Positions 1 through 64,000 of a stretch of DNA of 64,000 nucleotides are shown here, one piece after another. The first letter of the stretch is position 1. Every line of letters starts with the position of its first letter. Source of the DNA: Deltaproteobacteria bacterium (GTDB taxonomy: Bacteria; Bdellovibrionota; FAC87; UBA2466); assembly GCA_016196825.1 (NCBI GenBank), contig JACPWY010000062.1, positions 23,427 through 87,426 on the forward strand, read 5' to 3'. Position numbers and translations under genes: made by a program. The notes beneath the pieces were generated by a model. The model did not search any database. It saw only the letters and a list, made by a program, of their open reading frames with translations, and was not told the DNA's origin.

Positions 1-2648
1 CCGAGCGGGTCTGGATCGTGCTCGCCGATTTCAACGACACCCTCAACGGCTACGCGCTCGATGTGCTCTACCCCCACATGGTGATCTACACATCACCGCC
101 TGAGCCGAGCAGCGAGCTCGCCAGTCTCGATGATTGGTTCTCCTCGGTGATTCTCCACGAGTTCACCCACAACGTGCACCTCTTTCCAGCCCACGGCCTG
201 TGGGCGCCATTGAGGTTTCTCTTCGGCTCGATAGCGGCCCCCAACGGCCTCATGCCATCGCATTTCCACGAGGGCCTCGCCGTCTTCACCGAAACCGAAT
301 TCACCCGCGGCGGCCGCGGCCGCGGCACCTACTTCGCCATGCTTCGCCGTATGGCTGTCGATGCCAAAGAGTGGGGCACAGAAAAATTCTTCTCGGTGGA
401 TCAGATGGACGGAAGCACCCCCCGTTGGCCCCATGGCACCACCTCCTACTTCATGGGCTCCAACCTCTACCGGGACTTGTGGAAGAGAAAGGGAGCAGAG
501 GGGATCAAAGATTTCGTCTACAGCACATCGCAAATCGTGCCGTATTTCCTGAACCATTCCTATGAAACCGTCTTCGGCGAGAGCTACCAGTCGGTGTGGG
601 ATAAAATTTTCGACTCCACGCGCCTTCTCGATGAATTGGAGATCCAGCGCATCCAGGCGACTCCGCTTTCCGCCACCGAAGCCATCACCACCACGCATTT
701 CATGAAGGGCGATCTCCATCTCTCACCCAGCGGCAAGCTCATAGCCTTCCGCAGCTTCTCACCCGATGACGGCGCAAAGTTCGAGATCCTCTCGACAGAA
801 AAAAAGACCGCCCCCGAGGGCATCTCGTCAAAAGTCCATGACCTTGACGGCAAGATCGGAGGCGCGGCGGGCCTCTGTTGGGGCAGCTCGGAAACCGATC
901 TCCTCGTTGCGATCCAACGCAGAGAGCGGAGCTATGCCGTCAACGAACTCGTTGCCTTGAATTGGAAAAGTGGCGACCAGACCCCCATCCTCACGGATGG
1001 CCAAAAACTCACCCATGTGAGGGAGATCGCCTGCACCGAAAATCTCGATAGGCTTGTCGTTACGACCGAATATCTCACCCGCGGCGAAGTCGCCATATTG
1101 TCATACGATCCGCTCACCCACACAGCCACCAAGATAGAGAGCTGGCCCACTCCCCCAGGTACATTTGTCAGCGGCCTCACCATTCAAAACAATCGAATAG
1201 CCATCGCCATTCGCAGAGGCGTACAGACCGATTTCTATATTTGGAAGAGGGGCACCCCCCCCACCCTCGCCCGCACCGCCGACGGTCTTTATTACAACCT
1301 GCGCCCTCTCGATGGCGAAGCGTTCCTCAGTATCGCCCAGACCGACGGCCGCGACGAAATTTGGATCATCGATCCCGACCGTAACACCCAACAGAAACAC
1401 GCGGCCTTTCTGGGCGGCGTCACAAGCTTCGACTGGAAAAATCGCTCGCTAGTCGCGCTCAACTACCGCCATGGCGGCTATGACGTCGAAAAGGTGACGC
1501 CCGTCTCGCTCCCCGCAAAGCCTCTGGGCACCGAGAAAAAGCCCGACACCCCTACGATGACGGAGGTCACCGCGTCCGAACCCATCGAGTACTCCCCCGT
1601 CGGCTCCCTCACGCCGAAAACCTGGGTCCCGCTCTTCTTTTTCGTCCCCTTCGGTTTTGAAATCGGCTTTTGGATCCCCGGCTTCGACATCTCCCAACGC
1701 CACTTCTTCGACCTCATTGGCGGGTACGACTCCCGCGGCAGCTTCTTCGCAAATGCCGGCTATTCCTACCGCAGGCGCCACAGCATCTGGAACTTGAACG
1801 CCGGCTATCTCCCCAGCTATTTCTACTACACCAACGGCGAGGTGAAGCTCGCGCGCGATGGAATCACCTTGAGCCACACCTACAACATCCTCGATGGCTC
1901 AAGCGGAGCGTGGGCGGTGAAGACGTCACTCGTCTTCAGCCAACTCAGTCTTGAATACAAGATAACCCCACCGATCCCGTCCAAGACCCTCAACTCGGTG
2001 GGCGCGGGCCTTGAGACATCCTTTTCTCTCGGCCTCAAGAAAAAGCCGCTCTTCATTTCCCCAACGAGCGGCACGGTCTTCGGCTTCGGTGGCACCTACT
2101 TCCCCACCGCCATTGGCAGCACGGAAGAATACTCCCGCCTAGTCGCTACGATCGACCAATACCTTCCGTCCCTTTTCTCCGGCCACTCCATTTTCCTAGG
2201 CCTTCGCGCCGGCTGGACTCACGGCACGGAGGTGCTCAACTCCTATTTCGAAGTCGGCGGCGAATACACCATCTCCCCCTACCGCCCGCTCTTTATGAAC
2301 CGCGGATTCAGCCCCGTGAAATTCGCCGCGCGCGAAGTCGTGGGACTCAACGTCGAATACCGATTCCCCATTCTGCAAGTGTACCGCGGCTACGGCCTCT
2401 TTCCGCTCAAGCTGCGCCGCATCCACGGCGCGCTTGTCAGCGACCTCTCCACCGTCGACCAATCGAGCGACCACACCGACAGACTGCGTCTCTTTCAGGA
2501 CTACTACGCCTCCAGCGGCATCGAGCTCAAAACCGACTGGATCACAAGCTTCTACCTCCCCACCCAAATGCGCCTCGGCCTCTACCACGGCTACGGGCCC
2601 CTTGGAGAGCCTCTCTATGTCTCGTTTGCCTTCGAGGCGTCGCTCTAA
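1..2648 (+). CDS. Peptidase-MA/gluzincin-like metalloprotease fused to a TolB/PD40-like beta-propeller and a C-terminal BamA-like outer-membrane barrel (5' truncated by window)
   Basis: Frame is open to the window edge (ERVWIVLADF precedes the first GTG at 18). HEFTH motif with downstream HEGLAVFTE; propeller-like repeats; aromatic-rich alternating C-terminus ending in F (EPLYVSFAFEASL). Confidence 0.7.
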   Translation, partial: ERVWIVLADFNDTLNGYALDVLYPHMVIYTSPPEPSSELASLDDWFSSVILHEFTHNVHLFPAHGLWAPLRFLFGSIAAPNGLMPSHFHEGLAVFTETEFTRGGRGRGTYFAMLRRMAVDAKEWGTEKFFSVDQMDGSTPRWPHGTTSYFMGSNLYRDLWKRKGAEGIKDFVYSTSQIVPYFLNHSYETVFGESYQSVWDKIFDSTRLLDELEIQRIQATPLSATEAITTTHFMKGDLHLSPSGKLIAFRSFSPDDGAKFEILSTEKKTAPEGISSKVHDLDGKIGGAAGLCWGSSETDLLVAIQRRERSYAVNELVALNWKSGDQTPILTDGQKLTHVREIACTENLDRLVVTTEYLTRGEVAILSYDPLTHTATKIESWPTPPGTFVSGLTIQNNRIAIAIRRGVQTDFYIWKRGTPPTLARTADGLYYNLRPLDGEAFLSIAQTDGRDEIWIIDPDRNTQQKHAAFLGGVTSFDWKNRSLVALNYRHGGYDVEKVTPVSLPAKPLGTEKKPDTPTMTEVTASEPIEYSPVGSLTPKTWVPLFFFVPFGFEIGFWIPGFDISQRHFFDLIGGYDSRGSFFANAGYSYRRRHSIWNLNAGYLPSYFYYTNGEVKLARDGITLSHTYNILDGSSGAWAVKTSLVFSQLSLEYKITPPIPSKTLNSVGAGLETSFSLGLKKKPLFISPTSGTVFGFGGTYFPTAIGSTEEYSRLVATIDQYLPSLFSGHSIFLGLRAGWTHGTEVLNSYFEVGGEYTISPYRPLFMNRGFSPVKFAAREVVGLNVEYRFPILQVYRGYGLFPLKLRRIHGALVSDLSTVDQSSDHTDRLRLFQDYYASSGIELKTDWITSFYLPTQMRLGLYHGYGPLGEPLYVSFAFEASL

Positions 2649-2739
2649 GAATTCTCTACCCCCTAAGAATTCTCGCCGAATCCAGTGTATACTTTTCCAA
2701 TACAGTTTTTTTTTTACCCCGTAACTGGCTACAATTGGC

Positions 2740-3645
2740 TTGGAGGCTATTTCCATGAACAAGCAATTCCTCGCAGCTCTTATCATTACTCTTTCGGTCA
2801 GCGTTTCGTTCGCAGCCGGCCCCGCCCGGGAAGCTCCGAAAGCGAAGGAAGATCCTCGCAAGGAACAGGGGCGCAAAAAGACGAAGGCTATGACCCCCGC
2901 AGAGGCAGCCAAGGCCATCGAAATGGAAAGAGCAACCAAAGAGGCCGACAAGGGCAATTCCGCCCGGCCCAACCGCGTAAAGGAAGGCTTTGCTCCTGAG
3001 GGAAAAAACGCGCCTGAGACTATCGGGAAACATGACGCCAGGGGCGCCAAGCAGGTCACCGGCGAGTTCAATAACGGCCGGCCGGTGACAACCGAAGATG
3101 TGAGGGATTGGACAAAGCTCGGCGGCATGATCGAAGCGAAACTCGGGGGCGACAAGGCCGCGACTAAACAAATCATGAGGGAGCTCGCCGCAGTCCGCAA
3201 AAGGATCGAAGGCGACACGAACAGCGAAGAGGGCATGAATCGCCTCTACAACATGATCGCCCGCCATCTGAGTTTTAAGGGTGAATTGGATACCGACGGC
3301 CTCCTCCGCGAAGCGCTCGATGTGCTGGGCGGAGCCACCGAGGCGAACCTGCGCATCTGCCAGGCCGCTTTCTGCACGAAAAATTGCGGAACGCGTCTGA
3401 CCGCAGGAGCTTGCCGCAAAGTCGCTTTGGCTCTCTCTGCGGCGGCACTAGTGGCCATCCCGGCTGAGGCCTACGCGAGCTTCTTCAACAACTTCCTGGA
3501 TCAGACGAAGGCAAACCCGAACAACAACTCGGTTGCCTGCACTGCGGTCCTCGGCAAGGAGAAATTCACGGTCAACGTTTCGGGGCTCCAACACGAGATC
3601 CCCGACGAAGTAACGCCTCCGACCGATGCGGACGAGGCGAAGTAA
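2740..3645 (+). CDS. Secreted hypothetical protein
   Basis: ORF with signal peptide (MNKQFLAALIITLSVSVSFAAG), likely ATG at 2755; followed by a strong terminator. Confidence 0.7.
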   Translation: MEAISMNKQFLAALIITLSVSVSFAAGPAREAPKAKEDPRKEQGRKKTKAMTPAEAAKAIEMERATKEADKGNSARPNRVKEGFAPEGKNAPETIGKHDARGAKQVTGEFNNGRPVTTEDVRDWTKLGGMIEAKLGGDKAATKQIMRELAAVRKRIEGDTNSEEGMNRLYNMIARHLSFKGELDTDGLLREALDVLGGATEANLRICQAAFCTKNCGTRLTAGACRKVALALSAAALVAIPAEAYASFFNNFLDQTKANPNNNSVACTAVLGKEKFTVNVSGLQHEIPDEVTPPTDADEAK

Positions 3646-3662
3646 CTCGTTCCAGAGTCTTC

Positions 3663-3693
3663 AGCCCGGGCCTTGCGGCCCGGGCTTTTTTTT
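3663..3693 (+). terminator. Rho-independent terminator
   Basis: AGCCCGGGCC-TTGC-GGCCCGGGCT perfect 10-bp stem followed by a T run. Confidence 0.9.
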
Positions 3694-3833
3694 GAGCTCT
3701 TTCCAAGTAATACAGTGGGTCGACAGGGTGCCGCCGCACCGATGAAAGACTGTCGCGCGTCCCGAGAGGCGACTCACGCGCCGGGCAGATTTGTTTGCAC
3801 GTCCCCGGTCTTCGAGCGGCTTGTTCCCCGAAG

Positions 3834-4506
3834 TTACCGGTTCGCGATAACATCGGGTGCTTTGGGCGGCGTGTCAGGCCTTTGCCAACGAGGAAAATCT
3901 TGCCGTGCCTTAAAAAGATTGTGCGCCCTGCACAATGACCGGATGTTGCCTTTGTCATGGCTACTCCCCCCAAGCGCCCAAGGCTGCACATGATCGTCTT
4001 GAAGATGTGCGGTTTGGCTACACCGAATGCCTTTCGGGCTCACAAAGGTGCATTGATACCCATCACGCTCCCTCACCTCCTTCGAGATAGCTTTGGGAAC
4101 ATACCGGGTGTGACGCTTGACCACGCACGCCCGAGGCCTCTTCTCTCTAACAAAATGCGTCGCCATTTTAATAAGAAGCCTCAATGGGTCTTTCTCAGAC
4201 CCAATCCGCCGAGCGTTCTCGAGAAGAACTCTCAGTTCGTCCGTCATCTCAACCGTAAAGAACTCTCTCTTCTTTGTTCTTTCTGGAAACTTCTTATCTA
4301 AGACCTTCTCAATCGCTTTGACCGATTTGTTGACCACCTGAGGCAAGATTTCCTTCGCATTACCTATCTCAAGATAGGGAGCAAGAGCACTGATGGCCGT
4401 CAAAGACAGTTCGCCGTTCTCAAGAAGAGCCTTTTGCTTTTTCTTGCCCAAAAGCCAACCACCATTCCCGCACACCGATCAAAAGATAGACAGCCTCACG
4501 ATTCTC
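3834..4506 (-). pseudogene. HNH endonuclease family gene with frameshifted N-terminus (intact part 3834-4475)
   Basis: C-terminal HNH module (RDGYQC...DDHVQPWALGG...NIRSLCRAHN). The N-terminal family segment ENREAVYLLIGVRE is found in another frame at 4465-4506, with stops further upstream. Confidence 0.6.
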
Positions 4507-4603
4507 TCCGCCCTATCCCGAAATCATTTCCCTACCCAATCCATCACTTACCGATGTCTACACAATTGCCCCACTGGTATACGCCTTGCAGCCAGTTAGG
4601 GGC

Positions 4604-7600
4604 ATGCGCGCATCCGCAAGCCTACTGGGTGTCTATCTCTGCACACTTTCGCTCGCCCTTTCGGCGGCAGGTAACCATGACAACGCCAGACCTTCCGGTG
4701 GCCAGCGCCTTGATTGCTCCGCCCAAGGGTTTCACAACAAATTCGGCATTCACACCCTCGTCGAAGCCAACAATAAAAGCCCCAAGCAGGCCTCTGTTCC
4801 CCTTTTTGAGGCCACAAGGGACTACGAAATGATGGGTTTCCCAAGGGCGATGGTAGGCAGCGTGGGCGGCGCCTACGACAACAACAACCTCGAATACAAA
4901 AGTATGGCAGTGGGCTGGAAATATGCTCCGCCTAAGGACACGGCCTTTCGCTACGCCATGGCCTATGCACTTCTTTGCGACGCCCAGACACCCGACTCGG
5001 GCTTCTCGAAACAGCTCCTCATGAACATCGGGAGGGATGACCTCTTTAAGGCCTACCTCTCGACCTGGGGCCCCACGGAGCGTAGGCAGATTCAGCCCAG
5101 CGAGGAGTCCATCGCCAAGTCCGCCCTCATGCTCCAGATATACAAGGACCTCAATGAAGCGCTCAAAACCAAGAATCCTTTGATCAGAGATTTCCTGAAG
5201 GGCATGATCACGCAGATTGAGGCCAACGAGAACAAGATCTCGAGCCAGAAGCCTTTGGTCTTCACGAAACCGTTCTTGATAGAGCTCGAAAAGCTCCTCA
5301 AGGTGATGGCTAAGCCAGACGAAAAACGCACAGAGGAAGAGAAGAAGCTCTTTGCATTTTGGGGCTCCTTTTCAGCAGAGCCTCGCTTCAGCTACCTCAT
5401 GAACCCTCTCGTGGCCTCTTACATGCGGGCCGCCCGCGACACCGGAATCTCAGACTCCAAAGGGCACATCGTCAACAGGAGCCAGCTCGAATATATCCAG
5501 AGCCAAATTCAGACCCTTTTGAAAAATAAAGACTTCACCTTTCTCACCGATCCCATTGCAGCCGGCGGCACGATCAGTTTCCGGAAGCGGCCCGCCGAAC
5601 CCGCAGCGGACGACAAGAACGCGATAGCCGCCTTTTCTGACGACAAAGGCAAGCCCGAAAAGCCCGAAAAGCCCGAGATGATCGGCGAAGCCTTCCTGGA
5701 GGTGCCAAACCCCATGAAGCAGATCGACGTCGCTCTCAAAGAGATCTTTCAAACCTGGCAAGAGAAAGAATGGACCCCCGGCCAGGAGCTCGATAAGCGG
5801 CGGGAAGTTCAAGATCGTCTGCTCAGGCTTCTGATCGCTTATGATGACCTCGGCCACTCCTCCTCTCCCGAACTCCATGGAATGCGCACGGCGATTCTCC
5901 ATGCCATGGCAGGGCTCACCGACGCTGAGCGCTCACCCGGGGTGCCAACCGACGAATTCGATCTCAAGAGCCTTCACAACCCGGACGCCCTGCGAATGGA
6001 TCGCGAACGTTTTTCTCTGATCGGCCGAAAGTCCGGCACCCATTACGAGCCCGGCGCGCTCAACGAATTCACCAAGATGGATGCCCCCTGGAAGGCCATC
6101 GTCCATGCGATCGCCTATCGGCCTAACGAGTACTTCTCTGGCCAGGCGAAAGATCTGACCCGCTTTCTCCAGACCGGCGCCTCGAGCGACCTTGTCCGCG
6201 CCCTTTTGAATTCCCAGGCCCTGTTGCGCCTGGCCGCGGAGGTCTTGAAAGAGTCCGGTGCCGATGCCGAAGCTGCCGCACTTCTCAAAGAGGTTGCCGG
6301 TTTCGACGGTATGACCGACAAGCAGCAGCAACGCTACCAGACGCTGCGCCGACGACTGGTCGACTCCATTCTCTCTGTTCCATTTGAAAAGCTCGATGAT
6401 TCAAATCGCGCGAGCCTCACAGCGATCACGCTATTAGACGAAATTGGTCTGTCCGGCGTCACACCACGCGACTTTTCCACACTCTCAGACACCGGCCGCA
6501 CGGGACTTGAAAAAAGCCCGCTCTTTAAACCCGAACACTACCTTCTCGCCACACGCCGCCTCGAGCTCGAAGTGGAGACAAATCGCCTGAAGGATTTCGC
6601 GTCAAAAGCGGGAATGGATCTCTCAACGCTCGAACACAATATCGCGGCCCACGCCAAGGATTTTTCGGGCCACAACACTGGTCTAACGCCCGATATTCGC
6701 CAAACGCTCGCTCGCCGTATTCTCGACATTCCTTTCCACGGCGATCTCCAGCCCCTGCACAGGGAAGAACAGACAGAGTTGCTCAAGCTCGGACGCAATC
6801 TCCTTTCTATTCATGGGTACAATCTCTCCAAGAACGAAAAGCGGCAAGCCCGACAGGCCCTGGATGAATTGATCTTCCGCCCCATGACCTCCGATGTGGC
6901 GAATGAGTGGATTGAACGCCTCGCGGGCGCCGACGCCTCCTATTTTGGCGCGGGAGTCCCTTCATATGAAGGCTCTGAGGCCGCTATGATGGCGTTGGCT
7001 GACAAAGGCCTTTTTGAACCTGAACGCTTTCACCATCTCATCGAGCTCCGCGGAAAATACCAAGATGCCGTTGCGCCTTTGAGAAATGATCTTGCGGCGC
7101 GAATGCTCGACTTTGCCCGAACCCTCAGACTGCGCGAAGAAAAGCAGATGGACAACAACACGCCGATGTTAAAGCAAGCCGATCAGATCACGGTCCAGAC
7201 CGCGATCCAACGTGTCCTCGAAGAGGCGCTATACCGGCCCGATAAGGCCCACATCACCGATATTTTGGTCAACCTCTTCCAAGGCGAAGAGGTCGACCTC
7301 GAACCCGTTCTGAGGGGACTCCCCGCCCAGGACGCCAGACTCGCAGCGGCAGGCCTTAAATACCTCGCAGGCGCCGGAATGGGCGACTTCCTTAAGAAAC
7401 ACGCCACCGAGAAACTGAAAGCTTGGGAGAAGCTCAGCCAAGCTTGGCTGAGCGACCTCAACGCCGAGATCCCCAATGCTTCGGAAGACGAACAGATGTG
7501 GGCGACTACCGTACTAGGCGACATGGATCGCTACCGACGAGCGATGACAGGGCTCACCCGGGCCGGCTGGCGCAGCCCCACCAATCTGATGAGTGCCCAG

Positions 7601-10600
7601 TGGAAGAAGAGGATCCAGACCATTTTCCGGGAAACCGGCACTCTCCCTGCCATCACGGCCGCACTGACGAAGACCGGTCCCTCCCACGTCGGTCCCTTCT
7701 TAAGAGGATTCAGCGAGGAGAAAGAGGGCCCAGGCATTCATCAACGTTTGGCCGCTATCGACGGGGAACTTGAGCTGCTCGAAAAGATTGCGGCCAAAGA
7801 CGGCGGCAAAGCCTTCACGAGTGAACGGGAAAAGATTCAGGCCGCTATCGATCCCACCCGAGGGATCTCCTACAACCCGGTCACCAACACCGTCATCCTC
7901 AACAAGAACGCGCAATTGACGACGGCCGATCTCAAAAAGCTCAAGGCCATTGGAGAGCTCAACCTGTTCATTGACGACGGCCTGAATAGCCAAAGCATTT
8001 CGCATGTGGGGTACGCGGGGCTCGAAGACTGGTTTCACCAGCTCCGATTCGCCCACCGCCGCGGGGATGCCTACGATGATCCCCACTCCCCGGCCGTCGA
8101 AGCCAAGGAGCCTTACCTCCCCTTCAACGAAACGACGGCGATCAAGGTCATCCAACACGAGGATGGCACCTACCACTACATCTTCACTCCTACCGCGCTG
8201 ATCAAAGACAAGCTGAAGGCGGACAAGAAGGAACTCACGGCCCTTCGCAAAAACTGGATCGATTCCCATGACGATGAGAAAGGTGTCTGGCACGCCACGA
8301 AAGAATACGGCGGAGAGATTTTGTCCCACATCCCATTCGTCCCCGGATTCGGCAGGGCCTGGGGAAACACTTGGGAATCCATGAAGGACTTGAGCGGTCT
8401 GAACCCTTTCTATGACCCCAAATTCATTCCCCTCATCACCAGTGAGGACAAGATTATGGGAGACTCCTACAATGCCATGGTCCGCAAACTCCACGATGTG
8501 ATCGACGCCGGCTACATCGCCGAAGACGGCGGCCGATCGGGCATCGAGATCGGCGCCGACAACACGCGCCTCATTGGCGACAAATTGCACAATGAAAGGG
8601 CTGCGATCGACAGTTTTATAGGGAAGGTAGAGACCATGCATGACATCGCGGTCATCGCCGCCACTTCGGCAATGCCACTCGAAGGCCTCCTCGCGTCCGC
8701 GGCCGCCTCGTTTAAGGGCACGACAGCCGCCTCTCGCTTCGCGGCCCAGAGCCTTCTCATCACCGCCCGCGCCGCCAAGGCCTATCGCGCTTCAACCATC
8801 GGTGCCTTGAAAACAGCGGGCATCTTCACGGGAGTGGGAACGGCTACGGAGTGGGGTATCACAGGCATTCAATACACCGCCGGACAGTTCGGCCTCGATT
8901 GGTTAGCAGGCCGCGGCCCCCGCATGATTCGTGACAAGCTGGCGCTCGCCAAAGAAAAGGGCAATATCGGTTGGCGCAATCCGAAGTTCTACGACCACGA
9001 ACCCCGCATGATCGACTTTGTCACCAACCGCTTCAACCCCGATCCCGAAGAGATCAAACGGTATCAGGCGGCGGCGTTCGAATATGCCATCGAAGAGGCT
9101 CTGGATCCCGATGGCAACGGTGTCCCCAACGATCACTCCGCGTTCGAGCAGAAGATCAACGGCCAAAAATCGCTCGCCGACTTGGCCTGGTCACCCGTGC
9201 AACAATTTGCTGGCAATGCCAAATTCTTCCAGGGCCTAAATCTCGCCAAGGGCGGTTTCCCGCGCGGCGGACTTCCGGGTGAGATGGCATTTGCAGGATT
9301 GTGGTCAAAGTTCCACCCGCTCGATCCCGGATTCGATCGCATTCGGCGCGCGGAGCAACAGCGGCTAGAGATGGCCCGCCAGAGCGGCACACCATCTGCG
9401 GCTGAAAAGCACAATGAAAAGAATACGAGTAAAAACGACCCTGAAGATCCCGAGAAACCAGCGACCGAGCCGTCCCTGTGGGATCAGTTTCACGACGAGA
9501 CCCGCGAAAGAGGAATCTTTGAGATTGCAGGCCGCGAGCTCTTCGGCGGTGGCATCGAAGGTTCGCGCTTCGGCGTCGCGGGCATTCCCACCCAAATGCT
9601 CATGAAACGCCTCGGGCCCGGCGCCGCCAACACCGCTCTCGGCATGGGAACATTCTTATTCTTCGATGAGCTGACAAAGTCAGGAGTTCGTTCGGTGGAG
9701 AGCGGTGAGAGGATGCATTTCCCATGGGAAGATCCCGAAGAGCTGGCCCATTCCTTCACGATGGGGCTATATATCGGCCACGGCATCGCAAAAGGGGCAC
9801 AGACCCAGAGCTATTACCAGGGTCTGAAACGGGACTATTTGGGTATGTATGAAGGCAAGCGCAAGACTCCGATAACACCCTATCCTCCAGCAACGCCCGG
9901 CACTTCAGCAGCGCCCAGCACCCCAGCAGCGCCCAGCACCCCAGCAGCGCCCAGCACTCCGGCAACACCCGGCACTCCAGCAACGCCCGGCACTCCAGCA
10001 ACGCCTGGCACTCCAGCAACCCACGGCACCCCAGCCGAGCCCGGCACTCCGGCAACGCCCAATACTGCGACAACAGCCGGAAAGAGGCCTCCAGTGGGTG
10101 CCTCGCCAATCGGCCGTCTGGCTTTCGAACAGTTTGGTGGGAATACAGCACAGACGCTTGAGTTTTTAAAAACCATTACACCCGACGAGTTGGCCAGAGC
10201 CCCGCGTGAGGTCCAGACCGAATTCGTCCAGATCATCAAGTCTCTGCGCGAAAGTGCCGTCCTAGACATTGAGGCCTTTGCCAAATCCACAAAAGATCCC
10301 AAACTTGCAAAGCGGGCCAATCGCCTCACCGAGACTGAGCCGGAGATCGCCACTCTCACTAGAAAGGGAACACAGGAACAGCTTTCCACAGAGGAGGCCA
10401 ACCGACTGAGCTCGCTCAAAACTGAGCGAGAGGCCATTCTCATCGAGATGGCGGCCCGCCTTGAGCCTGAGAAAAACGCCTCGGACGCCGCCAAACGGCG
10501 CATGCAGTACCGCAACCGGATGGTTAAGGGCATCCCAGCGAGAGTCGTCAGCACCGAGCGGGGCGATATGGAGACAATTCGAACGTATGAAAACCACGGC

Positions 10601-11044
10601 GCCTTGATCAATCAGGCCATCGCCCGCCTCGACATGCTCGACAACTTTGAGGCCCCGATTCTTGCCACCTCGGCCGTGCTCTCACCTGAGACTGAAATCG
10701 CGGCAAAGGTCTTAGGTCGCACTCACCCGAAGGCCGTCGAGGCTCTTAAGCGCGAGGCCGAGCGCCAGAAAACTGCGAGTGGATTTCACGATGGGTATAG
10801 GACGTTCGAAGAAAGAAACATCGTCCCGCACCTCTCGGATCTCCCCTTCAAATTGTCATCGATCTCTCAACTGGGCACCAAGCCCGCAGTGGGTTTCGGT
10901 CGTGCGAAACAGATTGCCTCCGAGCGGATCGTAAACGCCCGCCAGAGCTCCAATGATCCTCAGGAGAAGGAACAGCTTCTCGACGTACTGCGCCGCATCG
11001 ATCAGGAAAGAGCGCTGAAGATTGAGGCGAAGGAGCAAAAATGA
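4604..11044 (+). CDS. Giant secreted protein (about 2,146 aa) with hydrophobic central segments and Pro/Thr/Ala hexapeptide repeats
   Basis: Single uninterrupted ORF; ATG 4604 gives signal peptide MRASASLLGVYLCTLSLALSAAG; no family recognised. Confidence 0.85.
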   Translation: MRASASLLGVYLCTLSLALSAAGNHDNARPSGGQRLDCSAQGFHNKFGIHTLVEANNKSPKQASVPLFEATRDYEMMGFPRAMVGSVGGAYDNNNLEYKSMAVGWKYAPPKDTAFRYAMAYALLCDAQTPDSGFSKQLLMNIGRDDLFKAYLSTWGPTERRQIQPSEESIAKSALMLQIYKDLNEALKTKNPLIRDFLKGMITQIEANENKISSQKPLVFTKPFLIELEKLLKVMAKPDEKRTEEEKKLFAFWGSFSAEPRFSYLMNPLVASYMRAARDTGISDSKGHIVNRSQLEYIQSQIQTLLKNKDFTFLTDPIAAGGTISFRKRPAEPAADDKNAIAAFSDDKGKPEKPEKPEMIGEAFLEVPNPMKQIDVALKEIFQTWQEKEWTPGQELDKRREVQDRLLRLLIAYDDLGHSSSPELHGMRTAILHAMAGLTDAERSPGVPTDEFDLKSLHNPDALRMDRERFSLIGRKSGTHYEPGALNEFTKMDAPWKAIVHAIAYRPNEYFSGQAKDLTRFLQTGASSDLVRALLNSQALLRLAAEVLKESGADAEAAALLKEVAGFDGMTDKQQQRYQTLRRRLVDSILSVPFEKLDDSNRASLTAITLLDEIGLSGVTPRDFSTLSDTGRTGLEKSPLFKPEHYLLATRRLELEVETNRLKDFASKAGMDLSTLEHNIAAHAKDFSGHNTGLTPDIRQTLARRILDIPFHGDLQPLHREEQTELLKLGRNLLSIHGYNLSKNEKRQARQALDELIFRPMTSDVANEWIERLAGADASYFGAGVPSYEGSEAAMMALADKGLFEPERFHHLIELRGKYQDAVAPLRNDLAARMLDFARTLRLREEKQMDNNTPMLKQADQITVQTAIQRVLEEALYRPDKAHITDILVNLFQGEEVDLEPVLRGLPAQDARLAAAGLKYLAGAGMGDFLKKHATEKLKAWEKLSQAWLSDLNAEIPNASEDEQMWATTVLGDMDRYRRAMTGLTRAGWRSPTNLMSAQWKKRIQTIFRETGTLPAITAALTKTGPSHVGPFLRGFSEEKEGPGIHQRLAAIDGELELLEKIAAKDGGKAFTSEREKIQAAIDPTRGISYNPVTNTVILNKNAQLTTADLKKLKAIGELNLFIDDGLNSQSISHVGYAGLEDWFHQLRFAHRRGDAYDDPHSPAVEAKEPYLPFNETTAIKVIQHEDGTYHYIFTPTALIKDKLKADKKELTALRKNWIDSHDDEKGVWHATKEYGGEILSHIPFVPGFGRAWGNTWESMKDLSGLNPFYDPKFIPLITSEDKIMGDSYNAMVRKLHDVIDAGYIAEDGGRSGIEIGADNTRLIGDKLHNERAAIDSFIGKVETMHDIAVIAATSAMPLEGLLASAAASFKGTTAASRFAAQSLLITARAAKAYRASTIGALKTAGIFTGVGTATEWGITGIQYTAGQFGLDWLAGRGPRMIRDKLALAKEKGNIGWRNPKFYDHEPRMIDFVTNRFNPDPEEIKRYQAAAFEYAIEEALDPDGNGVPNDHSAFEQKINGQKSLADLAWSPVQQFAGNAKFFQGLNLAKGGFPRGGLPGEMAFAGLWSKFHPLDPGFDRIRRAEQQRLEMARQSGTPSAAEKHNEKNTSKNDPEDPEKPATEPSLWDQFHDETRERGIFEIAGRELFGGGIEGSRFGVAGIPTQMLMKRLGPGAANTALGMGTFLFFDELTKSGVRSVESGERMHFPWEDPEELAHSFTMGLYIGHGIAKGAQTQSYYQGLKRDYLGMYEGKRKTPITPYPPATPGTSAAPSTPAAPSTPAAPSTPATPGTPATPGTPATPGTPATHGTPAEPGTPATPNTATTAGKRPPVGASPIGRLAFEQFGGNTAQTLEFLKTITPDELARAPREVQTEFVQIIKSLRESAVLDIEAFAKSTKDPKLAKRANRLTETEPEIATLTRKGTQEQLSTEEANRLSSLKTEREAILIEMAARLEPEKNASDAAKRRMQYRNRMVKGIPARVVSTERGDMETIRTYENHGALINQAIARLDMLDNFEAPILATSAVLSPETEIAAKVLGRTHPKAVEALKREAERQKTASGFHDGYRTFEERNIVPHLSDLPFKLSSISQLGTKPAVGFGRAKQIASERIVNARQSSNDPQEKEQLLDVLRRIDQERALKIEAKEQK
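9884..10081 (+). repeat. 18-bp tandem repeat, about 11 degenerate units coding for TPATPG-like hexapeptides
   Basis: Units read directly: PPATPG TSAAPS TPAAPS TPAAPS TPATPG TPATPG TPATPG TPATHG TPAEPG TPATPN TATTAG. Confidence 0.95.
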
Positions 11045-12012
11045 AACAGGCACTCTTGGCACTTCTCATGATCGGTGGCTGTGTCCACCAGGAGACCGTG
11101 AACACTTCGTCGGACAGCATCTCGATCCGTTTTCAAAATATGGGGGGAATGACACTTGGCCACGGTGTCTGCTCCATCCTCAATTACGGCGGACTCGACA
11201 GGCTCTGCCACTACAGCTCCACGCGGCCCGTGGATCTCTTTTTCGAAGTCGGGCCAGGTTTCACACACGTCACCTCCCTCGTGGATGTTTTCGACATCCC
11301 CACGCAGCAACAGGAGCGCGCAGTCCAATGGGCGGAATGGCAACGTCTCGGGGCCCGTTTCTATTCGGTCGATCCCAAAGACCTTGCGCCCTCTCTCGAG
11401 CTCTTTGAGGCGGTCACCAGCAAGGGTGCCACCGAACGGCTCTCGAGCAATCTTAAGAGGCGCAACAACGAATTCCTCTTTAAGCCTTATCTCATCGTCG
11501 AGGTGAAGGGGAGGCGTCTCGCCTTCTTAAGCCTCTCCGATCCGAAATGGAATGACCCCAAGGCTCCTTGGGTGGTGAGCGATCCCGTCACCGCCTTCCA
11601 AGAAGCGGCGGCCCAGATTCCGGCCGATATCTCAGTGCTCCATGTGGTGGGCTCGATCCCCCCAGCGATTCGAGCTAGCGTGGCAGCGGTCTCTCAGCGC
11701 CCCGTCGTTTTCTTTGGAGGGGAGCTCAAGGAGATGAACTCGCGTGAGATCGTGGCTCAAGGGCTAAACAATTTTTGGTTAAAAGCGCCGGACATCGGAC
11801 GTGGCGTCGGTGAAATGGTCCTGTCGGCCCGGCCCGAGGCCGAAGGCGTCGCCATTGGCGACCTGCGCTACTACTACAAACCCTGGGTGTTAGCGAAACC
11901 GGACACGATGAGTGCCTCGTGTGCCGCACTTAATCCAGACAACCTTGCGCCGGGCAAATGCGCCCTCTCCGAAGTCGGCAAAGCCAGCTGCGCCCAAGAG
12001 ATCGAAAAGTAA
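11041..12012 (+). CDS. Lipoprotein, possibly a diverged metallophosphoesterase/5'-nucleotidase-like fold
   Basis: Lipobox LLMIGGC; overlaps the upstream stop by 4 bp; fold suggestion is weak. Confidence 0.6.
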   Translation: MKQALLALLMIGGCVHQETVNTSSDSISIRFQNMGGMTLGHGVCSILNYGGLDRLCHYSSTRPVDLFFEVGPGFTHVTSLVDVFDIPTQQQERAVQWAEWQRLGARFYSVDPKDLAPSLELFEAVTSKGATERLSSNLKRRNNEFLFKPYLIVEVKGRRLAFLSLSDPKWNDPKAPWVVSDPVTAFQEAAAQIPADISVLHVVGSIPPAIRASVAAVSQRPVVFFGGELKEMNSREIVAQGLNNFWLKAPDIGRGVGEMVLSARPEAEGVAIGDLRYYYKPWVLAKPDTMSASCAALNPDNLAPGKCALSEVGKASCAQEIEK

Positions 12013-12031
12013 ACCCCACTGACCCCCTCCA

Positions 12032-12304
12032 TCACCGATAGACATCTTTGCGGTGTGCGATCTTGAGGATCAAAATCGCAATCCTCTCCCCATCCACCTC
12101 GTAGATCACCCGATAGACGCCCACGCGAATGCGAAATGTAGCGTCCTCTCCCGTTATCTTCTTGGAGCCCGGGGGAAAGGGCTCGTAAGCCAATCTTTGA
12201 ACCGCTGCCAGCACACGTTCCCGATCGCGTTTGGGCAAGGTCCTCAATGTTTTCTCGGCGGTCCGCGAAACGAGAATTTCAAAGCGGCGCGAAAGAGCGC
12301 TCAC
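12032..12304 (-). CDS. RelE/ParE-family toxin
   Basis: RRFEILVSRTAEKTLRTLPKRDRERV...KKITGEDATFRIRVGVYRVIYEVDGERIAILILKIAHRKDVYR is a classic RelE-family pattern. Confidence 0.9.
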   Translation of the reverse strand: MSALSRRFEILVSRTAEKTLRTLPKRDRERVLAAVQRLAYEPFPPGSKKITGEDATFRIRVGVYRVIYEVDGERIAILILKIAHRKDVYR

Positions 12305-12513
12305 TTGAGGCTCTTCAAGATCTCTTTGAGTGGGCGAAAGGTTTCTTTGCGAAGCTTTCTTAGGTCTTCAATGTCTTCGAGCTCTTCCAGCTTATCGACA
12401 ATGGCCTCCTCGATAAATCGATTCATCTTGAGCCCGCGGCTCTCGCAAACGAGCTCCAGGGTCTTTTTGACCTTTTCGTCGATTTTGGTGGCAAGCTGGA
12501 CAGTCATAGACAC
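12301..12513 (-). CDS. RelB/RHH-type antitoxin
   Basis: Small ORF overlapping the toxin start by 4 bp, with an RHH-like N-terminus (TVQLATKIDEKVKKTLELVCESRGLKMNRFIEEAI). Confidence 0.85.
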   Translation of the reverse strand: MSMTVQLATKIDEKVKKTLELVCESRGLKMNRFIEEAIVDKLEELEDIEDLRKLRKETFRPLKEILKSLK

Positions 12514-12523
12514 AGTATGACAG

Positions 12524-12545
12524 AGATAGATAGTTAAATCTATCT
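12524..12545. promoter_or_regulatory. Candidate operator of the RelBE-type operon
   Basis: Perfect 8-bp inverted repeat AGATAGAT-agttaa-ATCTATCT, 11 bp upstream of the antitoxin ATG. Confidence 0.5.
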
Positions 12546-12560
12546 TTTTCTAGACAACCA

Positions 12561-14012
12561 CTACTCTTTGATCATGGCGGTCTTCTCACCACCAGCCTTT
12601 TGTACTTCGAAGATGTGCCAGGCTTTCAAGTAGCTCACGGCCTGTTGGAGTTGGTAGTCGGTCTTCACGAGCTCCTTGGGATCATCCACGCGAAGCTTCT
12701 TGCCGTCCTTCTCCTTAATCGGCCGCTTGTCTTTCGTGTTGTCGTCCTTGTCGTCGCCCCCCTTTGAGATCTTGGTGGGATCATCGAAGTCTTTATCGTC
12801 GCCCGGCTTCTCATTTTCGCCGACGAGATGCCCCTCAAGGTCACCTTCCTTCAAAATCCTGCCGCCCTTTTTCGCCTTATCGATGAGCGCCACATCGAGC
12901 CGGTCCACCTCAATATCGGGCTTAATGCCCGTGCCCTGAATCGAGCGGCCACTCGGTGTGTAATACCGCGCGACGGTGAGCTTCAACCCCGACTTATTCT
13001 CAAGGTCGATAACCGTCTGCACCGAGCCCTTACCGAACGTGGGCTTGCCCACGACGATCGCACGGTGGTGATCCTGCAACGCGCCCGCCACGATTTCGCT
13101 GGCGCTCGCGCTCGCTTCGTTCACAAGGACCACCATCTTGAAATCTTTAAAGGGGGCGTCGCCCTTGGAATACTCAACCTCTTTCTTGGCCTTATTGCGC
13201 CCGATCGTCGACACCACAGGTAATTTGTCGAGGAAAAGCCCCGAGACGTTCACAGCCTCTTCCAGCAAACCGCCCGGATTGGAGCGCAGATCAAGCACCG
13301 CACCCTGTAACGGCTTTTTATTCTCCTTCACAAGCGTTTCTATCTTCTTGCGAAGGTCGCGACTTGTGTGGCTCTGAAAACTCGTGATGCGCAGCCAGGC
13401 GTAGTCGTTCTCAAGAAGACCGCCCTTCACGCTCACCACCTTAATGATGTCGCGCCTGATCTCGATGGGCACCAATTTCTCCGCGCCCTTCCTAGCCACA
13501 TGAATCGTGACCTTGCTCCCCTTGTCACCGCGCATGAGCCCCACGGCCTCTTGGAGCGAAAGACCCTTCGTGTCTTTTTTCACCTTCTTCGCTTTGTCTT
13601 CGATGATGTAGATCCTGTCGCCGGGCTCCACACCCGCAAAAAAGGCTGGCGTGTCCTCAATCGGCGTCACCACCGTGAGGTAGCCATCCTGCACACTGAT
13701 TTCAATTCCCAAACCACCAAACTTGCCAGACGTGTCGACCTGCATCTCCTTAAACGACTCGGGCGGCAGATACACTGTGTGGGGATCAAGCGTCGAAAGC
13801 ATCCCCTTAATGGCGCCTTCAATCAGCTTCTTCGTATCGACCTCTTCCACATAATTCGACTGCACGAAGTGCAAAACTTTCGTAAAGAGATCTAAAAACT
13901 CATAGCTCGGAGCCGCTTCGCTCGTACGGTAGAACCCTACGCCAATCATCAGGGTTGCGCCCATGAGGACGCCCACGGAGGTGGAAAAGAAGAGATGAAG
14001 CTTGCGTTTCAT
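12561..14012 (-). CDS. S41-family C-terminal processing peptidase
   Basis: PDZ segment (GGLGIEISVQDGYLTVVTPIEDTPAFFAGVEPGD) and catalytic region (VVLVNEASASASEIVAGALQDHHRAIVVGKPTFGKGSVQ); ATG at 14012. Confidence 0.93.
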   Translation of the reverse strand: MKRKLHLFFSTSVGVLMGATLMIGVGFYRTSEAAPSYEFLDLFTKVLHFVQSNYVEEVDTKKLIEGAIKGMLSTLDPHTVYLPPESFKEMQVDTSGKFGGLGIEISVQDGYLTVVTPIEDTPAFFAGVEPGDRIYIIEDKAKKVKKDTKGLSLQEAVGLMRGDKGSKVTIHVARKGAEKLVPIEIRRDIIKVVSVKGGLLENDYAWLRITSFQSHTSRDLRKKIETLVKENKKPLQGAVLDLRSNPGGLLEEAVNVSGLFLDKLPVVSTIGRNKAKKEVEYSKGDAPFKDFKMVVLVNEASASASEIVAGALQDHHRAIVVGKPTFGKGSVQTVIDLENKSGLKLTVARYYTPSGRSIQGTGIKPDIEVDRLDVALIDKAKKGGRILKEGDLEGHLVGENEKPGDDKDFDDPTKISKGGDDKDDNTKDKRPIKEKDGKKLRVDDPKELVKTDYQLQQAVSYLKAWHIFEVQKAGGEKTAMIKE

Positions 14013-14246
14013 TTGATAGCTCCTTACGAACCTCTTCGGAACAAATCCATCAGCACCCAACCGCAAAGATTCTTAAGGACCAAGACCCTCCCTAACACCT
14101 TGAAACTCCATCTTTTTCTCCCACGCCGCACACGCTTTGTACAGCGGTGCCTACGGCGCTGAACAGGTTTGGCCGCAAGATGCCGAAGAAGCAGGTGTGC
14201 CCGTCGTCTTTTAGGCCTAAAAGGTGCCGGTCACAGGGGGATTGCA

Positions 14247-16079
14247 GTGAAGAAAAATAGCGGTCAGGTTGCGATCCTTTTCGCTCTCGTCTTCACCTTT
14301 CTCTTTGTTCTTTTTGGATTTGTGGTCGACTTCGGCCATCTCGTGAACACCAAGATCAATCTGCAAATAGCGGCCGACAGCGCCGCCTACGCCGGCGCCG
14401 CGTGGCAGGCGCGGCTCCTCGATAAGATAGCGGTGGTGAACTACCGCATGCGCCAGGATGTGAAGGAGTTTGCAATGCGGGTGAACGTCACTCACCTGCG
14501 CCACAACCGCGGGTTCCCACGCGGTTCGCAATTCATCAATGGCCCGGCCCAGGCCCCCGGCATGGAGGACCCTTGGGTGTGCCAGCAGGCCCATGGCTAC
14601 ACCGCGATTTCAGGCCTTCGTTACGCGCAGGACACAAATCTCTGCCGAAACGCCTCGCCCTCAACCGGCGGTCTCCCGCCCATCGTCGTACCGCCCGTCA
14701 TCGCGAGTTTCGATCCCTTTGCAGTCGCCATCGCGGCCCAAATTCGCCGCATTCAGCAGGCCGCGAACCAGGAGTGCCGGGCCGCCGCGAATGACAACCG
14801 AATCTTGGTCGATCACCTGATTGATGTGTACACACGCCGCTCGCAGTTTCACGCCAATCAGGTCCGACTCCTCTCCGATTATGTGAATCAGATCGTCCAG
14901 GAAAACCCATCCGACAGCTCCCACCCCGCCGTCCGGACAGCGATGGAGAGTGCCAGGCGCAATCTCGCGATGGCCAATCGCGATGATTTTCGGATGGAGA
15001 TCTTACAGCCCGAGGGTGGCGAGTTGATCCGCCTTGAGGAGCAACGCTTGAACGGAACGCTCTTTTACCTAAACTTCCAGGTCGCTGGCGACGGCTGCGT
15101 CGGTCAACCAGGATTTGAGAATTTCGACGATATGATCGCGGGCTTCAACAAAACGCAATCGATCGTCACTTACTTCGCGGTCAAGCTCACGAGCCGTCCC
15201 CAAATGCTTTTTATGCCCGAGAAATGGGCCGAGGCCGCGTTCCCCAAGCTTGAGGCCTTCGCCGCCGCCAAACCCTTCGGCAGCCGCATAGGCCCCGACA
15301 CATCGGCCGACCAGCGTCTCCCCGTCCCCAATCGCCCCGGCACCAATAACAGAATGCTCAATTTCAGCATGATCCCCAACGACCAGCTCGGCATCATGAA
15401 CACCAAACTCATGGCCCTTCTCGACAGCCTCCACCCCTTCAACGGCGTGGGGCGCCCGCAGGGTAATCAGCAGACCGGCTGGCCCGACCCCGATAGGCCG
15501 CAAGATCTTCGCACACCGCTCGCCATCGTGCGCGCCCCCAATGTCTTCGATTCAATGTTCTTTACGGTCTTCCCCGATCCCAACCACACCGACGATTACC
15601 TCGAGCCCCAATACGCGTCCGCCCTCTTTCCCGACTACACAGAGGCCGGCGATCCCGCGAGCAATTCGGTGATCGACATCCCCGACACGCGTACACCGGC
15701 CTATCTCCCAAGTGGTGTCGGTTCCCGCAATAAAGGCCAAGGCTGGATCCAAGAAAATGCCGATGCCACAGGAACGAGCGGCCCCTACGCCGGCTATGCC
15801 GAAGAAAAGGTGGGCAGCCATTCTATAAAGAGCGCCATCGGCGCCGGCGGAGTCGTCACTACAGGCAACGCCGCCGACTTCGGCTTCGCCACACCCGACA
15901 TGATCCACAGCGCCTGGTCGCCCGAGGGCAAACCCGGCAGAATCGGCTACTCCGTCAAATTCATCGGAATGGACGCCCTTACCCGCACATTAAGAGTCCG
16001 GCTCAATGACTCCGGCACCGAAGGCCCCATCGCCAATCCTCCCACCGGCGACGACAACATCAAAAATATCTATCACTGA
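14247..16079 (+). CDS. TadE/TadG-like (putative Flp pilus assembly) protein
   Basis: N-terminus KKNSGQVAILFALVFTFLFVLFGFVVDFGHLVNTKINLQIAADSAAYAGA; GTG start at 14247. Confidence 0.75.
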   Translation: MKKNSGQVAILFALVFTFLFVLFGFVVDFGHLVNTKINLQIAADSAAYAGAAWQARLLDKIAVVNYRMRQDVKEFAMRVNVTHLRHNRGFPRGSQFINGPAQAPGMEDPWVCQQAHGYTAISGLRYAQDTNLCRNASPSTGGLPPIVVPPVIASFDPFAVAIAAQIRRIQQAANQECRAAANDNRILVDHLIDVYTRRSQFHANQVRLLSDYVNQIVQENPSDSSHPAVRTAMESARRNLAMANRDDFRMEILQPEGGELIRLEEQRLNGTLFYLNFQVAGDGCVGQPGFENFDDMIAGFNKTQSIVTYFAVKLTSRPQMLFMPEKWAEAAFPKLEAFAAAKPFGSRIGPDTSADQRLPVPNRPGTNNRMLNFSMIPNDQLGIMNTKLMALLDSLHPFNGVGRPQGNQQTGWPDPDRPQDLRTPLAIVRAPNVFDSMFFTVFPDPNHTDDYLEPQYASALFPDYTEAGDPASNSVIDIPDTRTPAYLPSGVGSRNKGQGWIQENADATGTSGPYAGYAEEKVGSHSIKSAIGAGGVVTTGNAADFGFATPDMIHSAWSPEGKPGRIGYSVKFIGMDALTRTLRVRLNDSGTEGPIANPPTGDDNIKNIYH

Positions 16080-16176
16080 CCAAAGATGGATGCTGGTAAA
16101 ACCGATAACCCCTTGTCGTTTTTACCAGGATGTCTGCCCCCTTGATCGCGGGCGCCGCTGCCCCTATAAGAGCTTC

Positions 16177-17166
16177 ATGAAGCTCCTCGCCATCGACACC
16201 TCCTGCGATGATTCCTGTGTCGCGATCCTTGAGACGGACACATTTCACCTCCTGGCGGATGTCGTCCACAGCCACATCAAAGCGATGGCGGCCTACGGCG
16301 GCGTGGTGCCCGAGCTCGCGAGCCGGCAACACCTGAAAGCTCTGCCGCTCGCGCTCGATGAGGCGCTCACCCAGGCCTCGCTCACACTGAATCAGATCGA
16401 TTACATTGTGGTCACCCACCGCCCAGGGCTCATCGGAGCCCTTCTTGTCGGCGTGAGTTATGCGAAGTCCCTCGCCTACGCGTTAGGAAAGCCTCTCTCT
16501 GTTCTCAATCACCTCGAGGCTCACCTTCTTTCGCCGTTTCTTGCGCGCACGCAAAATCAGAACCCGCCGCCGCTCCCCTGGATAGCGCTCGTCGTGAGCG
16601 GCGGCCACACCGAACTTTTTCGCGTGGAGGAAAACCTCACCCACCACTGGCTCGGCGGCACGCTCGACGACGCCGCTGGCGAAGCATTCGACAAGATCGG
16701 AAAGCTCCTCGGCCTCCCCTACCCTGCGGGTCCTGTCATCGACAAATGGGTGCGCGAAGAAGCGACGCGGGAAGACCGCACGCGTTTTAAGATTCCGCGC
16801 CCCCAGACCTCCGAGTTTTCGTTTTCCTTCTCGGGCCTAAAGACCCACGTCCGCCAAATCGCCCAGCGCCCCGACTTTCAGGCCACCGACACACTCGCCC
16901 TCATCGCGAGCGCGCAGGAAGCCATCTTGGGTTCTCTCGTCAAGAAGCTCCGCGACACAAAAGCTCTCTACCCCCACCACCACACTGTCGTCACCGGCGG
17001 CGTCGCCTGCAACTGCCGCCTGCGCGAACTTTTGCCTGAGGCCTACTTCCCGGCGCCACGCCACTGCACCGACAACGCCGCCATGGTCGCCGCTCTCGGA
17101 GCCCTTCACCATGAGCGCGGCACGCTCGCCCCTGCGCCCCTCAACTGCAGCGCCTTGAGTCGATAG
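16177..17166 (+). CDS. tsaD: tRNA N6-adenosine threonylcarbamoyltransferase
   Basis: MKLLAIDTSCDDSCVAIL...YGGVVPELASRQH...VSGGHTELF...VTGGVACNCRLRE. Confidence 0.95.
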   Translation: MKLLAIDTSCDDSCVAILETDTFHLLADVVHSHIKAMAAYGGVVPELASRQHLKALPLALDEALTQASLTLNQIDYIVVTHRPGLIGALLVGVSYAKSLAYALGKPLSVLNHLEAHLLSPFLARTQNQNPPPLPWIALVVSGGHTELFRVEENLTHHWLGGTLDDAAGEAFDKIGKLLGLPYPAGPVIDKWVREEATREDRTRFKIPRPQTSEFSFSFSGLKTHVRQIAQRPDFQATDTLALIASAQEAILGSLVKKLRDTKALYPHHHTVVTGGVACNCRLRELLPEAYFPAPRHCTDNAAMVAALGALHHERGTLAPAPLNCSALSR

Positions 17167-17204
17167 CTTTATCCTTCGTGCCCCAGTAAAATTGAGCTTA
17201 CGAA

Positions 17205-17726
17205 ATGAATCTCTATCGCGACCAGTCAAAAAGACGGTGTTTTTCAATTGTCTCTCTGCTCACCTGGAGCTTGTCACTCTCGGCAACGTTCTCATTGGCC
17301 GCCCCGCCGGAAGGCCCCCACGGCAAACAGATCACCTGCCCCGCACTCAATTTTTTCAACGTCCGCAAACAGTCTCGAACTGAGATCTCACTCGATGATC
17401 CTCCATCGGGTTGGGAGATCGTCTCGACTCAAAACCAGGCCGCCAAGGAGGATATCTGGTACCCCACCATTCCCACCGGCGCCCACATCTTCATCCGTCA
17501 GAGCGACATCTATTTGCGCTGTGAGTACAAACCGCGTAACTGGGTTCAACTCTGGATCCCCGGCGCCGCTACCATCGAGAAAAAGCTCGGCCCGTTTCGC
17601 CTTCAACTTCTCTGCTGGACGTTCGAAGGGCTCGACAAGACGCCTATTCATCGCGTCCTCACCAAAGACGACAGCCTTTTTCTCCCGTGCATGGAGGGCG
17701 TGTGCGACGCTATCTGCTCTTACTGA
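17205..17726 (+). CDS. Secreted hypothetical protein
   Basis: ORF with signal-like N-terminus (SIVSLLTWSLSLSATFSLAA) and several Cys. Confidence 0.6.
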   Translation: MNLYRDQSKRRCFSIVSLLTWSLSLSATFSLAAPPEGPHGKQITCPALNFFNVRKQSRTEISLDDPPSGWEIVSTQNQAAKEDIWYPTIPTGAHIFIRQSDIYLRCEYKPRNWVQLWIPGAATIEKKLGPFRLQLLCWTFEGLDKTPIHRVLTKDDSLFLPCMEGVCDAICSY

Positions 17727-18112
17727 TCACGCTCGCCTGTCTCACGCAATGCGTGCGCAGGGTCTGCGTTCTCGACGATAGAGAGGAAGAGGTCTCAAGC
17801 GGCGTCAACCTCTCGCGTACCTTCTTCTTCGATTCCTATGATCAGGATGGCGACAAGAATATTGATTTTCAGGAATTTCGCGAAAGAATGAGCATTAAAT
17901 TTGCCTACTTCGACACGGACAAGAACGGAAAGATCGATCTCGGTAAAGAGTGCCGAGACAACAATTGGTGCAAGCCCGCACTCACGGCGGGAAAGTTCTC
18001 ACTCACGGTGGGACAGTTTCTGGACGAAGCCGTCAAACGGTTCCACGACGCAGACAAAAGCCAAGATGCCAAACTCGACCGCCGGGAGTTTTCCCATCTC
18101 CCAAATCAGTGA
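17687..18112 (+). CDS. EF-hand calcium-binding protein
   Basis: Loops DQDGDKNIDFQE, DTDKNGKIDLGK and DADKSQDAKLDRRE; hydrophobic N-terminus with Cys; overlaps the upstream CDS. Confidence 0.8.
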   Translation: MHGGRVRRYLLLLITLACLTQCVRRVCVLDDREEEVSSGVNLSRTFFFDSYDQDGDKNIDFQEFRERMSIKFAYFDTDKNGKIDLGKECRDNNWCKPALTAGKFSLTVGQFLDEAVKRFHDADKSQDAKLDRREFSHLPNQ

Positions 18113-18507
18113 TAGGCCCAACGGCAGTAAAGAGGCAAACGGCCTGGATTGTCCGAATCCGGCTCCTGCCGCTCGACCACTAAATCAATTCGCCCCGGTG
18201 AGGTCACCTTGATCATCGGAATCACACACCGCCCGTACCGATCGGAATCAAAGACTGCGCGCACTGAGTCAAAGCCCGAGCTCTGACAGGGCCCTTCGAA
18301 GAGCTTCACGGTCTGACATTGGAACGGGCTGTCGGCCTCAAGACGATTCCACCGGGAGCACTCGATCGGCTTCGTCTCAAGCCCCAAGATTTGGTACCCA
18401 ATCGACGTGCGCGTGTAGTTACAGATTCTGAGCTCGGGGTACAACATCCCAAACGCCGGGCTGACCATCAGGCTTAGCCCCAGAGTGATCAACCCAATTC
18501 TTGCCAT
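18106..18507 (-). CDS. Small secreted hypothetical protein
   Basis: ATG at 18507 gives signal peptide MARIGLITLGLSLMVSPAFG; Cys-containing; convergent 7-bp overlap with the EF-hand gene. Confidence 0.6.
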   Translation of the reverse strand: MARIGLITLGLSLMVSPAFGMLYPELRICNYTRTSIGYQILGLETKPIECSRWNRLEADSPFQCQTVKLFEGPCQSSGFDSVRAVFDSDRYGRCVIPMIKVTSPGRIDLVVERQEPDSDNPGRLPLYCRWAYH

Positions 18508-18561
18508 ACCGCCCCCACTTTGCGTCTGCAATTCAAGAGATTCCATTGTATCGTACTTTCC

Positions 18562-19032
18562 ATGACAGACACCGACTGGATGAAAGAGGCGGTCAAAATC
18601 GCGCGCACCGGAATTGCGAGCGGCCAAAGCCCCTTTGGATCAAGCGTAGTGAAGTCAGACAAACTCATCTCGAGCGCCCACAACACCGTCTGGCGCGACA
18701 TGAACCCCACCGCCCACGCCGAAGTGAACGCCATCAAAGAGGCCGCGAAAACCCTCGGCACCGTCGACCTCAAAGGCTGCACGGTATACACAACCTGCGA
18801 ACCCTGCCCCATGTGTCTCGCCGCCATTCACTGGTCCAACGCCACCCGCGTCGTCTACGGGGCAACAATTGAAATGGCGGCCCAGGCCGGCTTCCGCGAA
18901 CTCTTCATCCCCGCCACCAAAATGGTGGAGATGGGCAAGAGCCAACTCGAGGTCATCGCACTCCCAGCCGCCACCGATTGCCACACCCTCTTCCAAGAGT
19001 GGAAAACCCACGGCCAATCCAAAAGCTACTAA
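18562..19032 (+). CDS. Nucleoside/guanine deaminase (CDA family)
   Basis: HAEVNAIKEA and TTCEPCPMCLAAI zinc motifs. Confidence 0.9.
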   Translation: MTDTDWMKEAVKIARTGIASGQSPFGSSVVKSDKLISSAHNTVWRDMNPTAHAEVNAIKEAAKTLGTVDLKGCTVYTTCEPCPMCLAAIHWSNATRVVYGATIEMAAQAGFRELFIPATKMVEMGKSQLEVIALPAATDCHTLFQEWKTHGQSKSY

Positions 19033-19043
19033 GGGCCCTCACT

Positions 19044-20879
19044 TTATTTGAGGAAGAAACGATCGACTGTTGGGACCGGAGCGTCATTACCACCGGCATA
19101 GGAATGGCCGCCCAGCACGACGAGCGATTTCTCCCAGTCCACGACCTGGGCAAAGCCCTTCGCGTCGCGCATATGCCGGCCGGTGTGGGTCCAGAGATCA
19201 ATGGGAATCTCCATCTCAAAGAGATGGTTCACATAGACGTATTCCTTCTCCGAAGTCTTGAACATTCCGCCAAAGACAAACAACGAATCGCCCACAATCC
19301 CGGCCGCTGGCGCAAAGGTCGCAAATGGCAGGCGCGCGCGTTCGCGGAATTCCCCGGTCAGTGGGTTGAGCGATGTCACACGGTCTATCAAAGCAAAGTG
19401 TGAACCACCCTGCCCGAGCCCACCCACAAGGAAAATCTCACCCTTGTAAACCACGGCCGAAAGGGCACGGCGCAAGGGATCGGGCAGTTCAAATGGCGCC
19501 TCCGAAATCGTCTCAGTCTCAAAATCAAAGACATCGATCTTGCGGTGAAAGGCCCCGTCGAGATCACCCTCAAATCGCGGAGTCGAGTCCCACCCACCGA
19601 TGAGATAGGCCTTATCATCGACAACTCCCACGACGTAGCTCGACCGCTTCCTCGGCATGTGGCCGATGAGCTCCCAACGATTTGCGACCGTGTCGTACCG
19701 CTCGATCACGTCCAACGATCGCCACCGTGGCGCAAATTTCTGCTCGGGCAACGCGTACGCAAAGCCCCCGAACGCGTAGATGAATTTTCCATACGTCGCA
19801 AGAGTAAACCCGTGGGACTTGCTCAACCGCGGCGCCCCCGTCCGCCAGGTCATCAAACGAGTATCGAGAATATCCGCGCGATCCAGAAAGCTGGTCTCAG
19901 AGTACGTATGTTCGGGCCCCTGGTGTCCGCCGATCACATAGATCTGCTCTCCATGCCGAATGGCCCCAAAAGAGCTCCGCCCCGGCAGGGGAATATCGGG
20001 GAGCTTCTCAAGCCCGATCTCCTTACGCCCGCTGAAGCTCGGAGCGTAGACATCGCCCGGCATTGCCAGAAAATTTTCGCCATCGGAAGGGTGCATCTTC
20101 CAAATGGCTTGATTAACCCGATAGAGCGCGAAGTGCCCTGAGCGATCACTCGCAAAAACGATAGCGCCATCGCGCTGAAAGGTCGGTGCAAAATTGTAGG
20201 TCCCCATCTCGGTCACTCGACGGCTGGCACCACTCAACCGATCCCAGGCCCAGACATCCCAGCGCTTGCCATCAAACGCCGTAAACGCAATCAATCGATC
20301 ATCGAATGATATGGCCGGCGCCATATTCTTTACGGCTTTTGACGGCACCACGGTTTCCTTGTTGCTCTCAAGATCGAGGATCACGATCTCGCGCACGTCT
20401 TTGGAACGATCCCTTTGGAAAACAACAAAGGCCCCGTCACTCGAGAGCCTCGGGAAATAGCATGCTCCCTCTTCCTTCAACACCCGAGGCGTGGACTCCT
20501 CGACAAGATTCTTCACCTCAATCTGCGGCCGGCCATCGGCCTGCGGGGCCGAATAGGCCACCCATTTTCCATCCCCCGAAAAATGCGGATGCAGCTTCAG
20601 GCCCCCGCGAGGGGCCACCACTCGCTCGTCGCCGGTAGCCAGTGTTTTCACTACAATCTCGGTGTTGTCTTTATCCCCCCGCACGAACACGATCCTCTCG
20701 CCGCTCGAATCAAAACTGGGGTACAGGTGCCAGTCGGCGCCGGTGGTCACAGCCTTCGGGTTGTGGCCATCATCACCTGCGACCCAGATCTGTTTACTCC
20801 CTTCAACCTCGCGCATGAATGCCACATCGGCGATCGCCGCCAACGAATAAAACGATAGTAATACTGTAATGATGCGCAT
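19044..20879 (-). CDS. Secreted double beta-propeller protein: TolB-like N-half, Kelch-like C-half
   Basis: Signal peptide; repeats such as PSFDSSGERIVFVRG and PHFSGDGKWVAYS; Kelch repeats (YVIGGHQGP, YAFGGFAYA, YLIGGWDST, FLVGGLGQG, FVFGGMFKT). Confidence 0.85.
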   Translation of the reverse strand: MRIITVLLSFYSLAAIADVAFMREVEGSKQIWVAGDDGHNPKAVTTGADWHLYPSFDSSGERIVFVRGDKDNTEIVVKTLATGDERVVAPRGGLKLHPHFSGDGKWVAYSAPQADGRPQIEVKNLVEESTPRVLKEEGACYFPRLSSDGAFVVFQRDRSKDVREIVILDLESNKETVVPSKAVKNMAPAISFDDRLIAFTAFDGKRWDVWAWDRLSGASRRVTEMGTYNFAPTFQRDGAIVFASDRSGHFALYRVNQAIWKMHPSDGENFLAMPGDVYAPSFSGRKEIGLEKLPDIPLPGRSSFGAIRHGEQIYVIGGHQGPEHTYSETSFLDRADILDTRLMTWRTGAPRLSKSHGFTLATYGKFIYAFGGFAYALPEQKFAPRWRSLDVIERYDTVANRWELIGHMPRKRSSYVVGVVDDKAYLIGGWDSTPRFEGDLDGAFHRKIDVFDFETETISEAPFELPDPLRRALSAVVYKGEIFLVGGLGQGGSHFALIDRVTSLNPLTGEFRERARLPFATFAPAAGIVGDSLFVFGGMFKTSEKEYVYVNHLFEMEIPIDLWTHTGRHMRDAKGFAQVVDWEKSLVVLGGHSYAGGNDAPVPTVDRFFLK

Positions 20880-20973
20880 GTTTCCTCCGAACCCAATGGT
20901 GCCGTTTGCCTGACGCTCCGTGACCGAACTTTTCCCTTTTTATAAGCGCAAAGTCGCGGTATGGCTTGTCACC

Positions 20974-21771
20974 ATGCAGCACCCACAGGCCATTCTCACT
21001 CGCCTTGGAATCAGCGCCCGCAAGAGCCTCTCCCAGAACTTTCTCACTTCAGATTACTGGGCCGATAAGCTCGCCAAGGTTGCGCTCGATGAGCGGCCTG
21101 AGCGCATCATTGAGATTGGGCCGGGCCTCGGCGCCCTCACATCGCGGTGGGCGAAGAGGTGCAAAGATGGCGTAATCATAGAATATGACCGAGCACTCGC
21201 AAGCTTCCTTCGCGAAGAGCACCCGAACGTCACGCTCATTGAGAGCGATGTTCTGCGCGTGGATTTGAGAGCGCTCTGTCCGCCCAGCATCAAGACGGTC
21301 GTGATCTCGAATCTTCCCTACCATATCAGCTCACCCATATTTTTCTCGTTCATCGAAGCGCAGATTTTTCCCCATGCCATGATTCTCACTTTCCAGAAGG
21401 AGTTTGCGGATCGCCTCGCAGCACTCCCAAAAAGCCCGGACTACGGCGCACTCAGTGTCTTGTCGCAAACCTTTTTCGACATCGAGCCGATTGGCGTGCT
21501 GCCGGCCGGTGCGTTCTACCCAAAGCCCGGCCCCTCGAGCTCGGCGCTCCTCATCAGACCGCGGTCGGTTACTGTCAGCCCGGCTCGCCTCAAGACGATT
21601 CTCAGGGCATCGTTCGCCCACCGCCGCAAACTTCTTTCGAGCAATTTGCAATCGCTGACCACACCCGAGCGCGTGACCGAGATCATGAACTTCGCTGGCG
21701 TCCCCCCCAAGGCGCGCGCCGAAGAGCTCACCAAGGAACAGTATTGGCAGATGGTTGAGGCCATGCAATGA
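20974..21771 (+). CDS. rsmA: 16S rRNA (adenine1518-N6/1519-N6)-dimethyltransferase
   Basis: KSLSQNFL, EIGPGLGALT and SNLPYHISSP motifs. Confidence 0.95.
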   Translation: MQHPQAILTRLGISARKSLSQNFLTSDYWADKLAKVALDERPERIIEIGPGLGALTSRWAKRCKDGVIIEYDRALASFLREEHPNVTLIESDVLRVDLRALCPPSIKTVVISNLPYHISSPIFFSFIEAQIFPHAMILTFQKEFADRLAALPKSPDYGALSVLSQTFFDIEPIGVLPAGAFYPKPGPSSSALLIRPRSVTVSPARLKTILRASFAHRRKLLSSNLQSLTTPERVTEIMNFAGVPPKARAEELTKEQYWQMVEAMQ

Positions 21772-22901
21772 GACGGCCAACGGCCGTACCTTTCCTCCTT
21801 CTGTCGCTCCCCATTTTCGCCACCCCCCAACCAGCCGCTCTCGTCGAACAGGGAGTCATTTCGTTTGGCTATTCCTCGCGCGCGGCCAACTACCAAGCGC
21901 TCGCCTTGAATACATCCTCTTCGGGCAACGTAGACCTCTTCAACACCCGCCTCACCGCCCCAGTTGCTTTCAATTTTATCGACGGTATCCGCCCTTGGAT
22001 CGGCACCGAGTTCAGTCTTCCCACAAGCGGCGCGAGCCTTTCGAGCGTCCCGCGCCCCGACACACTCACGCCACTGCGCTACCGCTCAAGCGATAGCGAT
22101 TTCTCAGCCAACCTCTGGCTGGGAAAATCCTTGGCCAACGAACGCCTCTCGGTCGGCATCGGCCACCGGTTTCTTTTCGCCGCAGCGGCGACGGCGGAGG
22201 CCCAGGTCGGAGAGAATCCCGTCGGTCGCATGGAGCTCTCAACCGGTCCCCGGGGCGCCTGGTTCCTCGGCGTGGCCTCACTGCTCGAGGGCCATGAAAT
22301 GAGCGCCTACTATTCCCAATCGCTCGAATCTCGTCTCACCCAGCACGTCAACGCCTCGGTCCAGGTAACGCCCGCAGCGATCGCTACAATTCCGATGACC
22401 CTCTCGGCGACTTCCCGTTGGGAACCCGAATCGGCGACTCTCGCCTATCGTTATCATTTGGGCCGCGACCAGAGTTTCGGTGCAAGCGCCACCTGGGAGA
22501 ACTGGCGCTCCTACCAACCGCCATTCATGACGATCGAGGCGAGTGGAGTTTCTCAACCTGATAATCACCCCGAGATGCGCAATGTCGTGAGCCCGGGCCT
22601 CAATTGGCACGGGCGACTCCTCAAGCACCATCTGTATTTCGATTACTCCTTCCATCCCACCCCCCTCACCGACACCGCCACCACAGGCGTCATCAATCTC
22701 CTCGACGCCGACACCCACTCATTTCTCCTGCGGTATTCCTACGAGCTCGGCAATCGCAGCTCGATTTCTTTATTCAACCAATACGATCGCTTCAACGAAC
22801 GCCAGGTGATCAAATCCGATCCGACAGGCTTAGCCGGCCCCGGCTACACCATCCGCGGCTACGCCTGGACCTGGGGCCTTTCCCTCAATCTAGCTATCTA
22901 G
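21768..22901 (+). CDS. Predicted outer-membrane beta-barrel protein
   Basis: Signal peptide and alternating amphipathic strands; 4-bp overlap with rsmA. Confidence 0.6.
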   Translation: MRRPTAVPFLLLSLPIFATPQPAALVEQGVISFGYSSRAANYQALALNTSSSGNVDLFNTRLTAPVAFNFIDGIRPWIGTEFSLPTSGASLSSVPRPDTLTPLRYRSSDSDFSANLWLGKSLANERLSVGIGHRFLFAAAATAEAQVGENPVGRMELSTGPRGAWFLGVASLLEGHEMSAYYSQSLESRLTQHVNASVQVTPAAIATIPMTLSATSRWEPESATLAYRYHLGRDQSFGASATWENWRSYQPPFMTIEASGVSQPDNHPEMRNVVSPGLNWHGRLLKHHLYFDYSFHPTPLTDTATTGVINLLDADTHSFLLRYSYELGNRSSISLFNQYDRFNERQVIKSDPTGLAGPGYTIRGYAWTWGLSLNLAI

Positions 22902-22929
22902 GATCACTTTCGGTATAGTCCGACGCGCC

Positions 22930-23784
22930 ATGGAAACTCGTAGAATCACCATCTCGGATATCGCGCAGAGAAAGGGCCAAGACCCCCTCGTCGCCATTAC
23001 GGCCTATGACTATCTCACTGCAAAGATTGTGGATTCCATCGTTGATATCGTTCTCGTGGGTGACTCCCTAGGGATGGTCGTCCAGGGCCACACCGACACC
23101 CTACCAGTCACACTCGATCACATGGTTTACCACACGACAAACGTGGCGCGGGCCCTCTCCCGTGCGCACCTTGTGGCCGACATGCCGTTCTTGACCTATC
23201 AAAGCGACACCCCCACCGCCGTCCGCTCGGCCGGCCGACTCCTCGCTGAGGGGCGCGCCCAGGCGGTCAAGCTCGAAGGCGGCACAGCGATGGCCTCTAC
23301 CATTTCAAAACTCGTGGATGTCGGCATCCCAGTGATGGGCCACATCGGGCTCACCCCCCAGAGCGTGAACGCGATGGGCGGGTTCCGCGTGCAGGGACGC
23401 ACAGCCAAAGCCCGCCATTCCATCTTAGAAGACGCGATGGCGGTTGAGGACGCGGGCGCCTATTCGATTGTGCTCGAAGGCATTCCGACCGAACTCGCGC
23501 AGGAGATCACTCAGCGTCTCACGATTCCGACGATTGGCATCGGCGCAGGCAGCTCCTGCGATGGTCAAATCCTCGTCATGCCTGACATGCTCGGGCTCAA
23601 CCACGACTTTAAGCCTAAGTTCGTGAAACATTTTGCCGACCTCCAAACCACCATCACAAACGCGGTTACCCATTATGCCCAAGAGGTGACATCGCGCGCA
23701 TTCCCGGCGGCCGAGCACACCTTCTATGCTAAAGCTGACCCAGCCAAAACAGGTCCAGTCGAAGTGCCGAGACTGGACAACTGA
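22930..23784 (+). CDS. panB: 3-methyl-2-oxobutanoate hydroxymethyltransferase
   Basis: VAITAYDYLTAKIVD...VGDSLGMVVQGHTDTLPVTLDHMVYHT. Confidence 0.96.
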   Translation: METRRITISDIAQRKGQDPLVAITAYDYLTAKIVDSIVDIVLVGDSLGMVVQGHTDTLPVTLDHMVYHTTNVARALSRAHLVADMPFLTYQSDTPTAVRSAGRLLAEGRAQAVKLEGGTAMASTISKLVDVGIPVMGHIGLTPQSVNAMGGFRVQGRTAKARHSILEDAMAVEDAGAYSIVLEGIPTELAQEITQRLTIPTIGIGAGSSCDGQILVMPDMLGLNHDFKPKFVKHFADLQTTITNAVTHYAQEVTSRAFPAAEHTFYAKADPAKTGPVEVPRLDN

Positions 23785-24559
23785 GCGCATCGGTTTTGTC
23801 CCCACCATGGGCTGTCTCCATGAGGGGCATTTAAGCCTTGTCCGGGAGGCCAAGCGCACGAATGATCGCGTCATCGTCAGTATTTTCGTTAACCCGCTCC
23901 AGTTTGGGCCGAAAGAAGATCTGAAGAACTACCCACGCCCTTTCGAAGAGGACTGCGCGCTCCTTGAAAAGGAGGGAGTCGATCTTCTCTTTCACCCAAC
24001 ACCGGAGGATCTCTACCCCGCGGGATTCGACACAACCCTGAAGGCCGGAAGGCTCGCCACGCATCTCTGCGGCGCCTCACGACCGGGCCATTTCGACGGC
24101 GTCCTCACTGTGTGCCTCAAACTCTTCACTATCATGCAACCAACGATCGCAGTCTTCGGCGAAAAGGATTTCCAGCAACTGACGCTCATTCGAAGAATGG
24201 TCACTGACCTCAACCTGCCGCTCACAATCATCCCGGCCGCGACGGTACGAGAGCCCGATGGACTAGCCCTCTCCTCGCGCAATCGTTATCTCTCCCCCAA
24301 GCTCCGGGCCCGTGCCCCCCAGATTCATCAGGCGCTCGAGGCCGCCCGTTGGCAGACATCCGTCGCGGCGGCACTCGATCTCGTGCATGCGCGCCTCGAA
24401 ACAGAATTTCAGATCGATTACGTCGCCGTCTGTGAAGAGACCGAGCTCGCGCCGCTCCCCCGCGCCACCCCTATTTCAACGATTGCCCAGCCGCGACTTT
24501 TCGTTGCCGCCAAATTGGGGCAGACTCGTCTGATTGACAATGTCTCTTTAAAACAATGA
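23726..24559 (+). CDS. panC: Pantothenate synthetase
   Basis: GFVPTMGCLHEGHLSLV...SIFVNPLQFGPKEDLKNYPR...FGEKDFQQL; overlaps panB by 59 bp. Confidence 0.96.
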   Translation: MLKLTQPKQVQSKCRDWTTERIGFVPTMGCLHEGHLSLVREAKRTNDRVIVSIFVNPLQFGPKEDLKNYPRPFEEDCALLEKEGVDLLFHPTPEDLYPAGFDTTLKAGRLATHLCGASRPGHFDGVLTVCLKLFTIMQPTIAVFGEKDFQQLTLIRRMVTDLNLPLTIIPAATVREPDGLALSSRNRYLSPKLRARAPQIHQALEAARWQTSVAAALDLVHARLETEFQIDYVAVCEETELAPLPRATPISTIAQPRLFVAAKLGQTRLIDNVSLKQ

Positions 24560-25143
24560 AACAACTCCGTCGCGCATTCGTAACTGGCGTCCTCATCCTC
24601 GTGCCACTGGTGGCCACGATCGATATCCTCTTGTGGTTCATCTCTACTATTGATCGAAGCGTAGCGCGCTTTCTCCCCGTGATGCCCTTCGGCTCGGGAA
24701 TCCTTATTTCTCTGGGAATGGTCATCGCCGTCGGTCTTCTGTTTCAAAACCGCCTCGGAGCCTGGGCGGTCAATGAGATGGACTCGTGGCTCAGGCGCGT
24801 CCATGTCGTCGGTGGGCTCTACTCCGGCATCAAGAAATTTCTCGAGACAATCATCAGCCCCCGAAGTGATCAGTTCTCTGGCGTCGTCCTCGTCCCCTTT
24901 CCTCGCACCGGCATTTACTCGATCGGTTTTCGCACCGGGAAACCCGACCCCAAGCTCAATCTCCCCAAGGAAAAAGAGCTCACGAGTGTCTTTGTCCCGT
25001 GCACACCCAACCCAACCAGTGGGTTTTACCTCTTGATTCCAGAAGACGAGCTCGTGGCACTCGATATCTCGGTCCAGGAGGCCTTTAAGATCGTCATCTC
25101 GATGGGACTTGTCACAAGCGAAGCAGGGCATGGCCGGAATTAA
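24556..25143 (+). CDS. DUF502 family membrane protein
   Basis: FVTGVLILVPLVATIDILLWF...IYSGIKKFLETI-type DUF502 pattern (GLYSGIKKF...VVLVPFPRTGIYSIGF...PNPTSGFYLLIP). Confidence 0.88.
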   Translation: MKQLRRAFVTGVLILVPLVATIDILLWFISTIDRSVARFLPVMPFGSGILISLGMVIAVGLLFQNRLGAWAVNEMDSWLRRVHVVGGLYSGIKKFLETIISPRSDQFSGVVLVPFPRTGIYSIGFRTGKPDPKLNLPKEKELTSVFVPCTPNPTSGFYLLIPEDELVALDISVQEAFKIVISMGLVTSEAGHGRN

Positions 25144-25582
25144 GATCATCTGTGACAACCGCAACGCCTTTCATAACTATTCGTTTGAGGAGCGCTGGGA
25201 GGCTGGCCTCGTACTTCTCGGCACCGAAGTGAAAGCGCTGCGTGACGGCAAAGCCAACCTGCGAGATGCCTATGCGCTTTTGAAGCACGGCGAACTGTGG
25301 CTCCTCAATGCGCACATCAGCCTCTACGCCCATGGCAACAGGGAGAACCACGAGCCGCTGCGGTCGAGAAAACTTCTCCTTCACCGCGAAGAGCTCGCAA
25401 AACTCTGGAGTAAATTGCAGATCCGGGGCTATTCTTTAATTCCGCTGAAGCTGTACTTCAAGGACGGTGTCGCCAAGGCGGAGCTGGGTTTAGGGAAAGC
25501 CAAGAAACTCCATGACAAGCGCGCCGCCACCAAAGAGCGGGATGAAAAGCGCACCATGGACAGACTCAAGAGGATGAAATGA
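25130..25582 (+). CDS. smpB: SsrA-binding protein
   Basis: NRNAFHNYSFEERWEAGLVLLGTEVKALRDGKANLRDAY; Lys-rich tail. Confidence 0.95.
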   Translation: MAGIKIICDNRNAFHNYSFEERWEAGLVLLGTEVKALRDGKANLRDAYALLKHGELWLLNAHISLYAHGNRENHEPLRSRKLLLHREELAKLWSKLQIRGYSLIPLKLYFKDGVAKAELGLGKAKKLHDKRAATKERDEKRTMDRLKRMK

Positions 25583-26235
25583 AAAAGATAGCCGTGGTTC
25601 TTTGTGGCAGTGGTTATAAAGATGGCAGCGAGATTCGCGAAAGCGTCGCCGTGCTTTGGGGGCTAGAGACCTTAGGAGCTCAGTGGCAATGCTTCGCCCC
25701 CGATGCCCCACAGTGCGACGTCATCAACTGCCTGACTGGCGCGACACTTCCCGAGAGTCGCAACCAAATGGTCGAAGCCGCCCGCATCGCCCGCGGCCAG
25801 GTCGCCCCTCTCGCGAGCCTGAAAGCGGCGGACTACGACGGCATCATTCTCCCGGGTGGATTTGGCGCCGCGAAGAATCTATGTAATTTCGCTTTTAAGG
25901 GGATGGGGGGCGAGGTCATCCCTAGTCTCAAGCAGACTCTCCAGGATTTTCACCGTGTCCATAAACCCATCGGCGCGGTCTGCATCGCGCCCGCCATTTT
26001 AGCACTCGCGTTCAAGGGACAACCGTTAGAGCTCTCGGTAGGCGCTGAATGTGAAGCGAGCCGGGCGATCACTGGGCTTGGCCACAAACACATAGTCACC
26101 CAGGTCAACGAATGCCACGTCGACCTCAAAAATAAGGTCGTCACTACGCCCGCCTATATGTACGATAACGCCAAACTAGACCAACTCTTCGAAGGCGTAC
26201 GCCGCCTCGTCGGAGCCGTAGTGGAGCTAACGTAG
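25579..26235 (+). CDS. elbB: ElbB/ES1-family glyoxalase-like protein
   Basis: VVLCGSGYKDGSEIRESV...DGIILPGGFGAAKNLCNFAFKG...GAVCIAPA. Confidence 0.92.
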   Translation: MKKIAVVLCGSGYKDGSEIRESVAVLWGLETLGAQWQCFAPDAPQCDVINCLTGATLPESRNQMVEAARIARGQVAPLASLKAADYDGIILPGGFGAAKNLCNFAFKGMGGEVIPSLKQTLQDFHRVHKPIGAVCIAPAILALAFKGQPLELSVGAECEASRAITGLGHKHIVTQVNECHVDLKNKVVTTPAYMYDNAKLDQLFEGVRRLVGAVVELT

Positions 26236-26239
26236 GTCA

Positions 26240-27523
26240 GTGAAGTGTCAGAATTCGATTGGGAAGGTGCCAGTGGTCATTACAAACCGTCATAGCAATA
26301 AACTCTTTGCGAAGTTTTCAAGACTCTGCTTGGCAGTGTTGTCCCTTGCTTGTGCTGGAGAGGGAGCCCCCGCGGCAGCACTTCATTCCCAGGTTTGCAA
26401 AAGCGGGCTCTATGATCCCTACGATCCAAATTGCGCAACTCATTTGGCCTCGGATGGGGAGGTGACTCGTTGGTTTGACGACGTGACGCTGGGTCCCTCG
26501 CCCAACGGATCGAGAGTGACAATGGTGCCTTCGTTGGCGGGGGCCATCGCTTCCATTCGGACCGCTGACGGCACTGAGCTTATACACTCGGGTGGACATG
26601 GAGCGGCTTTCACCTTGTCTCTACACCCAGATAACCCGATGGCACCGAATACCTTTAGCGAGTGCTATAATCCAACCGAAGAAGGGGCTGGTTGGGATGA
26701 CAAGCGGGATTTTAACGGCAATCTTCTCAGCCATTTTTTGGGTGGGCAGAATCATGGAATGAGCACGACACAAGTTCAAGAATGGAAATACTACCGCAGC
26801 GCGTCCGGCAATGAGAATTGGTTTGATACCTTCATCAGTAAAACTCGATACGCCTATTTTTGGAATTTCAAGATGGGTTTTGATGCCAGCGGTCAGTGTT
26901 GGCCTACGGCGCACACCAAAAACCCACTTTCGAATTTTTACGCTGTGAAGAAGGTGAACTTCGGAAAACTGAAAGATGCTGACGGAAGGTCTCTGGCCAA
27001 TGATTGGGCGAATTATCTAACGATCGATCACATTATCTACGTTCAGCCGAATGAAATGTTTCATTCGAGGATGGAGAGTACAGAGGTGGCCTACCTCGCG
27101 ATGACCGCTCCTCATAAGAATCAGTTTACGCATTTCTGCACCATGACCGTTTCCGACAGTACTCAGTGTGCCGAGCAATCGGAGGCTCTTTCTTGGGACC
27201 GAATGCAGCCCGTGATTGCCGGCGATGCAAATTGGTCCCACGCCATTGGAACCATGGCCGAAGAACCTTGGTTCGACAACTCGCCTCCGGGAGCGACGGT
27301 GCGTTTTTTGAATCAGCGCGCTCACGTGAATCCGGACGCTTGGGCTACGACCACGATCAAACAGAATTGGAGTGCAACGAACATAGGACCAACAGGCTCG
27401 GGCACCCCTGTCGCTCTGCATACGCGTATTTACTATACCTTCGGAACCCAATCGGAGGTCACTTTTGCGCTCGATGCTCTGCGGAGCCGAATGAAGCGAT
27501 CCGTCGCTATCCTTGCTCCCTAA
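26240..27523 (+). CDS. Secreted hypothetical protein of lower GC
   Basis: ORF with signal-like N-terminus; visibly AT-richer than neighbours; no family recognised. Confidence 0.7.
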   Translation: MKCQNSIGKVPVVITNRHSNKLFAKFSRLCLAVLSLACAGEGAPAAALHSQVCKSGLYDPYDPNCATHLASDGEVTRWFDDVTLGPSPNGSRVTMVPSLAGAIASIRTADGTELIHSGGHGAAFTLSLHPDNPMAPNTFSECYNPTEEGAGWDDKRDFNGNLLSHFLGGQNHGMSTTQVQEWKYYRSASGNENWFDTFISKTRYAYFWNFKMGFDASGQCWPTAHTKNPLSNFYAVKKVNFGKLKDADGRSLANDWANYLTIDHIIYVQPNEMFHSRMESTEVAYLAMTAPHKNQFTHFCTMTVSDSTQCAEQSEALSWDRMQPVIAGDANWSHAIGTMAEEPWFDNSPPGATVRFLNQRAHVNPDAWATTTIKQNWSATNIGPTGSGTPVALHTRIYYTFGTQSEVTFALDALRSRMKRSVAILAP

Positions 27524-27524
27524 C

Positions 27525-28181
27525 ATGAATCTCGCGCAATCGCCCCGCACCGCCGCACTTCTCTTTGATCTCGACGGCACACTCTGGGACCCCGCCGCCG
27601 GCATTGCCGCCGCCTGGAACCGGGTTCTGAGGCGCCACACAATCGTATGGCCTGAAGTAACACCCGACCACATCCGCGCCGTCACGGGCCTTCCTCACGA
27701 AAGCTGCGTGCGCGCGATCTTCTCGGCGCTTTCAGAAACCCAGATCCAGCTGCTCAACCGAGAAACCCAAGAGGAGGACAAACGCATTTTCACGCAAAGC
27801 CCACTGCCACTGCTCGCCGGTGTGAATGAGGGCATCCCGGCGCTGGCCAAACGCCATCCGCTTTTCATCGTCTCAAACTGCCAAAGCGGCTACATCGAAG
27901 AGTTTTTGAATGCCTCCGGCCTAGCTCCCCATTTCACGGACTGGGAATGCTGGGGAAACACCGGCCGCCCCAAGGGCCACAACCTCAAAATGGTAATCGA
28001 GCGCAACAAGCTCACGCCGCTCACCTGTGCCTTCATCGGTGACACAGTAAGCGACGAAGCGGCCGCCACTCTCTGCCAGGTCCCCTACTTCCATGTTAAC
28101 TACGGCTACGGCACAGCCCACGGCCATAAAACCTTCACCGCCTTCACCGAACTGGTCTCCTACTTCCTGGCCGAAAATTGA
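27525..28181 (+). CDS. HAD-family hydrolase
   Basis: LLFDLDGTLWDP...IVSNCQSG...FIGDTVSDEAAA; ATG at 27525. Confidence 0.9.
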   Translation: MNLAQSPRTAALLFDLDGTLWDPAAGIAAAWNRVLRRHTIVWPEVTPDHIRAVTGLPHESCVRAIFSALSETQIQLLNRETQEEDKRIFTQSPLPLLAGVNEGIPALAKRHPLFIVSNCQSGYIEEFLNASGLAPHFTDWECWGNTGRPKGHNLKMVIERNKLTPLTCAFIGDTVSDEAAATLCQVPYFHVNYGYGTAHGHKTFTAFTELVSYFLAEN

Positions 28182-28218
28182 CAGCCAATACGGATTCCAC
28201 CATTATGCACCTTCCTGT

Positions 28219-28294
28219 GCGGGAGTAGCTCAGTTGATAGAGCGGTACCTTGCCAAGGTACAGGTCGCGGGTTTGAACCCCGTCTCCCGCTCCA
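28219..28294 (+). tRNA. tRNA-Gly (anticodon GCC)
   Basis: Cloverleaf GCGGGAG/CTCCCGC acceptor, anticodon arm GTACC-TTGCCAA-GGTAC, T-loop GTTTGAACC, encoded CCA. Confidence 0.97.
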
Positions 28295-28642
28295 TTTGTC
28301 AAAGTGTTCGAACTAAATTTTTTTAAAATAAGAGGAAATGCCAGCCGCCGAAATGGCGTCAGGGCGGACGTGTGTCTACAGGAATCAAAAGTTCCCGTAT
28401 AGCCACCAATTTTGGCGCTGAGTACGTTCTTACAGCGAAAGAAATGGCCAGCCTTTGCAAAATTGTTCCTTCTGGGTCCAACGATGGATCTATCCGTAAA
28501 ATGGGACTCTCAAAATGGCAGTTGGGCAACACGCAGCATAGTGACCAGAGCCTGGTGGGCAAAGCATGTCCAATACAATGGTTCTTTGACGGCTTGGCGG
28601 TGTGAAAATCCTTCCGAAAAGATTTACTGGACGCTGCTCCGT

Positions 28643-29023
28643 TTACTTGGCCAAAAACAAAGGTATGTTAGGACTTTCGGGGTTCGGAACCAACTTCTGT
28701 GATCGAGGATGAATGATCATGTCCATTGATTCCATAGGAATGGCTCCGAGAAGAACCTGATCTCCCATAACTGCAGCTGCCGTGACGCAGTCTCGGCCCA
28801 TCGTTTCTACTTTGATTGGACCAACATATTTCACAATTTTTCGCTCGCCACTCGCGAGTATAACTTCTCTTGGCTTCAACTCGCGGAGTTTCAACTGAAT
28901 GGCAACGTGTTCCGGAATCACAAGATCAATGGCTCCAGTGTCCACTACGGCTTGCACATTCATCTCATCAATTTTGGCGTCAGAGAAATTACTCAGCCTT
29001 AAGTCTGCGTAAATAATGCCCAT
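28643..29023 (-). CDS. Clan AA (retropepsin-like) aspartic protease
   Basis: MGIIYADLRLSN...VQAVVDTGAIDLVIPE...LLGAIPMESMDMIIHPRSQKLVPNPE. Confidence 0.85.
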   Translation of the reverse strand: MGIIYADLRLSNFSDAKIDEMNVQAVVDTGAIDLVIPEHVAIQLKLRELKPREVILASGERKIVKYVGPIKVETMGRDCVTAAAVMGDQVLLGAIPMESMDMIIHPRSQKLVPNPESPNIPLFLAK

Positions 29024-29333
29024 AATTGTTTCTAAAGTAGCCGAATATCGGGCGCTGATCAAGGAGGCAGGGTTTCATACTCTAGGACACAGGATAACTA
29101 TTTCCATGTACTTGTTTGATACACAGAAACATCAGCAACCCCACTTTCACGCTCGTTATCAGGGACTGGAGGCTGTCTTTGCTCTCGATGGGAATCCTTT
29201 GGAAGGCAAACTGAGTTCGACCGCGCCACGTCTAATCAAGAAATGGTGCCGTGCGAATTCTCGTGATATCCAGGAAGCATGGGTAAAGGCAAAACAAGGC
29301 AAGGAACTCCCATGGATAAGTCCCCTGGAGTAA
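29016..29333 (+). CDS. DUF4160 family protein
   Basis: ITISMYLFDTQKHQQPHFHARYQGLEAVFALDG...LIKKWCRANSRDIQEAWVKAKQGK. Confidence 0.82.
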   Translation: MPIIVSKVAEYRALIKEAGFHTLGHRITISMYLFDTQKHQQPHFHARYQGLEAVFALDGNPLEGKLSSTAPRLIKKWCRANSRDIQEAWVKAKQGKELPWISPLE

Positions 29334-29486
29334 TCGTCAGTTTTGAGATTGACCATCCCCCTTCTAGGTGACCACTATTTGTGACCCGCTCCAGCGTCCT
29401 CCCATAACCTCCCCCTATCCCGAACATAGCCCACATCGATTGGCGCAATTTCGCACGCGACCCGACACTGAATTCAAGGAGGTGTT

Positions 29487-29747
29487 ATGGAAACACAAAA
29501 ACTGTTTAATCTCTTAGTGGTGGGCGGAGCGTTACTCGGAAATTACGTCACGGCCGCCGGCCCGCAATTGAGTCCCTCGACTGCTGGCGCCGTCAATGAC
29601 GAACCGCCGCAGCAAGAGCAACTGCAGCCCATTTTTTGCGACCAGCCAGGCTCGTGTGTGCCCGGGGCCTGTGGTGGAAAGCCGCACGCCAAGCCGGGTT
29701 TTGAATGCTGCTGGGGAACAAGCTGTGACGATCCCACGCAAGAGTAG
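29487..29747 (+). CDS. Small Cys-rich secreted protein/peptide (86 aa)
   Basis: RBS AAGGAGG upstream; hydrophobic leader; six Cys in the C-terminal half (CDQPGSCVPGACGGKPHAKPGFECCWGTSCDD). Confidence 0.75.
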   Translation: METQKLFNLLVVGGALLGNYVTAAGPQLSPSTAGAVNDEPPQQEQLQPIFCDQPGSCVPGACGGKPHAKPGFECCWGTSCDDPTQE

Positions 29748-30414
29748 CGCCCCTCTCGACTCTCTTGCCACGGCGCCAGACGGAGTATTCACCGTCTGGC
29801 GTCGGCGGGAGCGCGTCGAATGGGAAGCCGCCCATCTCTTTGAGGCGCTAGGACAGACTATTTCTCGGCTGCGCGGAAAGGATGATCCGGTTTCTTCCTT
29901 GAGCCTTCGAGCCGCAAGCGATGAGCGACGACACGCGGCCCTTTGCCAAGAGATCCTCTCACATCGCTCAGCTCACCACACCCAACACGCGCCATCTGGC
30001 GATGGCCTGCTCGGCCCAACGAATTTGTCTTTAGATAAAAGAGTTCTCTACACCGCTGTCGCAATGGGCTGCGTGACCGAGACTCTGAGCACTGCGCTCC
30101 TTCTTCAGATCCAGCGCCGGGCGAAAAGCCCGCTCATCAAACGAGTTGTTCACGAAATCTTGGAGGACGAAATCCTCCACGGCCGCATCGGCTGGGCCGA
30201 GCTCGCCCACGCCCGCCTCAAAGGCAGTGTGAATTGGCTAGCTCCGCATCTCGCCGACATGATCGCAACAGCTATCCAGGAAGAGGCCAAGCCATTTTCC
30301 AAAGGCCCCGATCTCTCAGAGTGGGGCATTCTCCCTCGCGCCGACGCGCTGGCAATCATGCGCGAAACTGTCGCAAGCGTCATTGAGCCGGGACTGCGGT
30401 CGAGGTTCGCGTAA
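29725..30414 (+). CDS. Ferritin-like (di-iron) domain protein
   Basis: WEAAHLFEAL, SDERRHAAL, TETLSTALLL and EDEILHGRIGW give two E and two ExxH ligands; GTG start overlaps the Cys-rich ORF by 23 bp. Confidence 0.72.
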   Translation: MTIPRKSSAPLDSLATAPDGVFTVWRRRERVEWEAAHLFEALGQTISRLRGKDDPVSSLSLRAASDERRHAALCQEILSHRSAHHTQHAPSGDGLLGPTNLSLDKRVLYTAVAMGCVTETLSTALLLQIQRRAKSPLIKRVVHEILEDEILHGRIGWAELAHARLKGSVNWLAPHLADMIATAIQEEAKPFSKGPDLSEWGILPRADALAIMRETVASVIEPGLRSRFA

Positions 30415-30415
30415 C

Positions 30416-30624
30416 TAATCCCTCAGCTCGATTGAATTTGGTCCAATCGGCGAGGGGATTTTGGCCGACCGCGAGGACGCACAAGAGAGGCCCCGGAGGC
30501 GTGTTTATTAGAACCGGAACATGCCACCGGGCATGTTCCGGCATCTCCGATCCGAATGCGGAGGACGAAGTGGTCGGTCAAAAGCACCCGCCCAGTGGCC
30601 AAATTCAATTGAGCTGAGGGATTA
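30416..30624. mobile_element. MITE-like long palindrome: 28-bp terminal inverted repeats (two mismatches) with TA ends, internal inverted segments and apical hairpin
   Basis: 30416-30443 pairs with 30597-30624; TTTTGGCCGACCGC pairs with GTGGTCGGTCAAAA; CCGGAACATGCC-accg-GGCATGTTCCGG at 30514-30541. Confidence 0.6.
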
Positions 30625-30627
30625 ATT

Positions 30628-31125
30628 CTACCTCAACGCCGCGAGCGCCTTATCATAATTGGGCTCGCTCGTAGTCTCGGCGACCTGCTCGGTATAGAGA
30701 ACTTTATTATTTGCATCGAGCACCACGACCGACCGCGAACACAACCCCTTCAGGCCACTGTCCAGAATTCGTAAGTGGTAATCATCGGCGAAAGAGCTTC
30801 GAAACGCCGAGAGCATCTCCACATTCTGAATCCCTTCAGCCCCGCAAAAACGCTTCTGCGCAAAGGGCAGGTCCATCGAGATGCATAAGACGACCGTGTT
30901 CGCAGCACCGGCAGCCAACTCGTTGAATTTGCGCACGCTCATCGCGCAGGTGCCGGTGTCGACGCTCGGAAAAATATTGAGGACCTTTTTCTGGCCTGCG
31001 AAGTTCTCAAGCTTCACTTCGGAGAGATCCGTTTTCACCAGCTTAAAGTCGGGTGCCTGAGTCCCCACCGCGGGAAGCTCCCCCACCGTCTTCACCGGAT
31101 TTCCCTTCAAAGTAATGGATGCCAT
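30628..31125 (-). CDS. tpx: Thiol peroxidase (atypical 2-Cys peroxiredoxin)
   Basis: MASITLKGNPVKTVGELPAVGTQAPDFKL...FPSVDTGTCAMSVRKFN; ATG at 31125, not the ORF-track start. Confidence 0.95.
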   Translation of the reverse strand: MASITLKGNPVKTVGELPAVGTQAPDFKLVKTDLSEVKLENFAGQKKVLNIFPSVDTGTCAMSVRKFNELAAGAANTVVLCISMDLPFAQKRFCGAEGIQNVEMLSAFRSSFADDYHLRILDSGLKGLCSRSVVVLDANNKVLYTEQVAETTSEPNYDKALAALR

Positions 31126-31260
31126 GATTTCTCCTTCTGAAAAAACAGCCTGAAGCCTACACCGCTCGCTCCGGCCAGTCGACTCGACAAAAAAATTGAC
31201 TTGAGCGCAGGGTGTGCGGAATGAGTGGAATATATGGGCGACGACCGCCAAGGAGGCCCC

Positions 31261-31896
31261 ATGAAGATGGCTCTTCTCATCTCCACACTCGCGCTTTCGG
31301 CTTTCGGCTACCCGGCCCACTGGTGGACGCCGGTCCCCTCGGAAGGGGCGCCCGCGTGGGAAATTCTCCCGCAGGCCGCAAATGCCGGTGAGGTGATCCT
31401 GTCGAAACGAAATGAGCTTGGGATACTCTCCAATTTCGCCGCAACTCCTTTTGATTTCCGTGGCCACCATTTCGCAAGCCTCGAGGGCCTGTGGCAGTCG
31501 CTGCTTTTTCCGGAAGGACCGCGCGATGAGAGAGCCCTCTTCCAGGGCCTCAAATGGAGCCACACCCGCGTAGAGGTGGCTGAGCTCACCGCCTTTTCTG
31601 CCAAGGCCGCCGGCGAGGAGGCAACCGCCAACATGAAAAAAATGGGAATCAATTGGGTCACCCTCGACGGTAAGAAGATGGAGTACTGGACTTCGAAGAA
31701 AGCAGAGCACTACCAGATCATTCGAGAGGCCACTCTGGCCAAGCTCTCCCAGAATCAACGGGCCCGCGAGATTCTTCTCTCAACGGGTGATCTCACTTTA
31801 AGACCCGATCATCACCAGGAAAAGGACGCGCCTCCGGCCTGGCGCTACTTCGAAATACTCATGGAGCTGCGCGCCGATCTTCGGAAAACTCTTTAG
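31261..31896 (+). CDS. Secreted NADAR/YbiA-like protein
   Basis: Signal peptide MKMALLISTLALSAFG; LGILSNFAATPFDFRGHHFASLEGLWQSLLFP resembles the NADAR N-terminal motif. Confidence 0.68.
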   Translation: MKMALLISTLALSAFGYPAHWWTPVPSEGAPAWEILPQAANAGEVILSKRNELGILSNFAATPFDFRGHHFASLEGLWQSLLFPEGPRDERALFQGLKWSHTRVEVAELTAFSAKAAGEEATANMKKMGINWVTLDGKKMEYWTSKKAEHYQIIREATLAKLSQNQRAREILLSTGDLTLRPDHHQEKDAPPAWRYFEILMELRADLRKTL

Positions 31897-31968
31897 CGCG
31901 ACGCACCGCAAGTTTTCTTCGTTTTTCCTTCTCAATTGCCGATAAGGCTCTTGAGTACATGCATTCAA

Positions 31969-32529
31969 ATGACCAAAAGCGTTACTAAATTCATCCCTCT
32001 GCTTGCGATCCTCCTGATGGCGTCAGCCGCTTTCGGTGAGATCGGCTACAACTACCGCTCCAAGCTCGGCTTCGATATGCGCGCCTTGAAAACCAATGGC
32101 GACAGTAACGTGGGTTGGCTAGTGGGTTTGCGCGCCACCCGTTTCTTCGGCAACAGCCTCGTCTTCATGGGGCTGGCTGGATCTTACGGAGCCCCCACCG
32201 GCCGCAGTAACGCCGAAGAGTATTTGTACTACGGTGGAGTGACAGTGGGAGTGGACGGCAAGATCGGCAAGAAGCTCACCTTCGAGCTCTCCTTCCTTTC
32301 CGGCTACGGCGAAGGCCATTTCTTGAAGCGCGACCCGGCAACTGTCCAGATCAGCCACTTTGTCTTTGAGCCCTCGGCGTCTATCGGCATTGGGCTCGGC
32401 GGCGGCTGGCGCCTGTCATTCGCAACAAGCTATCTCCATCTCCCAGAAGCGCCCGACTTCTGCGGCCCAACGATAGGCCTGCGCTTCGAGCACCGCTCAA
32501 GCACCGCCATTCGCGAAATCAACGACTGA
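31969..32529 (+). CDS. Predicted outer-membrane beta-barrel protein
   Basis: Signal peptide MTKSVTKFIPLLAILLMASAAFG and a strand-rich body. Confidence 0.6.
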   Translation: MTKSVTKFIPLLAILLMASAAFGEIGYNYRSKLGFDMRALKTNGDSNVGWLVGLRATRFFGNSLVFMGLAGSYGAPTGRSNAEEYLYYGGVTVGVDGKIGKKLTFELSFLSGYGEGHFLKRDPATVQISHFVFEPSASIGIGLGGGWRLSFATSYLHLPEAPDFCGPTIGLRFEHRSSTAIREIND

Positions 32530-32612
32530 CGCGAAGCTCGCGCAAACTCGCTGATCGGCGTTGCCAAATTACGGTGAAGGCACGGGCCGGCAGCGCATTT
32601 CGAGTTAAACAA

Positions 32613-32641
32613 TTGTTATTATTAATTATTTCTACTAGAAT
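32613..32641 (+). promoter_or_regulatory. Candidate sigma70 promoter
   Basis: TTGTTA - 17 bp - TAGAAT in an AT-rich patch upstream of 32716. Confidence 0.45.
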
Positions 32642-32715
32642 CCTCCGAAATAGTCCTTGCTGCGGTTTGTTATTCCTGGTAATTAGGGCGCACAAACTTT
32701 CAGGGAGACGCTTGA

Positions 32716-34470
32716 TTGTTCGCGACCGGATCCAACCGCCGCCGCCGCACCCTTCCAACCCTGATAACTCTTGTTGCTTTCTGGACCTCGACAAACCCTC
32801 TCGCCTACGGCGCCGATCCCAAGTCAGAAATTCACCACGATGCTGGGCCTATGAGGCCCCTGCCCTTTGCTGAGTCTGATTCCGGAAGCGCGGCCCCCGA
32901 CCTAGAGATTGAATCCCCATCCCTTCCGGATGCGACCCACGTCCACATCGAGATCACCGAAGCAGATTTCCGAGCCCCGCCCGATTGGGACAGTCTCAAG
33001 GATCGGGTCCTCGCCGATATCATTCCGATGGTCGAGAGGCTCGAAAGTGAGCTCGAGATTCTCAAGTTGCGTGAAGGCAATCACCTCGCGAAATACCTCA
33101 CGACCAACACACAGTCCTTTGAGCTCCCTGGTTTAAGAGGGGAGATCAACGCAATCGATCATCATCCCTTCTTCCGAATCGTCCACGCCGACACCAAGCT
33201 CTCCGTGCTTCTCGTCGATGAAAAGATCGCCCCTGAATCCCACCATCTGCGCCAGGTGGTCGCCCGCCAGCACATCGACGCGGGCGAGGAAGATCCCAAA
33301 GGGCGTAAGTCCGGCCGTGACACGGTCGTCGTCCGCCGTCAGGGTGACAGGCTCGTCTCCGAGTATCTCCCCCGCCACATCCCGGGATCGCCTGACTGGT
33401 GGGGTGATTACTACCACGCCTCTTACAAAGAGACGCAGTTGGGTGACTATGCTCTGGCGAGCTATTGCACCGTCATGCAGATGGGGCTGGCCAGCTGTCT
33501 TGGGCTCACCCGGTGGATGCTGGGAACTTCGTTTGACGTCGCGCCCATCGTCATCTCAGGGATTTTCGCCGCATTGATTGGATCGCGCGTAGGCCTTTAC
33601 CGAACGTGGAGCTACCGCGGCTCCGAGGCCTCAAAAATCTTGAAGCTCTCAGAGGTCGGATTTGCCAATGCCTACGCCATCACCATCATCAGCAAAGGGG
33701 CCAACGTCGTATTCAATATCACCGACCCACACAGTCTGCTCCTCCACTCGAGCATCGCTTTCAACAACGCCTGCAATCAAAAAGGACGCGTCTCCTGGCA
33801 GAAAGTAGCCGAAATCCGGGAGAGGCTCAGATACAGCGCCGGCGAATACGACCTCACGGCTTTTTTCGAACGCTGGACTCCCAAAGGATTTCTGCATTGG
33901 CTTTCCAAAACGCTGGGCACGAAAGACGCCACGGTCAAGATTGGCCGGGCCAACTTCTACAACCAGAACATTTACCTAATTCCATTCACGCTAAAGTTGG
34001 CTGGCCTCGTAGGAGTCGGGGCCAAGGTCACACTGCCTTTTCTGGGCTACCAGATAGACACTGGTCCCTTGCTTCTTCTGGCGTCTATCCCCATCGCGCT
34101 TTGGGTTGTGTCCCAGTATGGCAAGCTCTGTCTTCGCTCGGTTAAGAGCTCTCTCGCCCATTTGAAAATTCAGCATGGCGCTTCCGAGGGAGAGAGGCGT
34201 GTCGAGTTGGAGAGTCTCATCGCCGCGAAGGAGCATGAGATCGAGATGGTCACCAAGATCAACCACCAACTGGGCGCGGAACAATCCGATGTCTGGAGCG
34301 ATCTCTACAAGCCGCACAAGCTTCTCAAACGCGTCTCTCTGTTCTTCGTCGACACGGCCGAAGAGATCCACAAGATCTGGTGGCCTATCACTCGCGAGAC
34401 GGCTAAGCACGTCAGCAGCGGCTGCGCCGAATGGTTTCTCAATCGCCTCCCCTGGCGCAACAAGACTTAG
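32716..34470 (+). CDS. Hypothetical membrane protein
   Basis: Signal-like N-terminus (LPTLITLVAFWTSTNPLAYGA) and several central hydrophobic segments. Confidence 0.65.
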   Translation: MFATGSNRRRRTLPTLITLVAFWTSTNPLAYGADPKSEIHHDAGPMRPLPFAESDSGSAAPDLEIESPSLPDATHVHIEITEADFRAPPDWDSLKDRVLADIIPMVERLESELEILKLREGNHLAKYLTTNTQSFELPGLRGEINAIDHHPFFRIVHADTKLSVLLVDEKIAPESHHLRQVVARQHIDAGEEDPKGRKSGRDTVVVRRQGDRLVSEYLPRHIPGSPDWWGDYYHASYKETQLGDYALASYCTVMQMGLASCLGLTRWMLGTSFDVAPIVISGIFAALIGSRVGLYRTWSYRGSEASKILKLSEVGFANAYAITIISKGANVVFNITDPHSLLLHSSIAFNNACNQKGRVSWQKVAEIRERLRYSAGEYDLTAFFERWTPKGFLHWLSKTLGTKDATVKIGRANFYNQNIYLIPFTLKLAGLVGVGAKVTLPFLGYQIDTGPLLLLASIPIALWVVSQYGKLCLRSVKSSLAHLKIQHGASEGERRVELESLIAAKEHEIEMVTKINHQLGAEQSDVWSDLYKPHKLLKRVSLFFVDTAEEIHKIWWPITRETAKHVSSGCAEWFLNRLPWRNKT

Positions 34471-34488
34471 AGCTCTTAGCTAACACTC

Positions 34489-35286
34489 TCATAGACACCC
34501 GAGCGTCTGGATCTCTTCCTCGGACAGCAGGAGTGGCGTCAGATCTTGGCGCATGTGGGTTTCGTCTGTCGTCCCCGTGAGCGGCAAAATGCCGAGCGAT
34601 CGCGCATAGGCGAACACCACCTCCGGCGCCGTACACCCGCGCTTGCCGGCTACCTGCCGTACACCTGTGTTCATCACCACTTCGGGATTCGCGGTGAGAA
34701 GCGAGAACCCCTGATAAAGAATCCCCGCCTCTCGACAGATCTTCCGGACCGTATCGTCCCAGCCCCTCATTGCAAAGCAGCGATTCTGAACCCACGTCGG
34801 CTTCACCCTCGCAATGCCCAGAAGCTCCTCGAGCTGCAGGTAATTCACATTGGAAATCCCAATCGAACGCACCCGCCCCGATGCCACGAAGGATTCCAAC
34901 ACCCGCCACACCTCAACATCTTCCTCGACAAGCCCTGGATGCCCACACGGCCCATGAATCAGTAAGGAGTCAAGATAGTCCACGCCAAGATGTTCGAGCG
35001 AGCTTTTCAGAGACTGCTCAACCTGGTCAATGAGCGGTGCCTTGGGGTTGTACGGAACCCTCTCGTCCTGCCCATCTACCGAGGTAAATTTAGTCTGCAG
35101 AAATAACGACTCACGCGGGCGCGTCTTCAAATAAGCCCTTACCGCCTCCCCCACTCCTGGCTCATGGTAATGCTTTGGTTGGTTGGCGGTGTCTATCGCC
35201 CGAAACCCCACCTCAAGCGCTTTCTCAACAAGAGCAGCCGTTTGCTGCTTCTTCCAAGCCGTCCCATAAATCATTGTAGGAATCAT
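34489..35286 (-). CDS. Aldo/keto reductase
   Basis: GFRAIDTANQ...LQTKFT...LGVDYLDSLLIHGP...IGISNVNYLQLEELL. Confidence 0.93.
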   Translation of the reverse strand: MIPTMIYGTAWKKQQTAALVEKALEVGFRAIDTANQPKHYHEPGVGEAVRAYLKTRPRESLFLQTKFTSVDGQDERVPYNPKAPLIDQVEQSLKSSLEHLGVDYLDSLLIHGPCGHPGLVEEDVEVWRVLESFVASGRVRSIGISNVNYLQLEELLGIARVKPTWVQNRCFAMRGWDDTVRKICREAGILYQGFSLLTANPEVVMNTGVRQVAGKRGCTAPEVVFAYARSLGILPLTGTTDETHMRQDLTPLLLSEEEIQTLGCL

Positions 35287-35491
35287 TCCCCCCCACTCTA
35301 CTCATCCCCCTAAATGGTGGTCATCATTTTTTAGGGAGTCACCCGGGCATCCCAATTGTAGCGTCAGTGCCAATAATCTTCCCTGTGCGCGATTCAGACA
35401 AAATACATGTATTCCAACAGGCTGCCGTCAGAATACAGGCTCGTTCGCCTGGTCTCCGCTTTGCATTTTCTTGTGGAAAAGGGAGAGGATC

Positions 35492-36460
35492 GTGGCAACA
35501 GTCGCATTACTCATCATGAGCCTCGCGCTCGCCGCGGAGCCGGATCTCGTGGGCCTTGAGAAGCGGCTCACCGACGCGGCTCTGGGCAAGGTGCAACTCT
35601 CCGACGCCGACTGGACGGAGATTGAGGATCAGATCAAGACGGCGCAAAAGGATATCGAAGACCAACCCGAGAGCGACACCAAACGCCAGGCCCTCGAGGA
35701 GATCCAGGGGCTTCTCGACAACATGGGATCGCTTCGCAAGACATCAAAATCTCCGTTCACAGAAACCATACCTGACACCGAAACGCCGACAGAAAGTGAG
35801 CCCACGAGCCACGCGACCGGATCGGATTCGATGTCAACGGGCGAGGAGTCTAGTCCACTTCCGTCCATAGGAACGGAAGAGGTAGGGAGTCCGCCGGTAA
35901 TCGCCTCGGTTCCACAGCCGGAACAGCCAGTCGTCAGCTTTCCCACAAGCACGGCACTGCCGATGGACTCCAAACCTCTCACCGGCGCCGCCTTCACGTC
36001 CGATTTTTTTGCCCAGCCTCGACCCAATCCGCCGCCGGCGGAAAAGCGAATAGGCGCAGTCAGCCGACCCGTAAACGCCGAGTCGCCAACCCTCGCTCAG
36101 AAGTTACCACCCTTGGATGAGTCGGCGCTCAAGGGCCCTTTTTCAACGCCCCCTCTCATTGCTCAGAAATCTGCGCCCAATGTTTCGCCGCCGCTCAGCG
36201 GCCCAACTTCTACACCTGCGTTGATCCCTCAGAAGACTCCTTCGGCACAGTCGGCCCCACCCCCAATCACGCTGATCTTGCCTGAGGCAGTCGAGATCAC
36301 AGAATCCCCAAAACCCGCCTCCTACGCCTTTTCTAGCGGCTACCGTGTCCCCCGCGACCTCCTGACTAACGACTGGCAGGGCGAGATTCTTCCACCAGCA
36401 CCCACGACTCCGACGAGCGACCTCGGTCAATTCCTGACTGAAACGCTCTCCGCACGTTGA
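35492..36460 (+). CDS. Pro/Ser-rich periplasmic hypothetical protein
   Basis: GTG 35492 after GGGAGAGG gives ATVALLIMSLALAAEP; low-complexity body. Confidence 0.6.
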   Translation: MATVALLIMSLALAAEPDLVGLEKRLTDAALGKVQLSDADWTEIEDQIKTAQKDIEDQPESDTKRQALEEIQGLLDNMGSLRKTSKSPFTETIPDTETPTESEPTSHATGSDSMSTGEESSPLPSIGTEEVGSPPVIASVPQPEQPVVSFPTSTALPMDSKPLTGAAFTSDFFAQPRPNPPPAEKRIGAVSRPVNAESPTLAQKLPPLDESALKGPFSTPPLIAQKSAPNVSPPLSGPTSTPALIPQKTPSAQSAPPPITLILPEAVEITESPKPASYAFSSGYRVPRDLLTNDWQGEILPPAPTTPTSDLGQFLTETLSAR

Positions 36461-36532
36461 TGACTCGCTGCATAAAATATTTAGCTACCCGTTAACAAAA
36501 AACCAGGGCATCTCCGTAGTTATGGGGGTTGC

Positions 36533-38341
36533 ATGAAGTATCTCATCTTGATTTCCGTTCTCGCCGCGGGCTGCGAAAACCTCATCTCTCAACAACTCTC
36601 GGACGCGAAGGCTAGGGGCCTTCACAGAATCGTAATACTCGCCACCAACGACATTCACGGCGGCCTGGACGAAGCCACCTTCAATAACCAACCCGCGGGC
36701 GGAATGGCCATCTGGGCCTCCATTGTCAGAGCCACGCGGCAGGCAGTGGCCAAAAACCCCGCCGATGGCGTGCTTCTTCTCGACGGAGGCGATCAGTTTC
36801 AGGGCACCCTCCTCTCTAATTTTGATGAAGGCCTCACGGCTTTCAAGGTCTTAAACGCCATTGGCTACGACGCAGCCGTCCCCGGCAACCACGCCTTCGA
36901 TTTCGGCCCCGTTGGCTGGCTCGAGGACAAGGTCAATCCCGCGAACCCCGACAAGAATATTCGCGGCGCATGGGATCGAGTCGTCAAGGCAGCGCAGTTT
37001 CCACTCGTTTCTGCGAACACCTACTTGAGAGCTTCACTCGTCGACAAAAAGGGCCAACCGGTTCAGGCAAGCGGTATTAGGTGTGAGTCGAAGCAAAAAA
37101 TCGATTGGGCGCAGGCAGAGCGCCCTCAATTTGCAACACCCTATCTGATTAAGAATGTGGCGGGCGTGAGGGTGGCGATCATTGGAATCGACCACGCACG
37201 CACCTCCGTCATGACCACTCCCGACAATGTCTCTGACCTGTGCTTTCGCGATGAGCTCGAGAGTTATCTGGAAACCCGGCGAGCGATTGCCGGTAAGGCT
37301 GATGTGTTCGTGCTCCTCATGCATAACGGCGACACACCCAACGAACATTCCACCTCCCAGTTCGTCCAAACGATTGTGCGCCACAAAGAGGGCCGTCTCG
37401 TCGACGCCGTCGTGGCTGGCCACACCCACTACGTCAACTTTGAGAAGATAGACGATGTCCCCTTCATTCAATCGGGGGCCAATGGCGAGCAGTTCGGCCG
37501 AATCGAGCTCATCTGGGACGGCGATGGGCAGAAGCTCCTCATCAACCAAACCAAGAGTTACGCCGGGCTCCACACCTTCACTCAAAGCTGCGACAAATTC
37601 GCCACCGACATCTGCTCGGTCGAAAAGGGCCGAGTGCTCTATGACGGAGTGGCTCTAGAGCCCGCCGCCGACATCGTGGCCATTTTGAATGAGGCCAAGA
37701 CCAAGGTCTCCCCCATCGCTGGTCGAGTCTTGGGGAAGGCGTCAGCGCTCCTGAAACGGGATCGGATCAACGAAAGCCCGCTCGCAGATATGCTGACCGA
37801 TGAAGTCCGACGCGTCACCGGCGCCGATATCGTCATGCTCAACACGGGCGGCATGCGCGCCGACATCCCAGCAGGTATTGTGACCTACGAGACCCTCTTT
37901 CGCACCCTCCCATTTTCTAACCATGGCGTGACAATTGGGCCGATGGGTCTTGAGACCGTGCTAGAGATCCTGCGCCACAGCGCCCAGACCTGCGGCGCCT
38001 ACGGGGCCATTATGCAGAGCGGGCTCAAGGTCACCTACACACGCCACTGCGAACTCGCTAACGGTTCCACCGATCCGTCCGCTGAAATAAGAACGGTGGA
38101 GTTAGAAAGAGGCGGCCTCCTCTTTGACTCTAGCCACCCGACTAGCAAGCCGGCTCAGGATCAGTTCCAGGTCGCCACCTTCGATTTTCTCGCCAGTGGT
38201 GGCGACGGCTACTCGACCTTCAGCTCCGTCCCGCTCATCGAGGACTTCGGCATTTTGCGTGAAGCCCTCACAGAGGATTTCCTCAAGGGGCCCGGCGACT
38301 GGGATGGGAAGATGGATGGTCGGTGGAAACTCGTCAGATAG
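36533..38341 (+). CDS. 5'-nucleotidase/UshA-family lipoprotein
   Basis: Lipobox LAAGC; LATNDIHGGL, LLLDGGDQFQG, VPGNHAFDFGP, VVAGHTHY. Confidence 0.93.
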   Translation: MKYLILISVLAAGCENLISQQLSDAKARGLHRIVILATNDIHGGLDEATFNNQPAGGMAIWASIVRATRQAVAKNPADGVLLLDGGDQFQGTLLSNFDEGLTAFKVLNAIGYDAAVPGNHAFDFGPVGWLEDKVNPANPDKNIRGAWDRVVKAAQFPLVSANTYLRASLVDKKGQPVQASGIRCESKQKIDWAQAERPQFATPYLIKNVAGVRVAIIGIDHARTSVMTTPDNVSDLCFRDELESYLETRRAIAGKADVFVLLMHNGDTPNEHSTSQFVQTIVRHKEGRLVDAVVAGHTHYVNFEKIDDVPFIQSGANGEQFGRIELIWDGDGQKLLINQTKSYAGLHTFTQSCDKFATDICSVEKGRVLYDGVALEPAADIVAILNEAKTKVSPIAGRVLGKASALLKRDRINESPLADMLTDEVRRVTGADIVMLNTGGMRADIPAGIVTYETLFRTLPFSNHGVTIGPMGLETVLEILRHSAQTCGAYGAIMQSGLKVTYTRHCELANGSTDPSAEIRTVELERGGLLFDSSHPTSKPAQDQFQVATFDFLASGGDGYSTFSSVPLIEDFGILREALTEDFLKGPGDWDGKMDGRWKLVR

Positions 38342-38351
38342 GAAACCCCTC

Positions 38352-38360
38352 TGGTATAAT
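38352..38360 (+). promoter_or_regulatory. Extended -10 promoter element
   Basis: TGGTATAAT about 19 bp before ATG 38379, with a GGGGGGAG RBS; -35 is weak. Confidence 0.5.
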
Positions 38361-38378
38361 CCGTACAAGGGGGGAGCG

Positions 38379-38591
38379 ATGCGAGTCATTTTGGCGATTC
38401 TTCTTATTTCAAATCTGGTCTGGGCCGTCGACGCGGCAACCACGAAGGCCAACCGAGAAGCGGCGGCGCTCGTAGCGCCAGTCCCCCCTGACAACTACCC
38501 TAGGGCGCAAGAAAAACGGAAGCCGGCCACAAAAAAGATGGGCGGCCGCCGTGGCAAGATTCAAAAAAAACCGGCGAGCATTCATGAGTAG
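38379..38591 (+). CDS. Small basic secreted protein (70 aa)
   Basis: MRVILAILLISNLVWAVDA signal peptide; Lys/Arg-rich tail; promoter and RBS upstream. Confidence 0.6.
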   Translation: MRVILAILLISNLVWAVDAATTKANREAAALVAPVPPDNYPRAQEKRKPATKKMGGRRGKIQKKPASIHE

Positions 38592-38597
38592 AGCCTG

Positions 38598-40928
38598 TCA
38601 CTGTTTGTTCTTGAGGTTGGTGACCTGCGACTTGAGCCGTGTGACCTGGCTCTTCAATTCAATGATCTGAGCTTTCAGCTCCTCCCCCGCTTTTGTTCTC
38701 TCACCCACACCGTGTCTTTGAAGCTCAATTGAACGAATTTGGGTCTCCAGCGAGCGGTACTCTCTCTCTAGCTCACCGATTTGCCGCTGCACCTTGTTTC
38801 CGTCCTGATCACGGGATTCGTAGGTTGTATCCTGGGCCTGCTGGTAACTCTTCTGGGCTGCAGCCAAGGCCTTGGACGCTTTCTTTACACTTTCCTTCGC
38901 ATTCTCATCACCGTTGCGCTCACCCCATTTCGCCTGCTCAAGCTCTCGTTGAGCAAGATACAAGTTGTGATACGCTTGCTTCTCCTTCGCCAGAAGAAGC
39001 GCTTGGTCGGTCTCCTTGGAGGCGCCGCGAGCCTTTTGAATCTTCTCATCGTAATCGTCCATCTTGAGGCTGTGTTTGGCCGCTAAGATCTCATACTTCT
39101 CAGCGACGATCTTCGAATTGAGCTTCTCCCGCTCTTTTGGATCTCTTTCTCTCTCATACTTTTCGTTCAAATCCTTGAGGGCCTTTTCTCGTTCGTTGAT
39201 CGCCTTTTCCCGATCCACACGCTTCCCAACAGCTGCTTTCTCCTCCGGCTTGGCTCTCTTGAGACGGTTTTCGCGCTCTTCCTCTTGGCGTTTCTGTTCA
39301 TCTTTTTTCCGCTGCTCCTCCGCCAGCTTATTGTGCCCTACCTGCTTGGGGTCAGGTTTCTGTGATGGGGTAGGATCGGCTTTGCCACCATTCTCCGCAG
39401 CTTTAGACTTGCCCTTGGGGCCATCTGGATCGATGTGTGTTTTGGGATCACTCGGGTCCACCGGAGCCTGACCCTTCACACCACGTTCTGGATAGGCATC
39501 CCAATGCAATTTCCCATTTTTCATTGTTCCGAGATAACTCCCTTTGCCTGCCGCACCGAGCTCCTTCTTCAATGAAGTTTGGTCAAGCTTGCGCTCCTTT
39601 TGGAGAGTCTCATTCTTGGAGAGTGCCTCCACCGCATCCTCTACCGAAGCCTCTGGGTGCTCCTTCAAATACTCGTTAATCTTTCCACGCAGATCCGCCG
39701 CGCTCTTCGCATCGATGAGCTGGTTTCCTTGGAAGCGATCCGAGACAAGCTCCTTCGCGGCGGCCTTTACCGCCTCCTCGTCGTCCCTAACCACCAGATT
39801 CACTACCCCCCTCTTTCCATTCGGGCTGGTATCCCCCTTTAGGTCCCTGTCCACAACGCGCGAGGAAAGAATCAAATTGCCGTTTTCATCTCTGGCCGCG
39901 CTTTTTTGAAGGGCCTTGGTGGCGACGTCTTCCCCAGCCGCTGATCTGTGAATGAGGTGTTCATTGGGATCAAGGCCATACTTCAGCTTAAAGTCGTCCA
40001 TGGGCTTTGTATTTCCCTCGGCGGCAGCCTTCATGGCGACATTAAACTCCTTTTGGTAAGCGACCTGATCATTGGCCACCTTAACCGCTGAGTCCTTCAG
40101 ATTCTTGTTTTGGTCGAAGAAGGAGTTTGAGAAACCGCTGGCATCCCCCTTGGTTCTCATTTGCTCAGCGAGATCGACCGTGGCCGTGAGAGCCTCCAGG
40201 TTGGGATGTTTGGAATTCTTGAGATCATCGAGAAGCTTCGCACGAGATTTGGGATCCATCGATCCCACTAGGCGGGCCACGCTCTGACTTGCCTCCTCAA
40301 ACTTCTTCGGATCTTTGATCACGTCGGGATCGGTGAGTCGTTTAAATCGTCGATAAGCATCAATGGGGTCACCTTTCTTTTCGCTGCCGGAACCCATGAC
40401 GGCCTTCACGCCCGGGAACCTCTCCGCCCGACGCTGCAGTTCCGCTTTGGCCGCCTTTTCCTCAGCGGTCATTTCATCATGGGGACGACCGCGCAACCCA
40501 TCGTAGATTTCAAAGAGTGCCTGATCTTCTTTTTGTATCGCCTCAATGGCAGCGCTCATGTCGCCCGGGCTTGTTTTCTCCAGGCACTTTTCGAGTGCCT
40601 CGCCGCATTTCTCTTTGAGAGCATCTAATTTCTTTTGGTCGCCCCCCAAGGCCTCCTTGAGGGCTTTCGCTTTTTCACGATCGAGATTCTGGGTGGCCTC
40701 TTTGAACGCCTTATCAAAGGTATTGTTCGATTCGCCAGCCTCGGCCGTTGACCGAACCTCGGGGGTTCCCGACTCTTCAGCCGTGGCCGAGCGCTTTCCC
40801 TCGTCGCCTTCCCCAGGCAAAACCCCATTGGGATTATCAGCCCCCTCCTGTGCAAATCCCATAATGCATAGCAACAGTCCCGCCACAAGGATTTCCCGGA
40901 AGCCTTTTTTTTGGCCTTTGATCCTCAT
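38598..40928 (-). CDS. Secreted coiled-coil protein
   Basis: Signal-like N-terminus (EILVAGLLLCIMGFAQ) and Lys/Glu-rich heptad-like C-half. Confidence 0.75.
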   Translation of the reverse strand: MRIKGQKKGFREILVAGLLLCIMGFAQEGADNPNGVLPGEGDEGKRSATAEESGTPEVRSTAEAGESNNTFDKAFKEATQNLDREKAKALKEALGGDQKKLDALKEKCGEALEKCLEKTSPGDMSAAIEAIQKEDQALFEIYDGLRGRPHDEMTAEEKAAKAELQRRAERFPGVKAVMGSGSEKKGDPIDAYRRFKRLTDPDVIKDPKKFEEASQSVARLVGSMDPKSRAKLLDDLKNSKHPNLEALTATVDLAEQMRTKGDASGFSNSFFDQNKNLKDSAVKVANDQVAYQKEFNVAMKAAAEGNTKPMDDFKLKYGLDPNEHLIHRSAAGEDVATKALQKSAARDENGNLILSSRVVDRDLKGDTSPNGKRGVVNLVVRDDEEAVKAAAKELVSDRFQGNQLIDAKSAADLRGKINEYLKEHPEASVEDAVEALSKNETLQKERKLDQTSLKKELGAAGKGSYLGTMKNGKLHWDAYPERGVKGQAPVDPSDPKTHIDPDGPKGKSKAAENGGKADPTPSQKPDPKQVGHNKLAEEQRKKDEQKRQEEERENRLKRAKPEEKAAVGKRVDREKAINEREKALKDLNEKYERERDPKEREKLNSKIVAEKYEILAAKHSLKMDDYDEKIQKARGASKETDQALLLAKEKQAYHNLYLAQRELEQAKWGERNGDENAKESVKKASKALAAAQKSYQQAQDTTYESRDQDGNKVQRQIGELEREYRSLETQIRSIELQRHGVGERTKAGEELKAQIIELKSQVTRLKSQVTNLKNKQ

Positions 40929-40937
40929 GTGTTCCTC

Positions 40938-43097
40938 TTACTGTGCCGGGCTCAGATAAAACGGATAGGCGGTGACCTGTGTGACGACCGGGGCCTCCGG
41001 TGTCGGAAACCGCCAGGAGCGTATGCGCGAGGTGATGCAGTTCTCCAGGGCCTTGTCGCCCACAGAGCTTTCCTTCACATTCGCCATGCTCACTATTCCG
41101 TCGGGTTGGATGTCAAACGCGAGCACGACCTTTCCGCGGGTTCCTGGATTTCTCTGGAGGGCGGAGTCGTAACAGGCGCGGATTTCACTTTGGTGCCGTT
41201 TCACAACGGCGTTGATGATCTCTTTCGAAAGTCCTGAGAGGATCTGGATGTTCTCGTTGGCGATATTGATCGCGTGCTCGCCCTTCTGGCCGAGGCGACC
41301 CGGGCCCGAAATGCCCTCGCCGATTCCATCTCCATAAAAACCTCTGCCCAGCCCCTTTGTGGAGGGCCCATCGATGCCGACGGTCTTGCCGCCGCCGCCC
41401 ACGTCCACACCCTTTAAGCCTTTCCCACCGGCGCCGCCCACCTCTTCGAGCGTCTTACCGCGAAATCCCGCGACCGCTTTTCCAAATTCATCAAAGCCAC
41501 CAGGCCCTTCCGGCCCTTCACCCTTATCAATGAGCGACTTCACATCTTTGCTCACACCTTGGCTAAAGGCCTTCAGGAGTCCCGTGCTCCGTGCCCGCTT
41601 CGTGTCAGCCATACGCTGCTGCACAGGGTTGGGTTTGGGCTTTGCCACGTCAGCTGGCGGCTCCTTCGGCTTCGACTTCGGCAGGATCACCTGAGGCTTA
41701 TCGGCCTTTCTTGGCAAATCTTTTCGCCCCACTTCGCCTTCAGGCCCTTTGGGCGGACCGCCTTCGCCCGCGACCGAGCCGCCCTGCTTATTGTCTTCAT
41801 TCTTGGCCTGCAGGCCATCTTTTGACGGCGGTACCTTCGGCCGTGGCTTAATTACAATTTTTGCAAACCGCTCGGGCACCATCTCGATGGCAACGGGCTT
41901 TGGTTTGGGCACCAGGGCCGTCATGACCATGAGAAGAAGGAAGAGGAGCGCCGACCCGATGGTGGTTCTCATCACCAGCGGATCCCTGTCGATGAGCGGC
42001 ATCGGAAGGATGCGTGGAGCCGGCTTCACATACAACACGAAGAAGTTGATATTGCCGATGCTAAGTTTCGCGAAATCATCCTGCTTGAGCGGCACGACAA
42101 AGTATCCGCTCGTCTGTTTCACGAACTTTTCTTTGATAATCTCCGCCACCGAATAGATCTTGTCGCGCGCCCGCACGGTGCCCTTCATGTCCTCGGTCAG
42201 GGCGAGGTAGGCCGTCCCATCGTCATTGATCGTGACGAGCGGAAACTCATCGGGAATCCCGACACTAGGAATGATGTAGGTGTTGAGCGGGCTCTCACCG
42301 ACGGTTAGAACGGTGGGATCAACGTAGTTCGACACATCCATGATGTAGTCGCCCCACAGAATCGTGACCTCGAGCTCGCGGGCATGGCTCGGCACCTCGA
42401 AGGCCTTTTCCAGATCCTCGGGCAGAATGTCATCGTCGCCCTTTCGGATCCGACGCTCCTCGATCCGGCGCTCAAGACTTGTGATGTCGAAGATTCGGCG
42501 GTCATTGCGCCGGCGCTGGCCGACTCGCTTTTCGTCCTCGCGCTCGACCTCAAGCCCTCCGGCCGCTCCGGTACTCGTCTGCTCATCTTCAAAACGACGC
42601 TCCCCATCCCGTCTTTCATCAAGACGTGTCTCATCGGGGAAGGCATTCTTCACGCGGCGATCGGTTTTCTTCGCCCGCCGCTCACTGTCGATTTGACTAC
42701 GGTCGATGTCGATCAAGGTCTCAACGCCATCACCCACATTGGACGTTGCGGGAACGGGCGACGCATTGATCACATTGCCCGAGCCCTTTTCAATCCGAAG
42801 CTCGACGAACCCAAGCTTAATCTTATCCCCAAACTTTATCGCCTTTTCTACTACCTTCTTGCCGTTGACAAATGTGCCGTGCGAGCTCGCCAGATCGGTG
42901 ATCATGAGCGTCTCACCCTTTTGCTCGACTAAAGCGTGGATGCGGCTCACTCGGGCATCATCGATGCGCAAGTCGGCGGAAAGGATTCGTCCGAGGACGA
43001 TCTTGTCTTTGAGGAATTCGCCAGTTTGAATGACGTGCCCCTTTGCATCGAGCACATCCAACCGAATGTGTTTCAGTTTTGTGTCTTTGGCTTCCAT
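40938..43097 (-). CDS. FHA domain / TonB-like AgmX-PglI C-terminal domain protein (GltG/GltJ-like)
   Basis: N-terminal FHA pattern (LGRILSADLRIDDARVSRIHALVE...SSHGTFVNGKKV); one TM segment; C-terminal VVKRHQSEIRACYDSALQRNPGTRGKVVLAFDIQPDG...IRSWRFPTP. Confidence 0.88.
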   Translation of the reverse strand: MEAKDTKLKHIRLDVLDAKGHVIQTGEFLKDKIVLGRILSADLRIDDARVSRIHALVEQKGETLMITDLASSHGTFVNGKKVVEKAIKFGDKIKLGFVELRIEKGSGNVINASPVPATSNVGDGVETLIDIDRSQIDSERRAKKTDRRVKNAFPDETRLDERRDGERRFEDEQTSTGAAGGLEVEREDEKRVGQRRRNDRRIFDITSLERRIEERRIRKGDDDILPEDLEKAFEVPSHARELEVTILWGDYIMDVSNYVDPTVLTVGESPLNTYIIPSVGIPDEFPLVTINDDGTAYLALTEDMKGTVRARDKIYSVAEIIKEKFVKQTSGYFVVPLKQDDFAKLSIGNINFFVLYVKPAPRILPMPLIDRDPLVMRTTIGSALLFLLLMVMTALVPKPKPVAIEMVPERFAKIVIKPRPKVPPSKDGLQAKNEDNKQGGSVAGEGGPPKGPEGEVGRKDLPRKADKPQVILPKSKPKEPPADVAKPKPNPVQQRMADTKRARSTGLLKAFSQGVSKDVKSLIDKGEGPEGPGGFDEFGKAVAGFRGKTLEEVGGAGGKGLKGVDVGGGGKTVGIDGPSTKGLGRGFYGDGIGEGISGPGRLGQKGEHAINIANENIQILSGLSKEIINAVVKRHQSEIRACYDSALQRNPGTRGKVVLAFDIQPDGIVSMANVKESSVGDKALENCITSRIRSWRFPTPEAPVVTQVTAYPFYLSPAQ

Positions 43098-43100
43098 AAA

Positions 43101-43427
43101 TTACCTCAACAGCCGAGCTGAGTCGGCCACTTCCCCATCGAAGTTTTCCCTGATCCGAATCACACTCTTCCCCTTCACATCTTTGATGTTGGAGATGTAG
43201 GCCCCCGATGGTTTGTTGTAGAGGCCGTCGATGTTGGCCCCCTCGAAGTCGTACTTCGTCGATTTCTTGTATTTGACGGTAGTGCCGTCACCCCGTTTTT
43301 CGATGACGAATCCGCCCTCTTCAGCTTTGGAAGGTTGAACAGGGGCTGGCGGAGCAGTTTTAGGCTTAGCTATGCCGCCCAAAGAATAGAGCGCGCAAAT
43401 TAAAGACAACACTCGAAACACTGGCAA
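43101..43427 (-). CDS. Small periplasmic hypothetical protein
   Basis: Signal-like N-terminus (MPVFRVLSLICALYSLGGIA); in-operon position. Confidence 0.6.
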   Translation of the reverse strand: MPVFRVLSLICALYSLGGIAKPKTAPPAPVQPSKAEEGGFVIEKRGDGTTVKYKKSTKYDFEGANIDGLYNKPSGAYISNIKDVKGKSVIRIRENFDGEVADSARLLR

Positions 43428-43444
43428 TACTCCTGTCGTTTCCC

Positions 43445-44284
43445 TTATCGCCAGCTTCGAATAATTTCATGAGCCCTCGCGGTCTCTTTTCCGCCCTTTT
43501 GGATGTAGCGCAACATAAGCTCTGCGGCTTTGTCGCGCTGTTTGAGAAAATTCCCCAAGACTATCGAGTCGTTATAAAGGGTGCTAATAGCCTCTGGGTG
43601 AGCCTCTAGGTACTCCGTATAAACCTCATGGGCGTCGGCATATTTCCCCACACCTTCTAATGATGCGCCAAATCCCAACGCCGCGTCCTCAAAGTCAGGA
43701 TCGAGCCGCCGCGCTTCCTTAAACAGCGGCAAGGCGTCCTTGTAGCTTTGGCTCTTTAAGTACAGAGCCCCCAAATTCACTAGGGGCGCCGCGGTCCTTG
43801 GGATCGCTTTCGCAGCCTTTTCAAAAAAATGCACCGCTTGATCCGCGTTCTTGTCGTCAAGGGCGAGCATCCCGAGGTTGTTCAGGACGAACGATTTCCA
43901 CGGGAACTCCTTGTCAGCCTCGAGCTGCGTAAAGAGATATTTGGCAAAATCCTTCTTCCCACGGCGCAGAAAATGGACCCCCATGAGAAACGCCGCCCTC
44001 TTATCCGACGGGCGAGCGACGATGAAGCTCTTCATCTTCTTCACCGCCTCCGGGTGGTCGGTGATATCGAGAAGGGCCAGGTACTCGAGGTAGCGATCGA
44101 GATCTTCCGGCGACGGCTCTCGCCCTTCGAAAGACTTGAGTCGCTCACGCGCATATTTCCGATCACTCTGGTAGGAGCTTTGAATATCGCCTTCGACCCA
44201 CGCCAATCGACGAGCTACCTCCCCCTCATCCGCGCGGGCCAGGGAAAGAAACAGGACCGAAAGAATAATCATAGAGGTCTTCAT
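43445..44284 (-). CDS. TPR-repeat protein
   Basis: Signal peptide and TPR units (AVHFFEKAAKAIPRTAAPLVNLGALYLKSQSYKDALPLFKEARRLDP). Confidence 0.85.
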   Translation of the reverse strand: MKTSMIILSVLFLSLARADEGEVARRLAWVEGDIQSSYQSDRKYARERLKSFEGREPSPEDLDRYLEYLALLDITDHPEAVKKMKSFIVARPSDKRAAFLMGVHFLRRGKKDFAKYLFTQLEADKEFPWKSFVLNNLGMLALDDKNADQAVHFFEKAAKAIPRTAAPLVNLGALYLKSQSYKDALPLFKEARRLDPDFEDAALGFGASLEGVGKYADAHEVYTEYLEAHPEAISTLYNDSIVLGNFLKQRDKAAELMLRYIQKGGKETARAHEIIRSWR

Positions 44285-47200
44285 CGTCTCGCCACCCCTT
44301 CCTCACCCGGCCACCGGGTGGACCAATAGTTCGGGTGAGGCACGAGCCCCACCGGCCGGCCGCCGCCGCCTCCACCTTGCGCCAGCTGCGAACATTTTGT
44401 CGCATACTCGCTGATGACGTGGAATTGCGCCGCCCGGTCGGCACAGGCCTTAATTATATCGCCCGACTTGCTCTCGAGCGGCTTCACCAGCTGTGCATCA
44501 ATATCACTCAAAGCCTTCTCGGCTTCGACCCTTTCTTGATCCTTGTACTTCCCCGGCACCTTCACCGCCCGGTAGGCGCTCACGAATTCCGTGTAACCAG
44601 CGCTTTTTTCAAATAGGGCCGCGACACCCCACTCAGGCACCCCCATCTCCACCACTCTGTCGTAGTCCTTCACCATCTGAGTCAAAAGCCGCTGCTTCTT
44701 TTTGAGGCCATAGATCAAATCCTCCGGCGGAAACCGAAGCTTCACCGCCTGGAATTTCTCGCGCGCCTTTTGAAGCGCCTTGAATTTCGCCTCGGCCACA
44801 TATTGGAAACCGGGCCCAGTGCGCATCCGACGGTTGTTCTCATAAAGCTCTAGCATCTCCTTCAAAAGCCCTTCGCGTTCACGAACATTGCCACCCTTCT
44901 CGTATTGCCGAACGAGCTCCCCGAGAATCGCCACTCGCTCCTCGGCCGATTTGGCCTCCTTGGAAAGACGGCGATAGATCTGCGACACCTTTTCCCAGTG
45001 TCCCTGTCGTCGATAGAGTTTCGCCTGGCTGATTGCAATTGATTTCGTCTCTTCGGCCGTCGGCCCCCCCGTTTTTAGATACCGACTATAAAGCTCGAGC
45101 GCCTCTTTGTTTCGTTCGAGCAGCTCATTGAAGACCGCCGCATTGAAGAGCGCCTTGACCCCGTCGGAATCCTTCGGAAACCGGGTGGCAAAATCCTCGT
45201 AAAGCTTGGCGGCCTGCTCGATGTCGTATGTCCTTTCGGCGAGCTTCGCCGAGACGAGCATCACCCGCTTCGAATGCTCATTCCCGGGGAATCTCGAAAG
45301 GTAGAGCCTCGCCATTTCAGACACCTTGTCGATGTCATTCAACTTCTCGTAGCACACTAAAGCGTTGTAGAGCGCGTCCCCTGCCAGATTGCTCTTGGAA
45401 TTCTTCTTATAGAACTCAAGATAGGATTCCGCGGCCTCGTTCCACAGATTCTGCTTTTCGTAGTGCTCGATATCCTTAAAGGCGATCTGACCCAGGATCT
45501 CTCCAATGGCCTCACGAAAATCGACGTCTCCGAGGTTCTTAATTAAAGCAAATTCTGTCGCAGTTGACGTCAGCTTCGCGTAGTCCTTCTTGATATTGTA
45601 GATGTCGAGGACGAGATGGGCCGAGGTCGTCGCCGTCCGGTGATTTGGGTAGTGGGTGGCGACATACTTGAAGACATCCAGTGCCTGGTCGAAGTGCTTG
45701 TGGCGGTAATAGATGGCGCCCGTCCTGAAACGCACATCGACCACACGTTCACCCTGCGGGTACTCCTTAACATAGTAATCGGCTATCTCGATGAACCGTT
45801 GCTCGTGAGGTGGGATCTCTTCGACCGTTGTGTCGATATTCTGCTGCTGCTCCTTCGTATAGCGCTCAATAGAGTCGGCCTTTGCCGTCATCCGGTCGAG
45901 ACACAGAAGCGCATCGTACACGGCCTCATCCGAGAGTTTATCCTTCGGCGCAATCTGGGCGGCCCGCATGTAGCCTTCCGCCGCATCTATCCAGCGCGCC
46001 TGGTTAAAGAGGATCTCCGCCCGATAGAACGCGATCTTCTTGAATGATGCGTGATCGGGAAAGTCTTTCAAGATGGCGTCGTAGAGCATCAGGGCGTACT
46101 TGTAAGAATTCTTGTTCGAGCTCTTCTGGGCCGACTGGTGGAAAAACAGCGCTGCCTTCTCGGCCTGTGCCTGCATATCGCCTATGGCCTCGGTGAGCTC
46201 CTCCTTCTTTTCCCCAAACTTCGACGCCCATTCGCCACTAGGCGAATAGCGGTCGGTGGCCTGCACGAATCGGGAGACAGCCTTTTCAATCTTCCCCAGC
46301 CGAATGCTCGCCTCAAAGATCGCACTCTCGGCTTTCAGCGCTTCGAGCGTGTCGGGATAGAACTCGAGCACCTTCACATACGCCCGAACGGCCGACTCAT
46401 CCCGAGCCTTGCTCCTCAGCATGTCGGCGATGAGCTTGATATTCTCCGCCGCGGCCTCTCTTCCGATGTTGGTCTGGTAGAAATTAATAGCCTCATCCAC
46501 CGCTTCAACCTCGGCGAAAAACACCACCATGTCTTTGAGCGTTTGATTGCGCAGATTGAACTTTGCCGGCTCCTGCGTCTCGGACAACTCGCTCACGAGC
46601 CCTTTCAGGGTATTCAGCCCCGCCCGGGCCCGGCCTTGGTTCATCTCGCACCAGGCCAGCTTGTATTTGGCGTAGTGAAAGAGCGCAGAGGAGCGCTTCG
46701 AGGCCAACGCCTTAAATCGCACCACCGCCTCGTTCAGCTTGTGTTTTTCGAAGTAGAAATCGCCAAGATAGACCAGTGCCTCGTCGAACTTGCGGCTCTG
46801 CGGATATCGCTGCACGACGCGTTCGAGGTATTGCACGCCTCGTTTCTCTTTCCCCTGCTCGAGCTCGACGAAACCAATGAAAAAATCCACCTCATCGATC
46901 TTCGGGTGGTTGGGAAACTCCTTCTCCATCGTATTGAAAACATGGAGCGCGTCTTTGAGATAGCGCTGCGACCGCGAGTTATCGAGCCGGGCCTCTTTCT
47001 CGTCCCTCCTTTTCGCCTTCTCATTGAGCTGCGCGGTGAAGATCTCATTCTCGCGGTAGCTCATCTCCATATACTTTTCGGCGTAGAGCTGCCCGAGCTT
47101 CAAAAGCTGATTGTCCCGGTTATTGGTTAACCCAGCGTCGAGCTGCTGACGCAGGATCTTGATTGCCTCATCCCGCTTTTCAGTGACGAAGGCCTCCTTC

Positions 47201-47424
47201 GCGGAGAAAAACGTCGTAGCATCGAGGCTCGGCCCCTTGATCTCAACACTCTTCCCTTTCATCGAAAGACGCGCTGAAGAAAACGCAATCGACGGCACCT
47301 CGGCCCGAGGACCCACCTGCAGGTTGAACCGCGGATACTCCGCGGCGAAGATCTGAGCCGATAGGATCAGACTCAAAGTGCAAAACACTCTAGCGGATAC
47401 AAGCGCTTTCGGTCGTGTAAACAT
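44281..47424 (-). CDS. Large TPR-repeat periplasmic protein
   Basis: Multiple TPR-like repeats; ATG at 47424 gives MFTRPKALVSARVFCTLSLILSAQIFA. Confidence 0.85.
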   Translation of the reverse strand: MFTRPKALVSARVFCTLSLILSAQIFAAEYPRFNLQVGPRAEVPSIAFSSARLSMKGKSVEIKGPSLDATTFFSAKEAFVTEKRDEAIKILRQQLDAGLTNNRDNQLLKLGQLYAEKYMEMSYRENEIFTAQLNEKAKRRDEKEARLDNSRSQRYLKDALHVFNTMEKEFPNHPKIDEVDFFIGFVELEQGKEKRGVQYLERVVQRYPQSRKFDEALVYLGDFYFEKHKLNEAVVRFKALASKRSSALFHYAKYKLAWCEMNQGRARAGLNTLKGLVSELSETQEPAKFNLRNQTLKDMVVFFAEVEAVDEAINFYQTNIGREAAAENIKLIADMLRSKARDESAVRAYVKVLEFYPDTLEALKAESAIFEASIRLGKIEKAVSRFVQATDRYSPSGEWASKFGEKKEELTEAIGDMQAQAEKAALFFHQSAQKSSNKNSYKYALMLYDAILKDFPDHASFKKIAFYRAEILFNQARWIDAAEGYMRAAQIAPKDKLSDEAVYDALLCLDRMTAKADSIERYTKEQQQNIDTTVEEIPPHEQRFIEIADYYVKEYPQGERVVDVRFRTGAIYYRHKHFDQALDVFKYVATHYPNHRTATTSAHLVLDIYNIKKDYAKLTSTATEFALIKNLGDVDFREAIGEILGQIAFKDIEHYEKQNLWNEAAESYLEFYKKNSKSNLAGDALYNALVCYEKLNDIDKVSEMARLYLSRFPGNEHSKRVMLVSAKLAERTYDIEQAAKLYEDFATRFPKDSDGVKALFNAAVFNELLERNKEALELYSRYLKTGGPTAEETKSIAISQAKLYRRQGHWEKVSQIYRRLSKEAKSAEERVAILGELVRQYEKGGNVREREGLLKEMLELYENNRRMRTGPGFQYVAEAKFKALQKAREKFQAVKLRFPPEDLIYGLKKKQRLLTQMVKDYDRVVEMGVPEWGVAALFEKSAGYTEFVSAYRAVKVPGKYKDQERVEAEKALSDIDAQLVKPLESKSGDIIKACADRAAQFHVISEYATKCSQLAQGGGGGGRPVGLVPHPNYWSTRWPGEEGVARR

Positions 47425-48895
47425 AGGCCCCCATTTCATCTTCCCAATACTCACCCTTGAAAGGCCAAAACTCGAAACCATCCGCAATCGTGGTCTCGAC
47501 ATCCACCACTCTCTTCGGTGGCAGCCCCTTCTGCCCTTCGATCAATTCCTTCTCGCCGGTCACGATCTCGACCTTGAGATAGTTCGCCTGCTCGCGCTGC
47601 TCAGTCAGCTCAGCGAGTTTCCTCTGGTGCAGCTTCTCGATCACGCGCCCCATATCGGCGGCCAGCTCCTTCTCGGCGTCGTCGAGCTTCGCCTTAATCC
47701 GCTCGACCTGCTTGATGCGCGTGAGTTTCGCAAGTTGCCGCCTTTCTGTTCTTAACAGCTCAATCACCTTCATGTCGCGGCTCACACCGTCATCACGCTT
47801 CACATAGCTCAAAAAAGCGGGCTGCAGCTTCCCACCCACAAAACCATTGTAATAAGACTCGCCGCCCGAATAATGGCCCGCTTCGGCCTGCATGCCGCGG
47901 ATAATAGGATCGTAAATTTCAAAAAAGCTCGCGAGTGTTTGCCGCATCTCTTCGTACTTGCACAGGTTGTAAAGAATAGTGGAACGCAGAATGAAGGCCT
48001 CGCCCACCAATCGGTCTTGGTAAAAGGGCGAGGTCACCGTGTGGAGGTTCCCCAGCGAAATCGTCGTGTCGTTCATCCGCATCAGCGGCCAACTCGCCTC
48101 AAGAAGCACGGTGATCCAATGCGGCGAAGAGCTCAAGAATTGGGAGTAGAGCTCAACGCTTCTCTCCACGTCGCCCCCCGAATAGGTCACGCGGGCCAAG
48201 TTCAAACGCGCCAGTTCCTGCAGAGCAAACTTTTCCTTGTTGCCGCGGGAAACCTCGATGCATTTGGCAAAGAACGCGGCCGCCTCCCGATACTCCTTCT
48301 TCTTCGTCGACAGAAGGCCCAGGTAGAAGAGCGCCTTGCCATAGTATTGATTCTCCGGGCTCACCGACTTCAAATGGCTGAGCGCCTCATCGACATTACC
48401 GGCCGAGAATTGGTAAACCCCAACGGTGAAATGGTTGAGCGCAGCCACAGAGGGCGCCACCAAAGCGCCGGGCAATTTCGAAAGAATCATTCCAAGCTGA
48501 GAAACAATGTCGAGCTTGTCCGCGATCGTCACAGCGTTCTTGATCGCCTTTTCAAAAAGCTCGCGGTTGTGTTCGTCGGGCGACTGCAAAACCGTCTTGA
48601 AAGAAAGGTAGCTCGAATAGTAGTAACCCTGCTCAAAGAAGATGAGGCCAGAATAATAATGGCTCCTGTCGCGCGTGCTCACCTCCGGAGAGGATCCAAT
48701 CACCTGCGAGAAAAGATCGAGAGCTCGGGCGTACTTTCCGCCGTCGTATGCCTTCTTCGCCTGCTCATAAAGCGGATCCTTCCCCGCAATAGAGGCCGCA
48801 CAAAGTGCGAACCCCACGATCGGAGTCACCCACAACCGGATCTTTTGTCCGAGGTTCACCCGTCCCCCTTTTATCCCGGCATTTTCGGCAGCCAA
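47390..48895 (-). CDS. TPR-repeat periplasmic protein
   Basis: Signal-like N-terminus and TPR units (YEQAKKAYDGGKYARALDLFSQVIGSSPE). Confidence 0.82.
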   Translation of the reverse strand: MAAENAGIKGGRVNLGQKIRLWVTPIVGFALCAASIAGKDPLYEQAKKAYDGGKYARALDLFSQVIGSSPEVSTRDRSHYYSGLIFFEQGYYYSSYLSFKTVLQSPDEHNRELFEKAIKNAVTIADKLDIVSQLGMILSKLPGALVAPSVAALNHFTVGVYQFSAGNVDEALSHLKSVSPENQYYGKALFYLGLLSTKKKEYREAAAFFAKCIEVSRGNKEKFALQELARLNLARVTYSGGDVERSVELYSQFLSSSPHWITVLLEASWPLMRMNDTTISLGNLHTVTSPFYQDRLVGEAFILRSTILYNLCKYEEMRQTLASFFEIYDPIIRGMQAEAGHYSGGESYYNGFVGGKLQPAFLSYVKRDDGVSRDMKVIELLRTERRQLAKLTRIKQVERIKAKLDDAEKELAADMGRVIEKLHQRKLAELTEQREQANYLKVEIVTGEKELIEGQKGLPPKRVVDVETTIADGFEFWPFKGEYWEDEMGAYVYTTESACIR

Positions 48896-49560
48896 AAGCT
48901 CAGCGCGACCATCACGGAATAGTTGTTTCTCAGCGCCTGGTCGTTTTGACCAGATGAATGGTTGAAGAAGGTCTCGGTGTAAATATAGTCACGCAGCTCC
49001 ACCCTCATCGAAAACCACTCCCGGAAGAAAAATCGGGCACCAATCCCCGGACAGAAGACGGGGTAGCTGCTGGTCTCAGTGCGCGCGTAACCCGCCCCCA
49101 GCACTAGATAGGGCTCAAGATAGGCGATCCAGCGAGAAAAGGTCGACATCTTGCCGTAGGTCGGGGTGAGCTGGACACCGGTGGTCAAAAAGTAGATGAG
49201 CTTCTGGTAGTCCACCGCAAGCTTGCTTCCAGCCAACTGATTCGCATTGATATCATCTACAAAGCTGGAAAAAAAGGTTCGCGAGTAGAGGAAACTAAAG
49301 GCCTCCCATGCGAGCCAATCGTTAAAATGCAAGGTGTAACTCGCTCCACCAAACAGCGTTCTTCTCACCGTCCCAAACGGAATCCCCCCAAAACTGATCG
49401 GGTTCAGCTCGTGGCGCCAGTGCTTCGTCGTAAACTGCTTCTGGACAACCACTACCTCATCATTGGGCACGCTTCCGATCTTCTTCAGCTGCTCTTCAAT
49501 CACACTCTCAGCCGCCATCAGGTGGCAGGCCGTTAAACAAATCAGAAGCGCAACCCTCAT
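48871..49560 (-). CDS. Predicted outer-membrane beta-barrel protein
   Basis: Signal peptide (MRVALLICLTACHLMAAES), aromatic alternating strands, first gene of the operon. Confidence 0.7.
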   Translation of the reverse strand: MRVALLICLTACHLMAAESVIEEQLKKIGSVPNDEVVVVQKQFTTKHWRHELNPISFGGIPFGTVRRTLFGGASYTLHFNDWLAWEAFSFLYSRTFFSSFVDDINANQLAGSKLAVDYQKLIYFLTTGVQLTPTYGKMSTFSRWIAYLEPYLVLGAGYARTETSSYPVFCPGIGARFFFREWFSMRVELRDYIYTETFFNHSSGQNDQALRNNYSVMVALSFWLPKMPG

Positions 49561-49687
49561 CGGCGATCTCCCTGAGTCATGCCAAGAAACTATTGTGATT
49601 CTAGAAATTTATTATATGGTAATCGCGCTGTCATAACCACGACTTTTGAGTTTCTGATACGGTGAGTCTCAACATTGGGGGCGACGT

Positions 49688-50608
49688 TTGAATGCAGATA
49701 GCCAATTCATTTGGATGGATGGAAAGACAGTTCCTTACGCGTCGGCCCAAATCCATGTTTTGTCGCATAGCCTCCACTACGGCAGTGCCGCTTTCGAGGG
49801 AATGCGCGCGTATCGTTTAACGTCGGGAAAAACCGGAATTTTTCGCGCCAAAGAACACTACGAGCGGTTTTTCAATTCGATCCGTGTGCTCGGCTATCAC
49901 ACACGTTGGACCACCGAGCAACTGGTCGAGGCCACGCGCGCTCTCATCACGGTGAATGGATTTCAGCAGTGCTACGTGCGACCAATTGCCTTCATCGATG
50001 ATGCTGTGCGCGGCCTGCGGCTCCCCAAAGAACCTAAGGCCTCTGTCACGATCGCCACATGGGATTGGGGCAAATACATGGGCGATGACGGCCACAAGAA
50101 CGGCGTGCGGGTCGGCGTCTCCACGCTCCGCCGTCCGGATGTGGCGACATCGCTCCCATGGGCCAAACTCTCGGGCAACTATCTCGTGTCGGTGCTGTCG
50201 CGACTTGAGGCCACGCAGAATGGATTCGATGAGGCCATCCTTCTCGACCCCAATGGCTATGTCGCCGAAGGGTCCGGCGAAAATATTTTCGTAGTGAAAA
50301 ACAGAATAATCTCCACGCCGCCGACTGCCCACATCCTCCCGGGGATCACCCGGGACAGTGTCATCCAGATCGCCCGCGATCTCGGATACACCGTCCGCGA
50401 AGAAAATATCATCCGCAACCAGCTTTACCTGGCCGATGAGGTCTTCTTCTCCGGCACCGCCGTTGAGGTGACCCCCATCCGGGAAATCGACCACCGCCCC
50501 ATCGGCGCCAGCAAACCGGGGCCAGTGTGCAAAACCATCTCAGAGGCGTTTTTCTCCGCTGTCCATGGCGACTCCCCCCGCTACTCGGCCTGGGTTACAT
50601 CCGTCTGA
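49688..50608 (+). CDS. ilvE: Branched-chain amino acid aminotransferase
   Basis: HSLHYGSAAFEGMRAY...YVRPIAF...GYVAEGSGENIFVV...PGITRDSV; TTG start probable. Confidence 0.92.
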   Translation: MNADSQFIWMDGKTVPYASAQIHVLSHSLHYGSAAFEGMRAYRLTSGKTGIFRAKEHYERFFNSIRVLGYHTRWTTEQLVEATRALITVNGFQQCYVRPIAFIDDAVRGLRLPKEPKASVTIATWDWGKYMGDDGHKNGVRVGVSTLRRPDVATSLPWAKLSGNYLVSVLSRLEATQNGFDEAILLDPNGYVAEGSGENIFVVKNRIISTPPTAHILPGITRDSVIQIARDLGYTVREENIIRNQLYLADEVFFSGTAVEVTPIREIDHRPIGASKPGPVCKTISEAFFSAVHGDSPRYSAWVTSV

Positions 50609-50757
50609 GCGCGGAATGCCTCCCCAGCGTAGTCCCGCGGGCGGAACGAAGACGGGTTGATTTGGGAGGGGTTTTGGGTATACCCTGGGTTTCTTGATGT
50701 CTTATTTCCACACTGGTCTCCGTCGTACCCGATGAAATTCTCCCCGATGTTTTATTC

Positions 50758-52677
50758 ATGAAGATCCAAATCACCCTCCCCGATGGTGCCAGCCGCACCT
50801 ATGACGCTGGAGTCACGCCTTCGCAGATTGCGTTGGATATCAGCCCGCGGCTCGAGAAGGATTCGATAGCCGCCAAGGTCAACGGGAAACTCGTCGACCT
50901 CACCCACAAGATTGAATCGGGCGGCGCACTCGCCCTGATCACCCGGCAAACGCCCGAGGGGCTGGAGGTAATTCGTCATTCGACCGCCCACCTTTTAGCC
51001 CACGCCATTAAGGAGCTTTATCCCGACACACAGATCACCATCGGTCCGGTCACCGAAGAGGGTTTCTATTACGACGTCGACAGCACGACTCAATTCGCCC
51101 CCGAGCACCTTGAAAAGCTCGAGACGCGGATGAAAGAGATCGCCCAACGCAATCTTGATGTCGCCCGCAAGGAGATGGGCCGCGACGACGCCATCATCTT
51201 TTTCAAGAACCAGGGCGAACACTACAAGGCCGAGATCATCCAAAGCATTCCCGAAAGCAGCGTCAGCCTCTACACGCAGGGCAACTTCACCGATCTCTGC
51301 CGAGGCCCCCATATTCCCAATACGAATCGCCTTGGAAAATTCAAGCTCCTCACCATCGCAGGCGCCTACTGGCGTGGAGACGAAAAGAATAAGATGCTCC
51401 AGCGCATCTATGGCACGGCTTTCAACACCCAGAAGGAGCTCGACGAGCACCTGAAGATTTTGGAAGAGCTCAAGAAGCGGGACCACCGACGGCTCGCGCC
51501 CGAGATGGAGCTCTTCTCCTTCTCTCCGTTTGCCCCAGCGATGCCCTTTTACCTCCCGGCCGGCACGATACTCCACAACACACTCATAGAGTTCATGCGT
51601 CAGGAGATGCGGTCGCAGGGGTACGACGAGGTTATCTGTCCGCAGATCATGAACGCTGAGCTTTGGAAAACGAGTGGCCATCTCGAGCACTACAAGAACA
51701 GCATGTTCTTTGTGAATGAGGACGAAAACACAAGCATCGCGCTCAAACCGATGAACTGCCCTGGCCACATCATCCTCTACCAAGGGTCGCGTCGCAGCTA
51801 CCGCGAGCTGCCCATTCGTTTCGGGGAGTTCACTAAGGTCCACCGCAACGAGCGGGGCGGCGCCACGCACGGCATCCTGCGAGTGAGAAATTTCAGTATC
51901 GACGACGGCCACATCTTCTGCGCGGAAGACCAAGTTGGCGACGAGATCAGCCGGGTCCTCAAGCACACCCAGCGCATTTACAAAGCCTTTGGCTTCAATG
52001 ATGCGGAGATCAAGATCGCTCTGCGTCCTGAAAAATTCGGCGGCACAATTGAGAACTGGAACCGTGCCGAAGCGGCACTCGAGGCGTCTCTCCATACGGA
52101 GGGCATTGCTTACAAGCTCCTCGCCGGAGAGGGTGCCTTCTATGGCCCGAAGATTGAGTTTCATGTCCGCGACAGTCTCAAACGGCTCTGGCAGTGTGGA
52201 ACAGTCCAGCTCGATTTCGTGATGCCCGAACGTTTTCAGCTCGCTTACGTCGCGGCCGACGGCAGCCACAAGACTCCGGTCATGATCCACCGAGCCATTT
52301 TGGGAAGCTTTGAGCGCTTCATTGGTGTGCTTATCGAGCACTTCGCGGGTCACCTCCCGCTCTGGCTCTGCCCGAACCAGGTCACAATCATTAACGTCAC
52401 CGGCGACCAGGAAAAATATGCCCAGGAACTTTGCGCCCAGCTCAAAGCGCATAACGTCCGCGCCACTGCCGACCTAAGAAACGAAAAGCTCGGCTACAAA
52501 ATCCGAGAAGCGCAGCTCAAGAAGATCCCCTGGATGGCTGTCGTTGGAAACAAAGAGGTCGAATCGAAAACAGTAACCTTGCGAAAGCACACCGGCGAAA
52601 ACCTCGAGCCCATGACCTTCGATCAATTGATGAAGTTCTTAGAACCTAAACTCATAACAGGAGGAGATACCCATTAA
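50758..52677 (+). CDS. thrS: Threonyl-tRNA synthetase
   Basis: TGS domain, RHSTAHLLAHA, MNCPGHI, GEFTKVHRNERGGATHGILRVRNF. Confidence 0.97.
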   Translation: MKIQITLPDGASRTYDAGVTPSQIALDISPRLEKDSIAAKVNGKLVDLTHKIESGGALALITRQTPEGLEVIRHSTAHLLAHAIKELYPDTQITIGPVTEEGFYYDVDSTTQFAPEHLEKLETRMKEIAQRNLDVARKEMGRDDAIIFFKNQGEHYKAEIIQSIPESSVSLYTQGNFTDLCRGPHIPNTNRLGKFKLLTIAGAYWRGDEKNKMLQRIYGTAFNTQKELDEHLKILEELKKRDHRRLAPEMELFSFSPFAPAMPFYLPAGTILHNTLIEFMRQEMRSQGYDEVICPQIMNAELWKTSGHLEHYKNSMFFVNEDENTSIALKPMNCPGHIILYQGSRRSYRELPIRFGEFTKVHRNERGGATHGILRVRNFSIDDGHIFCAEDQVGDEISRVLKHTQRIYKAFGFNDAEIKIALRPEKFGGTIENWNRAEAALEASLHTEGIAYKLLAGEGAFYGPKIEFHVRDSLKRLWQCGTVQLDFVMPERFQLAYVAADGSHKTPVMIHRAILGSFERFIGVLIEHFAGHLPLWLCPNQVTIINVTGDQEKYAQELCAQLKAHNVRATADLRNEKLGYKIREAQLKKIPWMAVVGNKEVESKTVTLRKHTGENLEPMTFDQLMKFLEPKLITGGDTH

Positions 52678-53320
52678 CCCACGTGAATTCCGACCGCGAG
52701 ACAGTCGCGGCTCTAATGATACCGTCCGCATCAATCACCGCATTCGCGCCCGCGAAGTGAGAGTCATCGGCGCCGATGGCGCCCAGTTGGGCGTTATGGA
52801 TCTCAGAAAGGCGCTTGAACTGGCTCAATCCCAGGGACTGGATCTCGCGGAGGTCTCGCCAAACTCAAATCCTCCCGTCTGCAAGATCCTCGACTTTGGA
52901 AAGTTCAAGTATCAGCAGAAGAAGAAGGCCAAAATGGCTAAGAAGAATCAAGCTGTGGTGACTCTGAAGGAGATTCAGTTCCGCCCGCAGACCGACAGCC
53001 ACGACGTCGATTTCAAGGTAAAGCACATCATCCGCTTCCTCGAAGAGGGCAACAAGGTAAAGGCCAGCGTCCGGTTCCGCGGCCGTGAAAGCGCCCACAC
53101 CGACCTCGGCCACGCGCTCATCAAGCAGGTCATCGAGTTGGTCGGCCAAGCGGCCGTCGTGGAAACGCCACCCAAGCTCGAAGGCAAGGTGCTCTCTCTG
53201 ATCTTCGCCCCCAACGCCAAGGCCCCCAAGAAGCCAGCGGCCCCCGCCGCAACGGCCTCAAACGCCGCACCAGCTAAACCAGGCACGGGCGGCGGGGTCG
53301 GAGCTGCTCCTGAGGGCTGA
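52673..53320 (+). CDS. infC: Translation initiation factor IF-3, probable AUU start
   Basis: Frame upstream of the ORF-track GTG (52757) encodes INPREFRPRDSRGSNDTVRINHRIRAREVRVIGADG; AGGAGG SD at 52659-52664, 8 nt before ATT 52673. Confidence 0.92.
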   Translation: MNPREFRPRDSRGSNDTVRINHRIRAREVRVIGADGAQLGVMDLRKALELAQSQGLDLAEVSPNSNPPVCKILDFGKFKYQQKKKAKMAKKNQAVVTLKEIQFRPQTDSHDVDFKVKHIIRFLEEGNKVKASVRFRGRESAHTDLGHALIKQVIELVGQAAVVETPPKLEGKVLSLIFAPNAKAPKKPAAPAATASNAAPAKPGTGGGVGAAPEG

Positions 53321-53343
53321 TTCTAACGGACCAAGTTAACTCA

Positions 53344-53371
53344 TTGACTTAAGACGCCAATTTGGTATTAA
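53344..53371 (+). promoter_or_regulatory. Candidate sigma70 promoter for rpmI-rplT
   Basis: TTGACT - 16 bp - TATTAA. Confidence 0.5.
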
Positions 53372-53411
53372 TCTTTCTTTGTCGTTTGCGATATCGAAGG
53401 GAATTAGCGAC

Positions 53412-53609
53412 ATGCCTAAGATGAAGACCAACTCCAGCGCGAAGAAACGTTTTCGCGTGACAGGTTCAGGCAAGATTCGTCGATCAAGGGCCTATCATAA
53501 TCATAAGTTAGAGCACAAATCGGCAAAACGAGGCCAACGTCTTCGCAAAGTCGTGATCGTTGATCCCGGCAACGCCCGGTCTATTGAGCGGTTGTTGCTG
53601 TTGAAGTAG
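53412..53609 (+). CDS. rpmI: 50S ribosomal protein L35
   Basis: [33 protein letters not shown]. Confidence 0.96.
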
Positions 53610-53619
53610 TGAGGGTTTT

Positions 53620-53976
53620 ATGCCGAGAGTAAAACGAGGCCCGGCCGGCCGAAACAAACGCAAGAAGTTATTGCAAAGAGCGGAGGGCTTTTATGGAAGC
53701 GCCCGCAAGACCGTTAAGGTCGCCCGCGAATACACAGACCGTGCTGATCGCTACGCTTTTCGCGATCGTCGCGTCCTGAAGCGGGAAATGCGATACCTCT
53801 GGCAAATCAGGATCAACGCCGCCTGCAGACTCCACAATCTGAGCTATTCAAGATTTATTTCCGGACTCAAGAACGCAAAGGTCGAGCTGGACCGTAAGGT
53901 CCTCGCCGAAATTGCCGTTCGCAATCCGGAACATTTCACTCAGCTTGTGGCCCTGGCGCGGCCGCAAGCCGCATGA
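53620..53976 (+). CDS. rplT: 50S ribosomal protein L20
   Basis: [35 protein letters not shown]. Confidence 0.97.
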
Positions 53977-54998
53977 TCGATAATATCCAGCGCATACAAA
54001 AGGAAGTTGGCAGCGAACTCGCGAAGGTGTCCGATCTGGACTCCTTGGAAAAGCTTCGCGTCCACTATCTTGGGAAGAAAGGCATCATCACGTCGCTGAT
54101 GGCGAGCCTCAGGGACCTTGATCCGGAGCGGCGCAGGGAGATGGGAGCAAGTCTCAATTCACTGAAGACCGATTTCGAAGCCCAACTGGATTCGCGCAAG
54201 CGCGACATGGCCCGCGTTCAGCTCGATAAAGAGCTCACTCAATCGCCCAAGCTCGACGTCACTCTCCCAGGCCAGTTTCCTATCGCGACCGGATCGTTTC
54301 ACCCTATCACGCTCGTGATGGAGGAAATGGTCGAGGCGATGGAGAGAATTGGTTATCAGGTCGCCAGCGGCCCCGAGATCGAAAACGAGTTTTTCAATTT
54401 TGAAGCCCTCAACACGCCTTCGGATCACCCAGCCCGAGACATGCAGGATACCTTCTATATCGATAAGGGCATTCTGCTTCGCTCACACACATCGCCAGTT
54501 CAGATTCGCACAATGAAGGACCGGCAGCCGCCGCTGCAGATTATTTCTGTAGGTCGTGTCTACCGCAGCGACTACGACATGACCCACACGCCCATGTTTC
54601 ATCAGATGGAAGGGCTCTTTGTGGAGCAATCAGTTTCGCTCGCGGATTTGAAGGCTACTCTGCAGTATTTAGTGAAACAACTTTTTGGCAATCAGCCGCT
54701 GCGCTTTCGCCCGAGCTTTTTCCCGTTCACTGAACCCAGCGCCGAGGTCGATATGCGCTGTATTCTCTGCAAGGGCGCGCCGAAGGAATGCCGGATGTGC
54801 GGCTCAAGTGGATGGCTCGAGATCGGTGGCTGCGGAATGGTGCACCCCAATGTGTTCCGTTCTGTTAACTACGATCCTGATCGTGTCACCGGGTTCGCCT
54901 TTGGAATGGGAATCGAGAGAATCTCCATGCTCAAGTACGGAATCGATGATTTGCGATCCTTCTTTGAGAATGACTACCGAATGCTGGAGCAATTCTGA
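53973..54998 (+). CDS. pheS: Phenylalanyl-tRNA synthetase alpha subunit
   Basis: [12 protein letters not shown]...[10 protein letters not shown]...[24 protein letters not shown]...[10 protein letters not shown]. Confidence 0.97.
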
Positions 54999-57430
54999 TG
55001 CAGGTTTCGCTGAACTGGCTCAAGGACTATCTCGCGAAGACCGACGCCATTTTGGATCCGAAGGTCCTCGCTGACAAGCTCACCATGCGGGGCATTTCGG
55101 TGGGGCGAATCGCACGGTGTGGCACGTCGGGCCTTGAGTCCGTCGTAGTTGGCCGCATTGAAAGAATTGATAAACACCCAAACGCCGACCGGCTCCAGGT
55201 CACGCAGGTCGTGACCGAACCCAACGGCACCCCCCGCCAGATAGTCTGCGGCGCAAAGAATATCGCAACGGGTGACATCGTCCCGGTCGCCCTTCCCGGC
55301 ACAATTCTGCCAGGAAATTTTGAGATTAAGCTCTCCACGATTCGCGGCGTAGAATCCGGGGGCATGATCTGTTCCGGCAAGGAGCTCGGGATCAGCGACG
55401 ACACGGAAGGGATCCTCCAACTTCCTAAGCACAGTCAGCTCGGCCAAAGCCTTTCGCGCCTTTTGGGGCAACAGTCGGATGACACGCTTCTTGAGTTTGA
55501 GCTCACCCCCAACCGGGGGGATTGCCTCAGCATCATGGGGATCGCCCGTGAAGTCGCGCCCCTGATAGGGACCCAGCTCCGCGAACTCAAAGCCCAGAAA
55601 TTCAAGAGCACTCCGCACCGCACCTCTTCCATCATCAGTGTGGAGGTCCCCGACCCAGCTTTGTGTCCGCGCTACGTTGCCCGCGTGATCGATAGCTTCA
55701 AGGTGCTTGAGGCCCCCGATTGGATCCAGGCTCGGCTCAAGTCGGTCGGGCAGCGTTGCGTGAATAATATCGTCGACATCACCAACTTCGTGATGCTTGA
55801 GTACGGCGCTCCCCTTCATGCCTTCGATCTCCGACGAATTCAATCGGGGTCCGTTCGGGTGGCTGAATGCACGACGCCTCAAGGTTTCACCTTGCTCAAC
55901 GGCCAGATTGTTCAGCTTGAGCCTGGCGATATTCTGATCCAAGACGGCGATCGCCCTATTGCGCTGGCCGGAATTATGGGTGGCCTCAACACTCAAGTTG
56001 AAGCTGACACCACCACCATTCTTCTCGAAGCGGCCACCTTTAACCCGGAGCGGATTCGCCGAACGGCCAAGCGGCTGGGTCTTCTGACCGAATCCTCTCG
56101 TCGATATGAAAAGGGCGTCGACCCCAATACTGTGCTCATGGCCTCGGAACGTGCCGCGGTTCTCATCCGCGACGCCTACGCCGCCAACGTTTACCACCCA
56201 CCCATCGACACGCTTGAGACTGGAGCCACCGAACGGAACATTGCTGTGGACATGCGCGAGGTCCGGCGGATCATGGGAATGCCGAATTTCACATCGGATA
56301 TGGCGGCCGATACTCTGAGCGGCCTCGGAATTGATTCGCAAAAGAAGTCGATCAACATCATCCAGGTGAAAATCCCGGTCTTTCGCACCGACCTCAAAGA
56401 AAGCATCGACGTCATTGAAGAGATCGCCCGCCTCTTTGGCTTCGAAAAAATTCCTGCGGCACGGCCCATGACGAGCGCTTGTTTCGATCGGATGAATGAG
56501 ACGCCTTACACCTTCCCACAACGAGCCAAGACGGCACTTGTGGGGCTCGGTTTCAGCGAATGCATTCATTACAGTTTCACGACCGATGCGAATCTCGAGC
56601 ATTTCGCTCGCCGAAGTTCTGGAACAATTCGGCTTAAGAATCCGATCAGCGATCAGTTCAGCACGATGCGCACCAGCCTTTTGCCGTCCTTGATCCAAAC
56701 CTACGCCTACAACAAGAATCGCAAGGCCCCAAACCAGCGCCTCTTTGAAGTCGCTAGTCGCTACGAGGCCAGTTCTCAGTCGGATACACAGGCGAAAGAG
56801 ACGATGATGGCGGCGGGACTTCTCGGGGGGACGCTCACGGACAACTCGTGGAGCTCAAAGGGCGAGACGGTCAATTTCTACCACATCAAGGGGGCGGTCG
56901 AGAGCTTCCTGCGGACATTGACCAACGCCAAGCCCTCATTTGTTCCCGCGGCCTCACACCCGGCGTTTCACCCCAATCGCTCGGCCGATATTTTCATTGG
57001 TGCACTTGAGATTGGCACAGTCGGTGAACTCCACCCGCACGCTCTTGAGATTCTTGAGGCACCTTCTACCGTAGCGGCCTTTGAATTGAACCTCGACGCC
57101 CTCCAAAAGTTTGAACGAAGTCGAGTGCAATATGTGTCACCGTCTAAGTTTCCGGGCAGCGAATTTGACATCGCGGTTCTAGTCGACAAAACGGCCAGCG
57201 CCTTTGACCTTACGGAAACCATTCGGGCCCACAGCTCATCGCTCGTTACCGGCATTTCGGTCTTCGACGTCTTTGAGGGCGACAAGGTTCCCGAAGGAAA
57301 GAAGAGCATTGCATTTCGCCTGACCTTCTCCTCACCCGAACGGACCCTTCAGGAAGCCGAAGTCTCGGGCCTGGTGAAGCGAGTCATCGACGGCCTCGCC
57401 CAAAAACACAGCGCGACCCTGCGATCCTAG
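54998..57430 (+). CDS. pheT: Phenylalanyl-tRNA synthetase beta subunit
   Basis: [12 protein letters not shown]...KHPNADRLQVTQV...ELTPNRGDCLSIMGIAREVA...ALVGLGFSECIHYSF. Confidence 0.97.
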   Translation: MQVSLNWLKDYLAKTDAILDPKVLADKLTMRGISVGRIARCGTSGLESVVVGRIERIDKHPNADRLQVTQVVTEPNGTPRQIVCGAKNIATGDIVPVALPGTILPGNFEIKLSTIRGVESGGMICSGKELGISDDTEGILQLPKHSQLGQSLSRLLGQQSDDTLLEFELTPNRGDCLSIMGIAREVAPLIGTQLRELKAQKFKSTPHRTSSIISVEVPDPALCPRYVARVIDSFKVLEAPDWIQARLKSVGQRCVNNIVDITNFVMLEYGAPLHAFDLRRIQSGSVRVAECTTPQGFTLLNGQIVQLEPGDILIQDGDRPIALAGIMGGLNTQVEADTTTILLEAATFNPERIRRTAKRLGLLTESSRRYEKGVDPNTVLMASERAAVLIRDAYAANVYHPPIDTLETGATERNIAVDMREVRRIMGMPNFTSDMAADTLSGLGIDSQKKSINIIQVKIPVFRTDLKESIDVIEEIARLFGFEKIPAARPMTSACFDRMNETPYTFPQRAKTALVGLGFSECIHYSFTTDANLEHFARRSSGTIRLKNPISDQFSTMRTSLLPSLIQTYAYNKNRKAPNQRLFEVASRYEASSQSDTQAKETMMAAGLLGGTLTDNSWSSKGETVNFYHIKGAVESFLRTLTNAKPSFVPAASHPAFHPNRSADIFIGALEIGTVGELHPHALEILEAPSTVAAFELNLDALQKFERSRVQYVSPSKFPGSEFDIAVLVDKTASAFDLTETIRAHSSSLVTGISVFDVFEGDKVPEGKKSIAFRLTFSSPERTLQEAEVSGLVKRVIDGLAQKHSATLRS

Positions 57431-57452
57431 CCCCCAGCCCCCCCCTGACGAC

Positions 57453-60374
57453 CTACTTCACGTTTAAGTAAACCATCATCGAATGAAGCAGAGCCCCGTT
57501 CTCAGTGGCCAGCATCATCACCCACGCAGTCTTCCCTTTGAGAGACTGCGGCACGAAAAAGGTAAACCCAACCGGGGTCTGCTTCGCGCCGGGAGAGAGA
57601 TAGCCATAGTTCACCGAGGTCGTGCCCCCCGCGGCGAGCTGAATCCCCGGATCGCTTGCCTTAGAGAAGCTCATTACCATCGGCCCTCGTTGGTACACCT
57701 TCTCCTGGTACACCATCTGCGCGTTAAAGATGGCCCAGCCACCCGCCTGCACATCGATGGTCGAGTCGGGAATCGCCTTCTGCGCCCGATCGAGCAGTAG
57801 GAGCGAGGCCGAACGATTTATGTGAATGTATTTTGGGAAGGCCTGCGACAACGTGTCGCTGCCATTGGTGAGGTCCGCCTTAAAGCGCGTGAAGGTATTC
57901 TCACCCACCCAAGGACCAGGCTTCAATCTCACCTTCACCTCGCCAGTCGCTTCAGCTTCGATGGGAGCGAGCGCCGGCACCGTGCCCTCGACGGTCGCAA
58001 AGACCGGCGACGTTTTCAGCGCGAGCTTTTGCTCGAGGCTTTTCACGGCTGTGAGATTGGAGAACTTCACAACAGCGTCGACCACCTCGTTCACCGCTGG
58101 GTCCTTTGCAAGCTTGATGTCGGTGACCTCAATCGGGAAATGGACCGCGCCCGCACCGCTCGCCGATCCGAGAACAATCTTGGGTGTGGCACTCACCTCA
58201 ACCGCACCCGAAAGGCCGAGCTCGCCTCCTACCATTTCAGATGTGATCGGTGCCGTGAGAACGCCTTCCAATGTTGTGCGCGTTTCCGCGACCAGCGCAG
58301 GAAGAGTTCTGAGCGTAACACTCGCCTCTCCGACTCCCTTAGTTCCAGCCAGATGGAATTGGATCGCCTCCAGCGCAGTCGCCTGCTTCCCGTAGTTGTC
58401 GATCACCAGGCGAAGTCTTACTCTCTCACCCGTCGTCAAGAGGCCGTCACCATTACTATCAGCCAGGCTCGCCCCTCTCACGACCACCAACCCTCCCCCT
58501 TCCAGGTCGGTCGCCACTTGCGTCTGTCCGAGCGCCTTCTGCTCGTCCATCCGCTTGGCCAAATTATTCGAGAAACCGTCCAGAAGACCCTGATCCTGAG
58601 CCCCACTTTGACGACCGGCCTCGAAAGCCTCGGCGTTGGTCTGCGCCACGACCGCCGAGTAGGCGGTCTGCGAAGCCTCCACAAACTTGTCTTTGTAGTG
58701 GCTCGAGTACACCGACTGGTAGGACGCATCGAAACCCGAACCGTAGCTCGATTCGTATTGGTCCAAACAGCGGGGCTTGAACTCCGGCAGAACAACGTCA
58801 TTGCACTGGGGAGCGTAGTTCGTCTTCAGAGCCGCGGGGATATTCACTGAAGGGGCCTGGTAGCTGGGTGGATTGAGAACCGGTGTCTTCGGCGCTATCA
58901 CCGAAGGCGCCACCCCATGCCCAATGGCCTTGTTCTTCAGCTGCAGAAGGACTCCATTGCCCCCCGGCTCGCTGCTCAGTGAATCCGAAATGTCGACTGT
59001 CTGATTCAAAGTAGGCGGCGCATTGAAAAGACCCGCGAGCACCTGGTTATAGCCTACGGGAAAGTTCTCTAACCGCGCCTTTTCCACGGCCATTGAATCG
59101 CCGCTAGCGGTCCCCGCTGCATAGCTGTTAGCCAGCTGGGCCTCGGTGGACGCGGTCGTGCGACCCTGTATGTAGCCAGACGCCCGATCGCGATCACGCA
59201 CATCGCCCAGGCCCTTGTCGGTGCCCTGTTGATTGCCGGTAGCAAGGCCAGCTTGGTCACCCGGCCCCGCCGCTCTTCCCTGTGCTTCAGCATCGGCGTC
59301 GCGCCTCGCCTTCGCATCCGACCGACTCAAAACATCCTTGAGAGCCGCGTTGTAGTTGGCGACCACCTGCTGCCAGTAGCCGTAAAGCCCGTCGGTGCGC
59401 AGCTTCTCCGTCTGATAATTGCTCAGAGCCAAATTGTACGGCCCCATCTGGCGATTCACATCCTGAAGTGCTGAGGCCGTAATGTTGGCGCATCGAGTGA
59501 CCTCAGAAGAGTCGTTGCTAATCTGAATTCTGACCGAATCCCGCTCTCTATTGAGCCGAGCAATTTCATTCAGCTTCACGTTCTGCTGATTCCGACAGTT
59601 GTTCATGTCGTCCTCAAGCGATCGCACATCCCTCTGCAAAGATTGAATGTCTCGGTCGATCTGAGACAATTTGGACTGGAGATCCCGCTGCTGCCGCTCC
59701 GCCTCTTCCAGGCGGCGACGGAGCTGCTCGATCTCGTGACCTTGGGGCTGTGAGCAGCCGGCCAAATCACACCGACCATGAACGGCCAAGCAGGCCTTCT
59801 TCGCCTCCTCTTCAGCAGCCGAGCGATCATTGTTTGTAGCCCTGTGACCGCCTGAGTGCTCTTCAGTCCCGTGGTCGACATACACACAGGTCCACGGACC
59901 GGTCTGAGGTTTCGATTCCAACTCCACGATCCTGCGCTCGAGCATTCGAATCTCTCTGTTGGCCTCACGCTCCCGTTCGGCAATCGCTCCGCGTTCTCGC
60001 TGCTTTTGACCGATCTGATCATCCAGATCACTCGCTCGCCGCTCATCGCTTCGAATCTGGGCGTCGAGATTGGTCACCGCCTGTTCGTTGGAGGAGATCG
60101 ATTGATCGATTCCGTTCAATTCAGCCTGATCCTGCCTCAGCTGCGCCCGCGCCGAAGACTCGCTTCGCTGGGCGTCTTCCAGCCGGGATTGGGCGGCTGA
60201 GAGGAACGACTCCTCCGCATCGAGTCGGCTTTTCGCCGAATCCGAGATACTCTTTTGAGCTAGGTACCGGGCCTCGGCCGCCGCCACATCAAGATCCACT
60301 GCCAATGCCGGAATGGCCGCAAGTAAGGCCACCGTCAGAATGAAATTACGTCCTAAGTGCATTTCGCCCCCCAT
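57453..60374 (-). CDS. Large secreted coiled-coil protein
   Basis: Signal peptide, long heptad-like region, Cys-containing insert, DSNGDGLLTTGE Ca-binding-like loop, beta-rich C-terminus. Confidence 0.8.
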   Translation of the reverse strand: MGGEMHLGRNFILTVALLAAIPALAVDLDVAAAEARYLAQKSISDSAKSRLDAEESFLSAAQSRLEDAQRSESSARAQLRQDQAELNGIDQSISSNEQAVTNLDAQIRSDERRASDLDDQIGQKQRERGAIAEREREANREIRMLERRIVELESKPQTGPWTCVYVDHGTEEHSGGHRATNNDRSAAEEEAKKACLAVHGRCDLAGCSQPQGHEIEQLRRRLEEAERQQRDLQSKLSQIDRDIQSLQRDVRSLEDDMNNCRNQQNVKLNEIARLNRERDSVRIQISNDSSEVTRCANITASALQDVNRQMGPYNLALSNYQTEKLRTDGLYGYWQQVVANYNAALKDVLSRSDAKARRDADAEAQGRAAGPGDQAGLATGNQQGTDKGLGDVRDRDRASGYIQGRTTASTEAQLANSYAAGTASGDSMAVEKARLENFPVGYNQVLAGLFNAPPTLNQTVDISDSLSSEPGGNGVLLQLKNKAIGHGVAPSVIAPKTPVLNPPSYQAPSVNIPAALKTNYAPQCNDVVLPEFKPRCLDQYESSYGSGFDASYQSVYSSHYKDKFVEASQTAYSAVVAQTNAEAFEAGRQSGAQDQGLLDGFSNNLAKRMDEQKALGQTQVATDLEGGGLVVVRGASLADSNGDGLLTTGERVRLRLVIDNYGKQATALEAIQFHLAGTKGVGEASVTLRTLPALVAETRTTLEGVLTAPITSEMVGGELGLSGAVEVSATPKIVLGSASGAGAVHFPIEVTDIKLAKDPAVNEVVDAVVKFSNLTAVKSLEQKLALKTSPVFATVEGTVPALAPIEAEATGEVKVRLKPGPWVGENTFTRFKADLTNGSDTLSQAFPKYIHINRSASLLLLDRAQKAIPDSTIDVQAGGWAIFNAQMVYQEKVYQRGPMVMSFSKASDPGIQLAAGGTTSVNYGYLSPGAKQTPVGFTFFVPQSLKGKTAWVMMLATENGALLHSMMVYLNVK

Positions 60375-60591
60375 GTTTCCCCTCAGTGCAAGGCCCAGGC
60401 CAGCCGCCCACAGGCTAGCGCCGGTGCCAGTTCAACACCACATCACAAAGACTAACGCGAAACGTCAACTGGGTTTTGAAACTCAACGAACAATTCCCAC
60501 ATTTCCTCGCTCTGACGCGCGGAGAATTGCCGTGGGCGTAAAGGACATGGTTTCATTCCGAGCGAAATCTGGAAAAAAGGAGAGATCGAAA

Positions 60592-61233
60592 ATGCGAAAA
60601 TTCCTGGTGATAACATCGTTTTGCTGGAGTCTCGTGGTGGTGGCTGCTGTGCAAAGCCGATTGACCTCGCTTTCTGAAGGACTATCCCGCGGACAAATAG
60701 AGCTTAAGAACGACTCATATAATGAAGCCGGTGGCCCCGCGTATCTGCAGTTGGGATTCGTGAAGGGGGAAAAGGCCGCTGTTTGGATACCGGTTCCGGC
60801 CAAAGTGAAGGTGCTGAAGGTGGATGCCTTTCGCGTGCTGATCAATGGGCAAAGGGAGTTCCAGGATGACCCGTTGTCGGTCTTCTTTCAAATGACCATC
60901 GCTCGGGATGGAAAATACTCCACCTCCATCGCTCCGGAAATTGAGAATGCGGCCCAGATCACCGCCGGCCCCTATTGGAACGACATACCGGCCCAGGGCG
61001 CTCGGGGCCGTGGATTGGGTTGCGCTGCTGGCGGCATGCTCGTCGGGGCGGCGCTCGAATTCACCCACGACGGCGCCCCCTCGGTCCACCGCTCTGAGAC
61101 GCTGAAAAACCCGCTGGGCAATCTCATCTATGCGATCCCGGGCGGGTGGAATCTCTCTCAAACTTACGGTGTGCGCGGCGACTGGATTCTCAGGATCATG
61201 GGTCACGAGGCGGCTGCCGGGGAATGCCCTTGA
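60592..61233 (+). CDS. Secreted hypothetical protein
   Basis: ATG 60592 gives MRKFLVITSFCWSLVVVAAVQS. Confidence 0.65.
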   Translation: MRKFLVITSFCWSLVVVAAVQSRLTSLSEGLSRGQIELKNDSYNEAGGPAYLQLGFVKGEKAAVWIPVPAKVKVLKVDAFRVLINGQREFQDDPLSVFFQMTIARDGKYSTSIAPEIENAAQITAGPYWNDIPAQGARGRGLGCAAGGMLVGAALEFTHDGAPSVHRSETLKNPLGNLIYAIPGGWNLSQTYGVRGDWILRIMGHEAAAGECP

Positions 61234-61964
61234 AATTGAGCGGAAATACATTTCTTATCACGGGCGGGAGCGCAGGCATCGGACTTGCGCTCGCCCGGCG
61301 ATTTCTCGAACGTGACAACACGGTCATTATCTGCGGCCGATCACAGGCTCGGCTGCAGGAGGCTCTGGGAATACACAAGGGCCTGAAGGGGCGAGTGTGC
61401 GATGTGGGAAACGTCTCAGAGCGGCTCGAGCTCGCACGCTGGATTCGGGAGAATTACCCTCACACCAATTGCCTCGTGAACAACGCCGGTGTTCAACGGC
61501 GCATGGAACTCGAGAATGATGAGCCCTGGGAGGCGGTCCAGGCCGAGCTTCGAATCAACCTTGAAGCCCCCATCCACCTCTGCAGACTCTTCGCGCCCCT
61601 CTTGAAGAAAAATGCCTCCGCCACCATTCTCAACGTCACCTCGGGCCTTTCGTTCGTACCCTTGGCGAATGTCCCCGTGTATTCGGCAACCAAGGCCGCG
61701 CTCCATTCCTTCACTCAGTCTTTAAGACACCAATACCACGGGAAGATTGAGGTGATCGAGATCATCCCGCCAGCTGTACAAACCGATCTTGGCGGCCCGG
61801 GACTCCATGATTTTGGTGTCCCACTGGATGAGTTCGCGGATTCGATAGTTGCCCAGCTGGCGTCAAATGAGCGCGAGGTCGCATACGGGAGTGCGGCGTT
61901 CAACCGCACGGCCTCTCGCGCCGACCTAGATGAGGTCTTTCGGCATATAAACTCCAAACCGTGA
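61224..61964 (+). CDS. Short-chain dehydrogenase/reductase (DltE-like)
   Basis: TGGSAGIGLALARRF, LVNNAGVQ and YSATKAAL motifs. Confidence 0.93.
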   Translation: MPLKLSGNTFLITGGSAGIGLALARRFLERDNTVIICGRSQARLQEALGIHKGLKGRVCDVGNVSERLELARWIRENYPHTNCLVNNAGVQRRMELENDEPWEAVQAELRINLEAPIHLCRLFAPLLKKNASATILNVTSGLSFVPLANVPVYSATKAALHSFTQSLRHQYHGKIEVIEIIPPAVQTDLGGPGLHDFGVPLDEFADSIVAQLASNEREVAYGSAAFNRTASRADLDEVFRHINSKP

Positions 61965-62024
61965 AAAATTCGCCACAATTGGTCTGCCAATAGTTACACA
62001 CTTTCCGCTGATCCTATCGGCATC

Positions 62025-63086
62025 ATGAGATCCATTGGGCTCATTCTGGTACTCGCAATCATGGGATGTGGTCGCACGGAGATTCAATTCAATCCAACCT
62101 CGGCCGAAAATCCCAACACCACCGTCAATCAACAGGGGCCAACTTCAAATTGCCCATCAACCTTTTCCTCGGGCAACGGCTCCTCACTGAGTCCTTACGC
62201 AATCAATAACAAATGTGACTTTGAGCTCTTGAGCACGTCCGCAACCGACCTGAGCAAATATTTCTCGCTCACACAGGATGTCGACGTCGCTGGCGTCACG
62301 CCCCACACGGGTGGAGACTTCACCGGTCACTTTGAAGGCAACAATCACACACTGAATCACCTCACCTCTGCCTACTCGATGTTTGAATTCAACTCCGGCA
62401 CGATCCAAAATCTTTCCGTGACCAACGCCGTGATCTCGCGCCCCATAGGCACGAGTGGCGGACGAGCCGGGGTGATTGTGGGCACCAACAACACCACGGG
62501 CCAGATCATCAACTGCCAGGCCTCTGGTGAAATTGACAACGGATACTACTTTATCGGCGGTCTCGTGGGGCTGAACAGCGGAACGATCACCCACTCGCTC
62601 GCCAACGTCGCAGTGAACGGAGTCGCTGGCATCGGCGGCCTTGTCGGCGTCAACGCCGGAACCATTTCTCAGAGTCTCTCCCTCGGAAAAGCGACTGCAT
62701 CAGCCTCTGGAGCCATGGCGAGCAACTCAGGCTCTGGCGGCCTGACTGGCTCAAACACCGGCACGATTCAGGATAGCTTTGCGTTGGGGGCAGCGGTGGG
62801 AACAGATCAGGTGGGCGGGCTCATCGGCTACAATTCCGGTGTGGTGATCAACGTTTTCTCAGCCGGAGCCGTAACGGGCGGAACCAACGTGGGCGGACTC
62901 ATCGGCAGCGTCTCCGGGGGAAGCGTCACCAACGGATTCTGGGATCTCTCGACAAGTCTCCAGGCCTCAAGCGCCGCGGGCAGCGGGCAGTCAACAGCCA
63001 ACATGCAACTCCAAGCCACCTTCACCGGTTATGATTTCTCAACCGTCTGGTATCCCCCCGCGTCGGGTTATCCAAGCCTTCGGTGA
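62025..63086 (+). CDS. GLUG-repeat lipoprotein
   Basis: Lipobox LAIMGC; repeats YFIGGLVGLNSGTITHSLA, GIGGLVGVNAGTISQSLS, QVGGLIGYNSGVVINVFS. Confidence 0.85.
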   Translation: MRSIGLILVLAIMGCGRTEIQFNPTSAENPNTTVNQQGPTSNCPSTFSSGNGSSLSPYAINNKCDFELLSTSATDLSKYFSLTQDVDVAGVTPHTGGDFTGHFEGNNHTLNHLTSAYSMFEFNSGTIQNLSVTNAVISRPIGTSGGRAGVIVGTNNTTGQIINCQASGEIDNGYYFIGGLVGLNSGTITHSLANVAVNGVAGIGGLVGVNAGTISQSLSLGKATASASGAMASNSGSGGLTGSNTGTIQDSFALGAAVGTDQVGGLIGYNSGVVINVFSAGAVTGGTNVGGLIGSVSGGSVTNGFWDLSTSLQASSAAGSGQSTANMQLQATFTGYDFSTVWYPPASGYPSLR

Positions 63087-63233
63087 CAAATCCCGCTGAT
63101 TTGAAGACAGCTTGATCAGGCAAATTGTCTTACCTTAGAGCAGCGACAGGGTAATTTCACATAAACTCTCCGACCGAACATCTCCCGTAGTCGATTGTCG
63201 CTGAGCGATATCCCCAAGCCGCGATGATGAACG

Positions 63234-64000
63234 CTAGAAAGTCATCACCGGTCCCGTCCTCCTTTTCACACTCCAGCGATCCGCCCAATGGAGATAGCTA
63301 TGATGATTGGAGCAGAGTGTGGTCAGATTCTCTAGGACATCAACGCCACCAAGATGCACAGGTATGATGTGATGAATATGCAGGAAGCGCCGCTCTTCGC
63401 ACCTTGTGCCGTCAGGGTGAATGTGTGTGCACTGGTGTTTGTCTCTAAGAGCTATGTCATAACGTAGTTTCCAGCGAAGATGATTACGCTTGTGCTGAAT
63501 TATCGGCTGAGCGGGCTGCGCAACACTAGCCACAGGCCGCTCAGGCGATGATGTTTGGGTGTTTTTCTGAGTGGCACTTCTCATTGCCCGGGAAATGAGA
63601 TCGTGCTTAGCCGTACACTCTTCCGTGATGATCTGAAGCGTTTCGGTCAACGTTAAACTACGCTTTCTTTTGGAAGAGTAAGTATTTTGCAGATTCTTTA
63701 GAGCGGTCAGGAGCTCATGCGGCACTGAGAGCGTGACCTCCGAGTGGGTGCTGCAGATGGGGCGCGTGATTTCGCGCCTCTTCCCCGGAAAACGCTTTTT
63801 AAGCTCACATTCAAGGCCCCGTTTGGTTTGCGTGGAGGCCAACTCTAGGAGTTCCTCTTCATTATGCTTGTTGATAACTTTAAGGAGCAGCGTGGCATTA
63901 GATACCGACAATGAACCTCGATCAATCAGCTCAAGCATCTTGGGACATTCCCTGCTCTTTCGGGCAATGCCTACGAGTGAATAGGCCTGAAAATCGCTCA
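63234..64000 (-). CDS. HNH endonuclease family protein (5' end beyond window)
   Basis: LRDKHQCTHIHPDGTRCEERRFLHIHHIIPVHLGG...NLTTLCSNHHSYLH; frame open past the first ATG to 64000 (SDFQAYSLVGIARKSRECPK). Confidence 0.88.
   Translation of the reverse strand, partial: SDFQAYSLVGIARKSRECPKMLELIDRGSLSVSNATLLLKVINKHNEEELLELASTQTKRGLECELKKRFPGKRREITRPICSTHSEVTLSVPHELLTALKNLQNTYSSKRKRSLTLTETLQIITEECTAKHDLISRAMRSATQKNTQTSSPERPVASVAQPAQPIIQHKRNHLRWKLRYDIALRDKHQCTHIHPDGTRCEERRFLHIHHIIPVHLGGVDVLENLTTLCSNHHSYLHWADRWSVKRRTGPVMTF

Follow-up and report, generated by a model that had tools for sequence, protein, structure and literature searches.

The window, the 64,000-nucleotide stretch of DNA analysed here, carries a 209-bp palindrome that begins with TAATCCCTCAGCTCGATTGAATTTGGTC and ends with GGCCAAATTCAATTGAGCTGAGGGATTA. 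The terminal 28 bp form an inverted repeat with two mismatches, and both mismatches are G.T/T.G wobbles when read on the + strand. The element lies within the gap between two convergent genes (Table 1), 1 nt past the stop codon of the upstream gene and 3 nt before that of tpx, and overlaps neither stop; the positions of the two stop codons agree with the spacing originally claimed. The name tpx is upheld by the Pfam match of this gene, while the 'ferritin-like' assignment of its upstream neighbour has no Pfam support. The reading frame adjoining tpx (31225-31896 of the window, + strand) shows a weak similarity to NADAR and phage GP30.3, under the Pfam cut-offs.

Table 1. Coordinates (window numbering) of the palindromic element, its parts and the flanking gene ends.
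Feature	Position	Strand	Evidence or remark
Whole palindromic element, A-type arms	30416..30624	+ (core strand)	Ends, fold, own-genome copies, R2 match 30453-30589
Left outer arm (terminal inverted repeat), terminal TA	30416..30443	+	Alignment with 15 A-type relatives
Right outer arm, inverse of the left with two G.T wobbles	30597..30624	-	Alignment with A-type relatives
Inner stem, left half	30459..30472	+	Fold; helix 1 of the covariation alignment
Inner stem, right half	30570..30583	+	Fold; covariation alignment
Conserved structured core: CGAGGACGCACAAG..GAGGCC..GGAGGCG (apex) ..CGCGGAGGACGAAG	30472..30570	+	Common to copies with unrelated arms
Alternative apical hairpin CCGGAACATGCC-ACCG-GGCATGTTCCGG (12-bp stem)	30514..30541	+	
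Stop codon TAA of the upstream gene	30412..30414	+	
tpx (thiol peroxidase/redoxin), convergent neighbour	30628..31125	-	Pfam Redoxin 5.7e-33; stop 30628-30630 (CTA on +)

Folded as RNA, the 209-bp element reached -121 kcal/mol on the + strand (z = -10.3) and -116 on the - strand (z = -10.2), and none of 200 shuffled sequences was as stable on either strand. The folding of the palindrome is far beyond chance. The sequence and these z values of about -10 on both strands confirm the original prediction of a near-perfect palindrome, and the second inverted block and the 12-bp apical stem that it placed inside were both found. Two opposite-strand open reading frames (30432-30617 and 30423-30608) do exist, and as proposed they are by-products of the palindrome.

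The DNA search of the host genome (3.54 Mb, a draft in 74 contigs) that had been suggested as a check showed the element to be highly repeated. About ten near-complete relatives with the same A-type arms were recovered at 74-90% identity, together with fragments, and the middle part of the window copy recurred at many places inside a different palindrome. The B-type copies, with TAGAGCCTATCCC ends, number about 30 and are each about 177 bp long; about 45 related B-type matches were found. The covariance model R2 described below gave 83 matches, mostly about 130-210 bp long. Their ends fall into at least 12 unrelated outer-arm families (AATCCCTCAGCTC, GAGCCTATCCC, GAACCTATCTC, GAGCGCGTTGC, GAGTGCGTAAC, CTAAACAGGGACGC, CTAGTGCTCC, AGCAGGTCC, CTAATGAGGTC, TTAACAGTCTCC, CTAAGGGGTT, CTAACAGGAGCC), each a near-perfect inverted repeat of about 25 bp, around one conserved folded core.

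The apices are exchanged as well. The alternative apical hairpin of the window copy is part of an insert which, in a subset of copies, takes the place of the usual GTGCCCTCTGGGCAC apex; one other copy (L012) combines this long apex with B-type (GAGCCTA-type) arms, and a relative from another genus (L031) bears a third apex type. In that genus, three A-type relatives (L031, L034, L038) have a far longer apex made of two further hairpins (CCCCACTTTTGC.., CCCCAATCGGC..), which suggests that apical modules are exchanged.

Shortened copies are also present. Two have lost the apical hairpin (L326, L327), others are half elements, and six are solo outer hairpins of 38-46 bp (L314, L318, L323; L018, L019, L025). 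We rejected the solo hairpins as independent units; they are better explained by loss of the interior through deletion between short repeats that both arms carry, and deletions between short repeats can account for the shortened copies at large. Since many copies are decayed, truncated or internally deleted, the family has the look of a mobile repeat under turnover. The element is dispersed in multiple copies, shorter than 500 bp, bounded by terminal inverted repeats and free of any transposase gene, as MITEs are. The window segment is probably one copy of such a mobile repeat, MITE-like and non-autonomous. A MITE-like character had been anticipated, and is borne out by some 80 dispersed copies, by the near-perfect terminal inverted repeats and by the target duplications that part of the arm families show.

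Covariation was analysed in an alignment of 46 copies of the core and inner stem, which left out all long-apex copies and hence the window copy. The R2 structure was set by hand from the helices seen in this alignment and replaced a first, automatic RNAalifold model. Pairing was kept in 92.9% of the cells, and 20 of the 28 pairs showed double-sided changes; in helix 1, the inner stem, this was true of 14/14 pairs across the copies. None of 500 shuffles reached any of five covariation measures, and slid controls were only 27-47% paired. The window copy, which had no part in the training of R2, was matched with 64.5 bits (E 9.3e-15). These data show that the fold of the element is under constraint. 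The original prediction had reasoned that a single genomic copy with covariation would speak against a MITE; the element is multi-copy with covariation, and the rule does not apply.

If double-stranded DNA alone were relevant, the arms should contain as many G.T as A.C mismatches. On the core strand, G.U exceeded A.C 53 to 22 in the arms of the element's own family and 76 to 33 (p 5e-5) in 57 copies from other phyla, related copies not being independent. At the base of the apex, one G.U pair is nearly constant, occurring in 42/46 family copies and in 55/57 aligned matches from other phyla, part of the latter set having been selected by a pattern that fixes this pair. The excess of G.U favours a core that works in a folded, single-stranded form, be it as RNA or as DNA that is transiently single-stranded; part of the excess could stem from common descent or from a mutation bias. 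A structured RNA had been put forward as an alternative to a MITE. The structure is upheld by the covariation and by G.U outnumbering A.C on one of the strands, but the choice between the two falls away: both hold together.

R2 found matches in 27 of the 291 genomes of the phylum, the remaining 264 thus serving as a negative control. Scanning 85,462 species with a gapped pattern of the core gave at least 120 places. From the matches listed, 57 places in other phyla were picked for complementary arms and folded; nearly all of them folded into one long hairpin of the same design, in which two internal loops (roughly (C)GAGGC/AACGAAG and GGA/GA) are conserved beneath a GCGTAC..GTACGT apex. Most were scored by R2, with E down to 1.6e-13, and the model also picked up further copies beyond those chosen by the pattern (L248, L250, L240, L189). 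In an alignment of 57 such matches, 26/27 pairs carried double-sided changes and none of 500 shuffles was as good; this alignment was fitted to the R2 model and so leans towards it. The organisms among the matches listed include Nitrospira, Nitrospirae, Acidobacteria, Acanthopleuribacter, Rokubacteria and several deltaproteobacterial lines, as well as Aegiribacteria, Omnitrophota, Chitinivibrionia and Clostridia. The complete Nitrospira genomes searched carry 29-32 R2 copies each.

At the curated Rfam score, the window locus, 16 further loci and 18 loci from other phyla had no match apart from unrelated neighbours. Plasmids searched by blastn with the core and viral contigs searched with one pattern gave no match, and the open-licence literature yielded no description of the core letters, nor of relevant MITEs in Bdellovibrio or Nitrospira. 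Judged from sequence comparison, the copies most likely form a widespread superfamily that is held together by its structured core and is undescribed as far as the searched libraries show.

The flanks of the copies were then compared. In the GAG.. arm families, 23 of the 42 scored ends had identical 3-mers on both sides (12 TTA, 10 TAA, 1 CAA), as against a permutation mean of 9.0, and none of 10000 permutations was as high (p<1e-4); the 42 entries include several mis-assigned A-type ones which are unable to match, so that the signal is only diluted. The other arm families have TA on both sides, which is weak taken alone. The A-type copies have TA nearly always on the right and mostly on the left, some being without TA on one side. 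No exact 3-bp duplication was found in these copies, the window copy included, which has only TA, and no target duplication was seen in the Nitrospira copies. A double-strand cut with target duplication is thus well supported for some arm families only. Tourist/PIF-Harbinger and IS5-type elements make a 3-bp TWA target duplication and have ends starting with G. In our element, a 3-bp TTA/TAA duplication was seen in the GAG.. families only, whose ends likewise start with G; the arms of our element are not conserved, and no IS5-type partner with such ends was found.

Two insertions can be read directly. At C43:162574-162753 of the host genome, a solo A-type arm has been entered by a B-type element precisely at its TA (L054/L028), a nested insertion that gives a relative age. 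At C54:3534-3711, the element (copy C54:3570; L026/L056) lies inside a terminator-like hairpin, GAAAAAGCGTGGAGAAC..GTTCTCCGCCTTTTTC, which is restored when the flanks are joined. A general preference for terminator hairpins was rejected: joined flanks folded at -15.1 versus -14.3 for shuffled partners (sd 0.36), with a symmetry p of 0.18. Because tpx synteny is not kept in the relatives, no orthologous empty site for the window copy was found by that route.

Many copies lie at the ends of genes. With gene ends taken from open frames and not from annotation, 37 of the 100 element boundaries overlapped or abutted a stop codon that ends a long open frame, compared with 353/5301 control TA positions (6.7%). 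One or both boundaries were at a stop codon in 31/50 elements, and six elements lie where two convergent neighbours both end. For comparison, within the window, stop codons stand to intergenic sites as 26:235 for all TA (10%) and as 11:49 for YTAR (18%). In all arm families of the host genome, A or G follows the terminal TA, which makes the junction TAA or TAG; a TA stop codon that received an insertion would thus be restored.

In Nitrospira, a stop codon was touched by 28/80 boundaries, mostly on the right. In the two Nitrospira genomes sampled (L389-L428), the elements are about 126 bp long and have their right end at a stop far more often than the left. It follows that the transcript of the abutting gene carries the core strand's complement, which argues against a simple sense-strand function in mRNA there. 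The orientation to the abutting gene is largely fixed in these two genomes, but not in the genome of the window, where copies face either way.

The search for a mobilising enzyme through PF01797, PF13358 and PF01609 in the 74 contigs of the draft genome found no transposase whose ends match the element ends searched. Four Y1_Tnp genes exceed the Pfam cut-off, and two of them lie within 39-bp inverted repeats. The ends of the Y1 genes found are unlike those of the element, and no core occurs within the four loci above the cut-off. The two flanked genes (L048:1167-1984 and L051:1112-1887, on C12 and C64) are RAYT/TIRYT-like, their inverted repeats share TAGGCC(T/G)AATAGGTAGCGG, and they are candidate TIRtrons of the kind known from PMC3733652. 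As obvious partners of the element they were rejected, their inverted repeats being of different sequence. No element ends were recognised at the PF01609 (DDE_Tnp_1) loci. One of these is an insertion sequence on its own short contig (L383; C36, 1434 bp) with a 34-bp inverted repeat, AACTAGGGGCGTATTTATGACGCCC.., whose ends differ from all arms. The only DDE_3 gene, of IS630 type, is on a contig of 1.4 kb (L301; C39, 1449 bp) and has no matching inverted ends; the first 300 bases of this contig look compositionally foreign and, at a genome contamination of 3.5%, it may be a contaminant or a chimera.

These results allow the possible origins to be compared. An intrinsic terminator serving both convergent genes would fit a hairpin that sits between their 3′ ends, and had been envisaged, but no stem followed by a T-run is present on either strand and the sequence belongs to a dispersed family of which some copies adjoin gene starts; this explanation is highly improbable. 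The original prediction had also pointed to the TA ends as a mark, if a weak one, of an IS630/mariner-type origin. TA does occur at both ends of the window copy and in several other arm families; against this stand the single DDE_3 gene without matching ends, the lack of TA on one side of several A-type copies and the fact that the clearest duplications are of 3 bp, TTA or TAA. We regard a classical mariner-derived MITE as improbable, and this and the terminator are the weak explanations.

The chief rivals are Y1 transposition and a kept RNA element. Under the former, an HUH/Y1 enzyme of the RAYT or TIRYT kind would recognise one DNA strand by its folded core; insertion would then occur 3′ of a short target, at a single side and without duplication. 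The strand-specific wobbles, arms that change freely provided that pairing is kept, the lack of duplication in the Nitrospira and A-type copies and the four Y1_Tnp genes all fit such a route, but exact 3-bp duplications in most GAG.. copies are unexpected from Y1 enzymes, and the Y1 loci found show neither the ends nor the core of the element. We consider this proposal unlikely. A slightly better case can be made, from the folding and covariation, the G.U bias and the position at gene ends, for an ancient spread followed by domestication, in which copies would be retained as structured RNA at mRNA 3′ ends for stability or RNase III processing. The copies of the host genome, however, lie in either orientation to the abutting gene, the abutting gene in Nitrospira transcribes the complement of the G.U strand, and decayed copies are many; we consider domestication rather doubtful. 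The single-strand, kept-RNA and mobile-repeat readings partly overlap, so that our confidences in them do not sum to one.

A MITE-like mobile repeat with a core that is best read as RNA-like or single-strand-DNA-like remains the preferred interpretation. The unit is a long hairpin with variable paired outer arms, an inner stem of variable sequence and a conserved core with fixed internal loops and an apical hairpin; an enzyme provided in trans would move it. A junction of TA followed by A or G would result from insertion at TA or TWA, restoring the stop and leaving the gene intact. What keeps the core may be a role as a folded single strand, as RNA or as single-stranded DNA during movement. 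The window copy probably inserted into the few bases that separate the stops of the two convergent genes, and would then provide both with a structured, non-terminator 3′ region.

Known bacterial MITEs, such as Correia elements, ERIC, RUP and Chunjie (reviewed in PMC10969869), or QMITE1/2 of Coxiella, of which QMITE2 overlaps C-termini by 1-10 bp (PMC5896051), are likewise small, palindromic, dispersed, gene-free and strongly folding, and often adjoin or overlap gene 3′ ends. They are defined, however, by terminal repeats within about one genus, whereas here the ends vary and the core is conserved across phyla. Some resemblance to Correia, ERIC or Chunjie elements may nonetheless exist. REP/BIME and TIR repeats associated with RAYT/TIRYT are hairpins with strand-specific conserved unpaired bases beside the stem, mostly at gene 3′ ends, and REP dimers occur within long palindromes in Anabaena and Halothiobacillus (PMC3733652). 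Our element shares the hairpin, the strand-specific unpaired bases and the location with REP/BIME. REPs, by contrast, measure 20-40 bp and are tagged by GTAG or CGTC. The present unit spans about 130-210 bp and contains two conserved internal loops; CGTC lies within a stem where present, and part of the families has a 3-bp duplication.

More broadly, we tentatively propose, as a possibility that we rate well short of probable, a pan-bacterial class of mobile elements defined by a folded, strand-specific core and not by its ends. In such a class the arms would need only to pair and could be replaced freely, and insertion at stop codons would be safe, the stop being rebuilt by the ends. Catalogues of small bacterial repeats mostly treat one genus at a time and rely on end sequences, while one core model here links several phyla and offers a concrete, searchable definition for repeats unnamed in the RNA libraries searched. 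It also raises the testable question of whether the reader of the core is a transposase, a ribonuclease or neither. For the genomes concerned, the element explains false small open reading frames at gene 3′ ends, and would give a simple account of how mobile repeats build up at stop codons without harm to genes.
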